NCBI GenBank assembly: GCA_027491255.1
Contig: JAIXWM010000184.1
Location: 30,669 to 94,668 of the forward strand
Direction: 5' to 3'
Origin: Rubrivivax sp.
GTDB taxonomy: Bacteria; Pseudomonadota; Gammaproteobacteria; Burkholderiales; Burkholderiaceae_C
Length of the DNA: 64,000 bases
Below are positions 1-64,000 of the stretch, piece after piece. A program made the position numbers and the translations under genes. The stretch's first letter is position 1; each line of letters opens with the position of its first letter. Below the pieces are notes generated by a model. It saw only the letters and a program-made list of their open reading frames with translations, searched no databases and had not been told where the DNA came from.

Positions 1-1
1 G

Positions 2-790
2 AGCTGGCACACCTTCGCGCTCGTCGCCCGCCGTGGCGTCGTCGTCACGCTCGACGGGCAGGGCGCCGACGAGGAACTCGCCGGCTACAGCCGCTACTTG
101 CGCAACTGGCTGGTGCACGCGCCCCTTGGCGCGGCACTGGCCGAGGCGCGGGCGCTGCTGGGCGCGATGCAGGGCTTCGGCGCGGCGGTGGGCATCGGTC
201 TGGGCGGCGCGCTGCTGCGCCGCGTGGCCGGGCGCGGCGCCGTGCACGCGCTGGCACGGCACCTGCGCATGGGCGCCGACCCGTCGCCCACACTGGCGCA
301 GGCCCTGGCCGATGACTTCGAGACCCACCTGCGCAACCTGCTGCTCTATGCCGACAAGACGGCCATGGCCTGGTCGGTGGAGTCGCGCATGCCCTTCATG
401 GACTACCGCATCGTGCAGTTCCTTGCTGGCGTGCCCCCGGCCTACAAGATCCACGGCGGCTGGACCAAGTGGCTCGGCCGCCATGCGACGGCCGGCCACC
501 TGCCCGACCAGGTGGTCTGGCGGCGCGACAAGATGGGCTGGGCCATCCCCGAGCCGGTGTGGTTCGAGGGGCCGCTGCGGTCCTGGCTCGCCGGCAAGCT
601 GGCGGCCAGCGCCTTTGCGACCGATGTCGCGCGCCAGGCCGGCGTCGACCCGGCCGCCGCGCCGCTGTCCCAACGCCTGCGCCTTCTCAACCTCGCCACC
701 TGGCACCGACTGTTCTTCGAGGAGGCGGGGCGCCCGGGCCGCGCACTCGGCCGCGGGATGCAGCTCGGACCGCGGGAGGCCGCGCCGTGA
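2..790 (+). CDS. Asparagine synthase-like amidotransferase, C-terminal part (5' truncated)
   Basis: The frame is open from base 2, so the N-terminal glutaminase domain and the ATP-binding loop lie outside the window. What remains is the back half of the AsnB synthetase domain: the GQGADEELAGYSRY loop near the start, then ESRMPFMDYRIVQFLAGVP and WRRDKMGW, all conserved in asparagine synthases. Family members transfer glutamine-derived ammonia to a carboxylate activated as an acyl-AMP. In polysaccharide loci such genes usually amidate a sugar carboxylate or an unknown acceptor rather than making free asparagine, and the glycosyltransferases that follow support that reading. The next gene starts inside its stop codon (GTGA), so the genes are translationally coupled. 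The family is clear; the substrate is not. Confidence 0.88.
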   Translation, partial: SWHTFALVARRGVVVTLDGQGADEELAGYSRYLRNWLVHAPLGAALAEARALLGAMQGFGAAVGIGLGGALLRRVAGRGAVHALARHLRMGADPSPTLAQALADDFETHLRNLLLYADKTAMAWSVESRMPFMDYRIVQFLAGVPPAYKIHGGWTKWLGRHATAGHLPDQVVWRRDKMGWAIPEPVWFEGPLRSWLAGKLAASAFATDVARQAGVDPAAAPLSQRLRLLNLATWHRLFFEEAGRPGRALGRGMQLGPREAAP

Positions 791-1917
791 GCCGCGTCGT
801 TCACGTCACCACCGTGCACCCGCGCGACGACATCCGCATCTTCCGCAAGGAGTGCGTTTCGCTGGCGCGCGCCGGCTACGAGGTGGTGCAGGTCGTCGGT
901 GACGGGCAGGGCGCCGCGGTGGTGGACGGTGTTCGCACCGTCGACATCGGCGCGCGCCCGGCGGGCCGGCTCGCGCGCATGCGCCGGCAGCCGGCCGCCG
1001 CGCTGGCCGCGGTGCGCCGGGAGCGGCCGGCGCTGGTGCATCTCCACGACCCGGAGCTGCTGCCGCTGGGCGTCGCACTGGCGCGCGAAGGCCTGCCGGT
1101 GGTCTACGACGCGCACGAGGACGTGCCGCGCCAGATCCTCACCAAGCAGTGGATCCCGGCCGCGCTGCGCCCGGGGGTCTCGCGCGCCTTCGAGGTCTAC
1201 GAGAACCGGCAGGTGCGCCAGCTCGCGGCGGTGAGCGCGGCCACGCCGCACATCGCCGAGCGCTTCGCGCAGGTGGCCAGGCTGGCCGTGAATGTCGGCA
1301 ACTACCCCTTCGAGGACGAGCTCGCGCCAGCCGCCGGTGCCCGGCCGCGCGAACGCATGGTCTGCTACGTCGGCGGCCTGATGCGCACGCGCGGCCTGCT
1401 GCAGATGGTGCGCGCCGTGGCGCTGGTGCCCGGGCTGCGCCTCGTGCTGTGCGGTCGCTTCGAGGACGCCGCCCTCGAAGCCGCGGTGCGTGCCGAGCCG
1501 GGCTGGGGGCGGGTGCAGTGGCTGGGGCAGGTGGGGCGCGAGCAGGTGCGCGAGGTGATGGCGTGCGCCAGCGCCGGGCTGGTGACGCTGCTGCCCATGC
1601 CCAGCTACCTCGACGCGCTGCCGATCAAGATGTTCGAGTACATGTCGGCCGGGCTGCCGGTGGTGGCCTCGGACTTCCCGCTGTGGCGCGGCATCGTCCA
1701 GCGCCACCGCTGTGGCGTGGTCGTCGATCCGGCCGACCCGGCCGCCATCGCGGCGGCCATCGGGTCGATCCTGGACGACCCGGCGCGTGCCCAGGCCATG
1801 GGCGAGGCGGGCCGTGCGGCGGTCCTCACCGCCTACCGCTGGCCCGTGGCCGAGCGCGAGCTGCTCGCGCTCTACGATCGCCTCATCGGGCCGCCGTCGA
1901 CGGCCGCCGCGCGATGA
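787..1917 (+). CDS. Glycosyltransferase, GT4-type (GT-B fold)
   Basis: A 376-residue glycosyltransferase. The ORF track opens further upstream, but the natural start is the GTG at 787, which overlaps the stop of the amidotransferase and gives the N-terminus VSRVVHVTTVHPRDDIRIF, the usual first beta strand of a GT-B fold. The C-terminal half has the nucleotide-sugar site features DALPIKMFEYMSAGLPVVAS followed by GVVVDPADP, typical of GT4 enzymes. There is no signal peptide or membrane segment, so it should act on the inner face of the cytoplasmic membrane, adding a sugar to a lipid-linked glycan. The next gene starts at 1914 with an ATGA overlap. Donor and acceptor sugars cannot be read from the sequence. 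Confidence 0.88.
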   Translation: MSRVVHVTTVHPRDDIRIFRKECVSLARAGYEVVQVVGDGQGAAVVDGVRTVDIGARPAGRLARMRRQPAAALAAVRRERPALVHLHDPELLPLGVALAREGLPVVYDAHEDVPRQILTKQWIPAALRPGVSRAFEVYENRQVRQLAAVSAATPHIAERFAQVARLAVNVGNYPFEDELAPAAGARPRERMVCYVGGLMRTRGLLQMVRAVALVPGLRLVLCGRFEDAALEAAVRAEPGWGRVQWLGQVGREQVREVMACASAGLVTLLPMPSYLDALPIKMFEYMSAGLPVVASDFPLWRGIVQRHRCGVVVDPADPAAIAAAIGSILDDPARAQAMGEAGRAAVLTAYRWPVAERELLALYDRLIGPPSTAAAR

Positions 1918-3209
1918 ACATCCTCTACCTCAACCACTACGCCGGCACACCCGGGCTGGGCATGGAGTACCGGCCCTACCACCTGGCACGCGAATGGGTG
2001 CGCCTCGGACACCGTGTGCAGGTGCTGGCGGCCGACTTCTCGCACGTGCGCACCCGCCAGCCCGCCGCCGGTGACGAGACGATCGCAGGCATCGCCTGGC
2101 GCTGGTACCGCACCCCGGCCTACCAGGGCAACGGCCTGGGCCGCGCGCGCAACATCGCAGCCTTCCTCGGTGCGGTGTGGCGCGACACGCCACGGCTCGT
2201 GCGCGATTTCCGGCCCGACGCGGTGATCGCCTCCAGCACCTACCCGATGGACTTCTGGATCGCGCGCCGCATCGCGCGCCGTTGCGGTGCGCGTCTGGTG
2301 CACGAGGTGCATGACCTGTGGCCGCTGTCGCCCATCGAGCTGTCGGGCATGTCGCCGCGGCACCCGTTCGCGCTGCTGTGCCAGGCGGCCGAGGACGCCG
2401 CCTGCCGCGACGCCCACCTCGTCGTCTCGGTGCTGCCCCGGGTGCACGAGCACCTGCGCGCGCGCGGGCTCGACCTGCGCCGCCTGCTGATCGTGCCCAA
2501 CGGCATCGACCCGCAGGAGTGGGCCGGCCCGTCCGAGCCGCTGCGCGCCGACGTGGCGGCCGTGCTGGCCGACAGCCGCGCCGCCGGCCGCACGGTGGTC
2601 GGCTACGCGGGTTCCATGGGTCTGCCCAACGCGCTGGACACGCTGCTCGATGCCGCCGCGCTGCTGCGCGGCGAGGCGGTGCAGATCGTGCTCGTCGGTG
2701 ACGGGCACGAGCGCCAGCGGCTGGCCGGCCGGATCGCGGCGCAGCAGCTTGTGGGGGTGAGCCTGCTGCCTGCCATCCCGAAAGCGCAGGTGCCGGCCTT
2801 CCTCGGCGCGGTCGACATCGCCTACCTCGGCTGGCGGCGTCAGCCGCTGTACCGCTTCGGCATCGCGCCGAACAAGCTGATGGACTACATGATGGCGGGC
2901 TGTGCCGTGCTGCACGCGGTGGAGGCCGGCAACGACCCGGTGGCCGAGGCGGGCTGCGGCCTGACCGTCGCGCCGGAAGATCCCGGTGCCGTCGCGCGCG
3001 GGGTGCTCGAACTGGCCGCGCTGCCGCTGGCGCAGCGCCGGGCGCTGGGCGCGCGCGGCCGTGCGCATGTGCTCGCGCACCACACCTACCCGGTGCTGGC
3101 ACGGCGCTTCGCGCAGGCCCTGGCTGGAGAAGACGCGCAGCCGCCTCCCGTGTTCCTGTCCCCCTCGGGGAGAGAGCCGGGCGCAGCCCGGCCCGGGAAG
3201 CGCCCGTGA
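1914..3209 (+). CDS. Glycosyltransferase, GT4-type (WbuB-like)
   Basis: A 431-residue glycosyltransferase starting at the ATG that overlaps the preceding stop. The N-terminus MNILYLNHYAGTPGLGMEYR with an early GMEYRPYHLAREW segment resembles the WbuB/WcaI group of GT4 enzymes, which often add N-acetylated amino sugars to O-antigen or capsule units. An acceptor-domain DLWPLSPIE segment and a C-terminal NKLMDYMMAGCAVLHAVEAGNDPV donor-site segment are visible. It is the third gene of a + strand run in which every junction is a 4-base start/stop overlap. The last roughly 25 residues are proline- and arginine-rich and may be a tail read through an otherwise short junction. The sugar specificity is unknown. 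Confidence 0.87.
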   Translation: MNILYLNHYAGTPGLGMEYRPYHLAREWVRLGHRVQVLAADFSHVRTRQPAAGDETIAGIAWRWYRTPAYQGNGLGRARNIAAFLGAVWRDTPRLVRDFRPDAVIASSTYPMDFWIARRIARRCGARLVHEVHDLWPLSPIELSGMSPRHPFALLCQAAEDAACRDAHLVVSVLPRVHEHLRARGLDLRRLLIVPNGIDPQEWAGPSEPLRADVAAVLADSRAAGRTVVGYAGSMGLPNALDTLLDAAALLRGEAVQIVLVGDGHERQRLAGRIAAQQLVGVSLLPAIPKAQVPAFLGAVDIAYLGWRRQPLYRFGIAPNKLMDYMMAGCAVLHAVEAGNDPVAEAGCGLTVAPEDPGAVARGVLELAALPLAQRRALGARGRAHVLAHHTYPVLARRFAQALAGEDAQPPPVFLSPSGREPGAARPGKRP

Positions 3210-3967
3210 AACCCCGGTCCGAGACCGAGGCGGTGGCCGAGCGCTATGCGCGTCGGGCGGCGACGGGCCTGTACGACCCGGCCCGCCCCGAAGTGCGCCA
3301 CATGCTCGATGAGCGCGAGCGTGCGCTGCGCCGCCGCTTCGCGCGTCTGGGATGGCACGACCTGGACGAGCGGCGTGTGCTGGAGGTCGGCTGCGGCGCC
3401 GGTGGCAACCTGCAGCGGCTGCTGCAGATGGGATTCCGCGCCGAGCACCTGGCCGGCGTCGAGCTGCTGCCAGGGCGCTTCGAGCTTGCGCGCGCGGCGC
3501 TGCCGGCGCCCGTCCGCCTCATCCAGGGCGATGCCTGCGAGCTGGACTGGCCCGCGCACAGCGTGGACGCGGTGCTGGTGGCCACGGTCTTCTCCTCGCT
3601 CCTGGACGAGGCCTTCCAGCGGCGCCTGGCCACGGCCTTGTGGCGCTGGGTCCGGCCTGGCGGCGGCGTGCTCTGGTACGACTTCACCGTCGACAACCCG
3701 CGCAACCCCGACGTTCGCGGCGTGCCGCTGCGGCGCATCGCCGCGCTCTTCCCCGAGGGGCGGCTGGCGCACGAGCGGGTGACCTTGGCCCCGCCGCTGG
3801 CGCGTCTGGCCTGCCGCATCCATCCCGGCGCCTATGGCGTGCTGAACGCGCTGCCCTGGCTGCGCACCCACGTCCTGGCCTGGGTGGAAAAGCCCGACAA
3901 TCGAGGCTTGGCCTCCACTCCCGCTGGGCGGCCCACCGCGTCCGACGCCGGGCGCTCCTCGCCGTGA
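3206..3967 (+). CDS. Class I SAM-dependent methyltransferase
   Basis: A 253-residue methyltransferase with the SAM-binding motif [20 protein letters not shown] at about residues 56-74, followed by an acidic strand end ([14 protein letters not shown]) and a motif IV-like [18 protein letters not shown]. The GTG start overlaps the stop of the upstream glycosyltransferase, and the next gene overlaps its own stop in the same way. The context suggests methylation of a sugar or a lipid-linked glycan intermediate, but small-molecule methyltransferases of this fold cannot be assigned a substrate by sequence alone. No transmembrane segment is evident, so a cytoplasmic enzyme is expected. Confidence 0.85.
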
Positions 3968-5133
3968 ACCGCCCCGCCGTCCCTGCCGACTTCCTGCCCT
4001 TTGCCTTGCCCGAGATCGGCGAGGAGGAGATCGCCGAGGTCGTGGACACGCTGCGATCGGGCTGGATCACGACCGGGCCGAAAGCGCGCCGCTTCGAGTC
4101 CGACTTCGCCGCCTTCCTGGGCGAGCCGGGGCTGCACTGCGTGGCGGTGAATTCGGCCACCGCCGGCTTGCACCTCGCGCTCGAGGCCTTGGGCATCGGT
4201 CCCGGCGACGAGGTGTTGACGACGACCCACACCTTCACCGCCACGGCCGAGGTCGCGCGCTACCTGGGCGCGGACGTGAAGCTGGTCGATTGCGACGCGG
4301 CGACACTGAACATCGACCCGGCGGCGGTGGAGGCGGCCGTCGGCCCGCGCACGAAGGCGCTGGTGCCGGTGCACTACGCGGGGCTGGCGGCCGACATGCC
4401 GCGGCTGCTGCAGATCGCGCGTCGGCACCGGCTGAAGGTGGTCGAGGACGCGGCGCACGCGCTGCCGGCCACCAGCGGCGGCCGTCTCGTGGGCACGCTG
4501 GGCAGCGATGCCACGGTCTTCAGCTTCTACGCCAACAAGACCATCACCACCGGCGAGGGCGGGATGCTGGTCACGCGCGATGCGCAGATCGCGGCGCGCG
4601 CGCGCGTGATGCGCCTGCACGGCATCAGCCGTGACGCCTTCGACCGCTTCAGCGCCCAGGTGCCGAGCTGGTACTACGAGATCGTCGCACCGGGCTTCAA
4701 GTACAACCTGACCGACATCGCCGCAGCCCTGGGGCTGCACCAGCTGCGCCGCACACGCGAATTCCAGCGCCGGCGCCAAGGACTCGCGCAGGCCTACGAC
4801 GCCGCGCTGTCGGGATTGCCGCTGCAGTTGCCGGCGCAAGCGCCCCAGGGCGAGCAGCACGCCTGGCATCTGTACGTCGTGCGCCTGGCCGACGATGCGC
4901 GCGTGGCGCGTGACCGGGTGATCGAGCGGCTCTACGCCGCGGGCATCGGCTGCAGCGTGCACTACATTCCCCTGCACCTGCAGCCCTACTGGCGCGAGCG
5001 CTACGGCCTGCAGGCCCGGCACTTCCCTCGCAGTCAGCGTGCCTTCGAGCGCATGATCAGCCTGCCGCTGTACACGCGCATGCGCGAGACCGACGTCGAG
5101 CGCGTGGCGCAGGCCCTGCGGGCCGTGCTCTAG
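3964..5133 (+). CDS. DegT/DnrJ/EryC1/StrS family PLP-dependent sugar aminotransferase
   Basis: A 389-residue aminotransferase of the kind that makes amino sugars by transferring the amino group of glutamate to a keto-sugar nucleotide. The GTG at 3964 overlaps the methyltransferase stop. Recognisable segments are [14 protein letters not shown] near the N-terminus, [24 protein letters not shown], and [19 protein letters not shown], in which Lys192 is the expected PLP Schiff-base lysine. The C-terminus carries the substrate segment [14 protein letters not shown]. Its length is normal for the family. The product is probably a 3- or 4-amino sugar nucleotide used by the two glycosyltransferases upstream; no matching dehydratase lies next to it. 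Confidence 0.93.
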
Positions 5134-5265
5134 CGGCGCCGGGCGCGCGCTGCGGCGCGTTGCTGCTCCAGTGCTGCGCAAGCGCAAGCGCTGTCCCGCC
5201 GTCCGCCCCGAACATGAAGCCGTCCATCGACAAGCCGCGTCGTCGCGACGCACGGAGCCGACTTC

Positions 5266-5706
5266 ATGAACCGCAAGCCTTCCCTTTCCCTGGCCGCCGC
5301 GCTTGTGCTGGCTGCCACGGCCACCCTCGCGCAGTCCCAGTCCCCTGCGCCCAGCGCTGGCGCCATGACGCGCCAGGAGGTCAAGATCGAGCGCGACGAA
5401 TTCATGCGCTCGCACCAGTGGGACAACGCCTACGGCAACTGGGTCCTCAAGCCCGGCTTCGAGGCTCCGGCCGGGATGAAGACACGCGCGGAGATCAAGG
5501 CTGCGCGTGACGAATTCCTGCGCACGCACCGCTGGGATCCCTCGGGTGACGTCTGGCAGCCGATTCCCGAGGGGCCGCGCGAACTCAGCAAGCTCACGCG
5601 CGAGCAGATGCGCATCGAGACCCGGGAGTTCTTGCGCACGCACGACTGGGACGTGGCCGAGGAACGCTGGGTCGACAAGCGGCCGGCCAAGGCGCGCAAG
5701 CGGTGA
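5266..5706 (+). CDS. Small secreted protein with three EFLRTH-WD repeats, function unknown
   Basis: A 146-residue protein with a clear signal peptide (MNRKPSLSLAAALVLAATATLAQ), so it should be periplasmic or secreted. The mature part is three imperfect copies of a roughly 26-residue unit, near residues 35-61, 73-98 and 111-136, spaced 38 residues apart, with consensus TRxExKxERDEFLRTHxWDxxxxxW. Each unit is charged and looks helical, ending in a WD...W pair. I do not recognise the family. It lies between the aminotransferase and the sugar transferase of the polysaccharide locus, with 132 bases before and 348 bases after, so it may have its own promoter. The tail is strongly basic (KRPAKARKR). 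The reading frame is supported by the repeat conservation and signal peptide. Confidence 0.8.
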   Translation: MNRKPSLSLAAALVLAATATLAQSQSPAPSAGAMTRQEVKIERDEFMRSHQWDNAYGNWVLKPGFEAPAGMKTRAEIKAARDEFLRTHRWDPSGDVWQPIPEGPRELSKLTREQMRIETREFLRTHDWDVAEERWVDKRPAKARKR

Positions 5707-6054
5707 CATTGCAGGTTCTGGGGCCCCCGCCAACTGGGCTGCCCTGTGGTTCTGACGGGCACGCAGTCCCATGGAGGCAAGATCGGCTGCGTGCACCGCA
5801 CCGTGTCCAAATGGGCGAGTCGGACCAGGGCGCGACGGTGGTGGGGGGACTATGTTGGAGATGGCCACGCTGCGCTTGGAGCCCCTGTCCACGATGATCG
5901 GGAGATGCAATGTCTGCACTGCGTCCCGCCGGCACAAGCCGAGGCAAACTACGGTCGTCACCCCACCGCGCAGCTTGAAGCGGCGGGTGAACTGACCCCT
6001 TGTCTCAACGAGCCGCTGCGGACACCGCAGCGGCTCACTTGCCGATGACTCACC
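5707..6054. other. Intergenic gap upstream of the sugar transferase
   Basis: About 350 bases without a convincing gene. The ORFs listed here have no recognisable protein features. The only clear structure is a perfect 12-base-pair hairpin near its right end, listed separately. No good promoter hexamers were found by eye. Confidence 0.5.
6010..6036. terminator. Perfect 12-bp hairpin, possible terminator or leader structure
   Basis: GAGCCGCTGCGG and its exact complement are separated by a three-base loop (ACA). There is no T run on either side, so it is not a textbook intrinsic terminator. It lies 18 bases before the sugar transferase start, so it could end transcription from upstream or form a 5' leader hairpin. 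Confidence 0.45.
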
Positions 6055-6657
6055 GTGTGCAAGCGTGGATTCGATCTGCTCCTGGCCGCGGCCGGCCTGC
6101 TGCTGCTGAGCCCGCTGTTCCTGGTGGTGGCGCTCTGTATACGGCTCGACTCTCCAGGTCCGGTGTTCTTCCGCCAGGAGCGGGTGGGCCGGGGCGGCAG
6201 GCTGTTCCGCATCCACAAGTTCAGGACCATGGTGGCCGATGCGCCGGCACGAGGGCCCGGCCTGACGATCGGTGCCGATCCGCGCGTCACCCGCGTCGGC
6301 CGGTGGCTGCGGCGGACCAAGATCGATGAACTGGCCCAACTGCTGGACGTGCTGGCCGGACAGATGAGCTTGGTCGGGCCGCGCCCGGAACTGCCGCGCT
6401 ACGTGGCGTTGTACCCGCCGCTCTTGCGTGAACAGCTGCTGGGCGTGCGCCCCGGCATCACGGACCCCGCGTCGCTGAAGTACGCCGACGAGGCGAGCTT
6501 GCTCGCCGCCGCTGCCGATCCCGAACGTGAGTACACGCAGGTGCTGCTGCCCGCCAAGCTGCAGGCGTCGGCCGACTATCTGCGCAGCGCGACGCTGGCC
6601 AGCGATATGGCTGTGCTGGCCCGCACCGCCGCGCTGCTTTTCGGCCGGCGCCGTTGA
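6055..6657 (+). CDS. Sugar phosphate transferase, PglC/WcaJ-type (initiates lipid-linked glycan)
   Basis: A 200-residue monotopic phosphoglycosyl transferase, the size of PglC and of the catalytic half of WcaJ. It moves a phosphosugar from a nucleotide sugar to undecaprenyl phosphate, the first step of glycan assembly on the inner membrane. Seen directly are an N-terminal hydrophobic hairpin (LLLAAAGLLLLSPLFLVVAL), the FFRQERVGRGGRLFRIHKFRTM segment, and TKIDELAQLLDVLAGQMSLVGPRPE, whose Asp-Glu pair is the family's catalytic dyad. The start is the GTG at 6055, because an in-frame TGA lies three codons upstream. The gene is convergent with the methyltransferase that follows. It belongs functionally with the glycosyltransferases upstream. 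Confidence 0.92.
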   Translation: MCKRGFDLLLAAAGLLLLSPLFLVVALCIRLDSPGPVFFRQERVGRGGRLFRIHKFRTMVADAPARGPGLTIGADPRVTRVGRWLRRTKIDELAQLLDVLAGQMSLVGPRPELPRYVALYPPLLREQLLGVRPGITDPASLKYADEASLLAAAADPEREYTQVLLPAKLQASADYLRSATLASDMAVLARTAALLFGRRR

Positions 6658-6682
6658 ACACGCCGGCGGGCCCGCCGAGTCC

Positions 6683-7450
6683 TCAATGGAAAGGCGCGGT
6701 GGGGTAGGGCCGAAGATCCGCCGGCTCGATCTTCAGCCAGGCGGTGCTGTTCTGCACCCGGGCCTTGCGCTCGACCATGTGCATCAGCGTGTAGCGGCTG
6801 CGGCGCACCTGCTGCCACAGCGCTTCGTGCTGGTCGGGGGCCGTCGTTCGCAGCAGCATGCCCGGCACCTTGCCCGCGTTCAGCTGTGCGGTCAGCAATT
6901 CCAGCAGCGCATACGACGGGAACGAGGTCGATGCCGAGTCGATGAAGATCGAGCTGCTGTCGGCCATGCGTGGCATGAAGTGGCCCAGGATCTCCAGGAT
7001 GTCGTTCGGGCCGTGCCGGAAGTCCGAGAACAGCCAGTCCAGCTTCTGTCCGAGCACGGGGTAGGGCGGCATCGTGCGGCCGATGAACTCGAGATGGTCC
7101 TGCAGGCCGAAGCCCGCGACGATGTCGGCCATGTAGCCGGCGAAGTCCATGCCCCGCTGCGCCTGGGTGAACAGATCGGGCGAGTGGCCCAGGATTGCAG
7201 GCCAGTCCTGGCCGCTGTCGATGGTCCAGATTCTTCCGACGCCGACTTCCTTCATCGCCTGCGCGACCCACAGCGCCGTCGCGCCCAGGCCCGTGCCGAG
7301 TTCGACCACGGCCAGCGGCGTCTGCATCTTCACCAGCGCGTACAGGAACATCGACCAATCCTCGGTGCCGTAGACCGGACCGATGCGGTCGGTATGGGCC
7401 TTCAGGCGGGCGAAGGACTGGGCTTGCGCGAGGGCGGTGTCGTCGTTCAT
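6683..7450 (-). CDS. Class I SAM-dependent methyltransferase
   Basis: A 255-residue protein with a SAM-binding motif I, LAVVELGTGLGATALWVAQAM, at about residues 47-67, an acidic second-strand end (WTIDSGQD) and a later DWLFSDFRHGPND segment in the position of the catalytic loop. It fits the Methyltransf_24-like group found in glycan and natural product clusters. It is the last gene of the - strand run YjbH-like, NusG-like, WecA-like, TPR/oxygenase, methyltransferase, 19 bases after the oxygenase stop. The neighbourhood suggests modification of the polysaccharide or of a protein tied to its export. The substrate is unknown. Confidence 0.78.
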   Translation of the reverse strand: MNDDTALAQAQSFARLKAHTDRIGPVYGTEDWSMFLYALVKMQTPLAVVELGTGLGATALWVAQAMKEVGVGRIWTIDSGQDWPAILGHSPDLFTQAQRGMDFAGYMADIVAGFGLQDHLEFIGRTMPPYPVLGQKLDWLFSDFRHGPNDILEILGHFMPRMADSSSIFIDSASTSFPSYALLELLTAQLNAGKVPGMLLRTTAPDQHEALWQQVRRSRYTLMHMVERKARVQNSTAWLKIEPADLRPYPTAPFH

Positions 7451-7469
7451 CGGTGCACTCGGCGGGGGT

Positions 7470-8819
7470 TCAACGGGTCGCGCCCGGGCGCGCAGACAGA
7501 TCGAAGGCCAGGCTCAGGCGCGGTTGCGCACTGGAAAACGGCACGGTGTGGTGCCATTGCCAGGCCGGGAAGATGACGAGCATGCCCGGCTGGGGGGCGA
7601 TGCCGAAAGGCTCCGGCGGTGCATCGAGCGGGAACAGCGGGTCGGGCTCACCAAAGCACAGCCGGCCGGCGTCGCCTTCGCCGCGCGCCACGATCTCGGG
7701 CACGGCCGGGTAGTAGACCGCGCTGAGCAGACCGCCTGGGTGGATGTGCGGCGTCTCATAGCCTCCGTCGTGCATCAGCACGGCCCAGCCGCGCAGTTCG
7801 AGCGTGGCATCGACGAGCCGGCCCAGCGGATGCGGGCGGCTCCGCATCCCGTCCAGGTAATCGCGCAGCCGGTCCAGGATCCACCACGCCAGGGGCGGGA
7901 TCGGGCCGGACGCGTTCTCGAGCAGGTTCTCGATGCGCCGGCCGTTGTGCGTGGCCTGGCCGCGGTGCGAGCCGAGTTCGGGGTGGGCCTGGACATGCTG
8001 CAGGATGGCCGCGTTGAAGGACGGCACGTCGGCCCATCCTGCAGGGGCCTGTTCGAGCCGGTGCACGCGCAGCCAGCGCCGGCTGTCGTCGACTTCCGCG
8101 GCCTCCTCGGTGCGGCCGAGCTGGCGCAGCGCGATGCAGCGCAGCGCGATGTCGTAGCCGTCGTAGGCCCGCTGCCGGCGATGGGCCTCGACGAGCGCCA
8201 GCGCCTGCGCCGCCTCACCGCGCTTGAGGTGCAGTCCCACCAGAGCCTGGTATGCCGCATCCTGCCGCGGGTCCAGGCGCAGGCACTCGCGAAGGTGGGT
8301 CTCGGCCTCGGTGAGCCGGCCCTGGACCAGCCGCGTGTGCCCGAGGTGGTACTGCGCTGCCGACAGCTGCGGCCAGCGGCGCGTGATCATCGCGTAGCCT
8401 TCGGCGGCGGCGTCCAGGTGCCCCAGGTCCTGCGCCAGGAGCCAGCGGTTGAGCTGCACCAGCGGGTCGTCGGGCAGGCGCGACGCGGCTTCGATGGCCA
8501 GGGCGAGCGCCTGGTCCATGCGCCCCAGCACCCGCAGCAGTCCGGCCAGATTCGTGGCGGCCAAGGGGTCGTGCGGCGCCAGGTGGCGGGCCTGCCCCAT
8601 GGCTTGCAGCGCCAGGGGATAGCGCTTCTGCTCCATGGCGACCGCGCCCAGACCGAGCCAGGCCTGCGCGTTTCCGGGGTCGGCCCGCGCCGCCGCCGCG
8701 AATGCGCGTGCGGCGGCGTCCCACTGCCGGCGGCCGGCAGCCTCGGCGCCCGCCTCCATCAACGCCGCTGGCTGTTCGGCCACCGCCAGAGCGGAATCGG
8801 GCGGAGCAGCATTGGCCAT
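7470..8819 (-). CDS. TPR-repeat protein with C-terminal 2-oxoglutarate/Fe(II) oxygenase domain
   Basis: A 449-residue two-part protein. About residues 20-240 are alanine-rich helical pairs of TPR type (for example NAQAWLGLGAVAMEQKRYPL and AAYQALVGLHLKRGEAAQAL). The last 200 residues look like a putative 2OG-Fe(II) oxygenase (PF13759-like): YETPHIHPGGLLSAVYYPAVP holds the iron ligands, and GMLVIFPAWQWHHTVPF supplies the distal His, followed by an arginine (QPRLSLAFDL) that could bind 2-oxoglutarate. Such fusions often hydroxylate a protein or sugar held by the repeat domain. It sits between the WecA-like and methyltransferase genes on the same strand, 30 bases downstream of the former. The target is not known. 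Confidence 0.82.
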   Translation of the reverse strand: MANAAPPDSALAVAEQPAALMEAGAEAAGRRQWDAAARAFAAAARADPGNAQAWLGLGAVAMEQKRYPLALQAMGQARHLAPHDPLAATNLAGLLRVLGRMDQALALAIEAASRLPDDPLVQLNRWLLAQDLGHLDAAAEGYAMITRRWPQLSAAQYHLGHTRLVQGRLTEAETHLRECLRLDPRQDAAYQALVGLHLKRGEAAQALALVEAHRRQRAYDGYDIALRCIALRQLGRTEEAAEVDDSRRWLRVHRLEQAPAGWADVPSFNAAILQHVQAHPELGSHRGQATHNGRRIENLLENASGPIPPLAWWILDRLRDYLDGMRSRPHPLGRLVDATLELRGWAVLMHDGGYETPHIHPGGLLSAVYYPAVPEIVARGEGDAGRLCFGEPDPLFPLDAPPEPFGIAPQPGMLVIFPAWQWHHTVPFSSAQPRLSLAFDLSARPGATR

Positions 8820-8849
8820 CGGGCGTGGACGGTAGGCCTCAGCCCATGG

Positions 8850-9965
8850 CTACGCGCGTCGTGGCAGGAGCCGGCGACGTGCGGCGTGGAGCCAGCCCGG
8901 TGAGCGGAAGCGCACGATGCGCCAGTACAGGGCGAGGTAGAACACGATGAAACCGGCCAGCGCCGCCATGATGAGGGGCGTGTCGTTCCAGAACAGCATG
9001 GCCGGGATGACGCCGAGCATGCACAGGAACCACAGGTAGGGCGAGGTCATCGAATTGCGCCGGGTCATTGCGCGCGTGCTGCGGTCACGGATGGCCCAGC
9101 GCAGCACACGGCGGTAGATCAGCGAGTGCAGGTGAATGCCGTCAGGCTGTCCCGGTGAGGACCCACGGCGGCGGCGGCGATAGATGGAGAAAAGGGTTTC
9201 GAAGACCGGGTAGATGCAGATCAGCAGCGGGCACAGCGGCGACACCTCGCCGGGGTTGCGCACCAGCAGCAGCAGCGCCAGTTCCGCGAACCAGAAGCCC
9301 AGGAAGTACGCGCCACCGTCGCCCAGGAAGATGAGTCCGGCCGGAAAATTCCAGACGAAGAAGCCGAGCGTGGCGCCGACACCGGCCAGTGCCATCGTCA
9401 TGATCAAGGGGTCGCCGACCTGATAGGCCACATAGGCCAAGGCGGCGAGCATGATCACGGCGCACATGGACGCCAGGCCGTTGAAGCCGTCGATGATGTT
9501 GACGGCGTTGGCGATGCCGGCCACCGCGAAGACCGACAGCGCCACTGCGAAAACGCTGAAGCTCACGACCCAGTCCAGCACGGGAATGCCGGTCTCGACG
9601 ATCACGGCACCCAGCAGCCAGCAAGCCAGCAGCGCCGACGCCATCGTCGCCAACAGGCGCGGCAGCGGGCCGATCCTCTTGAGCAGGTCTTCGGCCAGCC
9701 CGAAGGCAAAAGCGGGCGTGGCGCAGACCATCAGCCACCAGGCGGCACGCAAGTCCTGCTGGTTGGTGAGGGTGAGCACGCCCAGCGCAGCCGCCACGCC
9801 CCAGGTGATGGCAAGGCCACCAGTGCGCGGCACCGGAACGGCATGGAATTTCTGCGGCCCGTCGAGTTCCTTGTCCATGGCCTGGCCGTCTCGCACGTGC
9901 GCGGCCCGGATCAGCAGGAGACTGGCCACCAGCGCGGCGACGAAGGCAATCAGGACCGTGGTCAA
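8850..9965 (-). CDS. WecA/MraY-like undecaprenyl-phosphate sugar-1-phosphate transferase
   Basis: A 371-residue polytopic membrane protein of glycosyltransferase family 4 in the phospho-GlcNAc/MurNAc-pentapeptide transferase sense. The diagnostic cytoplasmic motifs are present: DKELDGPQKFHAVPVPRTGG near residue 30, NAVNIIDGFNGLASM in the middle, and FLGDGGAYFLGFW, where the aspartates bind Mg2+. A late RRRRGSSPGQPDGIHLHSLIYRR segment matches the conserved histidine-rich loop. The enzyme would load a GlcNAc-type phosphosugar onto undecaprenyl phosphate at the inner membrane. The locus thus has two potential initiating transferases, this one and the PglC-like enzyme at 6055. It may start two different glycans, or one may serve another polymer. 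Confidence 0.9.
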   Translation of the reverse strand: MTTVLIAFVAALVASLLLIRAAHVRDGQAMDKELDGPQKFHAVPVPRTGGLAITWGVAAALGVLTLTNQQDLRAAWWLMVCATPAFAFGLAEDLLKRIGPLPRLLATMASALLACWLLGAVIVETGIPVLDWVVSFSVFAVALSVFAVAGIANAVNIIDGFNGLASMCAVIMLAALAYVAYQVGDPLIMTMALAGVGATLGFFVWNFPAGLIFLGDGGAYFLGFWFAELALLLLVRNPGEVSPLCPLLICIYPVFETLFSIYRRRRRGSSPGQPDGIHLHSLIYRRVLRWAIRDRSTRAMTRRNSMTSPYLWFLCMLGVIPAMLFWNDTPLIMAALAGFIVFYLALYWRIVRFRSPGWLHAARRRLLPRRA

Positions 9966-10195
9966 GATGGGATCGGCTGTCGATTGCCGTCAAATGAATG
10001 TAAGGGTATTTTTGATTCTAGGGGTTCCGCAGGATGATGGTCCGCCGGGCTTGCGGGATTGCGCAAGCGGCAGGCAGCGACCGGCAAGCGCCAGCCCGAG
10101 CCCGCCGTTGGGTCACCACCGAGCGGGGTGACGAGCGCAACGCCGCCCGGGTGGACGGGCTCGCGGCGTGGACCGTCGACGGGGCCTGAGGTGCC

Positions 10196-10813
10196 TCAGG
10201 AACCGACCTCGGCTGTCGCGTCGAGTTCGCCCGGCTCGACGGCGCGCAGCGCGGCCACCGGCACCGGGAGGCGCGCCTGTTTCTGGAGCAGTTCGATCAG
10301 AACCAGCGCCCGCGCCTGACCATCGGACATGTCGAAGACAGCGCGCACCCCGGCAAATGGCCCGGTCAGGATCTTGACCGTCTGCCCCGGGGTGAACTGC
10401 GGCACCACGGCGGATTCCCGGCGCCGCGCTTCCTCCTCGCGCAGGGTCTCCAGCACGCCCGGGGGAATCCGTGCCGCGACACCGCCGAACCGCACGATGG
10501 TCGACACGCCGAGGGTGCTGCGCACGGGCGCCCAGTTGATGCCGGGCGGCAGATGGATGAACAGGTAGCGCGGGAACAACGCCTCGTCGACGATGACGAG
10601 CTTGCGCTGGCGCACCTTCTCGACCCTCAACCGCGGCAGCCAGCACTCATAGCCCTGGTTGAACAGGTTGTCGAGAGCCCGCTGCTCCTGGCGGGGTTTG
10701 GTGTGAACAAGGTACCAGCTCACATCGAGATGCCCGGCATACCCGGGAGTTGGTTCATCGGTCGCAGCGCCCGACCTTGCAGCCGCGAAGTCCTGCCGGC
10801 ACCGCGGCTGCAC
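10196..10813 (-). CDS. NusG/RfaH-like transcription elongation (antitermination) factor
   Basis: A 205-residue NusG-family protein. The NGN domain begins at SWYLVHTKPRQEQRALDNL and contains ECWLPRLRV and EALFPRYLFIHLPPG. The KOW domain near the C-terminus has TPGQTVKILTGPFAGVRAVF. Family members bind RNA polymerase and prevent pausing or Rho termination over long operons; RfaH does this for surface polysaccharide operons. A GTG at 10723, just before SWYLV, gives a 175-residue protein closer to RfaH size and is a serious alternative to the ATG used here, since the first 30 residues are not conserved-looking. The position within an exopolysaccharide locus argues for a specialised paralog, not the housekeeping nusG, which normally sits beside secE and rplK. 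Confidence 0.88.
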   Translation of the reverse strand: MQPRCRQDFAAARSGAATDEPTPGYAGHLDVSWYLVHTKPRQEQRALDNLFNQGYECWLPRLRVEKVRQRKLVIVDEALFPRYLFIHLPPGINWAPVRSTLGVSTIVRFGGVAARIPPGVLETLREEEARRRESAVVPQFTPGQTVKILTGPFAGVRAVFDMSDGQARALVLIELLQKQARLPVPVAALRAVEPGELDATAEVGS

Positions 10814-10897
10814 ATGAACGAAGATGCTACCTCAGCACTGGCTCCGCCCGGCCGTCGGCAGGGCGCTCGACGCCCTGCGTGAGCAGGGCGGGGGCCC

Positions 10898-12982
10898 TCA
10901 GGAGCCTGCCGTGCGCAGCGTCAGGTAGGCCTCGCGCAGGCGCGGCAGATGATTGCGCAGGTGGGCCGGGCCCAGCCGCCCGGCATCCAGGCTGCGCAGT
11001 TCGATGTCCCAGGCCGGGGCGTACTCGCGCACCGCGTCAGGTTCCACCCAGTTGCCCGCCGATTGCTTGTCCGTGATGCGCGTGCGCAGACCCTGCCGCC
11101 ATTGGGAGGCCCCGAGGATCTGGACGGGGCCGGTGCGCGGCGCGGCGCGCGGCGTCAGCGGTACCGACAACTCCAGGCCGGCGAACTGGCGCATGCCGCC
11201 CTTGCGGTACACCAGGTGCGCGCCCAGGTCCCCCCACCAGCGGCTGATCGTGACCAGAGGCCCGTGGCTGCGGTCGGAGTACCGTTGGGCTCCGAACTCG
11301 ACCCAGACATTGCTCAACCAGCCGTCGCCGTCAGGCACCCAGCGGTAGCTGATCCACTGCTGGAAATCCGCCCCCTTGGGCATTCCCGGCTGGGTGACCA
11401 GTTCGCGCCCGCGCAGGCGCAGCACGTCATCGCGGCCAGGCACGAACAGCAGGGCCTCGCCTTCGACTCCCGGGGCGTCGTACTCGAAGACACCTGCCGC
11501 ACCGCCGAGCATGACGTGCCGGCCGAGCCACAGGGACTGGTGCAGCGCCAGCGCGCGCAAGCCTTCGGGCTGGCGCAGCGAAGCGAAGGCGCCGCTCGTG
11601 GTGGCCTGATCGGACACGGCGAGCCGCGTCATCGCGTTGGCCAGCAGTTGCGCGCCGGTCCACAGCGGCACCGTGATCGAGGTGCGCGCCGCGAGCGAGT
11701 AGTCGAAGGCGCCGTACTCCGTGCCCACGGCGTAGCGCAGATCCGGCCAGAGGCGCACCTGCAAGGCGGTGGCCGGGCCGGGTTGGTCGGAGATCCAATC
11801 CACACGCCGGTCGTCGGTCCGGCCCCCGCGTTGGACTTGCAGCGCTGCGCGTGCCGGCCCGGCGCGGCCGTCGCGCATGAAGTCGCGCCAGGCCGCCGCG
11901 GCCACATCGACGCTGAGGACCGCCTGGCCGGTCTTGAGCGCGGTGACGACGATGCGTTGAACCTCGGCCGGCGCCGTCGCGGCCGCGTGACCGAGGACGA
12001 CGCCGAGGGCGTCGAGTTCTTGCCGGCCGTAACGGTGGTTCTGGTATTCGATGACCCAGGTCCCGTTGTCGGCCTGGCCCACGCGCATCTTCTCCAGGCC
12101 CAGGCCGACCAGTGTGTCCTTCAGGCGGCCCAGGCGTGCTGGCCCGCTGTCGCTGGCAGCCTGCGGCACGTCGGACGCCGCGGAAGCTGCCGCCACCACC
12201 GGCTCCGCGGCGGGCTTGTCTTCGTCGAAAGGCACCGAGACGAAGAAGCCGACGGCGGTGGCTGCGGCCATGGGGCCGCGCGGCGCCGTGCGGTGAGCCG
12301 ACGCGGTGAACTGGGCGCCGCCGAGCGCTGCCAACGGGGGCGAGGCCCACCGAGCCCCCGCCAGGGGCTGCCGCCCGTCGTGCTCGGCCGACAGCGTCAG
12401 GGTGCCGAGCCTCTGACTGTGCGTCAGGCGGTAGTCGATGCCGCCAAAGATGCCATCGAGCGCGCGCCGCGTACCGGGCGTCTGCCGCGCCTGGCTGCTG
12501 CCCGCGCCCAGGGTGAGGCTCCAGGGTCCCCAGGGCTGGGTGGCGACGGCGTAGGCGGCGCGGAAGTTGACGGCCCCGCCGCGAAAGTCGTTCACGCCGA
12601 CGGCCACCCGTGGCGCGTCATCACCCCGGCCGATCGCTGTCGAGAGCTTGACGTTGGCCGAGAGGTCGCTGATGCCGCCCAGGGCCAGGCCTGTGGCGTC
12701 GCGCGTGCTGTACTCGGCGAGCCGGCCCACGATGTCCAGGCCCGGGGCCAGGCCCACGCCGAGCAGATAGGACACGCTGCGCTGGGACTGCCGGACCACC
12801 TGCGGCTCGCGCGGATTGCCCAGGCCCAGGGCCAGCGTGCCGCTGCCCAGCGGTCGGGCGTCCGGGATGGACAGCCCGCCGACCACACCGGTGGCATTCA
12901 GCCCCTGGGCGAGTGAGCAGGTGGCCCAGAGCCATCCTGTGGCCGCCAAGGCGAGTGGACGTCTTGAGCTGGGGTGTGTCAT
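10898..12982 (-). CDS. YjbH-like outer membrane beta-barrel protein of exopolysaccharide locus
   Basis: A 694-residue exported protein resembling the YjbH family, beta-barrel outer membrane proteins in exopolysaccharide export operons. The N-terminus shows a signal peptide ending around CSLAQG, then GVVGGLSIPDARPLGSGTLALG and alternating hydrophobic strands (SVSYLLGVGLAPGLDIVGRLAEY, LGGISDLSANVKLS). The ORF track begins at a TTG (13006); the ATG at 12982 gives a cleaner signal peptide and is used here. A proline/alanine-rich stretch at about residues 245-270 separates the N-terminal barrel from the C-terminal half. It is the first gene of the - strand polysaccharide run, 84 bases before the NusG-like gene. 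It probably assists polymer passage at the outer membrane. Confidence 0.78.
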   Translation of the reverse strand: MTHPSSRRPLALAATGWLWATCSLAQGLNATGVVGGLSIPDARPLGSGTLALGLGNPREPQVVRQSQRSVSYLLGVGLAPGLDIVGRLAEYSTRDATGLALGGISDLSANVKLSTAIGRGDDAPRVAVGVNDFRGGAVNFRAAYAVATQPWGPWSLTLGAGSSQARQTPGTRRALDGIFGGIDYRLTHSQRLGTLTLSAEHDGRQPLAGARWASPPLAALGGAQFTASAHRTAPRGPMAAATAVGFFVSVPFDEDKPAAEPVVAAASAASDVPQAASDSGPARLGRLKDTLVGLGLEKMRVGQADNGTWVIEYQNHRYGRQELDALGVVLGHAAATAPAEVQRIVVTALKTGQAVLSVDVAAAAWRDFMRDGRAGPARAALQVQRGGRTDDRRVDWISDQPGPATALQVRLWPDLRYAVGTEYGAFDYSLAARTSITVPLWTGAQLLANAMTRLAVSDQATTSGAFASLRQPEGLRALALHQSLWLGRHVMLGGAAGVFEYDAPGVEGEALLFVPGRDDVLRLRGRELVTQPGMPKGADFQQWISYRWVPDGDGWLSNVWVEFGAQRYSDRSHGPLVTISRWWGDLGAHLVYRKGGMRQFAGLELSVPLTPRAAPRTGPVQILGASQWRQGLRTRITDKQSAGNWVEPDAVREYAPAWDIELRSLDAGRLGPAHLRNHLPRLREAYLTLRTAGS

Positions 12983-13145
12983 GGCGACAGGCCGTGGGCA
13001 CGGCAAGGAAGGTGACCGGAAAGTCTAGCTGTCGCCGTGACCCGGGCCGCGTTGCCGGCGGGTGCAGCGTCGTCTCGAGACAACGAAGTCGCGCCAGTCG
13101 CGCCCGGCCGACTCGATGCTTGTCGTCGCGGCGCCGGCACTCAGG

Positions 13146-13151
13146 GATAAT
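13146..13151 (+). promoter_or_regulatory. Possible -10 box of the helicase gene
   Basis: GATAAT sits 7 bases before the GTG at 13158. If it is a real -10 element, transcription would begin at or near that GTG, making the message leaderless and ruling out the upstream ATG at 13116. The -35 region is poor (TTGTCG with a 20-base spacer). Confidence 0.35.
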
Positions 13152-13157
13152 CCCGAG

Positions 13158-14594
<1,437 letters not shown>

Positions 14595-14652
14595 GCGGCT
14601 GGGAGTCTGTCCCGGCCCCCCGCCTGGCGCACGGTGCGGGCACGCCGGAAGC

Positions 14653-14671
14653 ATCCTCACTCGCTGAGGAT
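14653..14671 (+). terminator. Weak hairpin between convergent genes
   Basis: ATCCTCA pairs with TGAGGAT over a five-base loop, 58 bases after the helicase stop and just before the stop of the convergent receiver gene. There is no T run, so this is a tentative terminator. Confidence 0.3.
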
Positions 14672-14682
14672 TGCTGGCGGCC

Positions 14683-15516
14683 TCAGCGGCGGATGCGCCG
14701 CTCCACGGTGGCGAGCAAGGCTTCCGGCGACACCGGCTTGCGCAGTGTGACCAGGTTCGGGTGATTGCGGGCCGCATGTGCGGCCGCTTCGTCCCCGGAG
14801 ATCAGCACGGCCGGTACCTCCACTTGCGGGAAGGCCGCGCGCAGGCGCTCCAGCGCATGGAGCCCGGTGCCCGAGGCACCCAGGTGGAAATCGACGAGCG
14901 CGAGCCCTGGTCGTACGCGTGTGCCCCCGGCATCGAGCCAGCGTTCGAGCTCGTCGATGCTGCTGAGCTCCATCACCCTTGCTCCCCAGGCTTCGAGCAG
15001 CACGGCCGTGCTGAGGCGGGACCCCGGGTCGTCGTCGATGACCACGATCAGCGGCGTCGCATCGGCATCCTGCGCCTGCCCATGCCCCTCGCCTGAAGCG
15101 CTGTCGGCATCCGCCTCGCGCTCGGCGGGCGCGCTCGGAAGCGATGCCCATGGGGGCACAGCGTCGGGCGGACCGGCCCGGGCTGCTTCCCAGCCCGGTG
15201 CCGGGGACACCTTGGCGCCTGCCGACGATGTGTTCGCGGCCTCGTGCCTGGCTTCCTCGGCGGCCCAGGCGTCGATCAGGGCTTCCAGCGCCGCCACCGC
15301 ATCTGCAATGCCCTGCGCCAGCGGCTGCTCTGCCGGGCCGAGCGGCCGTGCGCGCAGCGCGGCGCAGAACAGTCCCAGCGCGTTCAGCGGCTGGCGCAGG
15401 TCGTGGTGGCGGCTTCGCCAGTCAGCGCGTGCCGGGCTCAGCGCACCGGGTGTGGTGGCATCGGCGACGAGTGGTGTGTCGGGCGCTGCGCCGACGGGCC
15501 TGTGCGCCTCAGCCAC
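14683..15516 (-). CDS. Receiver-domain protein with a kinase-like DHp segment but no ATPase domain
   Basis: A 277-residue protein in three parts. Residues 30-85 resemble the dimerisation/phosphotransfer helix of hybrid kinases (HHDLRQPLNALGLFCAALR, His38 in the phospho-acceptor position). Residues 90-152 are a low-complexity linker. Residues 155-277 form a complete receiver: acidic IDDD, phospho-acceptor Asp209 in LALVDFHLG, Ser in LISGDE, and Lys260 in LRKPV. The HATPase domain that normally lies between DHp and receiver in this family is absent. No N-, G- or F-box is visible in this frame, and the gap is too short for one. The GTG start overlaps the stop of the upstream LuxR-type regulator by 8 bases. 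It may be a phosphorelay intermediate or a decayed hybrid kinase. Confidence 0.75.
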   Translation of the reverse strand: MAEAHRPVGAAPDTPLVADATTPGALSPARADWRSRHHDLRQPLNALGLFCAALRARPLGPAEQPLAQGIADAVAALEALIDAWAAEEARHEAANTSSAGAKVSPAPGWEAARAGPPDAVPPWASLPSAPAEREADADSASGEGHGQAQDADATPLIVVIDDDPGSRLSTAVLLEAWGARVMELSSIDELERWLDAGGTRVRPGLALVDFHLGASGTGLHALERLRAAFPQVEVPAVLISGDEAAAHAARNHPNLVTLRKPVSPEALLATVERRIRR

Positions 15517-16213
15517 GCCGCCCTCGGCGCCATGAAAAGCCGGCGAGGTGCTCGTTCTGCATCTGCGTGACGGCCACGATGGCCTGGGTGCGTGTGGACA
15601 CGTTCAGCGCCCGCAGCACCGAGGCCACATGCACCTTCACCGTTTCCGTCGACAGGCCGAGTTCGCGCGCAATGAGCTTGTTGGGCAGCCCGCGGACCAT
15701 GCCGGCCAGCACGTCGGTCTGCCGGGACGTCAACCCCAGGCGCTCGATCAGGCTGGGCGCGATGCGCTGGCCACCGGTGGGCGTGGCCCCGTTGCCCGCG
15801 GCACCACCGGCCTCGCCCGACCCGAACAGATGGGTCGGGATGTGCATGCCGCCCGACATCACGGTGCGCAAGGCCTCCACCAGCGCTTCGTTGCTGCTGC
15901 GCTTGGTGACGTAGCCCATCGCTCCCAGATCGAGCGACTGCAGCACGTCGCTCTTGCTCTCCGAGGCCGACAGCACGACGACCGGCACGCCGGGATGGTC
16001 TTGCCGCATCTGTGCAAGCAGGTCGAAACCGTGCGCGTCGCCCAGTGTGAGGTCGAGCAGCACGAGTTCGACGTCCGGGTGCTCGCGCAGCCGCTCGCGC
16101 GCCTGCGCAGCGCTCTGCGCGCAGGTGACCCGGTCGTCGTTGCCGAAACTGGCGATCACGGCCTGCAGCGCGGCCAGGATCAGCGGATGGTCGTCGACGA
16201 GCAGCAGGTTCAT
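15509..16213 (-). CDS. LuxR/NarL-family two-component response regulator
   Basis: A 234-residue response regulator. The N-terminal receiver has the acidic pair VDDHPL, phospho-acceptor Asp54 in LVLLDLTLGD, the switch Ser in VVLSASE and Lys in GYVTKRS. After a glycine-rich linker, a LuxR-type helix-turn-helix (LGLTSRQTDVLAGMVRGLPNKLIARELGLSTETVKVHVASVLRAL) occupies about residues 160-208. An AGGGA Shine-Dalgarno-like sequence precedes the ATG. The DHp/receiver protein follows with an 8-base overlap, so the two are made together. No complete sensor kinase is next to them, so the signal is unknown. Target genes cannot be read from the sequence. Confidence 0.92.
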   Translation of the reverse strand: MNLLLVDDHPLILAALQAVIASFGNDDRVTCAQSAAQARERLREHPDVELVLLDLTLGDAHGFDLLAQMRQDHPGVPVVVLSASESKSDVLQSLDLGAMGYVTKRSSNEALVEALRTVMSGGMHIPTHLFGSGEAGGAAGNGATPTGGQRIAPSLIERLGLTSRQTDVLAGMVRGLPNKLIARELGLSTETVKVHVASVLRALNVSTRTQAIVAVTQMQNEHLAGFSWRRGRRG

Positions 16214-16307
16214 GCGAAGAATTCCCTGTGAGTTACGTTTCTATTCTGGGCCATCGGCGATACATCAGCGATAAATTTCCAAAGGCCACACACGGGAATT
16301 CAGGGCG

Positions 16308-16334
16308 AAAAAAAGCCGCGTCAGCGACGCGGCT
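16308..16334 (-). terminator. Rho-independent terminator of the lipoprotein gene
   Basis: On the - strand AGCCGCGTC, a three-base loop and GACGCGGCT form a perfect 9-bp stem followed by seven Ts. It starts 28 bases after the lipoprotein stop and separates that gene from the LuxR-type regulator. This is the cleanest intrinsic terminator in the window. Confidence 0.92.
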
Positions 16335-16362
16335 CTTGCGTGACGGGCTCGCCGCCGGCGGG

Positions 16363-17691
16363 TCAGAACGTGGCGCCGGTGGCTCCCGTGGTCCGGGTGA
16401 AGGTGAGTGTGACCGAGAGGCTGGCCGTCTGCCGTCCGTCCGACACCGTGATGGAGTAGGTGCCGGTGCCGGAGGCCGTCGGAACGCCGGTGATCGCACC
16501 GGTGAGCGGGTTGAAGGTCAGGCCCGGAGGAATGGCCTTGCTGCCGGTGATCGACAGGGTCAGCAGGTCGCTTTCCGCGTCGGCAACCGTGGGCGTGTAC
16601 GTGAACGCCACGCCGACGGTCCCGGACGCCGATGCGGCGCCGGTGATGGTCGGGGCGGTGTTGGTCGGCGGTGTCACCGTCACCGTGACACCCTGCAGCG
16701 CTTGTTGGGCGGCGCTGGCAGAAGTCTGTGTTTCGATGGCGGCGGAGACGTTCTGGGTGACGATCTGTGCCTCGGGTTTGATCGAGGCCGCGGTGTTTGC
16801 CAGGGACACACCGGGGGCCCCTGCGATCGCGTCCACGACCGTGGTCGTCGACGTGGCCACGGATTGCGCCACCTGGCTGATCGCGGCATTGTTGAGCGCC
16901 AGTGTCACGCCCCCGGCCTTGCTCGAGTCCGCCGCCATGGCCGTGACGGCGGATGTCGTGGCCGCCTGGGTGATCGAGGCGATCTCGGCTCCGGTGTCCA
17001 GCTGGGTCGCTGTCTTGCCCACCAGGTTCGTGGCCAGCGCCGCCAGGACTTCGGTCTGGACCGACTTCACCGCCTGCGTCGAGAGCAGGCGCGTGTTGTC
17101 GTTGCCGCCGGCGGCCGTGTTCAGAACTTCGACCACCATGCTGGCGGTGGTCGTCACCGCCTTGACCAGCGCCGCCGCCGCCGGGGTGATCCCCTCGTCG
17201 ATCTTGGCGTTGTAGGCCACGCCCAGCGACTGGATCGTGGTCTTCAGGGCGGCGCGGTTCGCCTCGGGCGTGAGTTGCACCAGCGTCGTCAGCGGCGTGA
17301 CAGCCTGGCTGGTGACCGTCTGGCCGGCCTTGCCGCCCTCGGCCCGCATCGTGATCGCGGGCTGGCTGGTGATGGTGTCGGTGCCGCCGAGACTGACGAT
17401 CTCGTAGTCATAGGTCGGCACCGCGGTGAGCTTCCAGTTGCCGGTCGAGTCGGTCGTGGTCGAGTAGGCCTTCTCGTCAGCATCGACGATGCCGTTGCCC
17501 CGGACCTGGCCCGCAGGTATCCTGTCTGCGAACACGATGGCGCCACTGACCGGCCCCTGCACCACCGCTCCTCCGGGCGCGGCCACGGTCACCGGGTCGT
17601 CTTCCTTCAAGCCGCATCCGACTACTAGGGCCGCCGCGGCAGCCACCGCGGCCAGTCGGGTCGCGGCATGGAGAGAACGCTTTTCCATCAT
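16363..17691 (-). CDS. Lipoprotein with C-terminal Ig-like (He_PIG) domain
   Basis: A 442-residue exported lipoprotein. The ORF track opens at 17856, but the ATG at 17691 is preceded by a strong GAGGAG at 5 bases and gives a proper lipoprotein signal (LAAVAAAAALVVGCG, lipidated Cys). An early segment (VSGAIVFADRIPAGQVRGNG...DSTGNWKLTAVP) looks like a carboxypeptidase-regulatory-like fold. The central 200 residues are alanine/threonine-rich helices. The last 90 residues match the putative Ig domain He_PIG (TNTAPTITGAASASGTVGVAFTYTP, then IPPGLTFNPLTGAITGVPTASGT). This is an envelope or surface protein of unknown role. It is a single-gene unit ending at a strong terminator. Confidence 0.85.
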   Translation of the reverse strand: MMEKRSLHAATRLAAVAAAAALVVGCGLKEDDPVTVAAPGGAVVQGPVSGAIVFADRIPAGQVRGNGIVDADEKAYSTTTDSTGNWKLTAVPTYDYEIVSLGGTDTITSQPAITMRAEGGKAGQTVTSQAVTPLTTLVQLTPEANRAALKTTIQSLGVAYNAKIDEGITPAAAALVKAVTTTASMVVEVLNTAAGGNDNTRLLSTQAVKSVQTEVLAALATNLVGKTATQLDTGAEIASITQAATTSAVTAMAADSSKAGGVTLALNNAAISQVAQSVATSTTTVVDAIAGAPGVSLANTAASIKPEAQIVTQNVSAAIETQTSASAAQQALQGVTVTVTPPTNTAPTITGAASASGTVGVAFTYTPTVADAESDLLTLSITGSKAIPPGLTFNPLTGAITGVPTASGTGTYSITVSDGRQTASLSVTLTFTRTTGATGATF

Positions 17692-18077
17692 CAGTACTCC
17701 TCGAGAAACGAAACGACGGCGCACACCCGCCATGAAACGACTGAAAACGCGACCGGCCGGGACTCCTGGGGCCCTTGCTTGAACCTCATGGCCCGCCGGC
17801 CTCAGGTTTCGCACGGAAGGCCGTTGTCCTGGTCGAATCGAGCGCGTGTTGACCATAGGCTGGGTTCGTCAGCAACCCTTACATTCATGATAAACCCATA
17901 TGGGCGGTGATGCCACTTCCGCCAGTTACCGATTGCGCTACCGTCGTCGCATTGACGCGGAAGTTTTGGTCTGCGGCTGAGGAACCCGGCAGGGTCGTGC
18001 TGCGCCTCGGCAATCGAAGCCGGCCGCAACCGGCCGGCATGAGCGAAGTGAAGAAAGACGCTCAGCCTCTGCGGCGC
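17692..18077. other. Intergenic gap between lipoprotein and permease genes
   Basis: About 385 bases without a supported gene; ORFs here lack family features or are N-terminal overextensions. It holds a Shine-Dalgarno sequence for the lipoprotein, an AT-rich patch near 17875-17905 with the palindrome CCCATATGGG, and a 7-bp GC hairpin (GCCGGCC/GGCCGGC, 18019-18038) that may end the permease transcript. The lipoprotein promoter is presumably in the AT-rich patch, but no hexamer pair stands out. Confidence 0.45.
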
Positions 18078-18836
18078 TCAGCCGGCGAGCCCGTCCCACA
18101 GCAGCTTGGTCCCGGTCAGGGCCATGCCGGTCCAGGCGAGCCGGTAGAACCAGGTCGGCGCGATGCGCCTCGTCAGGCGCACGCCGATCCAGACGCCGAC
18201 GGGCGCCAGCGGCAGCAACACGAGCGCGGTGGCCATGTTGGGCAGGTCGATCAAGCCCAACCAGGCGTACGGCACCCACTTCGAGGCATTGAGCGCGGCG
18301 AAGAACACCGCCATCGTGGCGCTGAAGACCAGCGGCGGCAGTTTCTGCGGAAGCAGGTAGGCGACCACGGGCGGGCTGCCGGCATGGGCGACGAAGCTGG
18401 TGAATCCGGAGGCCGTGGCGCATACCGCGCCGACGCTGTCGGGTGCGACGCGCCGACCTGTGGGGCGCCACAGCAGTTGCCAGGCGACGAAAGCCAGGGC
18501 CAGCGCGCCCGTCAGCGTCGCCACCCAGGCTGAGGGCAGCAGCCCGAACACGGCCCAGCCCAGCAGCGAGCCGGCCAAGCCCCACGGAAGCAGCAGCCTC
18601 AGCAGACGGCGGTCAGGGTGGTGGCGCAAGCGCCTCAGTGCGGCCACGTCCATGGTCAACAGCAGCGGCATCATGATCGCGGCGGCTTGCGGTACGGGCA
18701 CGGTCAGCGCCAACAGCGGCACGGCCAGGGCGCCGAAGCCGGTGGCGAAACCACTCTTGGACAGACCCATCAGCAGCACCGCGGGTATCGCAACCGCATA
18801 GAACAGCGGATCCCCGATGAGCCAGCCATTGGCCAT
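18078..18836 (-). CDS. TauE/SafE-family membrane permease
   Basis: A polytopic membrane protein of about 252 residues with the family's two homologous halves. The first contains LLMGLSKSGFATGFGALAVPLLAL and the second GFTSFVAHAGSPPVVAYLLPQKL, the paired signature of TauE/SafE (DUF81) sulfite/organosulfonate or anion exporters. The ORF track starts at 18878, where the ATG overlaps the divergent start of the DUF1841 gene. The ATG at 18836 (MANGWLIGDPLFYAV) removes that conflict and fits the usual family length. The transported anion is unknown. The gene stands alone on the - strand. Confidence 0.85.
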   Translation of the reverse strand: MANGWLIGDPLFYAVAIPAVLLMGLSKSGFATGFGALAVPLLALTVPVPQAAAIMMPLLLTMDVAALRRLRHHPDRRLLRLLLPWGLAGSLLGWAVFGLLPSAWVATLTGALALAFVAWQLLWRPTGRRVAPDSVGAVCATASGFTSFVAHAGSPPVVAYLLPQKLPPLVFSATMAVFFAALNASKWVPYAWLGLIDLPNMATALVLLPLAPVGVWIGVRLTRRIAPTWFYRLAWTGMALTGTKLLWDGLAG

Positions 18837-18876
18837 GATGAGCCCGGTCTCAGTGGTCGCGACGGACAATGTGGAC

Positions 18877-19341
18877 ATGTTTCAGCCTTCGCAACATGAC
18901 GTGCGCCGCTTCTTCTGCCAGGTCTGGCGCCGCCGGAAGCAGGGCCTGGCGCTGGATCCGATGCAGGCACAGGCGGCGACCTGGGTCGCCGAGCATCCTG
19001 AGTACGACGCCGACCTGGCGGACGAGGAGGCAGCGCTCGGGGCCGACTACCGGGTCGAGAACGGCCGCGGCAACCCCTTCCTGCACCTGAGCATGCACCT
19101 GAGCATCAGCGAGCAGATCGCCATCGACCAACCGGCGGGCATCCGGCAGGCGGTGCATCTGCTGGCGGCGCGGCGGGGCTCCTTGCACGCGGCCCATCAC
19201 GAGGTGATGGAGTGTCTGGGCGAGATGCTGTGGACGTCCCAGCGCAGCGGCATGCCGCCCGATGGGCCGGCCTATCTCGAGGCGGTTCGCCGTCGCGCGC
19301 GCGGTCCGGCCGAAGGGAGTCTGCCTCAGCGGCAGGGGTAG
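18877..19341 (+). CDS. DUF1841 family protein
   Basis: A 154-residue soluble protein starting at MFQPSQHDVRRFFCQVWRRR, the standard N-terminus of DUF1841. Further recognisable segments are NPFLHLSMHLSISEQIAIDQP and HHEVMECLGEMLWTSQRSGMPPDG, with several conserved histidines. The function of this proteobacterial family is not established. The ORF track adds 20 residues upstream, which are rejected because the family starts at the ATG at 18877. The 3' end overlaps the convergent metal-binding gene by 16 bases. The upstream region is shared with the TauE permease N-terminus. Confidence 0.88.
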   Translation: MFQPSQHDVRRFFCQVWRRRKQGLALDPMQAQAATWVAEHPEYDADLADEEAALGADYRVENGRGNPFLHLSMHLSISEQIAIDQPAGIRQAVHLLAARRGSLHAAHHEVMECLGEMLWTSQRSGMPPDGPAYLEAVRRRARGPAEGSLPQRQG

Positions 19342-19520
19342 CCTGCTTGCGCCAGCGCGACGGCGAAATCCTGTGCCGGCTGCTGTGAATCGATGGTCAC
19401 GCGGTGCGCCGGCAGGTCGATCGAGAGCGCGGCTTGCGGGTCCGTCTTCCTGACGGTCTCGGTGACCACACGCACGCAGTGCTGGCAGCTCATGTCCGGC
19501 AACTCCAGGTCGATCGTCAT
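19326..19520 (-). CDS. Heavy-metal-associated (HMA) domain protein, CopZ-like
   Basis: A single HMA domain of 64 residues. The metal site MSCQHC lies at residues 10-15 in the first loop, and the fold pattern (MTIDLELPDMSC...HRVTIDSQQP...FAVALAQAGYPC) matches CopZ/Atx1-type copper chaperones. It would carry Cu(I) or another soft metal in the cytoplasm to a P-type ATPase, but no such ATPase is in the window. A GAGG sequence 6 bases before the ATG supports the start. It lies between the DUF1841 gene (convergent) and cytochrome c4 (same strand, 62 bases upstream). Confidence 0.9.
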   Translation of the reverse strand: MTIDLELPDMSCQHCVRVVTETVRKTDPQAALSIDLPAHRVTIDSQQPAQDFAVALAQAGYPCR

Positions 19521-19582
19521 CGCAATCCTCGGTGCAGCGGTGCCGGTCGGGGCTGTGCGTGGCGGGCCGGTGGCAGCTGCTT

Positions 19583-20227
19583 TCAGCGGAAGCGCGACTG
19601 CGGCACCGTCTTCAGGTCGCCAGGCAGCGAACCGAGGTAGGCTGCCATCGCCTTGAGTTCGGCGGGCTTGAACTGCTGAACCTGTGCGCCCATGATGGCG
19701 TTGTTGCGACCGATGTGCGGGTTGCCTTGGACCTTGTAGGACTTGAGCGCCACGAACAGGTAGTCTGCGTGCTGGCCGGCGAGCTTGGGATAGGAGGGGT
19801 CAACCGGTTTGGCGAAGTCTGCGCCGTGGCAAGAAGCGCACGCGCCCTTGTCGAGCAGGGCCTTGACGTCGGCAGAGGGCTGCTGCACGGTCTGGGACAC
19901 GGCTGCCACACTGCTCCTGCCGTGCTGCTCATAGAAAGCCGCCAGATCGGCCATGTCCTGTTCGGTCAGGGAGGCGGAGATGACGCGCATGGTGGGGTGC
20001 TTGCGGTCGCCCTTCTGATAGGCCAAGAGGGACGCCACGATGTACTTGGCATTCTGGCCGGAGATCTTGGGCACCCGGTGGACTTCGGGGAAGCTCGCCT
20101 GGTAACCGGCGATGCCGTGGCAGCCGATGCACATCGCGGCTTTTTTCTCACCCGCCTTGACGTCCTGGGCGAGAGCCGTAGAGCACAGGCCCGCCAGGGC
20201 CAGCGACAGAGTGAGCGCTTTCATCAT
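19583..20227 (-). CDS. Cytochrome c4-like dihaem c-type cytochrome
   Basis: A 214-residue periplasmic dihaem cytochrome. A signal peptide ending at ALAQ precedes two class I cytochrome halves with haem motifs CIGCH (residues 33-37) and CASCH (130-134). Axial methionines are available in HPTMRVISASLT and NNAIMGAQVQQF. This layout is that of cytochrome c4, which carries electrons to terminal oxidases. A good promoter with a perfect TATAAT lies 75 bases upstream, divergent from the MoxR gene. A tandem Met-Met start (20227 or 20224) leaves the exact start open. Confidence 0.93.
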   Translation of the reverse strand: MMKALTLSLALAGLCSTALAQDVKAGEKKAAMCIGCHGIAGYQASFPEVHRVPKISGQNAKYIVASLLAYQKGDRKHPTMRVISASLTEQDMADLAAFYEQHGRSSVAAVSQTVQQPSADVKALLDKGACASCHGADFAKPVDPSYPKLAGQHADYLFVALKSYKVQGNPHIGRNNAIMGAQVQQFKPAELKAMAAYLGSLPGDLKTVPQSRFR

Positions 20228-20302
20228 GATTTATGTCTCGGCAAAGCCACCTCGAGCGCGACCGGCCTCTCCTCGAACGGCCTGGGTCGCAGGGGTCCTT
20301 CG

Positions 20303-20331
20303 ATTATAGGGGGGGCCTTATACTGATTCGA
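20303..20331 (-). promoter_or_regulatory. Promoter of cytochrome c4
   Basis: On the - strand TCGAAT and a perfect TATAAT are 17 bases apart, about 75 bases before the cytochrome start. A second -10-like TATACT (20319-20324) overlaps it on the + strand and could serve the MoxR gene. Confidence 0.55.
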
Positions 20332-20446
20332 GGGGGTGGCCGGCTGTCCGGCGGCCTTGATGCCATCGGGCAAGAGGCCGCGCAGCGCGCCTGTGGTGCT
20401 TGCCGGTCTGCCGCGTGTCCGCGGCGCCCTGACGAGAGCTTCGAAG

Positions 20447-21289
20447 ATGAAATTCCAGGGTTCAGAGCAGTACGTTGCCACGCAGGATCTGATGCTGGCG
20501 GTCAACGCGGCCATCACGCTGAGGCGACCGCTGCTGGTCAAGGGCGAGCCGGGCACGGGCAAGACCATGCTGGCCGAGGAGGTGGCGGGTGCCCTCGGGC
20601 TGCCGCTGCTTCAATGGCACATCAAGAGCACCACCAAGGCGCAGCAGGGGCTGTACGAGTACGACGCGGTCAGCCGCCTGCGTGACAGCCAGCTCGGCGA
20701 CGAGAAGGTGCGCGACATCCAGAACTACATCGTGCGCGGCGTGCTGTGGCAGGCCTTCGCTGCCGAGCAGCCCGTGGCGTTGCTGATCGACGAGATCGAC
20801 AAGGCCGACATCGAGTTTCCGAACGACCTGCTGCGCGAGCTCGACCGCATGGAGTTCCACGTCTACGAGACGCGCGAGACGGTGCGCGCGCGTCACCGGC
20901 CTGTGGTCTTCATCACCTCCAACAACGAGAAGGAGCTGCCTGACGCCTTTCTGCGTCGCTGCTTCTTCCACTACATCAAGTTCCCGGACGCCGACACGAT
21001 GCGCGCCATCGTCGACGTGCACTTCCCGGGCCTGCGCAAGGAACTGCTGGCCGCGGCCCTGAAGACCTTCTACGATGTGCGCAACCTGCCCGGCCTGAAG
21101 AAGAAGCCCAGCACCTCCGAATTGCTGGACTGGCTCAAGCTGCTGGTGGCCGAGGAGATCCCGGCCGAAGCCCTGCAGAGCCGTGACGACAAGGTCAGCG
21201 TGCCGCCGCTGGTGGGCGCGCTGCTGAAGAACGAGCAGGACGTGACCTTGTTCGAGAAGCTCGTTTTCATGCAGCGCAACCATCGCTGA
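20447..21289 (+). CDS. MoxR-family AAA+ ATPase
   Basis: A 280-residue AAA+ ATPase. The start is the ATG at 20447 (MKFQGSEQYVATQDLMLAVN), the usual MoxR N-terminus; the 37 residues added in the ORF track are not conserved-looking. Walker A GEPGTGKT is at residues 33-40, Walker B is VALLIDEIDKAD, and a sensor segment VVFITSNNEKELPDAFLRRC follows. MoxR ATPases act as chaperones that insert metals or assemble complexes, nearly always with a VWA-domain partner, here the next gene 39 bases downstream. The client is unknown; in related pairs it is CO dehydrogenase or a periplasmic complex. No such client gene is adjacent. Confidence 0.93.
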   Translation: MKFQGSEQYVATQDLMLAVNAAITLRRPLLVKGEPGTGKTMLAEEVAGALGLPLLQWHIKSTTKAQQGLYEYDAVSRLRDSQLGDEKVRDIQNYIVRGVLWQAFAAEQPVALLIDEIDKADIEFPNDLLRELDRMEFHVYETRETVRARHRPVVFITSNNEKELPDAFLRRCFFHYIKFPDADTMRAIVDVHFPGLRKELLAAALKTFYDVRNLPGLKKKPSTSELLDWLKLLVAEEIPAEALQSRDDKVSVPPLVGALLKNEQDVTLFEKLVFMQRNHR

Positions 21290-21328
21290 TCCGTCGGGAG
21301 GCCGGCCTGCCGGCCCTGGAGCGCCGCG

Positions 21329-22513
21329 ATGTTGATCGACTTCTTCTACACCTTGCGCTCGGCAAGGTTGCCGGTGTCCGTCAAGGAGTACCTCACGCTG
21401 CTGGAGGCCTTGAAGGCGGGCGTGCTGGACGACGACGGCGGGCCGAGCGTGGACAAGTTCTACTATCTGGCCCGCACCGCCCTGGTGAAGGACGAGTCGC
21501 ACTTCGACCGCTTCGACCGCGCCTTCGCCGCCTACTTCAAGGGCGTGGAGTCGGCCGCCGACTTCACGCAGGACCTGCCGCTGGATTGGCTGCGCAAGAC
21601 CCTCGAGCTCGAGCTCAGCCCCGAGGAGAAGGCGGCCATCGAGAAGATGGGCTGGGACGAGCTCATGCAGACGCTGAAGAAGCGTTTCGAGGAGCAGAAG
21701 GAGCGCCACGAGGGCGGCAACCGGATGATCGGCACCGGCGGCACCAGTCCCTTCGGGGCTTGGGGCTACAACCCGCAGGGCATACGGATCGGCCAGGACA
21801 AGGGCCGTCATCGCAGCGCCGTCAAGGTCTGGGATCAACGCGCCTTCAAGGACTACGACGACACCAAGGAACTGGGCACGCGCAACATCAAGGTCGCGCT
21901 GCGCCGCTTGCGCCGCTTTGCGCGCGAGGGCACCGAGGAGGAACTCGACCTCGACGACACCATCCACAGCACGGCCGCCAACGCCGGCATGCTCGACATC
22001 AAGATGGTGCCCGAGCGCCATAACCGCGTGAAGGTGCTCCTGCTCATGGACGTGGGCGGCACGATGGACGAGCATGTGCACCGTGTCGAGGAACTGTTCA
22101 GCGCGGTCAAGAGCGAGTTCAAGCACCTGGAGTTCTACTACTTCCACAATTGCGTCTATGACTTCATGTGGAAGAACAACCGCCGCCGCTTCAGCGAGAA
22201 GTTCCCCACCTGGGACGTCATCCGCAAGTACAACAAGGACTACAAGCTGATATTCGTCGGCGATGCGACGATGAGCCCGTACGAGATCCTCCAACCCGGC
22301 GGCAGCGTCGAATACAACAACGAGGAGCCGGGCGCTCAGTGGCTGCAACGCCTGACGCAAGCCTTCCCGAAGCACGCCTGGATCAACCCCGAGCCGCAAG
22401 GTGTGTGGCAGTACCGGCAGAGCATCTCGATCGTCCAGCAGCTGGTGAGCCAGCGCATGTTCCCGCTGACGCTGGCCGGTCTGGAGGGGGCGATGCGGCT
22501 GATGAGCAAATGA
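21329..22513 (+). CDS. VWA-domain protein (CoxE-like), MoxR partner
   Basis: A 394-residue protein. The N-terminal region is helical and charged (LIDFFYTLRSARLPVSVKEYL). The von Willebrand A domain begins near residue 230 with KVLLLMDVGGTMDEHV, a MIDAS variant (DVGGT in place of DxSxS) common in this MoxR-linked family. Other segments are FYYFHNCVYDFMW and LIFVGDATMSPYEI. These proteins bind divalent metal and act with MoxR to assemble a client complex. The last four bases overlap the start of the TamA-like gene, so the three genes form a coupled unit. The client protein is not evident. Confidence 0.9.
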   Translation: MLIDFFYTLRSARLPVSVKEYLTLLEALKAGVLDDDGGPSVDKFYYLARTALVKDESHFDRFDRAFAAYFKGVESAADFTQDLPLDWLRKTLELELSPEEKAAIEKMGWDELMQTLKKRFEEQKERHEGGNRMIGTGGTSPFGAWGYNPQGIRIGQDKGRHRSAVKVWDQRAFKDYDDTKELGTRNIKVALRRLRRFAREGTEEELDLDDTIHSTAANAGMLDIKMVPERHNRVKVLLLMDVGGTMDEHVHRVEELFSAVKSEFKHLEFYYFHNCVYDFMWKNNRRRFSEKFPTWDVIRKYNKDYKLIFVGDATMSPYEILQPGGSVEYNNEEPGAQWLQRLTQAFPKHAWINPEPQGVWQYRQSISIVQQLVSQRMFPLTLAGLEGAMRLMSK

Positions 22514-24444
22514 GCCTTGCGCGCTCCCGACGCGACGGCCCTTGCGCATGCGGGTGGCTGCGGCCCTTGATGGCGGCGTTCGGGGCGGCGCTCGCCCTGG
22601 GCCTGGCCGGCTGTGCCGCCCTGACCGAGATGGTCACCGGGGTGGCCGGGGGCGTGCAGCAAGTGGCGGGTGGCGTGCAGCAGGTCGCGCAAGGTGCGCT
22701 GGCACCTGCGCCCAGTCCGATGCCGGTGATCGAGGTGGAGATACTGGCTCCGCCGACGCTGCGGCCGGTCCTGGAAAGGCACCTGGATCTGGTCCGCCTT
22801 TCGCGGCTGGCGCGTGGTGAATCGGTGAGCGATAACGAACTCGACCGTCTGGTCGAGGCCGCGCCCGCCCAGGTGCGCGATCTGGCGCAGACTGAAGGCT
22901 ACTTCGAGCCGGTGTCGCGTGTGGCGCGCGCGGCCCCGGAGAAGCCGGCAGGGGCGGTGCGGGTCAAGGTCGAGGTCGAGCCGGGCCGACGTGTCGCGGT
23001 GGAGCGCGTGGACATCGAACTGCGCAGTGCAGCGGGCGACCCGGCGCGGCCCGCAGACGCCGCGCTCGCGAGCCAAACCCTCGACACGCTTCGCCTGGCC
23101 TGGCCCATGAAGCCGGGTAGCGCATTCCGCAACGAGGCCTGGGTTGATGCCAAGGCGGCCACGCTGGCGCGTCTTCGTGCCGCAGGCTACCTCGCGGCGG
23201 TGTGGAACGCGACGGCGGCAGACGTCGACGTGGCCCGGGCGCAGGTGCGGCTGCTCCTCGTCGCCGACCCCGGCCCCCTGTTTCGCAGTGGCGAGATCGA
23301 CGTCGAGGGCCTGCAATTGCACGACCGCCGCACGGTGGAACATCTGGCCAACTTCGCCGCGGGCACCCCCCTGACAGAGACCCTGCTGCTGGACTTCCAG
23401 GACCGGCTGCAGAAGTCGGGCCTGTTCGAGCGCGCCACCGTCTCCGTCGATGCCGACCCGGCGCAGGCCCAGGCCGCGCGGGTGCGGGTACGCGTGGAGG
23501 AGTCGTCGAGGCAGCAGGTCGTGCTGGGTGTGGGCATCAGCGCCAACACCGGCCCCCGCGCCACTTTCGAGCACGTGGACCGGCGGCTGTTCGGTGCGGC
23601 GCTCAGTTCGCACAACCGGTTCGAGCTCGGTCGGTCCAGGCAGGCTTGGGACGGGGACCTGAGCACGCACGCCGGCCCCGGGCTGTACCGATGGATCGCC
23701 GGCGGCACGCTGGAGAGGCTGGAGTCGAGCGTCGACGTCGTCCAGACCCAGCGCCTGCGAGCGGGACGCGCGCAGGATGCGCCCCGTATCGAGCGCCTGT
23801 ACTTCGTCGAAGCCGACCGGTCGACGCGCCGCACCTCTGTGGCCAGCGATGTGGGCGTGGCCTACTCGCTCAACTATCACTGGAGCTGGCGCGACGTCGA
23901 CAATCCCGTGCTGCCGACGCGGGGCTTGACGGTCGCTTTGCAGGCGGGTGTGGGCACGGCGCGCGAGAACGGCGGCGCCAGCGGGGGCTTCACGCGCCTG
24001 TGGGCTCGCTTGACGGGCTACCACCCTCTGGGTGACCGCTGGTACGCGCAGGGCCGTGTCGAGGCCGGCTCCATCGTCACACGCGAGGGCCTGAACCTGC
24101 CGGACGCACTGCGCTTTCGCGCCGGTGGTGACGATTCGGTGCGAGGCTATGCCTATCGTTCGTTGGGGCCACCGACCGCAGGCGTTGCCGGCAGCGGCGA
24201 CGCTGTGATCACGGGCAGCATCGAATTGGCGCGCCCCTTCAGCGCGGATCTGCCGCAGTTCTGGGGCGCTGTCTTCGTTGACGCCGGCAATGCTGCCGAG
24301 TCACTGGCCGACATCCGCGCAGTATGGGGCAGCGGCATCGGCCTGCGCTGGCGCAGCCCCGTCGGCCCGCTGCGCCTGGACTGGGCCTACGGGCAGGAAG
24401 TCAAGCGCTCGCGCCTGCACTTCAGCGTTGGCATCGTGTTCTGA
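22510..24444 (+). CDS. tamA: TamA/BamA-type outer membrane assembly protein with lipobox
   Basis: A 644-residue Omp85-family protein. Soluble POTRA-type modules (about residues 70-300, for example PLFRSGEIDVEGLQLHDRRTVEHL) precede a 16-strand type barrel ending in LRWRSPVGPLRLDWAYGQEV and a terminal aromatic strand LHFSVGIVF, the usual BAM signal. The late segment LRFRAGGDDSVRGYAYRSLGP is the conserved Omp85 L6 loop. The ATG overlaps the VWA gene stop. The N-terminus has AALALGLAGCAALTEM, a lipobox, which is odd for a barrel of this family. A coiled repeat GGVQQVAGGVQQVAQG follows. The usual partner tamB is not downstream. TamA helps insert autotransporters and other outer membrane proteins. 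Confidence 0.88.
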   Translation: MSLARSRRDGPCACGWLRPLMAAFGAALALGLAGCAALTEMVTGVAGGVQQVAGGVQQVAQGALAPAPSPMPVIEVEILAPPTLRPVLERHLDLVRLSRLARGESVSDNELDRLVEAAPAQVRDLAQTEGYFEPVSRVARAAPEKPAGAVRVKVEVEPGRRVAVERVDIELRSAAGDPARPADAALASQTLDTLRLAWPMKPGSAFRNEAWVDAKAATLARLRAAGYLAAVWNATAADVDVARAQVRLLLVADPGPLFRSGEIDVEGLQLHDRRTVEHLANFAAGTPLTETLLLDFQDRLQKSGLFERATVSVDADPAQAQAARVRVRVEESSRQQVVLGVGISANTGPRATFEHVDRRLFGAALSSHNRFELGRSRQAWDGDLSTHAGPGLYRWIAGGTLERLESSVDVVQTQRLRAGRAQDAPRIERLYFVEADRSTRRTSVASDVGVAYSLNYHWSWRDVDNPVLPTRGLTVALQAGVGTARENGGASGGFTRLWARLTGYHPLGDRWYAQGRVEAGSIVTREGLNLPDALRFRAGGDDSVRGYAYRSLGPPTAGVAGSGDAVITGSIELARPFSADLPQFWGAVFVDAGNAAESLADIRAVWGSGIGLRWRSPVGPLRLDWAYGQEVKRSRLHFSVGIVF

Positions 24445-24461
24445 TCCCGAGATTTTTCGAT

Positions 24462-25031
24462 TCAGTCTGCCACTCGCGCCTGAAGGCGTGGCGCCGCCGC
24501 ATCCTTCGGCGCCACCTTCGGTGTTCCTCCGGCGCGTTCCAGCGGCCAGGCGACCGCCAGCGTCGGGTCGTCCCAGGCGATCGTGCGCTCGCAATCGCGC
24601 GCGTAGACGTCAGTGGTCTTGTAGAGGAAATGCGTGTCGTCTTCCAGTGCGATGAAGCCGTGCGCCAGGCCCTCCGGAATCCACATCTGCAGGCGGTTGG
24701 CCGCTGACAGTTCGATGCCCACCCATTGCCCGTAAGTGGCCGACTGCGGCCGGATGTCGACAGCCACGTCCCAGACCGCGCCGTGCACGACGCGCACGAG
24801 CTTGCCCTGCGGGTGCGGATCGGCCTGGTAATGCAGTCCGCGCAGCACGCCGCGCGCGCTGCAGGAGTGGTTGTCCTGCACGAAGGGGCGTGGTGCAGGC
24901 AGTCCGAGCGCCGCGAGCTCGCGGTGAAAGCGTGGTTGGTTGTAGGTCTCCATGAACCAGCCGCGCTCGTCGCCGAAGACCGTGGGCTCGACGATGACGA
25001 CGCCGTCGATGCGGGTGGGAACCAGCTTCAT
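24462..25031 (-). CDS. rfbC: dTDP-4-dehydrorhamnose 3,5-epimerase
   Basis: A 189-residue cupin-type epimerase, third step of dTDP-L-rhamnose synthesis. Diagnostic segments are VTVIEPTVF-like VVIVEPTVFGDERGWFMETYN, FVQDNHSCSARGVLRGLHYQ with its catalytic histidine, KLVRVVHGAVWDVAVDIR, and IPEGLAHGFIALEDDTHFLYK. The length is normal. It is the last gene of rfbBDAC and its ATG lies directly after the rfbA stop. The gene converges with tamA with only 17 bases between the stops. Confidence 0.96.
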   Translation of the reverse strand: MKLVPTRIDGVVIVEPTVFGDERGWFMETYNQPRFHRELAALGLPAPRPFVQDNHSCSARGVLRGLHYQADPHPQGKLVRVVHGAVWDVAVDIRPQSATYGQWVGIELSAANRLQMWIPEGLAHGFIALEDDTHFLYKTTDVYARDCERTIAWDDPTLAVAWPLERAGGTPKVAPKDAAAPRLQARVAD

Positions 25032-25913
25032 TCAGAAGGCCTTCTCGCGCAGCACGCGCATCAGGTACTGGCCATAGCCGTTCTTGAGCATGGGCTGAGC
25101 CTGGCGCTCGAGCTGCTCGGCGCTGATCCAGCCGGCGCGAAAGGCGATCTCCTCGGGACAGGCCACCTTCAGGCCCTGACGCTTTTCCAGCGTGGCGATG
25201 AATTGCCCGGCCTCCATCAGGCTGTCGTGCGTGCCGGTGTCGAGCCAGGCGTAGCCGCGGCCCATGATCTCGACGTCGAGCTGGCGCTGTTCGAGATAGC
25301 GCGCATTCACGGTCGTGATCTCGAGCTCGCCGCGCGCGCTCGGGCGGATGTCTGCAGCGATGTCGCAGACCTGGCGGTCGTAGAAGTACAGGCCGGTCAC
25401 CGCGTAGTTGCTCTTCGGTGCGAGGGGCTTCTCCTCGATGCTCAGCGCCCGGCGCGCGGCGTCGAATTCGACCACGCCGTAACGCTCGGGGTCGTGCACG
25501 TGGTAGGCGAAGACCGTGGCGCCGTCGGTGCGTTCGGCCGCGCGCCTGAGCATGGGCTGCAGGTCGTGGCCGTGGAAGATGTTGTCGCCCAGCACCAGGG
25601 TGCTGGGCGCGCCGTCGATGAAGTGCCGCCCGAGGATGAAGGCCTGTGCCAGCCCGTCGGGGCTGGGTTGGACGCAGTAGCTCAGGTGGATGCCCCACTG
25701 CGCGCCGTCACCCAGCAGCGCCTCGAACCGCGGCGTGTCCTGCGGCGTGCTGATGACCAGCACGTCGCGGATGCCCGCGAGCATCAGCGTGGTGAGCGGG
25801 TAGTACACCATCGGCTTGTCGTAGACCGGCAGCAACTGCTTGCTGACGGCCAGCGTGGCCGGGTGCAGCCGGGTGCCGGCGCCGCCGGCGAGGATGAGGC
25901 CTTTGCGTTGCAT
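25032..25913 (-). CDS. rfbA: Glucose-1-phosphate thymidylyltransferase
   Basis: The first enzyme of dTDP-rhamnose synthesis: it couples dTTP with glucose 1-phosphate. The N-terminal [13 protein letters not shown] is the nucleotide-binding signature, followed by [35 protein letters not shown] and [15 protein letters not shown]. Starting at the ATG at 25913 gives 293 residues, the usual length. The ORF track begins at 25967, and an ATG at 25925 is also possible. The order on the - strand is rfbB, rfbD, rfbA, rfbC, so all four steps from glucose 1-phosphate to dTDP-L-rhamnose are present. Confidence 0.96.
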
Positions 25914-25983
25914 GGGCGTGGGCATGGAGTGGGGTCTCGGACCGGAAAGGGGTCGTGGCCTGGTCATGGTGGGCCGACTGAGG

Positions 25984-26883
25984 TCAGCGCCCGTGGATCT
26001 CGCGCAACATCCGCTCTACCCCTTGTTCCCAGGGCGGCAGGTTCAAGCCGAAGGCGGCCCGCAGCTTGCGCGTGTCCAGGCGCGAGTTCAGCGGCCGTCG
26101 CGCCGGCGTCGGGTAGGCGGCCGTGGCAATCGGGCGCAGCGCCTGCGGGGCCACGCGCACAGGCTGGCCGTGCGCGCGTGCCCAGTCGATGACGAACCGC
26201 GCATAGCCGAACCAGCTCGTCTGCCCCGCGGCCACGCAGTGGTAGGTGCCCTGCAACTGCGGCTGCGCTTGCAGTGAGCGGATCGCGTGCGCGGTCACGT
26301 CGGCCAGCAGGTCGGCCCCTGTGGGTGCGCCCACCTGGTCGTCGATGACGTTCAGTGCCTCGCGCTCAGCCGCCAGGCGCAGCATCGTGCGCGCGAAGTT
26401 GCCGCCCCGCGCCGCGTAGACCCAGCTCGTGCGCAGGATCAGGTGCGTGCAGCCGCTGTCGCGGATCGCCTCCTCGCCCTCGAGCTTGGTACTGCCGTAG
26501 ACGCTCAGCGGGCAGGGGGCGGCGTCCTCGGATCGCGGCAGCTCGCCACTGCCATCGAAGACGTAGTCGGTGCTGTAGTGCACGAGCAGGCTGCCGAGCG
26601 CTCGCGCCTCGCGCGCCAGCACGCCGGGTGCGGTCGCATTGATCGCCCGGGCGAGCGCGGGCTCGGACTCGGCCTTGTCGACGGCGGTGTGCGCTGCGGC
26701 ATTGACGATGACGTCGGGGCGCAGGCGGCGCAGCAGCGGCCCGAGGCTGTCGGGGTCGGAAAAGTCGGCCCGCCGCTCGCCCTCGGCGTCGAAGTCGCAG
26801 GCGGTCACGGCACCCAGCGGCGCCAGCGCGCGCTGCAATTCCCAGCCCACCTGCCCATTGCAGCCCAGAAGCAGAAGATTCAT
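25984..26883 (-). CDS. rfbD: dTDP-4-dehydrorhamnose reductase
   Basis: A 299-residue short-chain reductase of the RmlD group, the last step to dTDP-L-rhamnose. The N-terminal NAD(P) loop [17 protein letters not shown], the SDYVFDGSG segment ([10 protein letters not shown]), and [12 protein letters not shown] carrying the YxxxK catalytic pair are visible. [20 protein letters not shown] follows. It lies 31 bases after rfbB and 70 bases before the rfbA start chosen here. Confidence 0.96.
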
Positions 26884-26914
26884 CGTCGTCGCTCCGCCCG
26901 AAGGCGCCCCTTGG

Positions 26915-27985
<1,071 letters not shown>

Positions 27986-28094
27986 GGGAGGCTGCCTGGT
28001 GAATGGAGTTACCGCGATGGCTTGACAGTGGGTGATTGTCGGGCCGGGACGGCGATCGCGATGGGCGGAGATGGCCGTCCCGGGCCGACACCTG

Positions 28095-28874
28095 TCAGCC
28101 CAGCAGGCAGAACACGGCGGGCAGCGTTCGCCACGGCGCAGGTTCCCGACCCTCGGCGGCCACCCAGCGGCGCCAGCCTTCGACCGTGTCGCTGCGCTGG
28201 CTGCCGGCCGGCAGCGTCAGCCCCCAGCTGATGGCCAGCCGGGTCGAGGGCGCGAGTGTGGTCAGCAGGGCCTGCAGCATGGCCTCGTTGCGGTAGGGCG
28301 TCTCGATGAAGACCTGGGTCTGGCGCTGCCGACGCGACAGCGATTCCAACTCGCGCAGGCGTGCCGCTCGCGCCGCCGGCTCCTGCGGCAGGTAGCCGAC
28401 GAAGGCGAAGTTCTGGCCCTCGAGCCCGCTGGCCGCCAGGGCCAGCAGCAGTGCGCTCGGGCCGGCCAACGCCTGCACGCCCAGCCCGGCGCGGTGGGCT
28501 GCGGCGACGAGCCCGGCACCGGGGTCGGCCACGGCGGGCAGGCCGGCCTCCGACATCAGCCCCAGGTCCTCGCCGTCCAGGGCCGGGCGCAGCAGGGCCG
28601 TCCAGTCGGCATCAGGCACCGTGGCGCCCGACCCCTTGCGCGGGCGCGGCAGCTCGCGGATGTCGAGCTGCTGCAAGGGCAGGGTCAGCGGATGCACCGC
28701 ACCCACGCGCTTGAGGAAGGCCCGTGCGCTGCGGGCGTCCTCGACCACCCAGCGCGTGATGCGGGCCGCGCGGGCCAGCACCCCGTCGGGCAGCACCTCG
28801 CGGATGTCCACCGGCTCGGCGCCGAGGTCCAGCGTGCCCGGCACCAGCCACAGCGTGCCGCCAGCCGGCCTCAT
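28095..28874 (-). CDS. SAM-dependent methyltransferase, tetrapyrrole-methylase fold (RsmI-like paralog)
   Basis: A 259-residue member of the tetrapyrrole/corrin methylase fold. The order [71 protein letters not shown] and [20 protein letters not shown] follows RsmI, the 16S rRNA C1402 ribose methyltransferase. The N-terminus is shorter and differs, so it is better called an RsmI-like paralog than RsmI itself. It overlaps the Maf gene stop by 4 bases, so the two are coupled. The substrate is not proven. Confidence 0.88.
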
Positions 28875-29479
28875 GCGCGCGCTCCGCCCGCGCTGTGCAA
28901 GGGGTCCAGGCCGGCCTCGCGCAAAAGGCGGCAGGTGCGGATCAGCGGCAGCCCGACGAGCGCTGTCGGGTCGTCGGACTCGATGGCCGAAAGCAAGGCA
29001 ATGCCCAGAGACTCGCTGCGCGCGCTGCCGGCGCAGTCGTAGGGCGTCTCCACGCGCAGGTAGTGCTCGATCTCGGCGTCGTCCAGGTCACGGAAGGTCA
29101 CCGCCACGGCGGCCAGATCCCGGCCCGCGTGGTCCCGGTCATGCCGCACCACGGCCACTGCGGTCTGGAAGACGACGCGGCGCCCGCGCATCAGGCGCAG
29201 TTGCTCCACGGCCCGCTCGTGACTCCCGGGTTTTCCGAGCGCCAGGCCGTCGAGGTCGGCCACCTGGTCCGAGCCGATGACGATGGCGTGCGGGTGCCGT
29301 GCCGCGACGGCAAGCGCCTTCTCCAGCGCCAGGCGCTGGGCCAGGGCTGCCGGTGTCTCTGCGGCCAGCGGGGTTTCGTCCACGCCCGGCGCCTCGACGC
29401 TGAAAGGCAGGCGCAGGCGCGTCATCAGCTCGCGCCGATAGCGAGAGGTCGAGGCCAGGATCAGGGCAGGGCGGGTCAT
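28871..29479 (-). CDS. maf: Maf-family nucleotide pyrophosphatase (YceF-like)
   Basis: A 202-residue Maf protein. The N-terminal LILASTSRYRRELMTRL is the substrate-binding signature. GSDQVADLDGLALGKPGSHERAVEQL contains the catalytic Asp of Maf proteins, and YDCAGSARSESLGIALLSAIESDDPTALVGLPL is the C-terminal signature. The pattern matches the YceF (m7GTP pyrophosphatase) branch, which hydrolyses modified nucleotides to monophosphates. It overlaps the methyltransferase downstream and diverges from yceD with about 100 bases between the starts. The maf-yceD-rpmF-plsX order is conserved in proteobacteria. Confidence 0.94.
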   Translation of the reverse strand: MTRPALILASTSRYRRELMTRLRLPFSVEAPGVDETPLAAETPAALAQRLALEKALAVAARHPHAIVIGSDQVADLDGLALGKPGSHERAVEQLRLMRGRRVVFQTAVAVVRHDRDHAGRDLAAVAVTFRDLDDAEIEHYLRVETPYDCAGSARSESLGIALLSAIESDDPTALVGLPLIRTCRLLREAGLDPLHSAGGARA

Positions 29480-29579
29480 GCAGGGGCGGATGGTTGCGAC
29501 AGCTGCGCTATTGTCCCGCGACGTTCCGCCAGGCCTGCCCGCTCCGGGGCTCTGGTTTCCGCTCTCCTACACTGCTGCC

Positions 29580-30146
29580 ATGAAGAAGAAGGCCGCGCAC
29601 CAGCCCGGACACCTCGACGTGGCCGCTTTCGCGCGGGAGCGCGGGCGGCTGGAAGGAATGCAGCCCGTGGCAGGCATGGTCCGATTGAGCGAAGGCCTGG
29701 ACCCGCCCGCCGACGCGCCTGCTCCGCAGGTGCAGTGGTCTGCCGAAGGCCTGTGGTCACAGCCCTTGGGAGACCAGCCCCAGCCCAAGCTGCGCCTGCG
29801 CGCGCAGACCACCGTCTGGCTGACCTGCCAGCGCTGCCTGCAGCCCGTGGCCCTGCCGCTGGAAATCGACCGGACGCTGCGCTTCGTGCGCGACGAAGAC
29901 GAAGCCGCGCGCCTGGACGAGGAGGAGGAAGAGGAGGACGTGCTGGCGCTGACGCGCGCGCTCGACCTGCCCGCGCTGCTGGAGGACGAACTGATCCTCG
30001 CGCTGCCCATCGTTCCCCAGCACGAGACCTGCCCGCAGGCCCTGCCATGGAGTGGGGAGCCCGCGGTGCCGCCGGGCGGCGTCCCTGATGTCGACGCACC
30101 GGAGCATCCTTTTGCCGTGCTGAAGCAGCTGAGCCGCAAGGAGTGA
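29580..30146 (+). CDS. yceD: YceD/DUF177 family protein (23S rRNA accumulation)
   Basis: A 188-residue DUF177 protein. The central cysteine pair in LTCQRCLQPVALPLEID and the acidic run DEEEEEEDVLALTRALDLPALLEDELILALPIVPQHETC are typical. Family members help 23S rRNA accumulate in bacteria and plants. The ORF track adds 34 residues upstream; the ATG at 29580 is preferred because the KKKAAHQPGHLDVAAFARE start fits the family. A TACACT hexamer lies 6 bases before that ATG, so the message may be leaderless. rpmF follows after 214 bases. Confidence 0.9.
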   Translation: MKKKAAHQPGHLDVAAFARERGRLEGMQPVAGMVRLSEGLDPPADAPAPQVQWSAEGLWSQPLGDQPQPKLRLRAQTTVWLTCQRCLQPVALPLEIDRTLRFVRDEDEAARLDEEEEEEDVLALTRALDLPALLEDELILALPIVPQHETCPQALPWSGEPAVPPGGVPDVDAPEHPFAVLKQLSRKE

Positions 30147-30192
30147 ACGCGTGCGCCTGCCGACCCGCGGGGCAGGCTTTGCGCCGGGGATC

Positions 30193-30198
30193 TACAAT
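30193..30198 (+). promoter_or_regulatory. Possible -10 box of rpmF
   Basis: TACAAT lies 162 bases before the rpmF start in an otherwise GC-rich gap. No convincing -35 box accompanies it. If real, rpmF-plsX has its own promoter and a long leader. Confidence 0.35.
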
Positions 30199-30360
30199 AC
30201 AGGGTTTTGTTCGTCCTGAGGCGTGATTGCGTGGCTGCAATCGCGTGGGGTGGCGGGCTTCCTGCACTTGCGGGCAGGCCGGCCTGCAGCGGGGCGGACA
30301 TTCATATCGATGCACAGATCCACGAGGGCCCGCCTCGCGGAGGCCCTCCAGGAGTTCACC

Positions 30361-30543
30361 ATGGCCGTTCAGCAGAACAAGAAGTCGCCCTCGAAGCGCG
30401 GCATGCACCGTTCGCACAATGCGCTCGCCGCGCCGGGCACTGCGATCGAGCCGAACACCGGCGAGATCCACCTGCGTCACCACATCAGCCCGACCGGCTT
30501 CTACCGCGGGCGCAAGGTGCTGAAGACCAAGGCTGACGCCTGA
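30361..30543 (+). CDS. rpmF: 50S ribosomal protein L32
   Basis: A 60-residue L32 protein: [20 protein letters not shown] at the N-terminus and [15 protein letters not shown] at the C-terminus, as in betaproteobacterial L32. The zinc-binding cysteines of some L32 proteins are absent, which is usual for this branch. An AGGAG lies 6 bases before the ATG. The ORF track only shows longer frames starting at 30223; those upstream residues are not part of the protein. The gene belongs to the yceD-rpmF-plsX block. Confidence 0.97.
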
Positions 30544-30681
30544 GCCTCGCGCACGGCGCCCTCGCCCGGCCCGGGATCGCCATGACGGCCGCCGCCGCGG
30601 GCGTGATGAAACGTGGGACATCCGTGCGGTGAACTGTGGTGAACGCATGGCACCCTGGATGAATTCTGTGCGGCGTGCTCG

Positions 30682-31764
30682 ATGAGCGATCGAGCCGAGC
30701 GCCGAGCGGTGGTCCGTCTGGCTGTCGATTGCATGGGCGGTGATCACGGCCCTGCGGTCACCTTGCCAGCGTGTCGCGCCTTCCTCGACAGCCATCCGGA
30801 CGCTGAACTGCTGCTGGTCGGCACACGGCAGGCCTTGGAGCCGGCCGTTGGCTGGCCGCGGTGCCGACTCGTCGAGGCGACCGAGGTGGTCACGATGGAT
30901 GACCCGGTCGAAGTGGCATTGCGGCGCAAGAAGGATTCGTCGATGCGCGTAGCCATCGCGCAGGTCAAGGCGGAGGCGCAGGACGCGCTCGCGGCCGATG
31001 CCTGTGTCTCGGCGGGCAACACCGGGGCGCTGATGGCTGTCGCGCGCTATGTGCTCAAGACCCTCGACGGCATCGACCGCCCGGCGATCGCCACCGTGAT
31101 GCCCAACCGCCTGGGCGGCTACACGACCGTGCTGGATCTCGGCGCCAACGTGGACTGCACCCCGGAGCACCTGTTGCAGTTCGCGCTGATGGGCAGCGCG
31201 TTGGTCAGCGCCGTCGGCGGCCGCGACGAGCCCACGGTGGGCTTGCTGAACGTCGGCGAAGAGGTGATCAAGGGCAGCGAGACGATCAAGCGCGCCGGCG
31301 AACTGCTGCGCGAGGCGCACGCTGCCGGTCGCCTGCGCTTCCACGGCAATGTCGAAGGCAATGACATCTTCAAGGGCACCACCGACATCGTCGTGTGCGA
31401 CGGCTTCGTCGGCAACGTGCTGCTGAAGACGGCAGAGGGCCTGGCTTCCATGATGGGCGAGTTCATCCGCGAGGAGTTCTCGCGCGGCTTCGGCAGCCGC
31501 ATGGCGGCGCTGCTGGCGCTGCCCGTGCTGCGGCGCTTCAAGGCGCGTGTGGACCACCGGCGCTACAACGGCGCCGCCCTGCTCGGGCTGCGCGGCCTCG
31601 TGTTCAAGAGCCACGGCTCGGCCGACGCCTACGCCTTCGAGCAGGCCCTGGGCCGCGCCTATGATGCGGCCCGCAATCGTCTGCTGCAGGGCGTGCAGGC
31701 GCGCATCGCCGCGGCCTCCATGCCCACGTCGGCGGCCGTGCCCGCAGCCGTCCCCGCTTCCTGA
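30682..31764 (+). CDS. plsX: Phosphate acyltransferase PlsX
   Basis: A 360-residue PlsX protein, which makes acyl-phosphate from acyl-ACP for phospholipid synthesis on the inner membrane. The N-terminal [20 protein letters not shown] and the later [57 protein letters not shown] and [31 protein letters not shown] are all standard. The stop overlaps the fabH start by one base (TGATG). The alanine/valine-rich end is a normal variable tail. Confidence 0.97.
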
Positions 31765-32750
31765 TGAACGCCCCTTCCAGACACTCCCGCATCACCGGCA
31801 CCGGCGGGTTCCTGCCGCCGCGTCGCTTGTCCAATGCCGACATGGTGGCGCTGCTGGCGCAGCGCGGCGTCGAGACCAGTGACGACTGGATCGTCGAGCG
31901 CACCGGCATCCGCGCGCGCCACTTCGTCGGCGATGGTGTCCATGCCAGCGACCTGGCCACGGCAGCGGCCCGACGTGCCCTCGAGGCGGCGCAGCGCGAG
32001 GCCTCGGACGTCGACCTGATCATCGTCGCGACCTCGACGCCGGACATGGTCTTCCCGTCCACCGCCGCCATCGTCCAGCACAAGCTGGGCATCGCCGGCT
32101 GTCCGGCCTTCGACTTGCAGGCCGTCTGCTCGGGTTTCGTCTACGCGCTGACGGTGGCTGACTCGATGATCCGCGCCGGCAGCGCCCGCTGCGCCCTGGT
32201 CATCGGCGCCGAGGTCTTCTCGCGCCTGCTCGACTTCGACGATCGCACGACCTGCGTGCTCTTCGGCGACGGCGCCGGCGCCGTGGTCCTGGAGGCGAGC
32301 CCGACGCCTGGCATCGTCGCCACCGAATTGCACGCCGACGGGCGCCACGTGGGCATCCTGTGTGTGCCCGGCACGGTGGCGGGCGGGCAGGTCCTCGGCG
32401 ATCCGCTGCTGAAGATGGACGGGCAGGCCGTGTTCAAGCTTGCCGTCAGCGCGCTCGAGGGCGTGGCGCGCTCGGTGCTCGCGAAGGCCGGCTGCGAGGC
32501 CGGTGACATCGACTGGCTCATCCCGCACCAGGCCAATATCCGCATCATGCAGAGCACGGCGCGCAGGCTCGGGCTCGCGCCCGAGAAGGTCGTCGTCACC
32601 GTCGGCGACCACGGCAACACCTCCGCCGCCTCGGTGCCCCTGGCCCTGGACGTGGCCGTTCGTGACGGGCGCGTGCGCCCCGGCCACCGCGTCATGCTCG
32701 AGGGCGTGGGTGGCGGCTTCACCTGGGGCGCGGTCCTGCTGGACTATTGA
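31764..32750 (+). CDS. fabH: 3-oxoacyl-ACP synthase III
   Basis: A 328-residue KAS III enzyme that condenses acetyl-CoA with malonyl-ACP to start fatty acid synthesis. The catalytic triad is readable: Cys122 in [14 protein letters not shown], His255 in [11 protein letters not shown] and Asn285 in [10 protein letters not shown]. The N-terminal [15 protein letters not shown] and [13 protein letters not shown] are typical. It is coupled to plsX by a one-base overlap and is followed by a 195-base gap before fabD. Confidence 0.97.
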
Positions 32751-32945
32751 GACCGAGAGCCGCCGAGCCTGTCCCCCATGCCCGCCTTGCACGCCAAGAC
32801 GCCCAGCCCCGTCGTCGCCAACTCGCGCCACAGCCCGAGCGTGGGCTGCGGCATGGGCCTGGAGCCAGGGTGCCTAGACGCGCTTGTCGGCCACGGCGCA
32901 AGCACTCGCAGGCCCTGAGACCAAGACCACCTCACGACCACTCCG

Positions 32946-33884
32946 ATGAAGCCCTTTGCATTCGTCTTCCCCGGCCAGGGTTCGCAGTCCGTCGGCATGC
33001 TGGACGCCTGGGGCGACCACCCTGCCGTGCGCGCCACGCTGGACGAGGCCTCGCAGGCCCTCGGCGAGGACCTCGCGCGCCTGGTCCGCGAGGGCCCGAA
33101 GGAGGCCCTGGACCTGACCACGAACACCCAGCCGGTGATGCTGACGGCGGCGATCGCCTGTTACCGGGCCTGGCTCGAGGAAGGGGGCGGCGAGCCTTCA
33201 GCGGTGGCCGGTCACTCGCTGGGCGAGTACAGCGCCCTCGTCGCGGCCGGCGCGCTCACGCTGTCCGACGCCCTGCCGCTGGTGCGGCTGCGCGCGCAGG
33301 CGATGCAGGAGGCGGTACCGGTGGGCGTCGGCGCGATGGCGGCCATCCTCGGCCTGGACGCGTCAGCCGTGCGTGCCGGTTGCGAGCAGGCTGCGTCTGC
33401 CACGGGCGAAGTCGTCTCGGCAGCAAACTTCAACGACCCGAAGCAGACGGTGATCGCCGGCACCAAGGCCGGCGTGGACAAGGCCTGCGAGTTGCTGAAG
33501 TCCGCCGGCGCCAAGCGTGCCCTGCCGCTGCCGGTGTCCGCCCCCTTTCACTGCGCGCTGATGAAGCCCGCCGCCGAACGGCTGCGCGAGCGCCTGGTCG
33601 GCGTGCCTCTGGCTGCGCCCCGTATCGCGCTCGTCAACAACGTCGACGCGGCGGTCCAGACCGAGCCCGCAGCGATCCGTGACGCGCTGTACCGCCAGGC
33701 CTTCGGGCCGGTGCGCTGGGTCGAGGTCGTGCAGTCGCTGCGTGCGCGTGGCTTGCAGCACATCTTCGAATGCGGGCCGGGCAAGGTGCTGTCGGGGTTG
33801 GTCAAGCGCATCGACTCCGACGCCACGAGCCTGTGCGTGCTGGACCCGGCCACGCTGGCCGAGGCCCGGGGGGTGCTGGCATGA
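32946..33884 (+). CDS. fabD: Malonyl-CoA:ACP transacylase
   Basis: A 312-residue FabD, transferring malonyl groups from CoA to acyl carrier protein. The start FVFPGQGSQSVGML, the nucleophile elbow AGHSLGEYSALVAAG (Ser91) and the acid-base His202 in SAPFHCALMKPAAERL are all present. The gene ends in an ATGA overlap with fabG. The length is normal. It is the second part of the fatty acid block, after a gap with no clear signal. Confidence 0.97.
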   Translation: MKPFAFVFPGQGSQSVGMLDAWGDHPAVRATLDEASQALGEDLARLVREGPKEALDLTTNTQPVMLTAAIACYRAWLEEGGGEPSAVAGHSLGEYSALVAAGALTLSDALPLVRLRAQAMQEAVPVGVGAMAAILGLDASAVRAGCEQAASATGEVVSAANFNDPKQTVIAGTKAGVDKACELLKSAGAKRALPLPVSAPFHCALMKPAAERLRERLVGVPLAAPRIALVNNVDAAVQTEPAAIRDALYRQAFGPVRWVEVVQSLRARGLQHIFECGPGKVLSGLVKRIDSDATSLCVLDPATLAEARGVLA

Positions 33885-34627
33885 CCAACGCCGCTGCACC
33901 GTTGCAGGTGGCCCTGGTCACCGGCGCGAGCCGTGGCATCGGCCGCGCGATCGCGACCACGCTGGCCGCGCAGGGCTTGCGCGTCATCGGCACTGCCACC
34001 ACCGAAGCCGGTGCGCAGGCCATCGGCGCGGCGCTGGCGGCGCACGGGGGACACGGCCTGGCCCTCGACGTCAATGATGCCGCCGCGGTGGAGGCCGCTG
34101 TCGACGGCGTCGTCAAGACCCACGGCGGCCTGCACGTGCTGGTCAACAACGCCGGCATCACGCGTGACACACTGGCTCTGCGCATGAAGGACGAGGATTG
34201 GGATGCCGTCCTCGGCACCAACCTGAAGGCTGTGTTCAGACTGTGCCGCTGCGCGATGCGGCCGATGATGAAGCAGCGCTGGGGCCGCATCGTCAACATC
34301 ACCTCGGTCGTCGGAGCCAGTGGCAACGCCGGTCAGGCCAACTACGCGGCGGCCAAGGCCGGGGTGGCAGGAATGACGCGTGCGCTGGCCCGCGAGCTCG
34401 GCAGCCGTCAGATCACGGTCAACTGCATCGCCCCCGGCTTCATCGCCACCGACATGACCGAGGTGCTGCCCGAGGCGCAGAAGGCTGCACTGCTCGGGCA
34501 GATCCCGCTCGGCCGCCTGGGCGCACCCGAGGAGATCGCCCACGCCGTGGCCTTCCTCGCGTCGCCGCTGGCTGGCTACGTCACCGGCGTCGAACTGCAC
34601 GTCAATGGTGGCATGTACATGACTTGA
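33881..34627 (+). CDS. fabG: 3-oxoacyl-ACP reductase
   Basis: A 248-residue classical short-chain dehydrogenase. The NADPH loop [13 protein letters not shown], the NNAGITRD segment, and the catalytic Tyr155 and Lys159 in [13 protein letters not shown] are visible, with the family end [16 protein letters not shown]. It reduces 3-oxoacyl-ACP in each elongation round. The ATG overlaps the fabD stop; the longer ORF-track version lies inside fabD and is rejected. acpP follows after about 105 bases. Confidence 0.97.
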
Positions 34628-36213
<1,586 letters not shown>

Positions 36214-36284
36214 GCATGTGATGCGGCAACGGCGCCATCCGTTGCGTGCTTTCGGGGCGAACTGAGCAGCCGACGGCGGACACC

Positions 36285-36794
36285 GTGACGCGCACGCCGC
36301 CGCCCGTCGGTATCGACATCCGTTCTGAACCGGCTTGGCTGGCCGTCCAGTGTTGGGTATTCGGCTTGACCGTCTCCGTGGTTGGCGCCTGGGCCGCGGC
36401 CTTGGGCGATCTTCCGACGCCATGGCGGTGGACTGCCGCCGCCGCGGGTCTGCCCATGGCCTGGCTGGCAGGCATCGCGGCCAAGGCGCTGGGACACCAT
36501 CGGGATCCGGTGCGCGTGATCTTCGACGGTCAGGCGTGGTCTTTTTCCGTGCCGGGGCCGCATCCGAGGCCTGGACGCTGCGCGCCCGTGGTGGCCATGG
36601 ACCTCGGCCACTGGATGCTGCTTCGCCTGGACCCCGCGCTGCCCGCGGCAGAGTCCGTTCCCTCCGGGTGGGCGCACCGAATCATGCGTCGGCGCTGGGT
36701 TGCCCTGTCCCGCCGGAGTGCCGCTGCGCACTGGCATGGTTTGCGCGTCGCGCTATATTGTTCCGAATCCGGGACAGACCGGCCGTCCGGCTGA
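36285..36794 (+). CDS. Hypothetical membrane protein between fabF and rpoE
   Basis: About 169 residues starting at GTG 36285. A hydrophobic hairpin (WLAVQCWVFGLTVSVVGAWAAAL and WRWTAAAAGLPMAWLAGIAAKAL) is followed by a soluble part with DPVRVIFDGQAWSFSVPG. The layout recalls small YgfX/CptA-like inner membrane proteins, but the resemblance is only architectural and I do not assign it. Genes of this size are common between fabF and rpoE in Burkholderiales. Its last part contains the rpoE promoter candidate, and its stop lies in the loop of a hairpin ahead of rpoE. The start codon is uncertain (GTG 36246 is also in frame). Confidence 0.6.
   Translation: MTRTPPPVGIDIRSEPAWLAVQCWVFGLTVSVVGAWAAALGDLPTPWRWTAAAAGLPMAWLAGIAAKALGHHRDPVRVIFDGQAWSFSVPGPHPRPGRCAPVVAMDLGHWMLLRLDPALPAAESVPSGWAHRIMRRRWVALSRRSAAAHWHGLRVALYCSESGTDRPSG
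36731..36759 (+). promoter_or_regulatory. Possible rpoE promoter
   Basis: CTGGCA and TATATT are separated by 17 bases, a fair sigma-70 arrangement inside the end of the upstream ORF and about 55 bases before rpoE. No sigma-E-type GGAACTT/TCTGA pair was found here. Confidence 0.45.
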
Positions 36795-36803
36795 AGGACG
36801 GCC
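36781..36803 (+). promoter_or_regulatory. Hairpin in front of the rpoE start
   Basis: GGCCGTCC and GGACGGCC form an 8-bp stem around a 7-base loop that includes the upstream ORF's TGA. It ends 10 bases before the rpoE ATG and contains the only purine-rich AAGG that could act as ribosome binding site, so it could limit rpoE translation. Confidence 0.4.
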
Positions 36804-36813
36804 CCAGTGATGA

Positions 36814-37422
36814 ATGGCCGATGCCGATCCCGACACCCTGCTCGTCGAGCGCGCCCGCACGGGCGATGCGCGCGCCTTCGAGATGCTGGTCGTGAGGTAC
36901 CGGCGCCGCATCGAGCGTCTGATCGGCCGCATGACGCGCGACGACGCGTTGATCCAGGACCTGGCGCAGGAGACCTTCCTGCGGGCCTGGCGTGCGCTGC
37001 CGCAGTTCCGGGGCGAGAGTGCGTTCTACACCTGGCTTTACCGGATCGCCGTCAACACCGCGCGCAAGTCACTGGCCGAGGCGCGGCGTGACCCCGTGCT
37101 CACCGAATCCGAACTCACGCCTGTCGGCGATGAGGATGAAACTTTCCGCCCCGAGTCGGAACCAATCAACAACGACACGCCTGAGGGCTTGCTGGCCACG
37201 CGCCAGATTGCCGCCGCCGTCAACGCTGCGGTCGACAGGTTGTCGGAAGACCTGCGCCAGGCCGTGGTGCTTCGCGAGATCGAAGGGCTGAGCTACGAGG
37301 AGATCGCCGAGATCATGAACTGTCCGGTAGGCACGGTGCGCTCGCGCATCTTCCGCGCACGCGAGGCGATCTCGCAACGGCTGCGCCCGCTGCTCGATAC
37401 CCGCGATGGCCGACGCTGGTAG
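36814..37422 (+). CDS. rpoE: RNA polymerase sigma factor RpoE (sigma-E, ECF group)
   Basis: A 202-residue ECF sigma factor. Region 2 (RAFEMLVVRYRRRIERLIGR, then LAQETFLRAWRALPQFRGESAFYTWLYRIAVNTAR) and region 4 (LPEDLRQ-like LSEDLRQAVVLREIEGLSYEEIAEIMNCPVGTVRSRIFRARE) are both complete. The downstream rseA and rseB genes and the DegP-type protease identify it as the envelope stress sigma-E rather than another ECF factor. It directs transcription of periplasmic chaperones and outer membrane biogenesis genes when released by RseA. A hairpin overlaps its leader. Confidence 0.96.
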   Translation: MADADPDTLLVERARTGDARAFEMLVVRYRRRIERLIGRMTRDDALIQDLAQETFLRAWRALPQFRGESAFYTWLYRIAVNTARKSLAEARRDPVLTESELTPVGDEDETFRPESEPINNDTPEGLLATRQIAAAVNAAVDRLSEDLRQAVVLREIEGLSYEEIAEIMNCPVGTVRSRIFRAREAISQRLRPLLDTRDGRRW

Positions 37423-37479
37423 GCGGTGAGATCGCCCCCACTTGCAGTTCTGCCGATCACCATTCCTGCGCCCCGAATC

Positions 37480-38082
37480 ATGCAATCTCCCTTGTCCACG
37501 CGCCCGGATGACGACGACCTGCCCTCGGTGGCGCTGGCACTGTCGGTGCTCTGCGACGGCGAGGCCAGCAGCCGTCAGGTCGACATTGCCCTGGCGGCGT
37601 GGTCTGCGGACGCTGTTTCTCGCCAATCCTGGCAGGACTGGCATCTGATCGGCGACACGCTGCGCTCCGATGAACTGGCGCAGGGTCGCCGCAGCGACGA
37701 AGCCTTTCTCGGCGAACTGCGCACGCGCATCGCTGCCGAGCAGGCGCAGCCGTGGCGGGCGGCGCGTCCCGCCTGGGTCCCAGGCGGTCTGGCCCGGCGG
37801 GGCCTGCGTTGGACCGGCATGGCGTTGGCCGCCGGCGTGGTGGGCGTGATCGCGCTCGGGGGGGTGTGGCAACTGGCCCCCGCAGTGCTGGAAGACACGG
37901 TCGTGGCGCAGGCCTTCCAGGCGGTCGGCTGGAGCCAGGATCCCACGGCCTTGCAGGCGGCCGACGGCGCGCTGATCCGTGATGCTCAACTCGACGCCTA
38001 CCTGCGCGCCCACCGCGCGGGTGCCCCGGCCCTGCCGGGTGGGGCCACCGGGCGCTTCGAAACGGTGGCACTGGAGCGGTGA
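37480..38082 (+). CDS. rseA: Anti-sigma-E factor RseA
   Basis: A 200-residue inner membrane anti-sigma factor, from the ATG at 37480; a GTG at 37426 is possible but adds an unconserved-looking stretch. The N-terminal cytoplasmic domain (LSVLCDGEASSRQVDIAL and WQDWHLIGDTLRSDEL) is the RseA type that binds sigma-E. The membrane segment GMALAAGVVGVIALGGVW is at about residues 113-130, and the rest is periplasmic. It is expected to be cut by DegS/RseP-like proteases during stress. It lies between rpoE and rseB and overlaps rseB. Confidence 0.93.
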   Translation: MQSPLSTRPDDDDLPSVALALSVLCDGEASSRQVDIALAAWSADAVSRQSWQDWHLIGDTLRSDELAQGRRSDEAFLGELRTRIAAEQAQPWRAARPAWVPGGLARRGLRWTGMALAAGVVGVIALGGVWQLAPAVLEDTVVAQAFQAVGWSQDPTALQAADGALIRDAQLDAYLRAHRAGAPALPGGATGRFETVALER

Positions 38083-39251
38083 TGGGCGGATCGAAGGGTG
38101 CGATCAATGTTCTCTCTGCCATGACGAGGGCTCACGACCCCTCGGCGTCGCGGCGCCGGTCTGTCTGGATCGCGTCCGTCATGTGCGCCCTGTGCACCGT
38201 TGCGCAGGCCCAGGTCTGGGCTGTGGTGGGACCGGGCGAGCCTGCGGCCACCGAGAACGCCGGTGTCTGGATCGAGCGGCTGCAGTCCGCGGCCACGAGC
38301 CAGAGCTACGAGGGCACGCTCGTGTTCAGCGCCGGGTCGGTGGTCTCGAGCTCCCGCGTCGCGCACTATGCGCACGATGGCCAGGCCTGGGAGCAGATCG
38401 AGGCCCTGGATGGTCGAGCCGCACGCAGCTACCGCTACAACGACTCGGTGGTGTCGTTCTGGCCTGACAAGAGGGTCGTCACCATCGGGCAGCGCGACGA
38501 AACCTGGGCCAGCCCGCTGCGCTCGGTGCCGCACGAGCGCCTGCAGGCGCACTACGACGTGCGCCTGGTAGGCACCGACCTCGTCGCAGGTCGGCGCGTC
38601 CAGGTCTTGCTGCTGTCGCCGCGCGACGAGTGGCGTTACGCGCGACGCCTGTGGCTCGATGCCGCCAGCGGCCTGATGCTGCGCGCGGACGTGCTCGGCG
38701 CTCGTGGCGAGGTGCTCGAGTCCTCGTCCTTCAGCGCGATCGAGATCGGCGTGCGTCCGCAGGCCGAGACCGTGCGCACGGCGATGCGCCGTACCAGCGG
38801 CTGGCAGGTCTTGGCCATGCCCTCGGTGCCGGTGCGATTGCAGTCTGAAGGTTGGTCGCTGGGTACAGGCTTGCCGCCAGGCTTCCAGCTCACCGGCTGC
38901 GTGCGCAAGCCGGTGGTGGTGCCGGCCACCGAGCCGCGGTCGCCTTCCGAGCCTGGCGCGGCGGCGGTCGTGGCGGCGGCGACGTCGGGCCTGCACGCTG
39001 CCGGCGCCACCGCGCGCGCCGAGCGTCCTGCGGCGGACACCTTGCATGCGGTCTTCTCCGACGGCCTGACACGCGTGTCGATGTTCATCGAGGTGCAGCC
39101 TGCGGGCCGGCCGGCGCAGACCATTGCCACGCGGCTGGGAGCCACGCACACGCTGGTGCAACCGCTGGGCGAGCAGTGGCGCCTGGTCTTGATGGGCGAG
39201 GTACCCGTCACCACCTTGAGGCGGTTCGCTTCCGCGCTGGAGCGCCGCTGA
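38082..39251 (+). CDS. rseB: Sigma-E regulatory protein RseB
   Basis: A 389-residue periplasmic protein with a signal peptide around VMCALCTVAQAQV. The MucB/RseB fold is visible in WIERLQSAATSQSYEGTLVFSAG, YRYNDSVVSFWPDKRVV and LWLDAASGLMLRADVLGARGEVLE, with the C-terminal domain LPPGFQL and LHAVFSDGLTRVSMFIE. RseB shields RseA from proteolysis and senses mislocalised lipopolysaccharide or lipoproteins. It starts in the rseA stop (GTGATG; either codon possible). An alanine-rich insertion at about residues 290-330 lengthens it. Confidence 0.95.
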   Translation: MGGSKGAINVLSAMTRAHDPSASRRRSVWIASVMCALCTVAQAQVWAVVGPGEPAATENAGVWIERLQSAATSQSYEGTLVFSAGSVVSSSRVAHYAHDGQAWEQIEALDGRAARSYRYNDSVVSFWPDKRVVTIGQRDETWASPLRSVPHERLQAHYDVRLVGTDLVAGRRVQVLLLSPRDEWRYARRLWLDAASGLMLRADVLGARGEVLESSSFSAIEIGVRPQAETVRTAMRRTSGWQVLAMPSVPVRLQSEGWSLGTGLPPGFQLTGCVRKPVVVPATEPRSPSEPGAAAVVAAATSGLHAAGATARAERPAADTLHAVFSDGLTRVSMFIEVQPAGRPAQTIATRLGATHTLVQPLGEQWRLVLMGEVPVTTLRRFASALERR

Positions 39252-39353
39252 TCCTTGTCAAGGCTCCGTCGGCCCCTGCCGAGGCGCTCCCTGCCCTTTC
39301 ACTGTTCCCTCCTGCCTTGCGGCAGGCCCACTCTTGAACACCGGAGACCGCTC

Positions 39354-40847
39354 ATGATCTCTTGTCCCGTTTCCCGCCTCGACTTCCGGCGCGACATGCC
39401 GCGATCGCTGCCACGCGGCCTCGCTGCAGCGGTGCTGGGTGCTGCTCTCGGACTCGGTCTGCCCGCCACCGCGCCTGCGCAGCCCCAGGCCGCGACGCCG
39501 CAGGTCATGCTGCCCGACTTCAGCGAACTTGCCGAACGTGTCGGCCCGTCGGTCGTCAACATCCGCACGCTCGAGCGCGGGCGTCAGGCCGCGCGCGGTC
39601 AGGGCGAGATGGACCCCAACATGGAGGAGTTCTTCCGCCGCTTCGGTATCCCCTTGCCCGGCCGGCCGACGCCCCGCCCGGGCCCTCGCGGTGACGAAGA
39701 GCCGCAGCAGCGCGGTGTGGGCTCGGGATTCATCCTGACCGCTGACGGCTTCATCATGACCAACGCCCACGTGGTCGACGGCGCCGACGAGGTCATCGTC
39801 ACGCTGACGGACAAGCGGGAGTTCAAGGCCCGCATCGTCGGCACCGACCGCCGCACCGACGTGGCCGTGGTCAAGATCGAGGCCGGCGGGCTGCCTTTCG
39901 TGAAGGTCGGCGACGTCAACCGCCTGAAGGTCGGCGAATGGGTCATGGCCATCGGCTCACCCTTCGGGCTGGAGAACACCGTGACGGCCGGCATCGTCAG
40001 CGCCAAGCAGCGCGACACCGGCGACTACCTGCCCTTCATCCAGACCGATGTCGCGATCAACCCGGGCAACTCCGGCGGACCGTTGTTGAACCTGCGCGGG
40101 GAGGTGGTGGGCATCAATTCGCAGATCTACAGCCGCTCGGGCGGCTTCATGGGGATCAGTTTCGCGATCCCGATCGACGAGGCGATGCGGGTGTCCGACC
40201 AGTTGCGCGCCAGCGGGCGCGTGATCCGCGGCCGCATCGGTGTCCAGATCGCTCCGGTGACCAAGGAGGTGGCCGAGTCCATCGGCCTGGGCAAGCCCGC
40301 TGGGGCCCTGGTGCAGAGCGTGGAGTCCGGCGGCCCGGCCGACAAGGCGGGTGTCGAGGCTGGCGACATCATCACCCGGGTCGACGGCAAGGTGGTCGAG
40401 AAGTCGGGCGACCTGCCGCGCCTGATCGGTGCGACCAAGCCCGGCTCGAAGGCGGCACTGCAGGTCTATCGCCGTGGCGCGACGCGTGAACTGACGGTCA
40501 CGGTGGCGGAGTTCGAGGCCGACCGGCCGACCCGGCGCGCGCAGGCCGAGCCCGGCTCGGCGCCGGCGCCCAAGAATGCATTGGGCATTGCGGCGTCGGA
40601 CCTGACCGAAGCGCAGAAGCGCGAGCTCAATCTCAAGGGCGGGGTGCGCGTCGAGTCGGTCGAGGGCGCCGCGGCCCGGGCCGGGTTGCGCGAGGGCGAC
40701 GTGATCCTGTCGGTGGGCAATACCGAGGTCGGCGACATGAAGCAGTTCACCGCGGCGATGGCCAAGGTCGAGGGCGCGCGCGCCGTCAGCGTGCTGGTGC
40801 GGCGCGGCGAGTGGGTCAACTACCTGGTGATCCGGCCAGGCCGCTGA
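39354..40847 (+). CDS. degP: DegP/MucD-type periplasmic serine protease
   Basis: A 497-residue HtrA protease from the ATG at 39354 (GGAG Shine-Dalgarno). A long signal region ending near APAQ precedes the trypsin-like domain with catalytic His139 in TNAHVVDGADE, Asp169 in RRTDVAVVKI and Ser240 in NPGNSGGPLLN. Two PDZ domains follow (GRIGVQIAPVTKEVAESIGL; ALGIAASDLTEAQKREL and later). It degrades or refolds misfolded envelope proteins and, by position after rseB, is part of the sigma-E response. The first roughly 35 residues before the core signal are rather long, so a start at an internal Met is possible. Confidence 0.95.
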   Translation: MISCPVSRLDFRRDMPRSLPRGLAAAVLGAALGLGLPATAPAQPQAATPQVMLPDFSELAERVGPSVVNIRTLERGRQAARGQGEMDPNMEEFFRRFGIPLPGRPTPRPGPRGDEEPQQRGVGSGFILTADGFIMTNAHVVDGADEVIVTLTDKREFKARIVGTDRRTDVAVVKIEAGGLPFVKVGDVNRLKVGEWVMAIGSPFGLENTVTAGIVSAKQRDTGDYLPFIQTDVAINPGNSGGPLLNLRGEVVGINSQIYSRSGGFMGISFAIPIDEAMRVSDQLRASGRVIRGRIGVQIAPVTKEVAESIGLGKPAGALVQSVESGGPADKAGVEAGDIITRVDGKVVEKSGDLPRLIGATKPGSKAALQVYRRGATRELTVTVAEFEADRPTRRAQAEPGSAPAPKNALGIAASDLTEAQKRELNLKGGVRVESVEGAAARAGLREGDVILSVGNTEVGDMKQFTAAMAKVEGARAVSVLVRRGEWVNYLVIRPGR

Positions 40848-40928
40848 GGCTTCTCCGCGCCACCCTGGCGCGGCGCACGGCCGCCCCGGCAGCCCGGTCT
40901 CGCGGGGCGGCGGCGCTAGAATGCCAAG

Positions 40929-40983
40929 TTGGCTGTACAAGCCTGAGGCCGGGGCGCATCGATGAAGGGATGCGCCCCTTTTT
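40929..40983 (+). ncRNA. Possible short terminated RNA (attenuator leader) upstream of lepA
   Basis: A TAGAAT -10-like box (40917-40922) would start transcription near 40929, and a strong intrinsic terminator ends it at 40983, giving an RNA of about 55 bases. Alternatively it is an attenuated leader of lepA, whose start is 52 bases further on. No good -35 box was found, so this is inference. Confidence 0.3.
40951..40983 (+). terminator. Rho-independent terminator between degP and lepA
   Basis: GGGGCGCATC and GATGCGCCCC form a perfect 10-bp stem around an 8-base loop, followed directly by five Ts. It separates the sigma-E/degP group from the lepA operon. Confidence 0.9.
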
Positions 40984-41034
40984 CGTGCTGCACAGCCCCT
41001 GAACTGCGCCTGTGCGGACCACGCGACGTCCCCC

Positions 41035-42843
41035 ATGGACCATATCCGCAACTTCTCCATCATCGCCCACATCGACCACGGCAAGAGCACGTTGGCCGAC
41101 CGCATCATCCAGCGCTGCGGCGGGCTGTCTGATCGCGAGATGGAGGCCCAGGTGCTCGACTCGATGGACATCGAGCGCGAGCGTGGCATCACGATCAAGG
41201 CCCAGACCGCGGCCTTGCGCTACGTCGCGCGCGATGGCCGCAGCTACAACCTGAACTTGATCGACACGCCGGGGCACGTGGACTTCAGCTACGAGGTCAG
41301 CCGCTCGCTTTCGGCTTGCGAAGGTGCGCTGCTGGTGGTCGACGCGAGCCAGGGTGTCGAGGCGCAGACGGTGGCCAACTGCTACACGGCGCTCGACCTC
41401 GCGGTAGAGGTCGTGCCGGTGCTCAACAAGATGGATCTGCCCCAGGCCGATCCCGAGCGCGCCAAGCAGGAGATCGAGGACGTGATCGGCATCGACGCGA
41501 CCGATGCCATCCCCTGCTCGGCCAAGACCGGCGAGGGCGTCGACGACATCCTCGAAGCCGTGATCGCCCGCATGCCCGCGCCGCGTGGCAACCCCGAGGG
41601 CGCGCCGCGGGCGATGATCATCGACAGCTGGTTCGACAACTACGTCGGTGTCGTCATGCTGGTGCGCGTGGTCGACGGCCTGCTGCGGCGCGGTGACCGC
41701 GTCAGGATGATGGCGACGAACGCGGTCTACGGCATCGAGCAGATGGGGGTGTTCACGCCGAAGTCGATGCCGCGCGACGAGTTGAATGCGGGCGAGGTCG
41801 GCTTCGTCATCGCCGGCATCAAGGAGTTGAAGGCGGCCAAGGTCGGTGACACGATCACGCTCGAGAAGAAGCTGCCCAACAACGCCGGCCCCGCCACCGA
41901 GCCGCTGCCCGGCTTCAAGGAGATCAAGCCCCAGGTCTTTGCCGGGCTCTATCCCACCGAGGCGAGCGAGTACGACTCGCTGCGCGATGCGCTCGAGAAG
42001 CTGCAGCTCAACGACAGCTCGCTGCGCTTCGAGCCCGAGGTGAGCCAGGCCCTGGGCTTCGGCTTTCGTTGCGGTTTCCTCGGCCTGCTGCACATGGAGA
42101 TCGTGCAGGAGCGCCTGGAGCGCGAGTTCGATCAGGACCTGATCACCACCGCACCGAGCGTGGTCTACCAGGTCGAGCTCGGCGACGCAGAGGTCATCGA
42201 GGTCGAGAACCCGAGCAAGATGCCCGACCAGGGGCGCATCCGCGAGATCCGCGAGCCCATCGTCACGGTCCACCTCTACATGCCGCAGGACTTCGTCGGC
42301 CCGGTGATGACGCTGGCCAACACCAAGCGTGGCGTGCAGATCAACATGGCCTATCACGGGCGCCAGGTCATGTTGACCTACGAGCTGCCGCTGGCCGAGA
42401 TCGTGCTCGACTTCTTCGACAAACTGAAATCCGTCTCGCGCGGCTACGCCTCCATGGACTACGAGTTCAAGGAGTACCGCGCTGCCGATGTGGTCAAGGT
42501 CGACATGCTGATCAACGGCGACCGCATCGATGCCCTCAGCCTGATCGTGCACCGCGGCCAGAGCCAGTACCGCGGGCGCGAGGTCGCGGCCAAGATGCGC
42601 GAGATCATCCCGCGGCAGATGTACGACGTTGCGATCCAGGCCGCCATCGGCGCCAACATCATCGCGCGCGAGAACATCAAGGCGCTGCGCAAGAACGTGC
42701 TGGCAAAATGCTACGGCGGTGACATCACCCGCAAGCGCAAGCTGCTCGAGAAGCAGAAGGCCGGCAAGAAGCGGATGAAGCAGATCGGCTCCGTCGAGGT
42801 GCCGCAGGAAGCCTTCCTGGCCATCCTCCAGGTCGATGATTGA
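41035..42843 (+). CDS. lepA: Translation elongation factor 4 (LepA)
   Basis: A 602-residue translational GTPase. The G domain begins at [22 protein letters not shown], with [34 protein letters not shown] and [14 protein letters not shown] in order, and domain features [22 protein letters not shown] and [17 protein letters not shown] match LepA. The last segment, [24 protein letters not shown], is the LepA-specific C-terminal domain. LepA acts on ribosomes during initiation and back-translocation. It is the first gene of a conserved block with lepB 12 bases downstream. Confidence 0.98.
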
Positions 42844-42855
42844 CGGGGATCCCCG

Positions 42856-43824
42856 ATGAGTGCACTGACCGCGGCGCTTTACGGCGCGCTGGCCGTCTAC
42901 CTGGGAGGCTGGTTCTTCGGCTTTTGGGTAGGCAATTTCGCGCTCGTGCTGTTCCTGCTGTCCTTCGTGACGGGCTTGTTCTGGCTCGCCGAGCGCTTCC
43001 ACTTCCAACCGGCGAGGTTGCGCGCCGCCGCGGCGCTCGAGAGCCAGCAAGCCGCGCGGCGCGCGGAACTGAACAAGCTCGGGATCACGCAGGTCGACGG
43101 CGATGTGGCGCAGGCGCGGGCAGCGTTGCTCGCCCAGCCCTGGTGGCTCGACTGGACGGCCGGGTTGTTTCCGGTCATCGCTGCCGTGTTCCTGCTGCGC
43201 TCCTTCCTGTTCGAGCCGTTCAAGATCCCTTCGGGTTCCATGGTGCCCACGCTGCTCGTGGGCGACCTGATCCTCGTGAACAAGTTCGAGTACGGCGTGC
43301 GCCTGCCGGTGGTCAACACCAAGGTCATTGCCAACGGCAACCCGCAGCGTGGTGACGTCGTCGTCTTCCGCTACCCGCCCGACCCGCGTCTGGACTACAT
43401 CAAGCGCGTGGTCGGTGTGCCTGGCGACGAGATCGTCTACGCCGCTCAGAAGCTGAGCGTCAACGGCCAGGCGGTGCCGCTGCAGGCGCTGGGCGAGTTC
43501 TACGACGAGGACAGCCTGCGTTATGCGCCCCAGTTTTCCGAGAAACTTGGCACCGTCGAGCACCGCATCCTGGTCGACCCGAAGCGGCCGTCGTACTTCG
43601 GTGGCCAGACGCCCAACTTCCCGGGTGCGGAGCACTGCCGCTACTCGGTCGAGGGCCTGACGTGCAAGGTCCCGGCCGGGCACTATTTCGTCATGGGTGA
43701 CAACCGCGACAACTCGCAGGACTCGCGCTATTGGGGTTTCGTGCCCGACGAGAACCTGGTCGGCCGTGCCTTCTTCATCTGGATGAATTTCGGCAACTTC
43801 GGTCGCATCGGGAGCTTCCGTTGA
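42856..43824 (+). CDS. lepB: Signal peptidase I
   Basis: A 322-residue inner membrane protease that removes signal peptides from exported proteins. Hydrophobic segments occupy about residues 1-45 and around 95-115. The catalytic Ser128 is in IPSGSMVPTLLVGD and Lys183 in YIKRVVGVPGDEIVY; the C-terminal GHYFVMGDNRDNSQDSRYWGFV is the family box E. Compared with the E. coli enzyme the central region is similar in length. It lies between lepA and rnc, as in most proteobacteria. Confidence 0.97.
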   Translation: MSALTAALYGALAVYLGGWFFGFWVGNFALVLFLLSFVTGLFWLAERFHFQPARLRAAAALESQQAARRAELNKLGITQVDGDVAQARAALLAQPWWLDWTAGLFPVIAAVFLLRSFLFEPFKIPSGSMVPTLLVGDLILVNKFEYGVRLPVVNTKVIANGNPQRGDVVVFRYPPDPRLDYIKRVVGVPGDEIVYAAQKLSVNGQAVPLQALGEFYDEDSLRYAPQFSEKLGTVEHRILVDPKRPSYFGGQTPNFPGAEHCRYSVEGLTCKVPAGHYFVMGDNRDNSQDSRYWGFVPDENLVGRAFFIWMNFGNFGRIGSFR

Positions 43825-43825
43825 G

Positions 43826-44578
43826 GTGGTGAACGCGCTGCGCACCACCGGGCCGGCCTCGCCGCTGGATGCCCTGCAGGATCGCCTGGGGCACCGCTTC
43901 GCGCAGCCGCAACTGCTGCAGCGCGCGCTCACGCACCGCAGTTTCGGCGTCGCCCACAACGAGCGCCTGGAGTTCCTCGGCGACGCGGTGCTGAACCTGG
44001 CGGTCTCGACCTTGCTGTACGGTCGCTACGCCGACTCTGCCGAGGGCGATCTCACCCGCGTGCGCGCGCACCTCGTGCGCGAGGACAGTCTGCACCGGGT
44101 GGCGCTGAACCTGGGGCTGCCGCAGGTGCTGCGTCTGTCCGAGGGCGAGGCCCGCGGTGGTGGCGCGCAGCGTCCGTCCATGCTGGCCGATGCGGTCGAG
44201 GCGCTGATCGGCGCCGTGCATCTGGACGCCGGCTTCGGTGCAGCCCAGGCCCTGGTGCAGCGCCTGTTCGGCGCCCTGATCGACGCCAGCGAAGCCGCGC
44301 AGTGGAGCAAGGACGCGAAGACCGAATTGCAGGAAATACTGCAGGCGCGCCGCCTGCCGGTGCCGGCCTATCGCATCCGCGGCACGCGCGGGCAGTCGCA
44401 CGCACAGGTCTTCGAGGTGGAGTGCGAGGTGTCCTCGCTTGGCCTCGTGGAGGCGGCCGAGGGCCGCTCGCGCCGCGCTGCAGAGCAGGGGGCGGCGCAG
44501 CGCATGCTCGCCCGCCTGAAGGCCCCACAGGGATCCTCGCCGGTGCGCGCCGGCCAGAGCGCAGGCCATGAACGCTGA
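43826..44578 (+). CDS. rnc: Ribonuclease III
   Basis: A 250-residue double-strand-specific RNase. The catalytic signature [21 protein letters not shown] is near residue 48, with the second acidic site in [20 protein letters not shown] double-stranded RNA-binding domain follows ([22 protein letters not shown]). The GTG start is immediately after the lepB stop (a second GTG three bases on is equally good). It processes rRNA and cuts structured mRNAs. The end overlaps era by 11 bases. Confidence 0.96.
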
Positions 44579-45482
44579 AACCCACTCTCCTGAAGGCGGC
44601 CCGCCGCGTCGCTGCGGCCTCGTGGCCATCGTCGGCCGGCCCAATGTCGGCAAGAGCACGCTGCTGAACGCGCTCGTCGGCCAGAAGATCAGCATCACCT
44701 CGCGCAAGGCGCAGACCACGCGCCACCGCATCACCGGCATCCGCACGGTCGGCGCGGCGCAGTTCGTGTTCGTCGACACCCCCGGCTTCCAGACCCGGCA
44801 TGGCACGGCGCTGAACCGCACGCTCAACCGCACCGTCCTCGCCTCGCTGTCCGATGTCGACGTCGTGCTGTTCGTCGTCGAAGCCGGCCGCTTCGGGCCG
44901 GACGATGCGAAGGTGCTGGCCCTGATGCCCGAGGCCAAGCCGGTGCTGCTGGTGGCCAACAAGTTCGACGCGCTGACGCGGCGCCAGGACGTGCTGCCCT
45001 GGCTGAAGGACATGCAGGAGCGGCACGCCTTCACCGAGTACGTGCCGATGTCGGCACGGCGCGCCGGCGACATCGAACGCCTGCTGTCCATCGTCGAGCC
45101 CTACCTGCCCGAGCAGCCCTGGTTCCACGAGGAAGACGCGCTCACCGACCGCAGCGAGCGCTTCCTCGCCAGCGAGCTCATCCGCGAGAAGCTTTTCCGC
45201 CTGACCGGGGACGAACTGCCCTACAGCTCGACCGTGGTCATCGACCGTTTCGAGGAGGAGGGCGGCCTGCGGCGCATCGCCGCCACCATCGTGGTCGAGC
45301 GCGACGCGCACAAGGGCATGGTCATCGGCGCCCAGGGCGAGCGCCTGAAGCGCATCGGCAGCGAGGCTCGCCAGGAACTGCAGGCCCTGCTCGACGCACG
45401 CGTGCACCTCGAGCTCTGGGTCAAGGTCCGCAGCGGCTGGGCGGACGACGACCAGCACCTGCGCAGCTACGGCTACGAATGA
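44568..45482 (+). CDS. era: GTPase Era
   Basis: A 304-residue Era GTPase that binds 16S rRNA during 30S assembly. The G motifs are [17 protein letters not shown], then the TTRHRITGI switch, VDTPGF and ANKFD. The C-terminal KH domain is in [33 protein letters not shown]. It starts within the end of rnc, a conserved pairing that couples RNase III and Era synthesis. The length is normal. Confidence 0.97.
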
Positions 45483-46333
45483 GCCCGGTCGGCGCGGCCC
45501 GTCCACGCGCTTCCACGGCGCTGCTGGCCTACGTGCTGCACCGTCATGACTGGAGCGAGAGCAGTCTGGTGCTGGACCTGTTCACGCGCGAGCGTGGCCG
45601 GCTGGTGGTCGCGGCCAAGGGGGCGAAGCGACCGTACTCGCAATTGCGCCCGGTGCTGCTGCCCTTCCAGCGCATCGCGGTCACGCTGGCGCGCGCGCCT
45701 GCAGACGAGGCTGCCGAGGTGCTCGGGCTGCGCCAGGCCGAGTGGGCTGGCGCGTTGGCGCCGCTGCGCGGGCAGGCCTTGTTCGCGGGCTTCTACCTCA
45801 ACGAGCTGTTGATCCGACTGCTGCCGCGCCAGGATGCGCATCCGGCGCTGTTCGATGCCTACGTCGACGCCCTGGCGGTGCTGTCTGCGCCCGAGGAGGC
45901 GCAGCGCCAGGCGGCCCTGCGCGCCTTCGAACTGCGCCTGCTGCGCGAGACGGGCGTGCTGCCGGAACTGGCGACGGTCACGGCGACGCAGCGTCCGGTG
46001 CGCGACGAGGCGGTCTACAGGCTCGACGCCGAGGCCGGCGTCGTCGGCACGGCCCCGGCGCGAGGCGATGACCCGGGCGGCGAGTCGGTGCTGGGCGGCG
46101 CGTCACTGCGCGCGCTGGAGGAGGCCCTGGCGCTGGCGGGGCAGGCGGACGGCGCGCAGGCGCTGCGCAGCGCCTGCGTCGCGTCGGGCCCGGGTCTGCG
46201 CCTGCTGCTGCGCCCGCTGCTTCACTATCATCTGGGCTCGTCGAGGCTGCGCACGCGTGAGGTCATGCAGAGCGTGCGCCGGCTGCTCGATGCCGCCGCG
46301 CCGCCTTCAACTTCCGACACTGCCGCACGATGA
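45479..46333 (+). CDS. recO: DNA repair protein RecO
   Basis: A 284-residue RecO protein. The N-terminal OB-like part includes [34 protein letters not shown], and the helical part has [33 protein letters not shown] and [17 protein letters not shown]. RecO loads RecA at single-stranded gaps. It is typical in length, starts by an ATGA overlap with era and ends by another with pdxJ, as in other betaproteobacteria. Confidence 0.94.
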
Positions 46334-47133
46334 ATCCGCTCGTCGCCCCTGAATCCTCCGCATCGGTCACCCATGGGGCCGGCCGGACCGCGCTGTCCGT
46401 CAACGTCAACCGCGTCGCGCTGCTGCGCAACTCGCGTCCGGTGGGGCTGCCCAAGGTCGTGCACCTGGCCACGATCGCGCTGGCGGCCGGTGCCGACGGC
46501 ATCACCGTGCATCCACGGCCCGACGCGCGCCACATCACCACGCAGGACGTGCACGAACTGGCAGCGCTGCTGGCGGGCTGGCCGCAGGCCGAGTACAACA
46601 TCGAGGGCAACCCCTTCCACAACCTGATGCCGCTGCTGCGCGCGGTGCGCCCGCACCAGGCCACCTTCGTGCCCGACAGCGTCGAGCAGGCGACCTCCGA
46701 CCACGGCTGGGACCTCGCGCGCGACGGCGCGCGCCTGCGGCCGCTGATCGACGAACTCCATGCGCTGGGCGTGCGTGTCAGCTTGTTCATGGATCCCGAG
46801 CCCGCGGCCATGGCCTTGGCGCGAGAGGCCGGCGCCGATCGTGTCGAGCTCTACACCGAGGCCTATGCGCGCGGGCACGGCACGCCGCAGCAGGCCGCGC
46901 TGCTGCAGCGCTATGCCGCCGCCGCGCAGGCGGCGCATGCCGCCGGCCTGGGGGTCAACGCCGGGCACGATCTGAACCGCGACAACCTCGGTGACTTCCT
47001 GCGTGCCGTGCCCGCCGTGGCCGAGGTCTCGATCGGCCACGCGATCGCTGCCGATGCGCTCGAGTTCGGCATGGCCGAGACGGTACGCGCGTATCAGCGC
47101 TGCATCCGTCTCGCACAGGCGCCCGGTAAGTGA
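46330..47133 (+). CDS. pdxJ: Pyridoxine 5'-phosphate synthase
   Basis: A 267-residue TIM-barrel enzyme, last step of the DXP-dependent vitamin B6 pathway. The core begins at [16 protein letters not shown] and includes [58 protein letters not shown] and [33 protein letters not shown], all diagnostic. The overlaps with recO and acpS show it is in the same coupled run. Confidence 0.97.
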
Positions 47134-47567
47134 TCTACGGCGTCGGCACCGACCTGTGCGACGTGCGCCGCATCGACGCCGCGCTGCAGCGGCGCGGCGA
47201 GCGCTTCGCCGCCAAGGTGCTCGGGCCGCACGAACTCGAGGTCTTCCGTGCCCGTCTGGCGGCGGTGCCGGCGCGCGGTGTGCGCTACCTGGCCACGCGC
47301 TTCTCGGCGAAGGAAGCCTTCTCCAAGGCCATCGGCCTGGGCCTGCGCATGCCGATGACATGGCGCGCCTGCGAGGTCGTCAAGGCGCGCAGCGGCAAGC
47401 CCGAGATCGCGCTGCACGGCGAGTTGGCGCAGTGGTTCACGCAGCGCCGCCTGCGCGCCCACCTGAGTCTCACCGACGAGTCCGACTACGCAGCGGCTTT
47501 CGTCGTCGTCGAGACCGTCGACGAACCGCCTTCGAGCGGCCCCGATCGGGCCTTCCGGGCGGGCTGA
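47130..47567 (+). CDS. acpS: Holo-ACP synthase
   Basis: A 145-residue phosphopantetheinyl transferase that activates AcpP. The N-terminal [18 protein letters not shown] holds the Mg2+-binding Asp, and [30 protein letters not shown] holds the second signature. It begins with GTG in the pdxJ stop (GTGA). The substrate, acpP, is encoded 12 kb upstream in the same block. The length is normal. Confidence 0.96.
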
Positions 47568-47601
47568 ACCCCTTGTTCAACCGAAACGCCGAGTCCCTGC
47601 G

Positions 47602-48660
47602 ATGACCCACGCCCCCGTCGTTCTCGACACCGCCGGCCCCGAACTGAGTGCCGATGACCGCCGCCGAATTCAGCACCCCTTGACTGGTGGGCTGATCCTG
47701 TTCGGCCGCCACTGGAGCGATCGCAGCCGCCTGACGGCGCTGGTGGCCGAGGTCAAGGAACTGCGGCCCGACCTGCTCGTCTGCGTCGACCATGAGGGGG
47801 GGCGCGTGCAGCGCTTTCGCACCGACGGCTTCACCCACCTGCCCCCGATGCGGCGTCTGGGCGAGTGGTGGATGCGCGACGCGCTGGCTGCCACCGATGC
47901 GGCCACCGCGGCAGGCTACGTGCTGGGTGCCGAGTTGCGGGCCTGTGGCCTGGACTTGAGCTTCACCCCTGTCCTCGACCTCGACCATGGGCCGAGCGGC
48001 GTCATCGGCGACCGGGCCTTCCACCGCGACCCGCGGGTGGTGACCATGCTGGCCAAGAGCGTGATGCACGGGCTGCTGCTGTCAGGCATGGCCAACTGCG
48101 GCAAGCACTTTCCCGGCCATGGCTTCGTTGCGGCCGACAGCCACCACGAGGTGCCGGTGGACCGGCGCGGCCTGAAGGCCATCCTGGCCGACGACGCCGC
48201 GCCCTATGGCTGGCTGTCGACCAGCCTGGCCAGCGTCATGCCCGCGCACGTGGTCTACCCCCGCGTCGATCGCCGTCCCGCGGGCTTCTCCTCGCGCTGG
48301 CTGCAGGACGTCCTGCGCGGCCGGCTCGGCTTCCAGGGTGCCGTCTTCAGCGACGATCTGAGCATGGCTGGCGCGCGCCAGGTCGATGGGCAAGAGCTCG
48401 GCTATGCCGCGGCGGCGTCGCTCGCGCTCGGAGCCGGATGCGACCTCGTGCTGCTGTGCAACCAGTCCGCGAGCGACGGCGGGCGTGCCCTGGACGAGTT
48501 GCTCGACGGCCTGGCCGACCTGCAGGCGCAGGGTGCCTGGCAGCCGAGCACGCACAGCGAGTCCCGACGCCTGGCTCTGCTGCCCCAGACGCCACCGCTG
48601 ACCTGGGACGAGCTGATGCACCTGCCGGCCTACCAGCACGCGCTGGCCCGCCTGCCCTGA
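47602..48660 (+). CDS. nagZ: Beta-N-acetylhexosaminidase NagZ
   Basis: A 352-residue family 3 glycosidase that removes GlcNAc from recycled peptidoglycan fragments in the cytoplasm. Signatures are LTGGLILFGRHWSDRSRL, CVDHEGGRVQRFRTDGFTHLPPM, ADSHHEVPVDRRGL with the catalytic histidine loop, and GFQGAVFSDDLSMAGAR with the nucleophile Asp. It is the last gene of the + strand block, 34 bases after acpS, and converges with rne across a strong hairpin. Confidence 0.96.
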   Translation: MTHAPVVLDTAGPELSADDRRRIQHPLTGGLILFGRHWSDRSRLTALVAEVKELRPDLLVCVDHEGGRVQRFRTDGFTHLPPMRRLGEWWMRDALAATDAATAAGYVLGAELRACGLDLSFTPVLDLDHGPSGVIGDRAFHRDPRVVTMLAKSVMHGLLLSGMANCGKHFPGHGFVAADSHHEVPVDRRGLKAILADDAAPYGWLSTSLASVMPAHVVYPRVDRRPAGFSSRWLQDVLRGRLGFQGAVFSDDLSMAGARQVDGQELGYAAAASLALGAGCDLVLLCNQSASDGGRALDELLDGLADLQAQGAWQPSTHSESRRLALLPQTPPLTWDELMHLPAYQHALARLP

Positions 48661-48692
48661 GAAAGCCCCTCGGCGGATTTGCCGAATCGGCT

Positions 48693-48715
48693 GGCGCCCG
48701 CCAGTGGCGGGCGCC
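48693..48715. terminator. Hairpin terminator between convergent nagZ and rne
   Basis: GGCGCCCGCC and GGCGGGCGCC form a perfect 10-bp stem with a three-base loop (AGT), 32 bases after nagZ and 10 bases after rne on the other strand. T runs are short, but the position suggests a bidirectional terminator. Confidence 0.7.
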
Positions 48716-48724
48716 GACCTTCGT

Positions 48725-51700
48725 TCAGGTCGTGGTGGCGTCGCGCCCGGTGGACGCCTGCTCGAACGGGAGCTTCAGCTGCGACAGGTCCTTGCGCGTC
48801 TCCACCAGCACCAGCGGGCCTTCGTCGACCACGACCACGGGCTTGCGCTCCCGGGGCACGTGCGCAGGCTTGGGCTCGGCGGCGATGGCGGCCTGTACCG
48901 CAGCCACCTTCGCAGTGTCGGAGTTGACCCACTCCAGGCCACAGTCCTGCGCGATGCGCTCCAACTCGGCCAGCGGCAGCACGTAGGGCTCGACGACCGC
49001 CGGCGCGACCGGCGTCGGGGTGGGCGCAGGCGCCGCGGCGACCGTGGTTTCAAGTGTGGCTGCCGCGGTGGCCGGCACCTCCGGCAGCAGCTCCTCGCCA
49101 GCCTCGACCCGAGCAGTGGGCTCGCCGTTGGCCGGCGCGGCGCTCTGGGCATCGGCCAGCCCGGCGGCCTCCACCGTCTCGCCGTCGCCGTCGCCACGCC
49201 GCTCGCGCCGCAAGCGGTCCCGACCTCGACGGCGGCCACCTTCGCGCTCGCCGCGCTCCTCGCCTGCACCGGTCTCGGTGCCGTCGGCAGCAGCCCCGGC
49301 CTGTGGCGTGAGGTCGCCACCGGCCTCACGGGCTGCCAGGGCAGCGCCCTCGCCGTCGACCGTGGTGTCGCCAGCCTCGAGCTCGGCACCGGTCTCGTCG
49401 CGCCGGCCGCCCCGGCCGCCGCGACGGCGGCGACGCCGGCCCTCGCCTTCGGCCGCTGCGCCCGTGTCGGTGGCGGGCAGGGTTGTCGTCACCGTGCCTT
49501 CGGCGACTGCCTCGACCTGCTCGGGGGCCTGGCCCTGGGCACGTGGCACGTCATCCCGAACCGGGCGGCGTTCGCGGCCCTCGCGGCCCTCGCGGCCTTC
49601 CCGGCCCTCGCGATCCCCGCGGGCCTCACGACCCTCGCGGCTCTCTCTCGGCTCGCGACCTTCGCGTGTCTCGCGTCCCTCGCGGCCTTCACGAGGAGCG
49701 CGCGCCTCACGGCCTTCCTCGATCGCTGCGTTGCCAGTGGCGTCGCCGGGGCGGCGACCCTCGCGGTTTTCGCGGCCCTCGCGGGGGCCGCGATCGCCTC
49801 GGTCACCACGATCGCCGCCGCGCCCGCCGCGGCCACCACGGCGACCGTCACGCCCCTCGCGGCTGTCGCGTGCTTCCCTGGGCTGTTGCTCCGTGGCGGG
49901 CTGCAATGGTGCGGGGGCAACTGCCACCGCAGGCGCTGGGCTTGGCACGACGGGTGCTGGCGCAGGCGCGCCTGCGAAAAGCTTGCGCACCCAGCCGAAG
50001 AATCCGCTGCCGGCTTCGGGCGCTGGCGCTGCGGGTGCCGCAGGCGCGATGGCCGGTGCCGGCGCCGCAATGGCCACAGGGGCTGCGGCGGGCGCCGGGG
50101 CCAGCGGTTCGGGCGCCGGCCTGGCCGTCGGGGGCGGGGCCGGCTGGTCGGGCAGCACGCCCTTGATCATCGGCTCCTGGCGCGCCTTGGTCTTCTCGCG
50201 TCGTGTGATGCCGACCTCGTCCTGCGCCTCCTCGATCATCGTGTAGCTGGCGCGGTAGCTCTCCAGCCGCGGATCGTCGTGGCGCAGACGCTCGAGGCGG
50301 TAGTTCGGCGTCTCCAGGTGCTTGTTCGGCACCAGCAGCACGGTCACGCGCTGCTTCAGCTCGATCTTGGTGATCTCGTTGCGCTTCTCGTTCAGCAGGA
50401 AGGAGGTCACCTCCACCGGCACCTGGACGTGCACCGCGGCGGTGTTGTCCTTCAGCGCCTCCTCCTGGATGATGCGCAGGATCTGCAGCGCCGAGCTCTC
50501 GGTGTCACGGATGTGGCCGGTGCCGTTGCAGCGCGGGCAGGTGATGTGGTTGCCCTCGGACAGCGCCGGGCGCAGGCGCTGGCGCGACAGCTCCAGCAGG
50601 CCGAACTTGCTGATCGAGGAGAACTGCACGCGCGCGCGGTCATTGCGCAGCGCGTCGCGCAGGCGCTGCTCGACCTCGCGCCGGTTCTTGCTCTCCTCCA
50701 TGTCGATGAAGTCGACGACGATCAGGCCGCCCAGGTCTCGCAGTCGCATCTGGCGTGCGATCTCGTCGGCCGCCTCGAGGTTGGTGCGGGTGGCGGTTTC
50801 CTCGATGTCGCCGCCGCGCGTGGCGCGCGCGGAGTTCACGTCCACGGCCACCAGGGCTTCGGTATGGTCGATCACGATCGCGCCGCCCGAGGGCAGGTTG
50901 ACCGTGCGACTGAAGGCGGTCTCGATCTGGTGCTCGATCTGGAAGCGCGAGAACAAGGCCGCGTTGTCACGGTAACGCTTGACGCGATGCCCCATGTCGG
51001 GCATCACGTGGTCCATGAACTGGTGGGCCTGGTCGTAGATGTCGTCGGTGTCGATCAGGATCTCGCCGATGTCGGCGGTGAAGTAGTCCCGGATCGCGCG
51101 GATGACCAGGGAGCTTTCCTGGTAGATGAGGAACGCGCCCTTGCCCGCCTTGGAGGCGCCGTCGATGGCGTCCCAGAGCTTGAGCATGTAGTTCAGGTCC
51201 CACTGCAACTCGGGCGCGCTGCGCCCGATGCCGGCAGTGCGCGCGATCAGGCTCATGCCCTTGGGGTACTCGAGCTGGTCGAGGGCCTCCTTCAACTCCT
51301 CGCGGTCCTCGCCCTCGATGCGCCGGCTCACGCCGCCGCCGCGCGGGTTGTTGGGCATCAGCACCAGGTAGCGCCCGGCCAGGCTGACAAAGGTGGTCAA
51401 CGCCGCGCCCTTGTTGCCGCGCTCCTCCTTCTCGACCTGCACCAGGAGTTCCTGGCCTTCCCGGATCGCGTCGCTGATCTTGGCCGTTCGCACGTCCACG
51501 CCCTCGCGGAAGTAATTGCGCGAGATCTCCTTGAACGGCAGGAAGCCGTGCCGGTCTTCACCGTATTCGACGAAGCAGGCCTCGAGCGCGGGCTCGACCC
51601 GGGTGACGACGGCCTTGTAGATGTTGCCCTTGCGCTGCTCGCGCCCCTCGATCTCGGTCTCGAAGTCGACCAGCTTCTGGCCGTCGACGATTGCCAGGCG

Positions 51701-51742
51701 CCGCTCTTCCGGCTGCGTGGCGTTGATCAGCATGCGTTTCAT
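48725..51742 (-). CDS. rne: Ribonuclease E
   Basis: A 1005-residue RNase E from the ATG at 51742 ([20 protein letters not shown]), the family start; the ORF track's extra 53 residues lie in the leader. The N-terminal half has the S1 domain ([32 protein letters not shown]), the 5' sensor/RNase H parts and the catalytic Asp in [14 protein letters not shown], plus IVVDFIDM. The zinc-link CPRCNGTG joins the dimers. From about residue 530 the protein is disordered, with a long arginine/glutamate/glycine repeat and alanine/proline stretches, presumably the degradosome and RNA-binding scaffold. It starts mRNA decay and matures rRNA and tRNA. Expression is probably autoregulated through its long leader. 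Confidence 0.96.
49566..49706 (-). repeat. Short tandem repeats coding for the EGRE-rich tail of RNase E
   Basis: The DNA here reads as repeated units of the type CTCGCGGCC/CTCGCGACC. On the - strand they encode runs of REGREGRE and RESREGREA. Copy number of such tracts often varies by slippage. Confidence 0.7.
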
Positions 51743-52528
51743 TGCCCGTGAACTCCGCGGGCCGCTTGCGCGGCCCGATGGCCCCCCACGCCGTGCCGTA
51801 TGGGCACGCCGTGGCGGCACGGCGGGACAGGCGCTGTGCGCCACCCGCCTTGCGGGCCGAGGCGCCGGACTTACCGGTCGCACCGACCCTGGACGATGCA
51901 CGAGTCAGGAGGGAAGAACCGAGGGATCGAACCGCCCTGGGCTGTCTGCGGGTCCGGCGCGCCGCCTGCTGCCATGGGCAGCCAGGACGCATCGGTATCA
52001 GCAGGGCAGCGTTGGCGCAGGCGTCAGGACCGAACCTGCGCCGACATGTCGTACCCGACGCTCCACACCGGCACAGGGCGCGGCGGTCTCAGGCCCGCGG
52101 CGCGCCGCGGGCCGGCCGCACGCTGGCGGCTCGGTCGCGGGGCGCCCGGATCGGGCGAGGGAGGGTGGTGGGATCATGCCGAGAGGCTTTCGGACCTGAG
52201 GCCAGGTCCAGCCCGCCGCCCGTCGAGGCGCTGCAGGCTGAACCCTGGGATCTTTCGTTGCAGCCCCGCATTGTGCGGAGCAGGTTCTGCCGTTCCGTAT
52301 CTCTTCCGCCTGCGCCGCCCGACCCGCCAGTCACTGTGGGACCTGGCACTGCCTGACGCCTGCCGGCGTTGCATCAACGCTTGTGACCGCGAGAGGCGCC
52401 GCCGTCGGTCCAGACCGATACCAGAGATCGGAGATGTGGCCCGAGGGCTGCAAACAACCCGCAGCCGCCCCGCTGAGGAAGGGCTGCCGGGTACACTCGA
52501 CCGCGTTTCACTGCCCGTCATCCTCTGC
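51743..52528. other. Leader/intergenic region between divergent rne and rluC
   Basis: About 786 bases with no supported gene; the ORFs crossing it are upstream extensions of rne or rluC. On the rne side, hairpins are seen close to the start, including GGGCCGC/GCGGCCC (51759-51776) and GCCGTGCC/GGCACGGC (about 51790-51823). A -10-like TACACT (52492-52497) may serve rluC, and a TACAAT lies on the other strand near 52541. The long leader fits RNase E autoregulation as known in E. coli. Confidence 0.5.
51759..51776 (-). promoter_or_regulatory. Hairpin in the rne leader
   Basis: A perfect 7-bp stem (GGGCCGC/GCGGCCC) with a four-base loop lies 16 bases before the rne start. It may be part of the structured 5' leader through which RNase E controls its own message; this is inference by analogy. 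Confidence 0.35.
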
Positions 52529-53581
52529 GTGGAGTCGCCGATTGTAAGGGCCGATGCAGCCCGGCTCGACACCGGCCGTCAGTCCGCGGCCCCCGGGGAA
52601 ACCCGCGTCCGCCGGTTACGCGTGGATGAGGAGTCGGCCGGCCAGCGGCTGGACAACCTGCTGCTGCGCCTGCTCAAGGGCGTGCCCAAGACGCATGTGT
52701 ACCGGGTGATCCGCTCGGGCGAGGTGCGCCTCAATGGGGGCCGTGTCGCGGCCGACACGCGGGTGCAGGCCGGTGACGAGATCCGGCTGCCGCCGGTGCG
52801 CCTGCCGCAGCGTGAGGCTGCGGCGCCGGCGCCGGCGCGAGAGTTCCCGCTGTTGCTCGAGGACGAACATCTGCTGGCGATCGACAAGCCTGCCGGCGTG
52901 GCCGTGCACGGCGGCAGCGGCGTCAGCTCGGGCGTGATCGAGCAGTTGCGCCAGGCGCGCCCGCAGGCACGCTTCCTGGAACTGGTGCATCGGCTGGATC
53001 GTGAGACTTCCGGCATCCTGCTCGTGGCCTGCCGACGCAGTGCGCTGACGCGGCTGCAGGATCAGTTCCGCGCCCGCGGCGTGGCTTCGGCGGTGGGCAA
53101 GACCTACGCCGCGCTCGTCGTCGGCGACTGGCCGGCGAACCTGAAGGTGCTCGATGCGCCCTTGCACAAATACCTCACGGCCGAAGGCGAGCGGCGCGTG
53201 CGCACCACGACCGCGGCCGATGCCGAGGGCCGGCAGGCCTTGACGCTGGTGCGGGTGGTGCAGCGACTGCCGGGCTACACGCTGCTGGACGTGACGATCC
53301 GCACCGGGCGCACGCACCAGATCCGCGTGCACCTGGCCGCCGCCGGCTACCCGATCGCCGGCGACGACAAGTATGGCGATTTCACGCTGAACAAGCAGCT
53401 TGCGCGGGGCGAGGGCGGGCCGGCCCGGCTCGAGCGCATGTTCCTGCACGCGCGCCGACTGCGATTCGAGCATCCGGCCACGGGGGCGACGGTCGAGCTC
53501 GAGTCGCCCTTGCCCGAGGACTGCGCACGCTTCCTGCGCGCGCTCCAGAATGCGGGCAGCACCCGCCGCAACGCACCATGA
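52529..53581 (+). CDS. rluC: Ribosomal large subunit pseudouridine synthase RluC
   Basis: A 350-residue RluA-family enzyme. An S4 domain (SAGQRLDNLLLRLLKGVPKTHVYRVIRSGEVRLNGGRV) precedes the catalytic domain with Asp157 in LVHRLDRETSGILLVA, then KTYAALVVGDW and GRTHQIRVHLAAAGYPIAGDDKYG. It modifies uridines of 23S rRNA; RluC is the paralog that lies opposite rne in many proteobacteria. The GTG at 52529 is the best start in a frame without ATG. The ORF track extends far into the leader and is not used. The end overlaps the HAD gene (ATGA). Confidence 0.92.
   Translation: MESPIVRADAARLDTGRQSAAPGETRVRRLRVDEESAGQRLDNLLLRLLKGVPKTHVYRVIRSGEVRLNGGRVAADTRVQAGDEIRLPPVRLPQREAAAPAPAREFPLLLEDEHLLAIDKPAGVAVHGGSGVSSGVIEQLRQARPQARFLELVHRLDRETSGILLVACRRSALTRLQDQFRARGVASAVGKTYAALVVGDWPANLKVLDAPLHKYLTAEGERRVRTTTAADAEGRQALTLVRVVQRLPGYTLLDVTIRTGRTHQIRVHLAAAGYPIAGDDKYGDFTLNKQLARGEGGPARLERMFLHARRLRFEHPATGATVELESPLPEDCARFLRALQNAGSTRRNAP
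52541..52569 (-). promoter_or_regulatory. Possible rne promoter
   Basis: On the - strand TCGAGC and TACAAT are spaced by 17 bases, giving an rne leader of almost 800 bases. The match is moderate, and it overlaps the rluC N-terminus. Confidence 0.25.
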
Positions 53582-54234
53582 CCCGACGCTTCGACCTGAT
53601 CGCCTTTGACTGGGACGGCACCTTGTTCGACAGCACGGCGTTGATCGTGCGCGCCATCCAGGCCGCCTGCCGCGACGTCGGCACCACGGTGCCGACGCAC
53701 GAGCGTGCGGCCTACGTGATCGGGCTGGGGTTGCGCGACGCGCTGGCCCATGCCGCGCCCGACCTGCCGCCCGAGCGCCACGCCGAGCTTGGACAGGCCT
53801 ACCGACGTCACTACGCCGCAAGCCAGCACGAACTGGTGCTGTTCGACGGTGTGCTGCCCATGCTGCACGGGCTCAAGACGCGCAACCACTGGATCGCGGT
53901 GGCCACCGGCAAGAGTCGGCGCGGACTGGACGATGCGCTGGCCACGGCAGCGCTCAAGGGTGTGTTCGACAGCACCCGCACGGCCGATGAGACCGCCTCC
54001 AAGCCCGACCCGCTGATGCTGCGAGAGCTGATGGCCGAGCTCGGCGTCGACCCCGGGCGCACGCTGATGATCGGCGACACCACCCACGACCTGCAGATGG
54101 CCCGCAACGCGGGGACCGCCTGTGTCGGCGTGAGCTACGGCGCGCACGACCATGCGAGTTTCGACGCCTTCGGGCCCTTGTTCGTGGCCCACTCGGCGCG
54201 CGAGCTGCACGGATGGTTGGTGGACCATGGCTGA
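53578..54234 (+). CDS. HAD-superfamily hydrolase (phosphoglycolate phosphatase-like)
   Basis: A 218-residue HAD hydrolase with nucleophile motif LIAFDWDGTLFDST near the N-terminus, motif II in VATGKSRRGLDDAL and the late acidic motif MIGDTTHDLQMARNAG. The alpha-helical cap is of the Gph type. It probably dephosphorylates a small sugar phosphate or phosphoglycolate. In Burkholderiales it commonly follows rluC. The stop overlaps the Rieske gene by 8 bases. Confidence 0.9.
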   Translation: MTRRFDLIAFDWDGTLFDSTALIVRAIQAACRDVGTTVPTHERAAYVIGLGLRDALAHAAPDLPPERHAELGQAYRRHYAASQHELVLFDGVLPMLHGLKTRNHWIAVATGKSRRGLDDALATAALKGVFDSTRTADETASKPDPLMLRELMAELGVDPGRTLMIGDTTHDLQMARNAGTACVGVSYGAHDHASFDAFGPLFVAHSARELHGWLVDHG

Positions 54235-54655
54235 TCCGCTGGTCTGCGACATGGCGACGGCGACTGCGCCCGAGCGTCTTTGCGAGGCGGCCGCGCTGCA
54301 GGACGGTGGCCGCGCGTTCGTCTTCGATGTGCTCGAACGTGGCCGGCCGGCCCGCGCCTTCGTGCTGCGCTGGCGCGGTGCCGTGGTCGCCTACCTGAAC
54401 CGCTGCGCCCACGTGCCCGCCGAGATGGATTGGCAGGAGGGCGAGTTCCTCGACGCCGAGCGGCGCTTCATCGTGTGTTCCATCCACGGTGCCAGCTACG
54501 AGCCGGCCGACGGCCGGTGCGCCGGTGGGCCCTGCGGTCGTGGGCGTCTCATGGCCTTGACCGTGCGCGAGGAGAGCGACGGGGTGTATTGGTATCCTAG
54601 CGACACGATCCGTCCGGTGACTTTCGATGCGCCGGCCGCAGGAACCCCCGCATGA
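54227..54655 (+). CDS. Rieske [2Fe-2S] domain protein
   Basis: A 142-residue stand-alone Rieske protein. The cluster ligands are Cys/His in LNRCAHVPAEMDW and Cys/His in IVCSIHGASYEPADGRC. This type resembles the small Rieske ferredoxins that give electrons to oxygenases or act in redox sensing. The ATG at 54227 is within the HAD gene end; the 25 residues added in the ORF track come from that gene's frame shadow. An S49 protease gene follows with an ATGA overlap. The electron partner is unknown. Confidence 0.9.
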   Translation: MADPLVCDMATATAPERLCEAAALQDGGRAFVFDVLERGRPARAFVLRWRGAVVAYLNRCAHVPAEMDWQEGEFLDAERRFIVCSIHGASYEPADGRCAGGPCGRGRLMALTVREESDGVYWYPSDTIRPVTFDAPAAGTPA

Positions 54656-55725
54656 ACGACCAACCCGAGCCGACGCCGCAGGCGCCTGCACCGGCACCGG
54701 CACCGGCGGCTGCCGTTGCCGCTGCGCCCGAGCCAGACGCCGCCACGGCGGCCGCCGCCCCGGCACCGCCGGCTGCGGCCGCGCCGCTGCCGCCGCAACC
54801 GAGCGCGCTCGAGGCCAGCGTCGACCGGCTGGCTGCCGAGTTGCTGCGCGAGCGTCGCACCGAACGGCGCTGGCGCATCTTCTTCCGCCTGGCCTGGCTC
54901 GGGCTGGCGTTGGCCGTGGCGTGGGCACTGTTCGCCCAGCGCGCGCGGCACGTGACCGCGCCGTCGACCCCGCACACGGCGCTCGTCGAAGTGCGCGGTG
55001 AGATCGGGCCCGAGGGGGAGGCCAGCGCCGAACTGCTGGTGACGGCGCTGCGCGAGGCCTTCAGGGACCCGGGGGCGCAGGCGGTGGTGCTGCGCATCAA
55101 TTCCCCCGGCGGCAGCCCGGTTCAGAGCGGCATCGTCAACGACGAGATCAAGCGCCTGAAGGTCCTGCACCAGAAGAAGGTCTACGCCGTCGTCGAGGAG
55201 ATCTGCGCGTCGGCGGCCTACTACATCGCGGTGTCCGCCGACGAGATCTACGTCGACAAGGCCAGCCTCGTGGGGAGTGTGGGCGTGCTGATCGACGGCT
55301 TCGGCTTCACCGGCCTGATGGAAAAGCTCGGTGTCGAGCGCCGGCTGCTGACAGCCGGCGAGAACAAGGGCATGCTGGACCCGTTCAGTCCGCAGAGCGC
55401 CAAGGAACGCGCCTATGCCCAGGCCATGATCGACCAGATCCACCGCCAGTTCATCCAGGTCGTCAAGGAAGGCCGGGGCCCACGTCTGAAGGAGACGCCC
55501 GACACCTTCTCGGGGCTGTTCTGGAACGGCGAGGAAGCGGTCCGGCTGGGCCTGGCCGACCGCTATGGCAGCCTGGACTTCGTGGCGCGCGAGGTTGTCA
55601 AGGCCGAGGACATCGTCGACTACACGCCGCGCGAGAACGTGGCCGAACGCCTGGCCAAGCGCTTCGGCGCGGCCCTCGGTGCCGGGGCCGTGAAGGCCCT
55701 GCGCGAGTCGGCGACGCTGCGCTGA
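54652..55725 (+). CDS. sppA: S49-family signal peptide peptidase
   Basis: A 357-residue membrane-bound serine protease. An alanine/proline-rich cytoplasmic N-terminus of about 75 residues precedes a single membrane segment (LAWLGLALAVAWALFAQ). The protease part has VVLRINSPGGSPVQSG, the Ser187 nucleophile in EEICASAAYYIAVSADEIY and Lys239 in TAGENKGMLDPF. The 52-residue spacing equals that of the Ser/Lys pair in Bacillus SppA. It degrades cleaved signal peptides and other short membrane fragments. The first part is longer than in most homologs. psd starts at its stop (TGATG). Confidence 0.92.
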   Translation: MNDQPEPTPQAPAPAPAPAAAVAAAPEPDAATAAAAPAPPAAAAPLPPQPSALEASVDRLAAELLRERRTERRWRIFFRLAWLGLALAVAWALFAQRARHVTAPSTPHTALVEVRGEIGPEGEASAELLVTALREAFRDPGAQAVVLRINSPGGSPVQSGIVNDEIKRLKVLHQKKVYAVVEEICASAAYYIAVSADEIYVDKASLVGSVGVLIDGFGFTGLMEKLGVERRLLTAGENKGMLDPFSPQSAKERAYAQAMIDQIHRQFIQVVKEGRGPRLKETPDTFSGLFWNGEEAVRLGLADRYGSLDFVAREVVKAEDIVDYTPRENVAERLAKRFGAALGAGAVKALRESATLR

Positions 55726-56606
55726 TGTCCGATCGGCTTCGCGTACTGCCCCAGTACCTGCTGCCCAAGCAGGGGCTGACGCGCCTGATGGGTCGCCTGG
55801 CGGGCCTGCGGGGTGGCGCGGTGACGACGGCCGCGGTGCGTGCTTTCGTGCGCCGTTATGGTGTGGACCTGGGCGAGGCCGCACAGTCCGACCCAGCCGC
55901 CTACCCGACCTTCAACGACTTCTTCACCCGGCCCCTGCGCACAGGCGTGCGTCCGCTGGCGCCTTCGGGTCTGGTCTGCCCGGTGGATGGCGCGATCAGC
56001 CAGTGCGGCCCGATCGATGGTGAACTGATCGTGCAGGCCAAGGATCACGCCTACACCACCCGGGCGCTGTTGGGCGGAGATGCTGCGCTGGCGGCGCACT
56101 TTCACGGCGGTCGCTTCGCGACGCTTTACCTCAGCCCCAAGGATTACCACCGCATCCACATGCCCTGCGCCGGCCGCCTGCTGCGCATGATCCACGTGCC
56201 GGGCGACCTCTTCTCCGTCAACCCGCTCACGGCCCGTGCCGTGCCCGGCTTGTTCGCGCGCAACGAGCGGGTGGTCTGTGTCTTCGACGGTGCTGGCGGC
56301 CCTGACGGTGTACGCGGGCCGTGGGCGCTGGTGCTGGTGGGGGCCACCATCGTCGGCAGCATGGCCACCACCTGGCACGGCGTGGTCAACCCGCCGCGCC
56401 CTGGCATCCTGCGGCATTGGGACTACGCCGGGCAGGAGGTGCGGCTCGAGCGCGGCGCCGAGATGGGGCGTTTTCTGCTCGGCTCGACCGTGGTGCTGCT
56501 TTTCGGCGCCGACGCCGGCGGCGGCGGCAGTCCGCCTGCCTTCGAGCCGGGTTGGGTGCCTGGCGCGCCGGTGCGCATGGGCCAAGCGATGGCGCAGATC
56601 GCGTGA
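55725..56606 (+). CDS. psd: Phosphatidylserine decarboxylase proenzyme
   Basis: A 293-residue Psd that makes phosphatidylethanolamine at the inner membrane. The proenzyme cleaves itself at the LGST motif (RFLLGSTVVLLFG, Ser254 becoming the pyruvoyl group). NDFFTRPLR, CPVDGAISQCG, FHGGRFATLYLSPKDYHRIHMPCAG and VPGDLFSVNP are standard. The start ATG overlaps the S49 gene and the end overlaps the EamA transporter gene (GTGA). The C-terminal extension is slightly longer than usual. Confidence 0.95.
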   Translation: MSDRLRVLPQYLLPKQGLTRLMGRLAGLRGGAVTTAAVRAFVRRYGVDLGEAAQSDPAAYPTFNDFFTRPLRTGVRPLAPSGLVCPVDGAISQCGPIDGELIVQAKDHAYTTRALLGGDAALAAHFHGGRFATLYLSPKDYHRIHMPCAGRLLRMIHVPGDLFSVNPLTARAVPGLFARNERVVCVFDGAGGPDGVRGPWALVLVGATIVGSMATTWHGVVNPPRPGILRHWDYAGQEVRLERGAEMGRFLLGSTVVLLFGADAGGGGSPPAFEPGWVPGAPVRMGQAMAQIA

Positions 56607-57526
56607 AAGAGCAGCGCTGGGCGCTGGCGCTGGTCTGGATCGTGCCGGCACTGTGGTCCTCGAACTATGTCATCGCGCGGCTGGCGGGCGGGGTGATTTC
56701 GCCGCACCTGCTGGCCTTCGGCCGCTGGGGGGTGGCGCTGGCCCTGATGCTGCCCTTCGTCGGCGGGGCGCTTTGGCGCGACCGCGCGGCGCTGCGCCGG
56801 GAGTGGCGCCAGCTGCTCGTGCTCGGCGCCTGCGGCATGTGGATCTGCGGCGCCATCGTCTACCTCGGCGGGCAGACGACGACAGCCACCAACATCGCGC
56901 TGATCTATGCCGCCACGCCGGTGGCCATCGCGGTGCTGGGCGTCAAGCTGCTGCATGAGCGCATGACCGGTGCGCAGCAGTTGGCGGTGGCCTGCGCCCT
57001 GCTCGGGGTGCTGGTGGTCATCGCGCGCGGCGATCCGCGGGTGCTGATGGAGGTCCGCTTCACCGCGGGCGACGGCTGGATCGTGCTGGCGGCGACCTCG
57101 TGGACGGTGTATTCGGTCCTGCTCAAGCGCTGGCCTTCCGCGCTGGCGCCGGGCCCCCGGCTGGCGGCGATCGCCGCCGGCGGGCTGCTGGTGCTGCTGC
57201 CCTTCACGCTTGCGGAATGGGTCTGGACGGAGATCCCGCCGCTGGGCTGGAAGGCGGCCGGTCTCGTGCTCGCCGCGGCCGTTCTGCCGGGCGTGCTTTC
57301 CTACGGTGCCTATTCGTACATGCAGCGCGCCATCGGAGCGGCGCGCACGGCACTGATCATGTACCTGTCGCCGGTCTACGCCGCTGTCATCGGCTGGGTC
57401 TTGCTCGGTGAGGTGCCCGGCTGGCACCACGCACTCGGCGCGGCGCTGATCCTGCCCAGCATCTGGCTCGCGACGCGGCCGGCGCCGGCTCCCGTCAGGC
57501 AGCCAACAGACCCCGGGTCTCGATGA
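56603..57526 (+). CDS. EamA/DMT-family transporter
   Basis: A 307-residue drug/metabolite transporter with ten predicted membrane segments in two repeats, for example [25 protein letters not shown] and [27 protein letters not shown] in the first, and [16 protein letters not shown] and [31 protein letters not shown] in the second. The substrate of such carriers cannot be predicted. The GTG at 56603 begins in the psd stop; the longer ORF-track version is inside psd. Its end overlaps the ureG end on the opposite strand by about 32 bases. Confidence 0.92.
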
Positions 57527-58142
57527 AGCGCACCACCTCGGGCAGACCCGAGCGTGTCTTCAGGTTCGTCATCACATAGGGACGGGTGGGCCGCATGCGC
57601 TTCGTGTCGGCCTCCATCACCGCGAGGTCGGCACCGACATGGGGGGCCAGGTCGGTCTTGTTGATGACGAACAGGTCGCTCTTCGTGATGCCGGGACCGC
57701 CCTTGCGCGGGATCTTCTCGCCGGCGGCCACGTCGATGACGTAGATCGTCAGGTCCGACAGTTCTGGGCTGAAGGTGGCGGCGAGGTTGTCGCCGCCGGA
57801 CTCGATGAAGACGATGTCGGCGTCGGGAAAGCGCGCGAGCATGCGGTCCACGGCCTCGAGATTGATCGAGGCGTCCTCCCGGATCGCGGTGTGCGGGCAG
57901 CCGCCGGTCTCCACACCCATGATGCGCTCGGGCTCGAGCGCGCCGGCCACGGTGAGCAGGCGCTGGTCTTCCTTGGTGTAGATGTCGTTGGTGACGACGA
58001 CGAGGTCCCAGCGCTCGCGCATCGTCTTGCACAGCATCTCCACGAGCGTGGTCTTGCCGGAGCCGACGGGCCCGCCGACCCCTACACGCAGCGGAGGAAG
58101 CTTCTTCGAGCGGCCGGGGATGGCGTGCAGCGGGCTGGTCAT
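57495..58142 (-). CDS. ureG: Urease accessory GTPase UreG
   Basis: A 215-residue GTPase that powers nickel insertion into urease. The P-loop [20 protein letters not shown], the switch [48 protein letters not shown] and [12 protein letters not shown] match UreG closely. It follows ureF by 34 bases at the end of the - strand cluster. The length is normal. Its 3' end overlaps the convergent transporter gene. Confidence 0.98.
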
Positions 58143-58176
58143 GGCATTCGTTGTCTGGCGTGGGGGTTGGCGGACT

Positions 58177-58866
58177 TCAGGATCTGAACAGACGCGAGTA
58201 CTGCGCCTCGTGCCGCGACGACAGGATGGCGAGCATGGGTGCGTGGGCCTGCAGCGCGTCGTCGGGCCGCGCCAGCGCCTCCTCCACGACGGCGGGGATG
58301 GCCTGGGCCAGCCGGGCGAGCATGCGCTGGGCCGCGGCCTGGCCCAGCGGCACCGCCTTCATCGCCGCCTGCGTCATGTTCTCGGCCCAGCCGAAGGCGC
58401 AGGCCAGCAGGGCCTCGCGCGCATCGGCCTGCGCCAGCACGGTGGCCAGCGCGTAGGCCACGGGCCAGGCGGGCGCCGGCTGCAGGCGGGCGCAGGCGGC
58501 CACGCGCGGGTCGGCGGCCTGCTCGCCGTTGCGCAGCCACTCGACGAGCGAGCGGCCCATCTGCTCGGCCTGCAGGCGGAACTCGGCGCTCTCGCGCGTG
58601 GCGAGCACCCAGTCGTTCAGGGCCGCTGCTCGGTCCACCTTGCTGTCGCGCCATGCGGCGTGCGCGTGCGCGAGCACCGGCAGGTCGGCGCGCGCCAGCG
58701 CCAAGTGCAACTGGTCGAGCAGCCAGCCGGCGGCCTGGGCCTCGGTGCCGACGCGGCCGGCATCGACCGCGGCCTCCAGACCCTCGGAATAGCTGAAGCC
58801 GCCCACCGGCAGGGCCGGCGAGGCCAGCCAAATCAGGCGCAGCAGGGTGGCGGGGCTGTCGGCCAT
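58177..58866 (-). CDS. ureF: Urease accessory protein UreF
   Basis: A 229-residue helical protein that acts with UreD and UreG as a fidelity factor for urease activation. The N-terminal [30 protein letters not shown] is the standard UreF segment, and the later [26 protein letters not shown] region is the C-terminal signature. It lies between ureE and ureG with gaps of about 40 and 35 bases. No unusual features are seen. Confidence 0.97.
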
Positions 58867-58905
58867 TGGCGCTGTGCTCGGGACGTCCGGTCGGGCGCGG
58901 CGCCG

Positions 58906-59679
58906 TCAGGAATGGTTGTGGCCAGGGTGGTGGCCGTGACCATGGTGGTCGTGGTGGTCGTGACCGCAGCCGTGCGCGTGCTCGTGCGCATGATCGTGTT
59001 CGTGCTCATGCTTGTGGTCATGCGCAGGTTCGTGTCCGTGTGCATGAGCATGAGCATGCCCGTGATCGTGGCCATGCGCGCAGACCTGCCCGCCGCCGTG
59101 GTCGTGCCCGTGTTCATGCCCGTGGTGGTGGCCATGGCCGTGGCCGTGGGAATGGCCGCCATGGGCATGTTCGCGCTCGGCGCCATGGTCGTGGCCGTGC
59201 TCGTGCCCATGACCGTGTCCGTGTCCGCCCGAGTAGGCACCCCCTTCAGGCTCGAACGGCCCGGCCTCCTGCGTGACGATGAGGTGCATGCGCTCGAGCA
59301 TCTCGCCCAGCACGTGGTCGGGCTCGATCTTCAGGTGGTCGGGCTTCAGCTCGATCTGCACGTGCCGGTTGCCCAGGTGGTAGGCCGCCCGCGTCAGGTC
59401 GAAGGGCGAGCCGTGCTGCGGGCAGTGGCGCACCACCATCACCGGCTGGGGCGCAGCCTCCACGCGCACCAGCGAGCCGTCCGCGGCCACCAGCACATCG
59501 CCGCCGCGCACCGCCGTGCCGCGCGGCAGGAAGACCGCCAGCGTCCGGCCGGCGGAGTCGACGGCGTCGAAGCGGCTCTTCTGCCGCACGTCCCAGTCCA
59601 GCGCCACGGTGGTGGCACGCTTCAGCAGCACCGGCGCCAGGCCGCGGCCGGCGGGGATGAGTTTGTTGAGGGTCAGCAT
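58906..59679 (-). CDS. ureE: Urease accessory protein UreE with very histidine-rich tail
   Basis: A 257-residue nickel metallochaperone. The N-terminal domain (MLTLNKLIPAGRGLAPVL, FLPRGTAVRGGDVLVAADGSLVRVEAAPQPVM) and the middle metal site (RAAYHLGNRHVQIELKPDHLKIEPDHVLGEML) are normal UreE. From about residue 150 the protein ends in a roughly 105-residue tail made mostly of His with Gly, Asp, Glu and Ala and two Cys; I count more than 40 histidines. Klebsiella-type UreE has a shorter tail. The tail should bind and store many nickel ions. It is the first of the ureE-ureF-ureG group and is separated from ureC by the toxin-antitoxin pair on the other strand. Confidence 0.96.
   Translation of the reverse strand: MLTLNKLIPAGRGLAPVLLKRATTVALDWDVRQKSRFDAVDSAGRTLAVFLPRGTAVRGGDVLVAADGSLVRVEAAPQPVMVVRHCPQHGSPFDLTRAAYHLGNRHVQIELKPDHLKIEPDHVLGEMLERMHLIVTQEAGPFEPEGGAYSGGHGHGHGHEHGHDHGAEREHAHGGHSHGHGHGHHHGHEHGHDHGGGQVCAHGHDHGHAHAHAHGHEPAHDHKHEHEHDHAHEHAHGCGHDHHDHHGHGHHPGHNHS
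58909..59231 (-). repeat. Histidine-codon repeat region of ureE
   Basis: The DNA is a degenerate run of CATGGCCACGGCCAC-like units (as GTGGCCGTG on the + strand) encoding alternating His-Gly, His-Asp and His-Glu. It is low complexity and prone to length changes, but stays in frame here. Confidence 0.75.
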
Positions 59680-59715
59680 GGCAGGGGCCTGGTCAAAAAT
59701 GTCAGCGGGGCGGTA

Positions 59716-59733
59716 TTATCACCTTTGTAATAA
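59716..59733. promoter_or_regulatory. Imperfect palindrome with -10-like boxes between ureE and the antitoxin gene
   Basis: TTATCAC, four bases, GTAATAA pair at 6 of 7 positions and form the only AT-rich spot of this gap. The -10-like GATAAT on the - strand and TAATAA on the + strand lie inside it, so it could be the shared promoter/operator for ureE and the abrB-type gene. A 7-bp hairpin (CAGCGTC/GACGCTG, 59734-59755) follows on the antitoxin side. Confidence 0.4.
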
Positions 59734-59772
59734 CAGCGTCCGCCCGAAGACGCTGCTGCGAAAGGCTGCAAC

Positions 59773-59997
59773 ATGACCGCACTGAAACTCACCCAGATCG
59801 GCAATTCCGTGGGCGTCGTGCTGCCCAAGGAGATCCTGGCCCGCCTGAAGGTTGTCAAGGGCGACACGCTCTTCGTCACCGAAGCCGCCAACGGCCTGAT
59901 GCTGACGCCTTACGACCCCGCGCTGGACGAGCAATTGGCCTTGGGCCGTGAGTTCATGCGCGAGTACCGCGACACCTTTCACCAGCTGGCCAAGTAG
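59773..59997 (+). CDS. AbrB/MazE-type antitoxin
   Basis: A 74-residue protein with an N-terminal SpoVT/AbrB swapped-hairpin domain: LKLTQIGNSVGVVLPKEILARLKVVKGDTLFV, which binds DNA as a dimer. The C-terminal part (DPALDEQLALGREFMREYRDTFHQLAK) is likely the toxin-neutralising tail. A Doc toxin gene follows with no gap, so this is probably the antitoxin and self-repressor, acting at the palindrome upstream. Antitoxins of Doc are more often Phd-type, but AbrB-type partners are also known. Confidence 0.9.
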   Translation: MTALKLTQIGNSVGVVLPKEILARLKVVKGDTLFVTEAANGLMLTPYDPALDEQLALGREFMREYRDTFHQLAK

Positions 59998-60381
59998 GTG
60001 GGCTGGCGCTGGATCAGCCGCCAGGCGCTCGAGCTTTTGCACGGGGAGAGCCTGGCCGAGCATGGCGGCGCTGCCGGCCTGCGTGACGAGGGCCTGCTGG
60101 AGTCGGCCCTGGCCCGACCCGTCAACCTGGCTGCATACGGGCAGCCCGATCTCGCGGATCTGGCCGCCTGCTATGGCGTGGGCCTGGCGAAGAACCATCC
60201 CTTCGTCGACGGGAACAAGCGCGCCGCCTTCCTGTCGGTCGGTCTGTTCCTGGCCCTGAACGGCCATCGATTGAGGGCGACGCAAGTGGAGGCTACCCTC
60301 ACGATGCTCGCAGTGGCAGCCAGTGACATGGACGAGTCCTCCTTCGCTGTCTGGATCCGGTCCCACCTGGTGCCCCGTTGA
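59998..60381 (+). CDS. Doc-type (death on curing) toxin
   Basis: A 127-residue Fic/Doc protein. The active motif HPFVDGNKRA occupies residues 67-76, matching the HxFx(D/N)GNKR signature. Doc toxins phosphorylate elongation factor Tu and stop translation. The N-terminal segment WRWISRQALELLHGESLAEHGGAAGLRDEGLLESALARP is typical. The GTG start touches the antitoxin's TAG stop. The gene converges with ureC with only 12 bases between the stops. The pair sits inside the urease cluster but on the opposite strand. Confidence 0.92.
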   Translation: MGWRWISRQALELLHGESLAEHGGAAGLRDEGLLESALARPVNLAAYGQPDLADLAACYGVGLAKNHPFVDGNKRAAFLSVGLFLALNGHRLRATQVEATLTMLAVAASDMDESSFAVWIRSHLVPR

Positions 60382-60393
60382 AGCACGCGGGGT

Positions 60394-62121
60394 TCAGAAC
60401 AGGAAATACCGCTGCGCCATCGGCAGCACGCTCGCCGGCTCGCAGGTGAGCAACTGGCCGTCGGCGCGCACGCTGTAGGTCTGGGCGTCGATCTCCATCA
60501 CCGGCGTGTAGGCGTTGTGCACCATGTGGGCCTTGCGCACCGTGCGGCAGCCGCGCACGGCCACCATGGTGCGGCGCAGGCCCAGGCGCTCGGGCACCCC
60601 GGCCTCGAGTGCGGCCTGGCTGACGAAGGTCATAGAGCCGCGCGCCAGCGCGCCGCCGAAGGCGCCGAACTGCGGCCGGTAGTGCACCGGCTGCGGCGTC
60701 GGGATGCTGGCATTCGGGTCGCCCATCGCGGCCAGCGCGATGAAGCCGCCCTTGAGCACCAGGCTGGGCTTGACGCCGAAGAAAGCCGGCTTCCACAGCA
60801 CCAGGTCGGCCCACTTGCCGACCTCGACCGAGCCGACCTCGTGCGCGACGCCGTGCGTCAGCGCCGGGTTGATCGCGAGCTTGGCCACGTAGCGCTTGAC
60901 GCGCGCGTTGTCGTGGCGAGCGCTGTCGCCGGGCAGGCCGCCGCGCTGCGCCTTCATCTTGTGCGCGGTCTGCCAGCAGCGCAGCACGACCTCGCCGACC
61001 CGGCCCATGGCCTGGCTGTCCGAGGAGAACATGCTGATCGCGCCCAGGTCGTGCAGGATGTCCTCGGCGGCGATGGTCTCGCGCCGGATGCGGCTCTCGG
61101 CGAAGGCCAGGTCCTCGGCGATCGACGCGTCGAGGTGGTGGCACACCATCAGCATGTCCAGGTGCTCGTCCAGCGTATTGACGGTGTACGGGCGCGTGGG
61201 GTTGGTGGAGGAGGGCAGCACGTTGGCCTCGCCCACCACCTTCATGATGTCGGGCGCATGGCCGCCGCCGGCGCCTTCGGTGTGGAAGCTGTGGATCGTG
61301 CGGCCCTTGAAGGCGGCGATCGTGTCCTCGACGAAGCCGCTCTCGTTGAGCGTGTCGGTGTGGATCGCGACCTGGGTGTCGGTCTCCTCGGCCACGGCCA
61401 GGCAGTTGTCGATGGCCGCGGGCGTGGTGCCCCAGTCCTCGTGCAGCTTCATGCCGATGGCGCCGGCCTCCACCTGCTGGCGCAGCGCCTGCGGCCGGCT
61501 GGCGTTGCCCTTGCCCAGGAAGCCGAGGTTCATCGGAAAGGCCTCGGCCGCGGCCAGCATCCGGGCGATGTTCTCGGGCCCGGGCGTGCAGGTGGTGGCG
61601 AAGGTGCCGGTGGCCGGCCCGGTGCCGCCGCCGATCATCGTCGTCACGCCGCTGGCCAGCGCCTCGTCGATCTGCTGCGGACAGATGAAGTGGATGTGGG
61701 TGTCGATGGCGCCGGCCGTGACGATCATCCCCTCGCCGGCGATGATCTCGGTGCCCGGGCCGATGACAATGTCCACGCCCGGCTGCACATCGGGGTTGCC
61801 GGCCTTGCCGATGGCGCAGATGCGCTGGCCGCGGATGCCGATGTCGGCCTTGACGATGCCCCAGTGGTCGATGATCAGCGCATTGGTGATCACGCAGTCC
61901 ACCGCGTCGCCAGCTCCGGGGCCGTTGACGCGCTGGCCCTGGCCCATGCCGTCGCGGATGGTCTTGCCGCCGCCGAACTTCACCTCCTCGCCGTAGCCGC
62001 CAGCCCGCAGCGTGAAGTCCTGCTCGACCTCGACGACGAGGTTGGTATCGGCCAGCCGCAGACGGTCGCCCACCGTGGGGCCGAACATCTCTGCGTAGGC
62101 GCGTCTTCCGATCGTGGCCAT
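60394..62121 (-). CDS. ureC: Urease alpha subunit
   Basis: A 575-residue catalytic subunit that hydrolyses urea to ammonia and carbamate. The first part has [25 protein letters not shown] and [14 protein letters not shown] with nickel-binding histidines. The carbamylated lysine is in [15 protein letters not shown], and the active-site flap is [47 protein letters not shown] is the C-terminal signature. Length and motifs are normal. It lies 175 bases after ureB, a gap with a strong hairpin. Confidence 0.98.
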
Positions 62122-62194
62122 GTCAGATTCCTACTAAGGTAGGGGGGTGCCCGCAAGACCTCGCGGGCGTGGGGCGGCGGGGTGCCCTGCTGCG

Positions 62195-62226
62195 CTCATG
62201 CCGGGCGCACTTGCGCCCGGCATGAG
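62195..62226. repeat. Perfect 14-bp hairpin between ureB and ureC
   Basis: CTCATGCCGGGCGC and its exact complement are separated by ACTT. It stands in the 175-base ureB-ureC gap. It may act as a message stabiliser or processing block between the two subunits, or be a REP-like element. There is no T run, so ordinary termination is unlikely. Confidence 0.7.
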
Positions 62227-62296
62227 CGGAGGGGGGCTCCCGCACCTCTCGGCCCGCGAGGCGCTAGCGTGCGGCCATGGGCAACTCGGTCTCACC

Positions 62297-62602
62297 TCAA
62301 AGCCCCCCCTGCACCAACCCACGGAAGCCCCAGACCTCGCGCGCACCCGCATAGTCCACCAGCTCGACCGTGCGCTGCTGGCCCGGCTCGAAGCGCACCG
62401 CGGTGCCCGAGGCAATGTTCAGCCGCATGCCGCGCGCCGCCGCGCGGTCGAACTTCAGCGCCGCATTGGTCTCGGCGAAGTGGTAGTGCGAGCCGACCTG
62501 GATCGGCCGGTCGCCGCCGTTCTCCACCACCAGGGTCAGCGTGCGCCGGCCGGGGTTCAGCACGAGCTCGCCCGGCTCGGCCAGCAGTTCACCCGGCACC
62601 AT
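62297..62602 (-). CDS. ureB: Urease beta subunit
   Basis: A 101-residue beta subunit. The family pattern [71 protein letters not shown] and [10 protein letters not shown] is complete. The ORF track opens earlier at 62683, but the ATG at 62602 is the normal start, and its A is shared with the stop of the small membrane protein gene (TGATG). Together with UreA and UreC it forms the urease trimer. Confidence 0.97.
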
Positions 62603-62766
62603 CACTTGCGCCCCCGCCACCAGACCACCGCGGCCAGCACCGCGACCAGGGCCACGAAGCCGAAGGCATCGGTGGCGTGCCAATGGCCGCCCGACAGCCC
62701 ATGCCCATCATGGGCGTGGGCCGTCGCAGCGACGGCACTCGTCAGGAACCATGGAAGCATCTTCAT
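62602..62766 (-). CDS. Small 54-residue membrane protein between ureA and ureB
   Basis: Too short for the ORF track. Translating 62766 to 62602 gives [20 protein letters not shown], then a histidine-rich stretch [15 protein letters not shown], one membrane segment [14 protein letters not shown] and the ending RGRK. It looks like a signal-anchored small inner membrane protein with histidines outside. GAGG lies 9 bases before the ATG, and the stop overlaps the ureB start (TGATG), which strongly suggests real, coupled translation. It is much shorter than UreJ/HupE nickel permeases. A role in nickel handling or protein assembly is only a guess. Confidence 0.75.
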
Positions 62767-62839
62767 CGGGGAACCTCGTGGGGGCGGTGGGTGCAGGCTC
62801 CGCAGACCATGCCCCTGGCAAGAGCATGGTCTTGGTGCG

Positions 62840-63142
<303 letters not shown>

Positions 63143-63252
63143 GGGGCGATTTCAAGCAGGTTTGGTGCCATCGTAAGCCCGGCGTCGCGGCGCGCCAAGT
63201 GGCGCGTGGCGGCGGCGAGACCTTCACCCGGTCCGCTCCAGGCCCGGGTTGC

Positions 63253-63268
63253 TGGCATGGGGATTGCT
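63253..63268 (+). promoter_or_regulatory. Sigma-54 promoter of urtA
   Basis: TGGCAT, five bases, TTGCT match the sigma-54 consensus TGGCAC-N5-TTGCW at all but one position, with the essential GG and GC spaced correctly. It ends 48 bases before the urtA start. In this setting it would place urtA under nitrogen control by NtrC or a related activator. Confidence 0.8.
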
Positions 63269-63315
63269 CCGGGTTCCTCCGTAGCCCTTCCCCACCCAAC
63301 CCTGGAGCCCTTGAC

Positions 63316-64000
63316 ATGTCCGTCCTGAATCCTCGCCGCCGCGCCGGCCTGAAGTCCCTGGCCGCCGCCCTCGTCGCCGCCGGCCTCGCCACCCCAGTGC
63401 TCGCCCAGAACACCATCAAGGTCGGCGTGCTGCACTCGCTGTCGGGCACGATGGCGATCTCCGAGACCGTGCTCAAGGACACGGTGCTGATGGCCATCGA
63501 CGAGATCAACGCCAAGGGCGGCGTGCTCGGCAAGAAGCTCGAGCCCGTGGTCGTCGACCCGGCGTCCAACTGGCCGCTGTTCGCCGAGAAGGCCAAGCAG
63601 CTGATCACGCAGGACAAGGTGGCCGTCGTCTTCGGCTGCTGGACCAGCGTGTCGCGCAAGTCGGTGCTGCCGGTCTTCGAGGAGACCAACAGCCTGCTCT
63701 TCTACCCCGTGCAGTACGAGGGCGAGGAACTGAGCAAGAACGTCTTCTACACCGGCGCCGCGCCCAACCAGCAGGCCATCCCGGCGGTGGAATACCTGAT
63801 GAGCAAGGACGGCGGCGGCGCCAAGCGCTTCGTGCTGCTGGGCACCGACTATGTCTACCCGCGCACGACGAACAAGATCCTGCGCGCCTTCCTGAAGTCC
63901 AAGGGCGTGGCCGACGCCGACATCATGGAGGAGTACACCCCCTTCGGCCACAGCGACTACCAGGGCATCATCGCCAAGATCAAGAAGTTTGCCGGCGAGG
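63316..64000 (+). CDS. urtA: Urea ABC transporter substrate-binding protein UrtA (3' truncated)
   Basis: The first 228 residues of a periplasmic binding protein; the window ends inside the gene, so it is missing from the ORF track. A signal peptide ends at ATPVLAQ. The mature part begins [20 protein letters not shown], with [23 protein letters not shown] and [33 protein letters not shown], diagnostic of UrtA in the branched-chain amino acid-type family. GGAG lies 9 bases before the ATG. It would bind urea for uptake and deliver it to the urease encoded divergently. Confidence 0.96.

Follow-up and report, generated by a model that had tools for sequence, protein, structure and literature searches.

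Is a protein that combines the phosphotransfer helix of a histidine kinase with a receiver, but has no ATPase domain, an error of the assembly, the relic of a kinase or a gene that has been kept for a purpose of its own? We asked this of a gene located in a window of 64,000 nucleotides (the whole stretch of DNA analysed) from a Rubrivivax genome. We refer to its product as the DHp-REC protein, and to the architecture as the short form.

A hybrid kinase derivative next to a LuxR-type regulator

The gene encodes 277 residues and starts with GTG (Table 1). The two-helix DHp carries HHDLRQPLNALGLF, with His38 (codon at 15403-15405) as the phospho-accepting residue. Its match to Pfam HisKA is partial (residues 38-82, E 4.8e-4) and at 20.6 bits falls below the gathering cut-off of 26.9; the DHp profile of the full-length orthologs described below matches it at 6.8e-11. 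The receiver scores above the Response_reg cut-off in Pfam (residues 157-271, E 4.8e-9) and contains the acidic pocket Asp161/Asp162, the phospho-acceptor Asp209 (codon 14890-14892), Ser240 and Lys260. The AlphaFold2 model of the monomer, built with 18 aligned homologs, has a hairpin of helices 30-56 and 63-99 (pLDDT about 80-90), a disordered stretch at residues 101-149 (about 40) and a confident receiver at residues 156-276 (mostly above 90). The top matches listed by Foldseek against the PDB cover the receiver only, and searching solved structures with the sequence returned no match. The DHp-like helix and the complete receiver reported in the first-pass annotation are thus borne out by Pfam, by the model and by the alignment. 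The same annotation had described a low-complexity linker of about 65 residues; the linker is indeed disordered, variable and rich in Ala, Pro, Gly and Glu, but it comprises about 55 residues. It lies where the orthologs have their ATPase domain.

Table 1. Features of the DHp-REC locus, in window coordinates.
Feature	Position	Strand	Basis
DHp-REC protein, 277 aa	14683..15516	(-)	ORF and translation, Pfam, conservation in five genomes
DHp helical hairpin, residues 28-99	15220..15435	(-)	partial Pfam HisKA, DHp profile, AlphaFold2 hairpin, omega 0.20
Linker, residues 100-155	15052..15219	(-)	AlphaFold2 pLDDT, omega 0.67, no ATPase profile match
Receiver domain, residues 156-277	14686..15051	(-)	Pfam, AlphaFold2, PDB Foldseek matches, alignment
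LuxR/NarL-type response regulator, 234 aa	15509..16213	(-)	Pfam Response_reg and GerE; omega 0.10-0.11
8-nt overlap GTGGCTGA, LuxR stop and DHp-REC start	15509..15516	(-)	sequence; other short-form loci

Pfam finds no HATPase_c in the 277 residues, and no hydrophobic segment is seen in the protein. It therefore has two of the three hallmarks of a hybrid histidine kinase, a HisKA-type DHp with its His and a C-terminal receiver, and lacks the third, HATPase_c; with its conserved His and no HATPase it falls among the HisKA-without-HATPase proteins, or "incomplete HKs". The best family match is to NF041832, the NahK/ErcS hybrid sensor histidine kinases (3.8e-22), through the receiver part, and its 78.9 bits compare with a curated cut-off of 400. 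Judged by these scores, the protein is a derivative of the NahK/ErcS family, without the ATPase and the sensor, and not a member. More generally, it is a derivative of a hybrid histidine kinase.

The gene directly upstream encodes a response regulator of the LuxR/NarL type, with a receiver and a GerE helix-turn-helix in Pfam and Asp54 as phospho-acceptor. Its best NCBIfam match is ErdR (NF041830) at 133 bits, the cut-off being 390, which marks it as ErdR-like only and not as an ErdR member. The overlap with a LuxR-type regulator that had been noted before is correct and measures 8 nt; the same overlapping order recurs at other short-form loci, and the two genes are likely coupled in translation through it.

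Distribution and origin of the short form

The short architecture is present in five of the 81 genomes of the genus: the genome of the window (G000), G101, G020, G081 and G011 (L032 and G101 (C343) were taken as one genome and counted once). The search of related genomes for the same domain loss that the first-pass annotation had recommended was thus productive, with four further genomes carrying it. At E<=1e-15, 69 of the 81 genomes have a match. Five of these carry the short form; in the other 64, out of 76 remaining genomes, the receiver match lies within a full-length NahK/ErcS-like hybrid kinase or a longer ORF. G384, G352, G275 and G095 were considered as additional short forms and rejected, for ATPase sequence is present and the ends are contig ends or frame limits; the match of 261 aa in G095 is a full-length kinase with ATPase sequence, broken by the contig end. 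Sampling of the family, order and class yielded no short forms at the thresholds applied, which would miss independently derived, more diverged ones. In four nearly complete genomes of the genus (G024, G063, G062 and G084) both the short form and the full-length kinase are missing at E<=1e-15, which suggests that the system has been lost there or has diverged strongly.

In the full-length proteins examined, HisKA, HATPase_c and REC are combined with an N-terminal region that contains several hydrophobic segments. The orthologs in the genus score about 320-324 bits against NF041832, somewhat below the cut-off, and for those at corresponding loci the match spans DHp, ATPase and REC. A full-length query recovers the ortholog at 63-69% identity in G074 and G078; in the five short-form genomes the same query finds no ortholog, the kinases that it does match being at most 37% identical. 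In most full-length loci whose neighbourhood was read, the gene immediately upstream of the kinase encodes a LuxR protein of the same family. The short loci have such a gene in front of DHp-REC (in G011 it is partial, at the contig end), and they share TauE and DUF1841 neighbours with some of the full-length loci, namely L070 and L074. Rough gene calls revealed no LuxR gene at the full-length loci L067, L073, L076 and L079; either the linkage of kinase and LuxR is not universal or the gene was missed there. Synteny, the shared partner and sequence kinship all indicate that the parent was a hybrid kinase that lost its sensor and ATPase.

We built profiles of the sensor, DHp, ATPase and REC regions from 13 full-length homologs and ran them over the five short loci in all six frames. 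The DHp and REC profiles match at each of them, and no remnant of the sensor or the ATPase is found in any frame; the control loci are matched by all four profiles, in the case of the ATPase at 1e-80 or better. A frameshift, an assembly error and a hidden ATPase were rejected by this search, which together with the Pfam result confirms the earlier statement that the HATPase is missing. Homologs retaining the ATPase, which the first-pass annotation had named as evidence against its reading, do exist elsewhere, but the frameshift-hidden ATPase that it had named beside them does not at any of the five short loci. Because the orthologs at the corresponding locus of other species retain the domain and no frame at the short loci contains a remnant, the loss is real and lineage-specific.

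In the RpoB tree G000, G101 and G081 form a clade at 100/100. G020 and G011, which gave no RpoB match, were placed only by their own short proteins, and G020 also by its LuxR protein; in the LuxR tree the partners of the short forms group at 98/95. A tree of DHp plus REC, in which rows were dropped and one long outlier remained, was not relied on. Since the species and LuxR trees group the short-form genomes, the short form probably has a single origin, in place, from which it was inherited vertically.

Selection and conserved residues

Between the window and G101, omega (Nei-Gojobori, NG86) is 0.20 for the DHp and 0.21 for REC, compared with 0.67 for the linker and 0.79 for the N-terminal tail. 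Comparisons of G020, G081 and G011 with one another give 0.17-0.29 for the DHp and 0.32-0.53 for REC. As omega is noisy for short regions and the deepest comparisons are near saturation, we rely on the contrast between regions. The DHp and the receiver are under purifying selection, the linker much less. The median DHp omega of the full-length kinases, 0.18-0.20, equals the short-form value. An isolated pseudogene was rejected in view of these omega values and of an architecture conserved in five genomes. Of the decayed hybrid kinase that had been offered as one explanation, beside a phosphorelay middleman and a phosphatase, the kinase origin stands, through synteny, partner and kinship, but the decay does not.

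Across the five genomes the DHp block HHxLRQPLNALGLFCAAL differs at one residue and is otherwise identical. For three of the five short-form proteins, overall identity to the window protein is only about 40%, and near-identity of the block despite this divergence is more than chance would give. Outside the core motif the short-form DHp departs from the consensus of the full-length proteins. In the alignment of 18 short and full proteins His38, Leu40, Arg41, Gln42, Pro43, Asp162, Asp209 and Lys260 are invariant. The residue that follows the phospho-His is Asp in 40 of 40 distinct full-length DHp sequences and in the window and G101 proteins, and Ala in those of G020, G081 and G011 (L063, L065 and L066); the replacement of the acidic residue is confined to this subclade. 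In CrdS, kinase activity depends on the acid that follows the His and phosphatase activity does not; for the residue at H+4 the dependence is reversed (PMC3510030). Giving up a kinase-only residue while keeping the others would fit phosphate exchange without autophosphorylation.

A proposed phosphotransfer module and its alternatives

We propose, with a probability of roughly 70%, that a single loss of sensor and ATPase turned the kinase into a DHp-type phosphotransfer module serving the LuxR partner. One event in the ancestor of the clade would have stripped a NahK/ErcS-like hybrid kinase of its membrane sensor and its ATPase, leaving beside the LuxR-type regulator a DHp, a linker and a receiver that together would be unable to autophosphorylate. 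Once sensor and ATPase are gone, the receiver is the sole input domain that remains, and the DHp alone offers a surface for output towards LuxR. The anatomy of the protein, its conservation, origin, partner and selection are results of the analysis; that it dimerises and transfers phosphate, in which direction and from which donor kinase, we infer. In the forward direction, another kinase would phosphorylate Asp209, the phosphoryl group would pass to His38 in the DHp, presumably a dimer, and from there it would reach Asp54 of the LuxR regulator, in the order of Spo0F-Spo0B-Spo0A with the first two steps fused. The same chemical path run backwards would drain LuxR~P. We favour the forward relay, tentatively and at a little under even odds, over the reverse drain, which we consider somewhat less probable. 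That a hybrid kinase-regulator pair became a soluble, receiver-driven relay part, fusing Spo0F-like and Spo0B-like steps and fed by a different, unlinked kinase, is possible but less likely than not.

The main alternative explanation is that the protein is a dedicated phosphatase, whose DHp would bind LuxR~P and hydrolyse it directly, with Gln42 positioning the water and the receiver merely gating the reaction and having no share in phosphotransfer. The isolated DHp of EnvZ and that of NtrB suffice for phosphatase activity (PMC3510030), the H+4 position that is phosphatase-specific in CrdS is an invariant Gln in short and full forms, and the kinase-specific acid at H+1 is lost in three of the five short forms. 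However, this Gln is also present in the full-length kinases, so that its retention is not specific and its role in the subfamily is putative, and the receiver combines every catalytic residue with a low omega, which is beyond what a mere gate would need. We regard this explanation as improbable; because the receiver keeps its full active site under constraint, movement of the phosphoryl group among Asp209, His38 and LuxR Asp54 is favoured. A decoy or scaffold that titrates LuxR or another kinase by binding, free of phosphate chemistry, might have lost the H+1 acid as part of the clade has, and kinase-derived PhyT can also sequester its regulator (PMC5898713); yet an invariant phospho-acceptor His38 and a receiver Asp209 within a full active site are unexpected in a pure binder, and this role is very improbable. 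That two domains were lost from a hybrid kinase also agrees with a decaying pseudogene or an artefact hiding the ATPase, but given one architecture in five separately assembled genomes, open reading frames, no remnant in any frame and an omega of about 0.2 on DHp and REC, this is hardly credible.

The phosphotransfer module that we prefer has known counterparts. In Spo0F-Spo0B-Spo0A and CckA-ChpT-CtrA, a receiver passes phosphate to a dimeric DHp-type phosphotransferase and this to an output regulator. A degenerate ATPase-like domain persists in Spo0B and ChpT, whereas the DHp-REC protein has no such remnant, and the receiver and phosphotransferase that are separate proteins in those pathways are fused in it. 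In Sphingomonas melonis the conserved His of the kinase-derived PhyT passes phosphate from the single-domain receiver SdrG to PhyR; PhyT, Spo0B and ChpT are kinase-derived DHp proteins that transfer phosphate only (PMC5898713). The DHp-REC protein, too, derives from a histidine kinase, and by analogy its forward relay would resemble SdrG-PhyT-PhyR; unlike it, PhyT is membrane-bound and has its receiver in a separate protein. HisKA proteins without HATPase are listed in P2CS as "possible incomplete histidine kinase" (PMC2716373), and the nonenzymatic HK-like proteins of archaea include REC+HisKA forms such as AF_1472, for which phosphotransfer, phosphatase or protein-interaction roles were suggested, none having been studied experimentally at that date (PMC5847659). 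They share the conserved His and the missing ATPase with the window protein, and some have a REC; however, those described are archaeal, contain PAS/GAF domains and have unknown partners (PMC5847659, PMC2716373), whereas the present analysis traces the parent kinase, a probable single origin and the LuxR partner. As HisKA proteins without ATPase have already been described, the DHp-REC protein is a well-traced variant and not a new kind.

The origin of Spo0B, ChpT and PhyT from kinases has so far been inferred, mostly from folds. Unusually, a single genus here offers parent, derivative and partner for comparison at corresponding loci, so that the proposed conversion of a kinase into a phosphotransferase can be studied directly in the two forms, and with it the fate of kinase-only residues, such as the Asp to Ala change after the phospho-His in the subclade. 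A HisKA-REC protein without ATPase should neither be annotated as a kinase nor dismissed as debris.

A candidate for the donor is an orphan hybrid kinase (G000:C8:9829-11685; L138:4827-6686) with HisKA, HATPase_c and REC and the motif HDLRQPIHSMN, which has no response regulator adjacent and adjoins a ComEC-like competence gene. Each of the five short-form genomes has an ortholog of it (53% identity or more), as do only three of the 76 others in the genus. The five genomes look like one clade, so this co-occurrence counts as about one event, and the kinase is a possible donor to DHp-REC, a lead and not statistical evidence. In the window itself, the LuxR gene is immediately preceded, on its own strand, by a gene for a protein with a putative Ig domain (He_PIG; 16363-17856(-)), which among the neighbourhoods compared was found only in the window and G101. 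The window also contains an exopolysaccharide-like gene group (6683-13006(-) and 24462-25031(-)) with a NusG-type antiterminator, a YjbH-like protein, a family-4 glycosyltransferase, a methyltransferase and a dTDP-4-dehydrorhamnose 3,5-epimerase.
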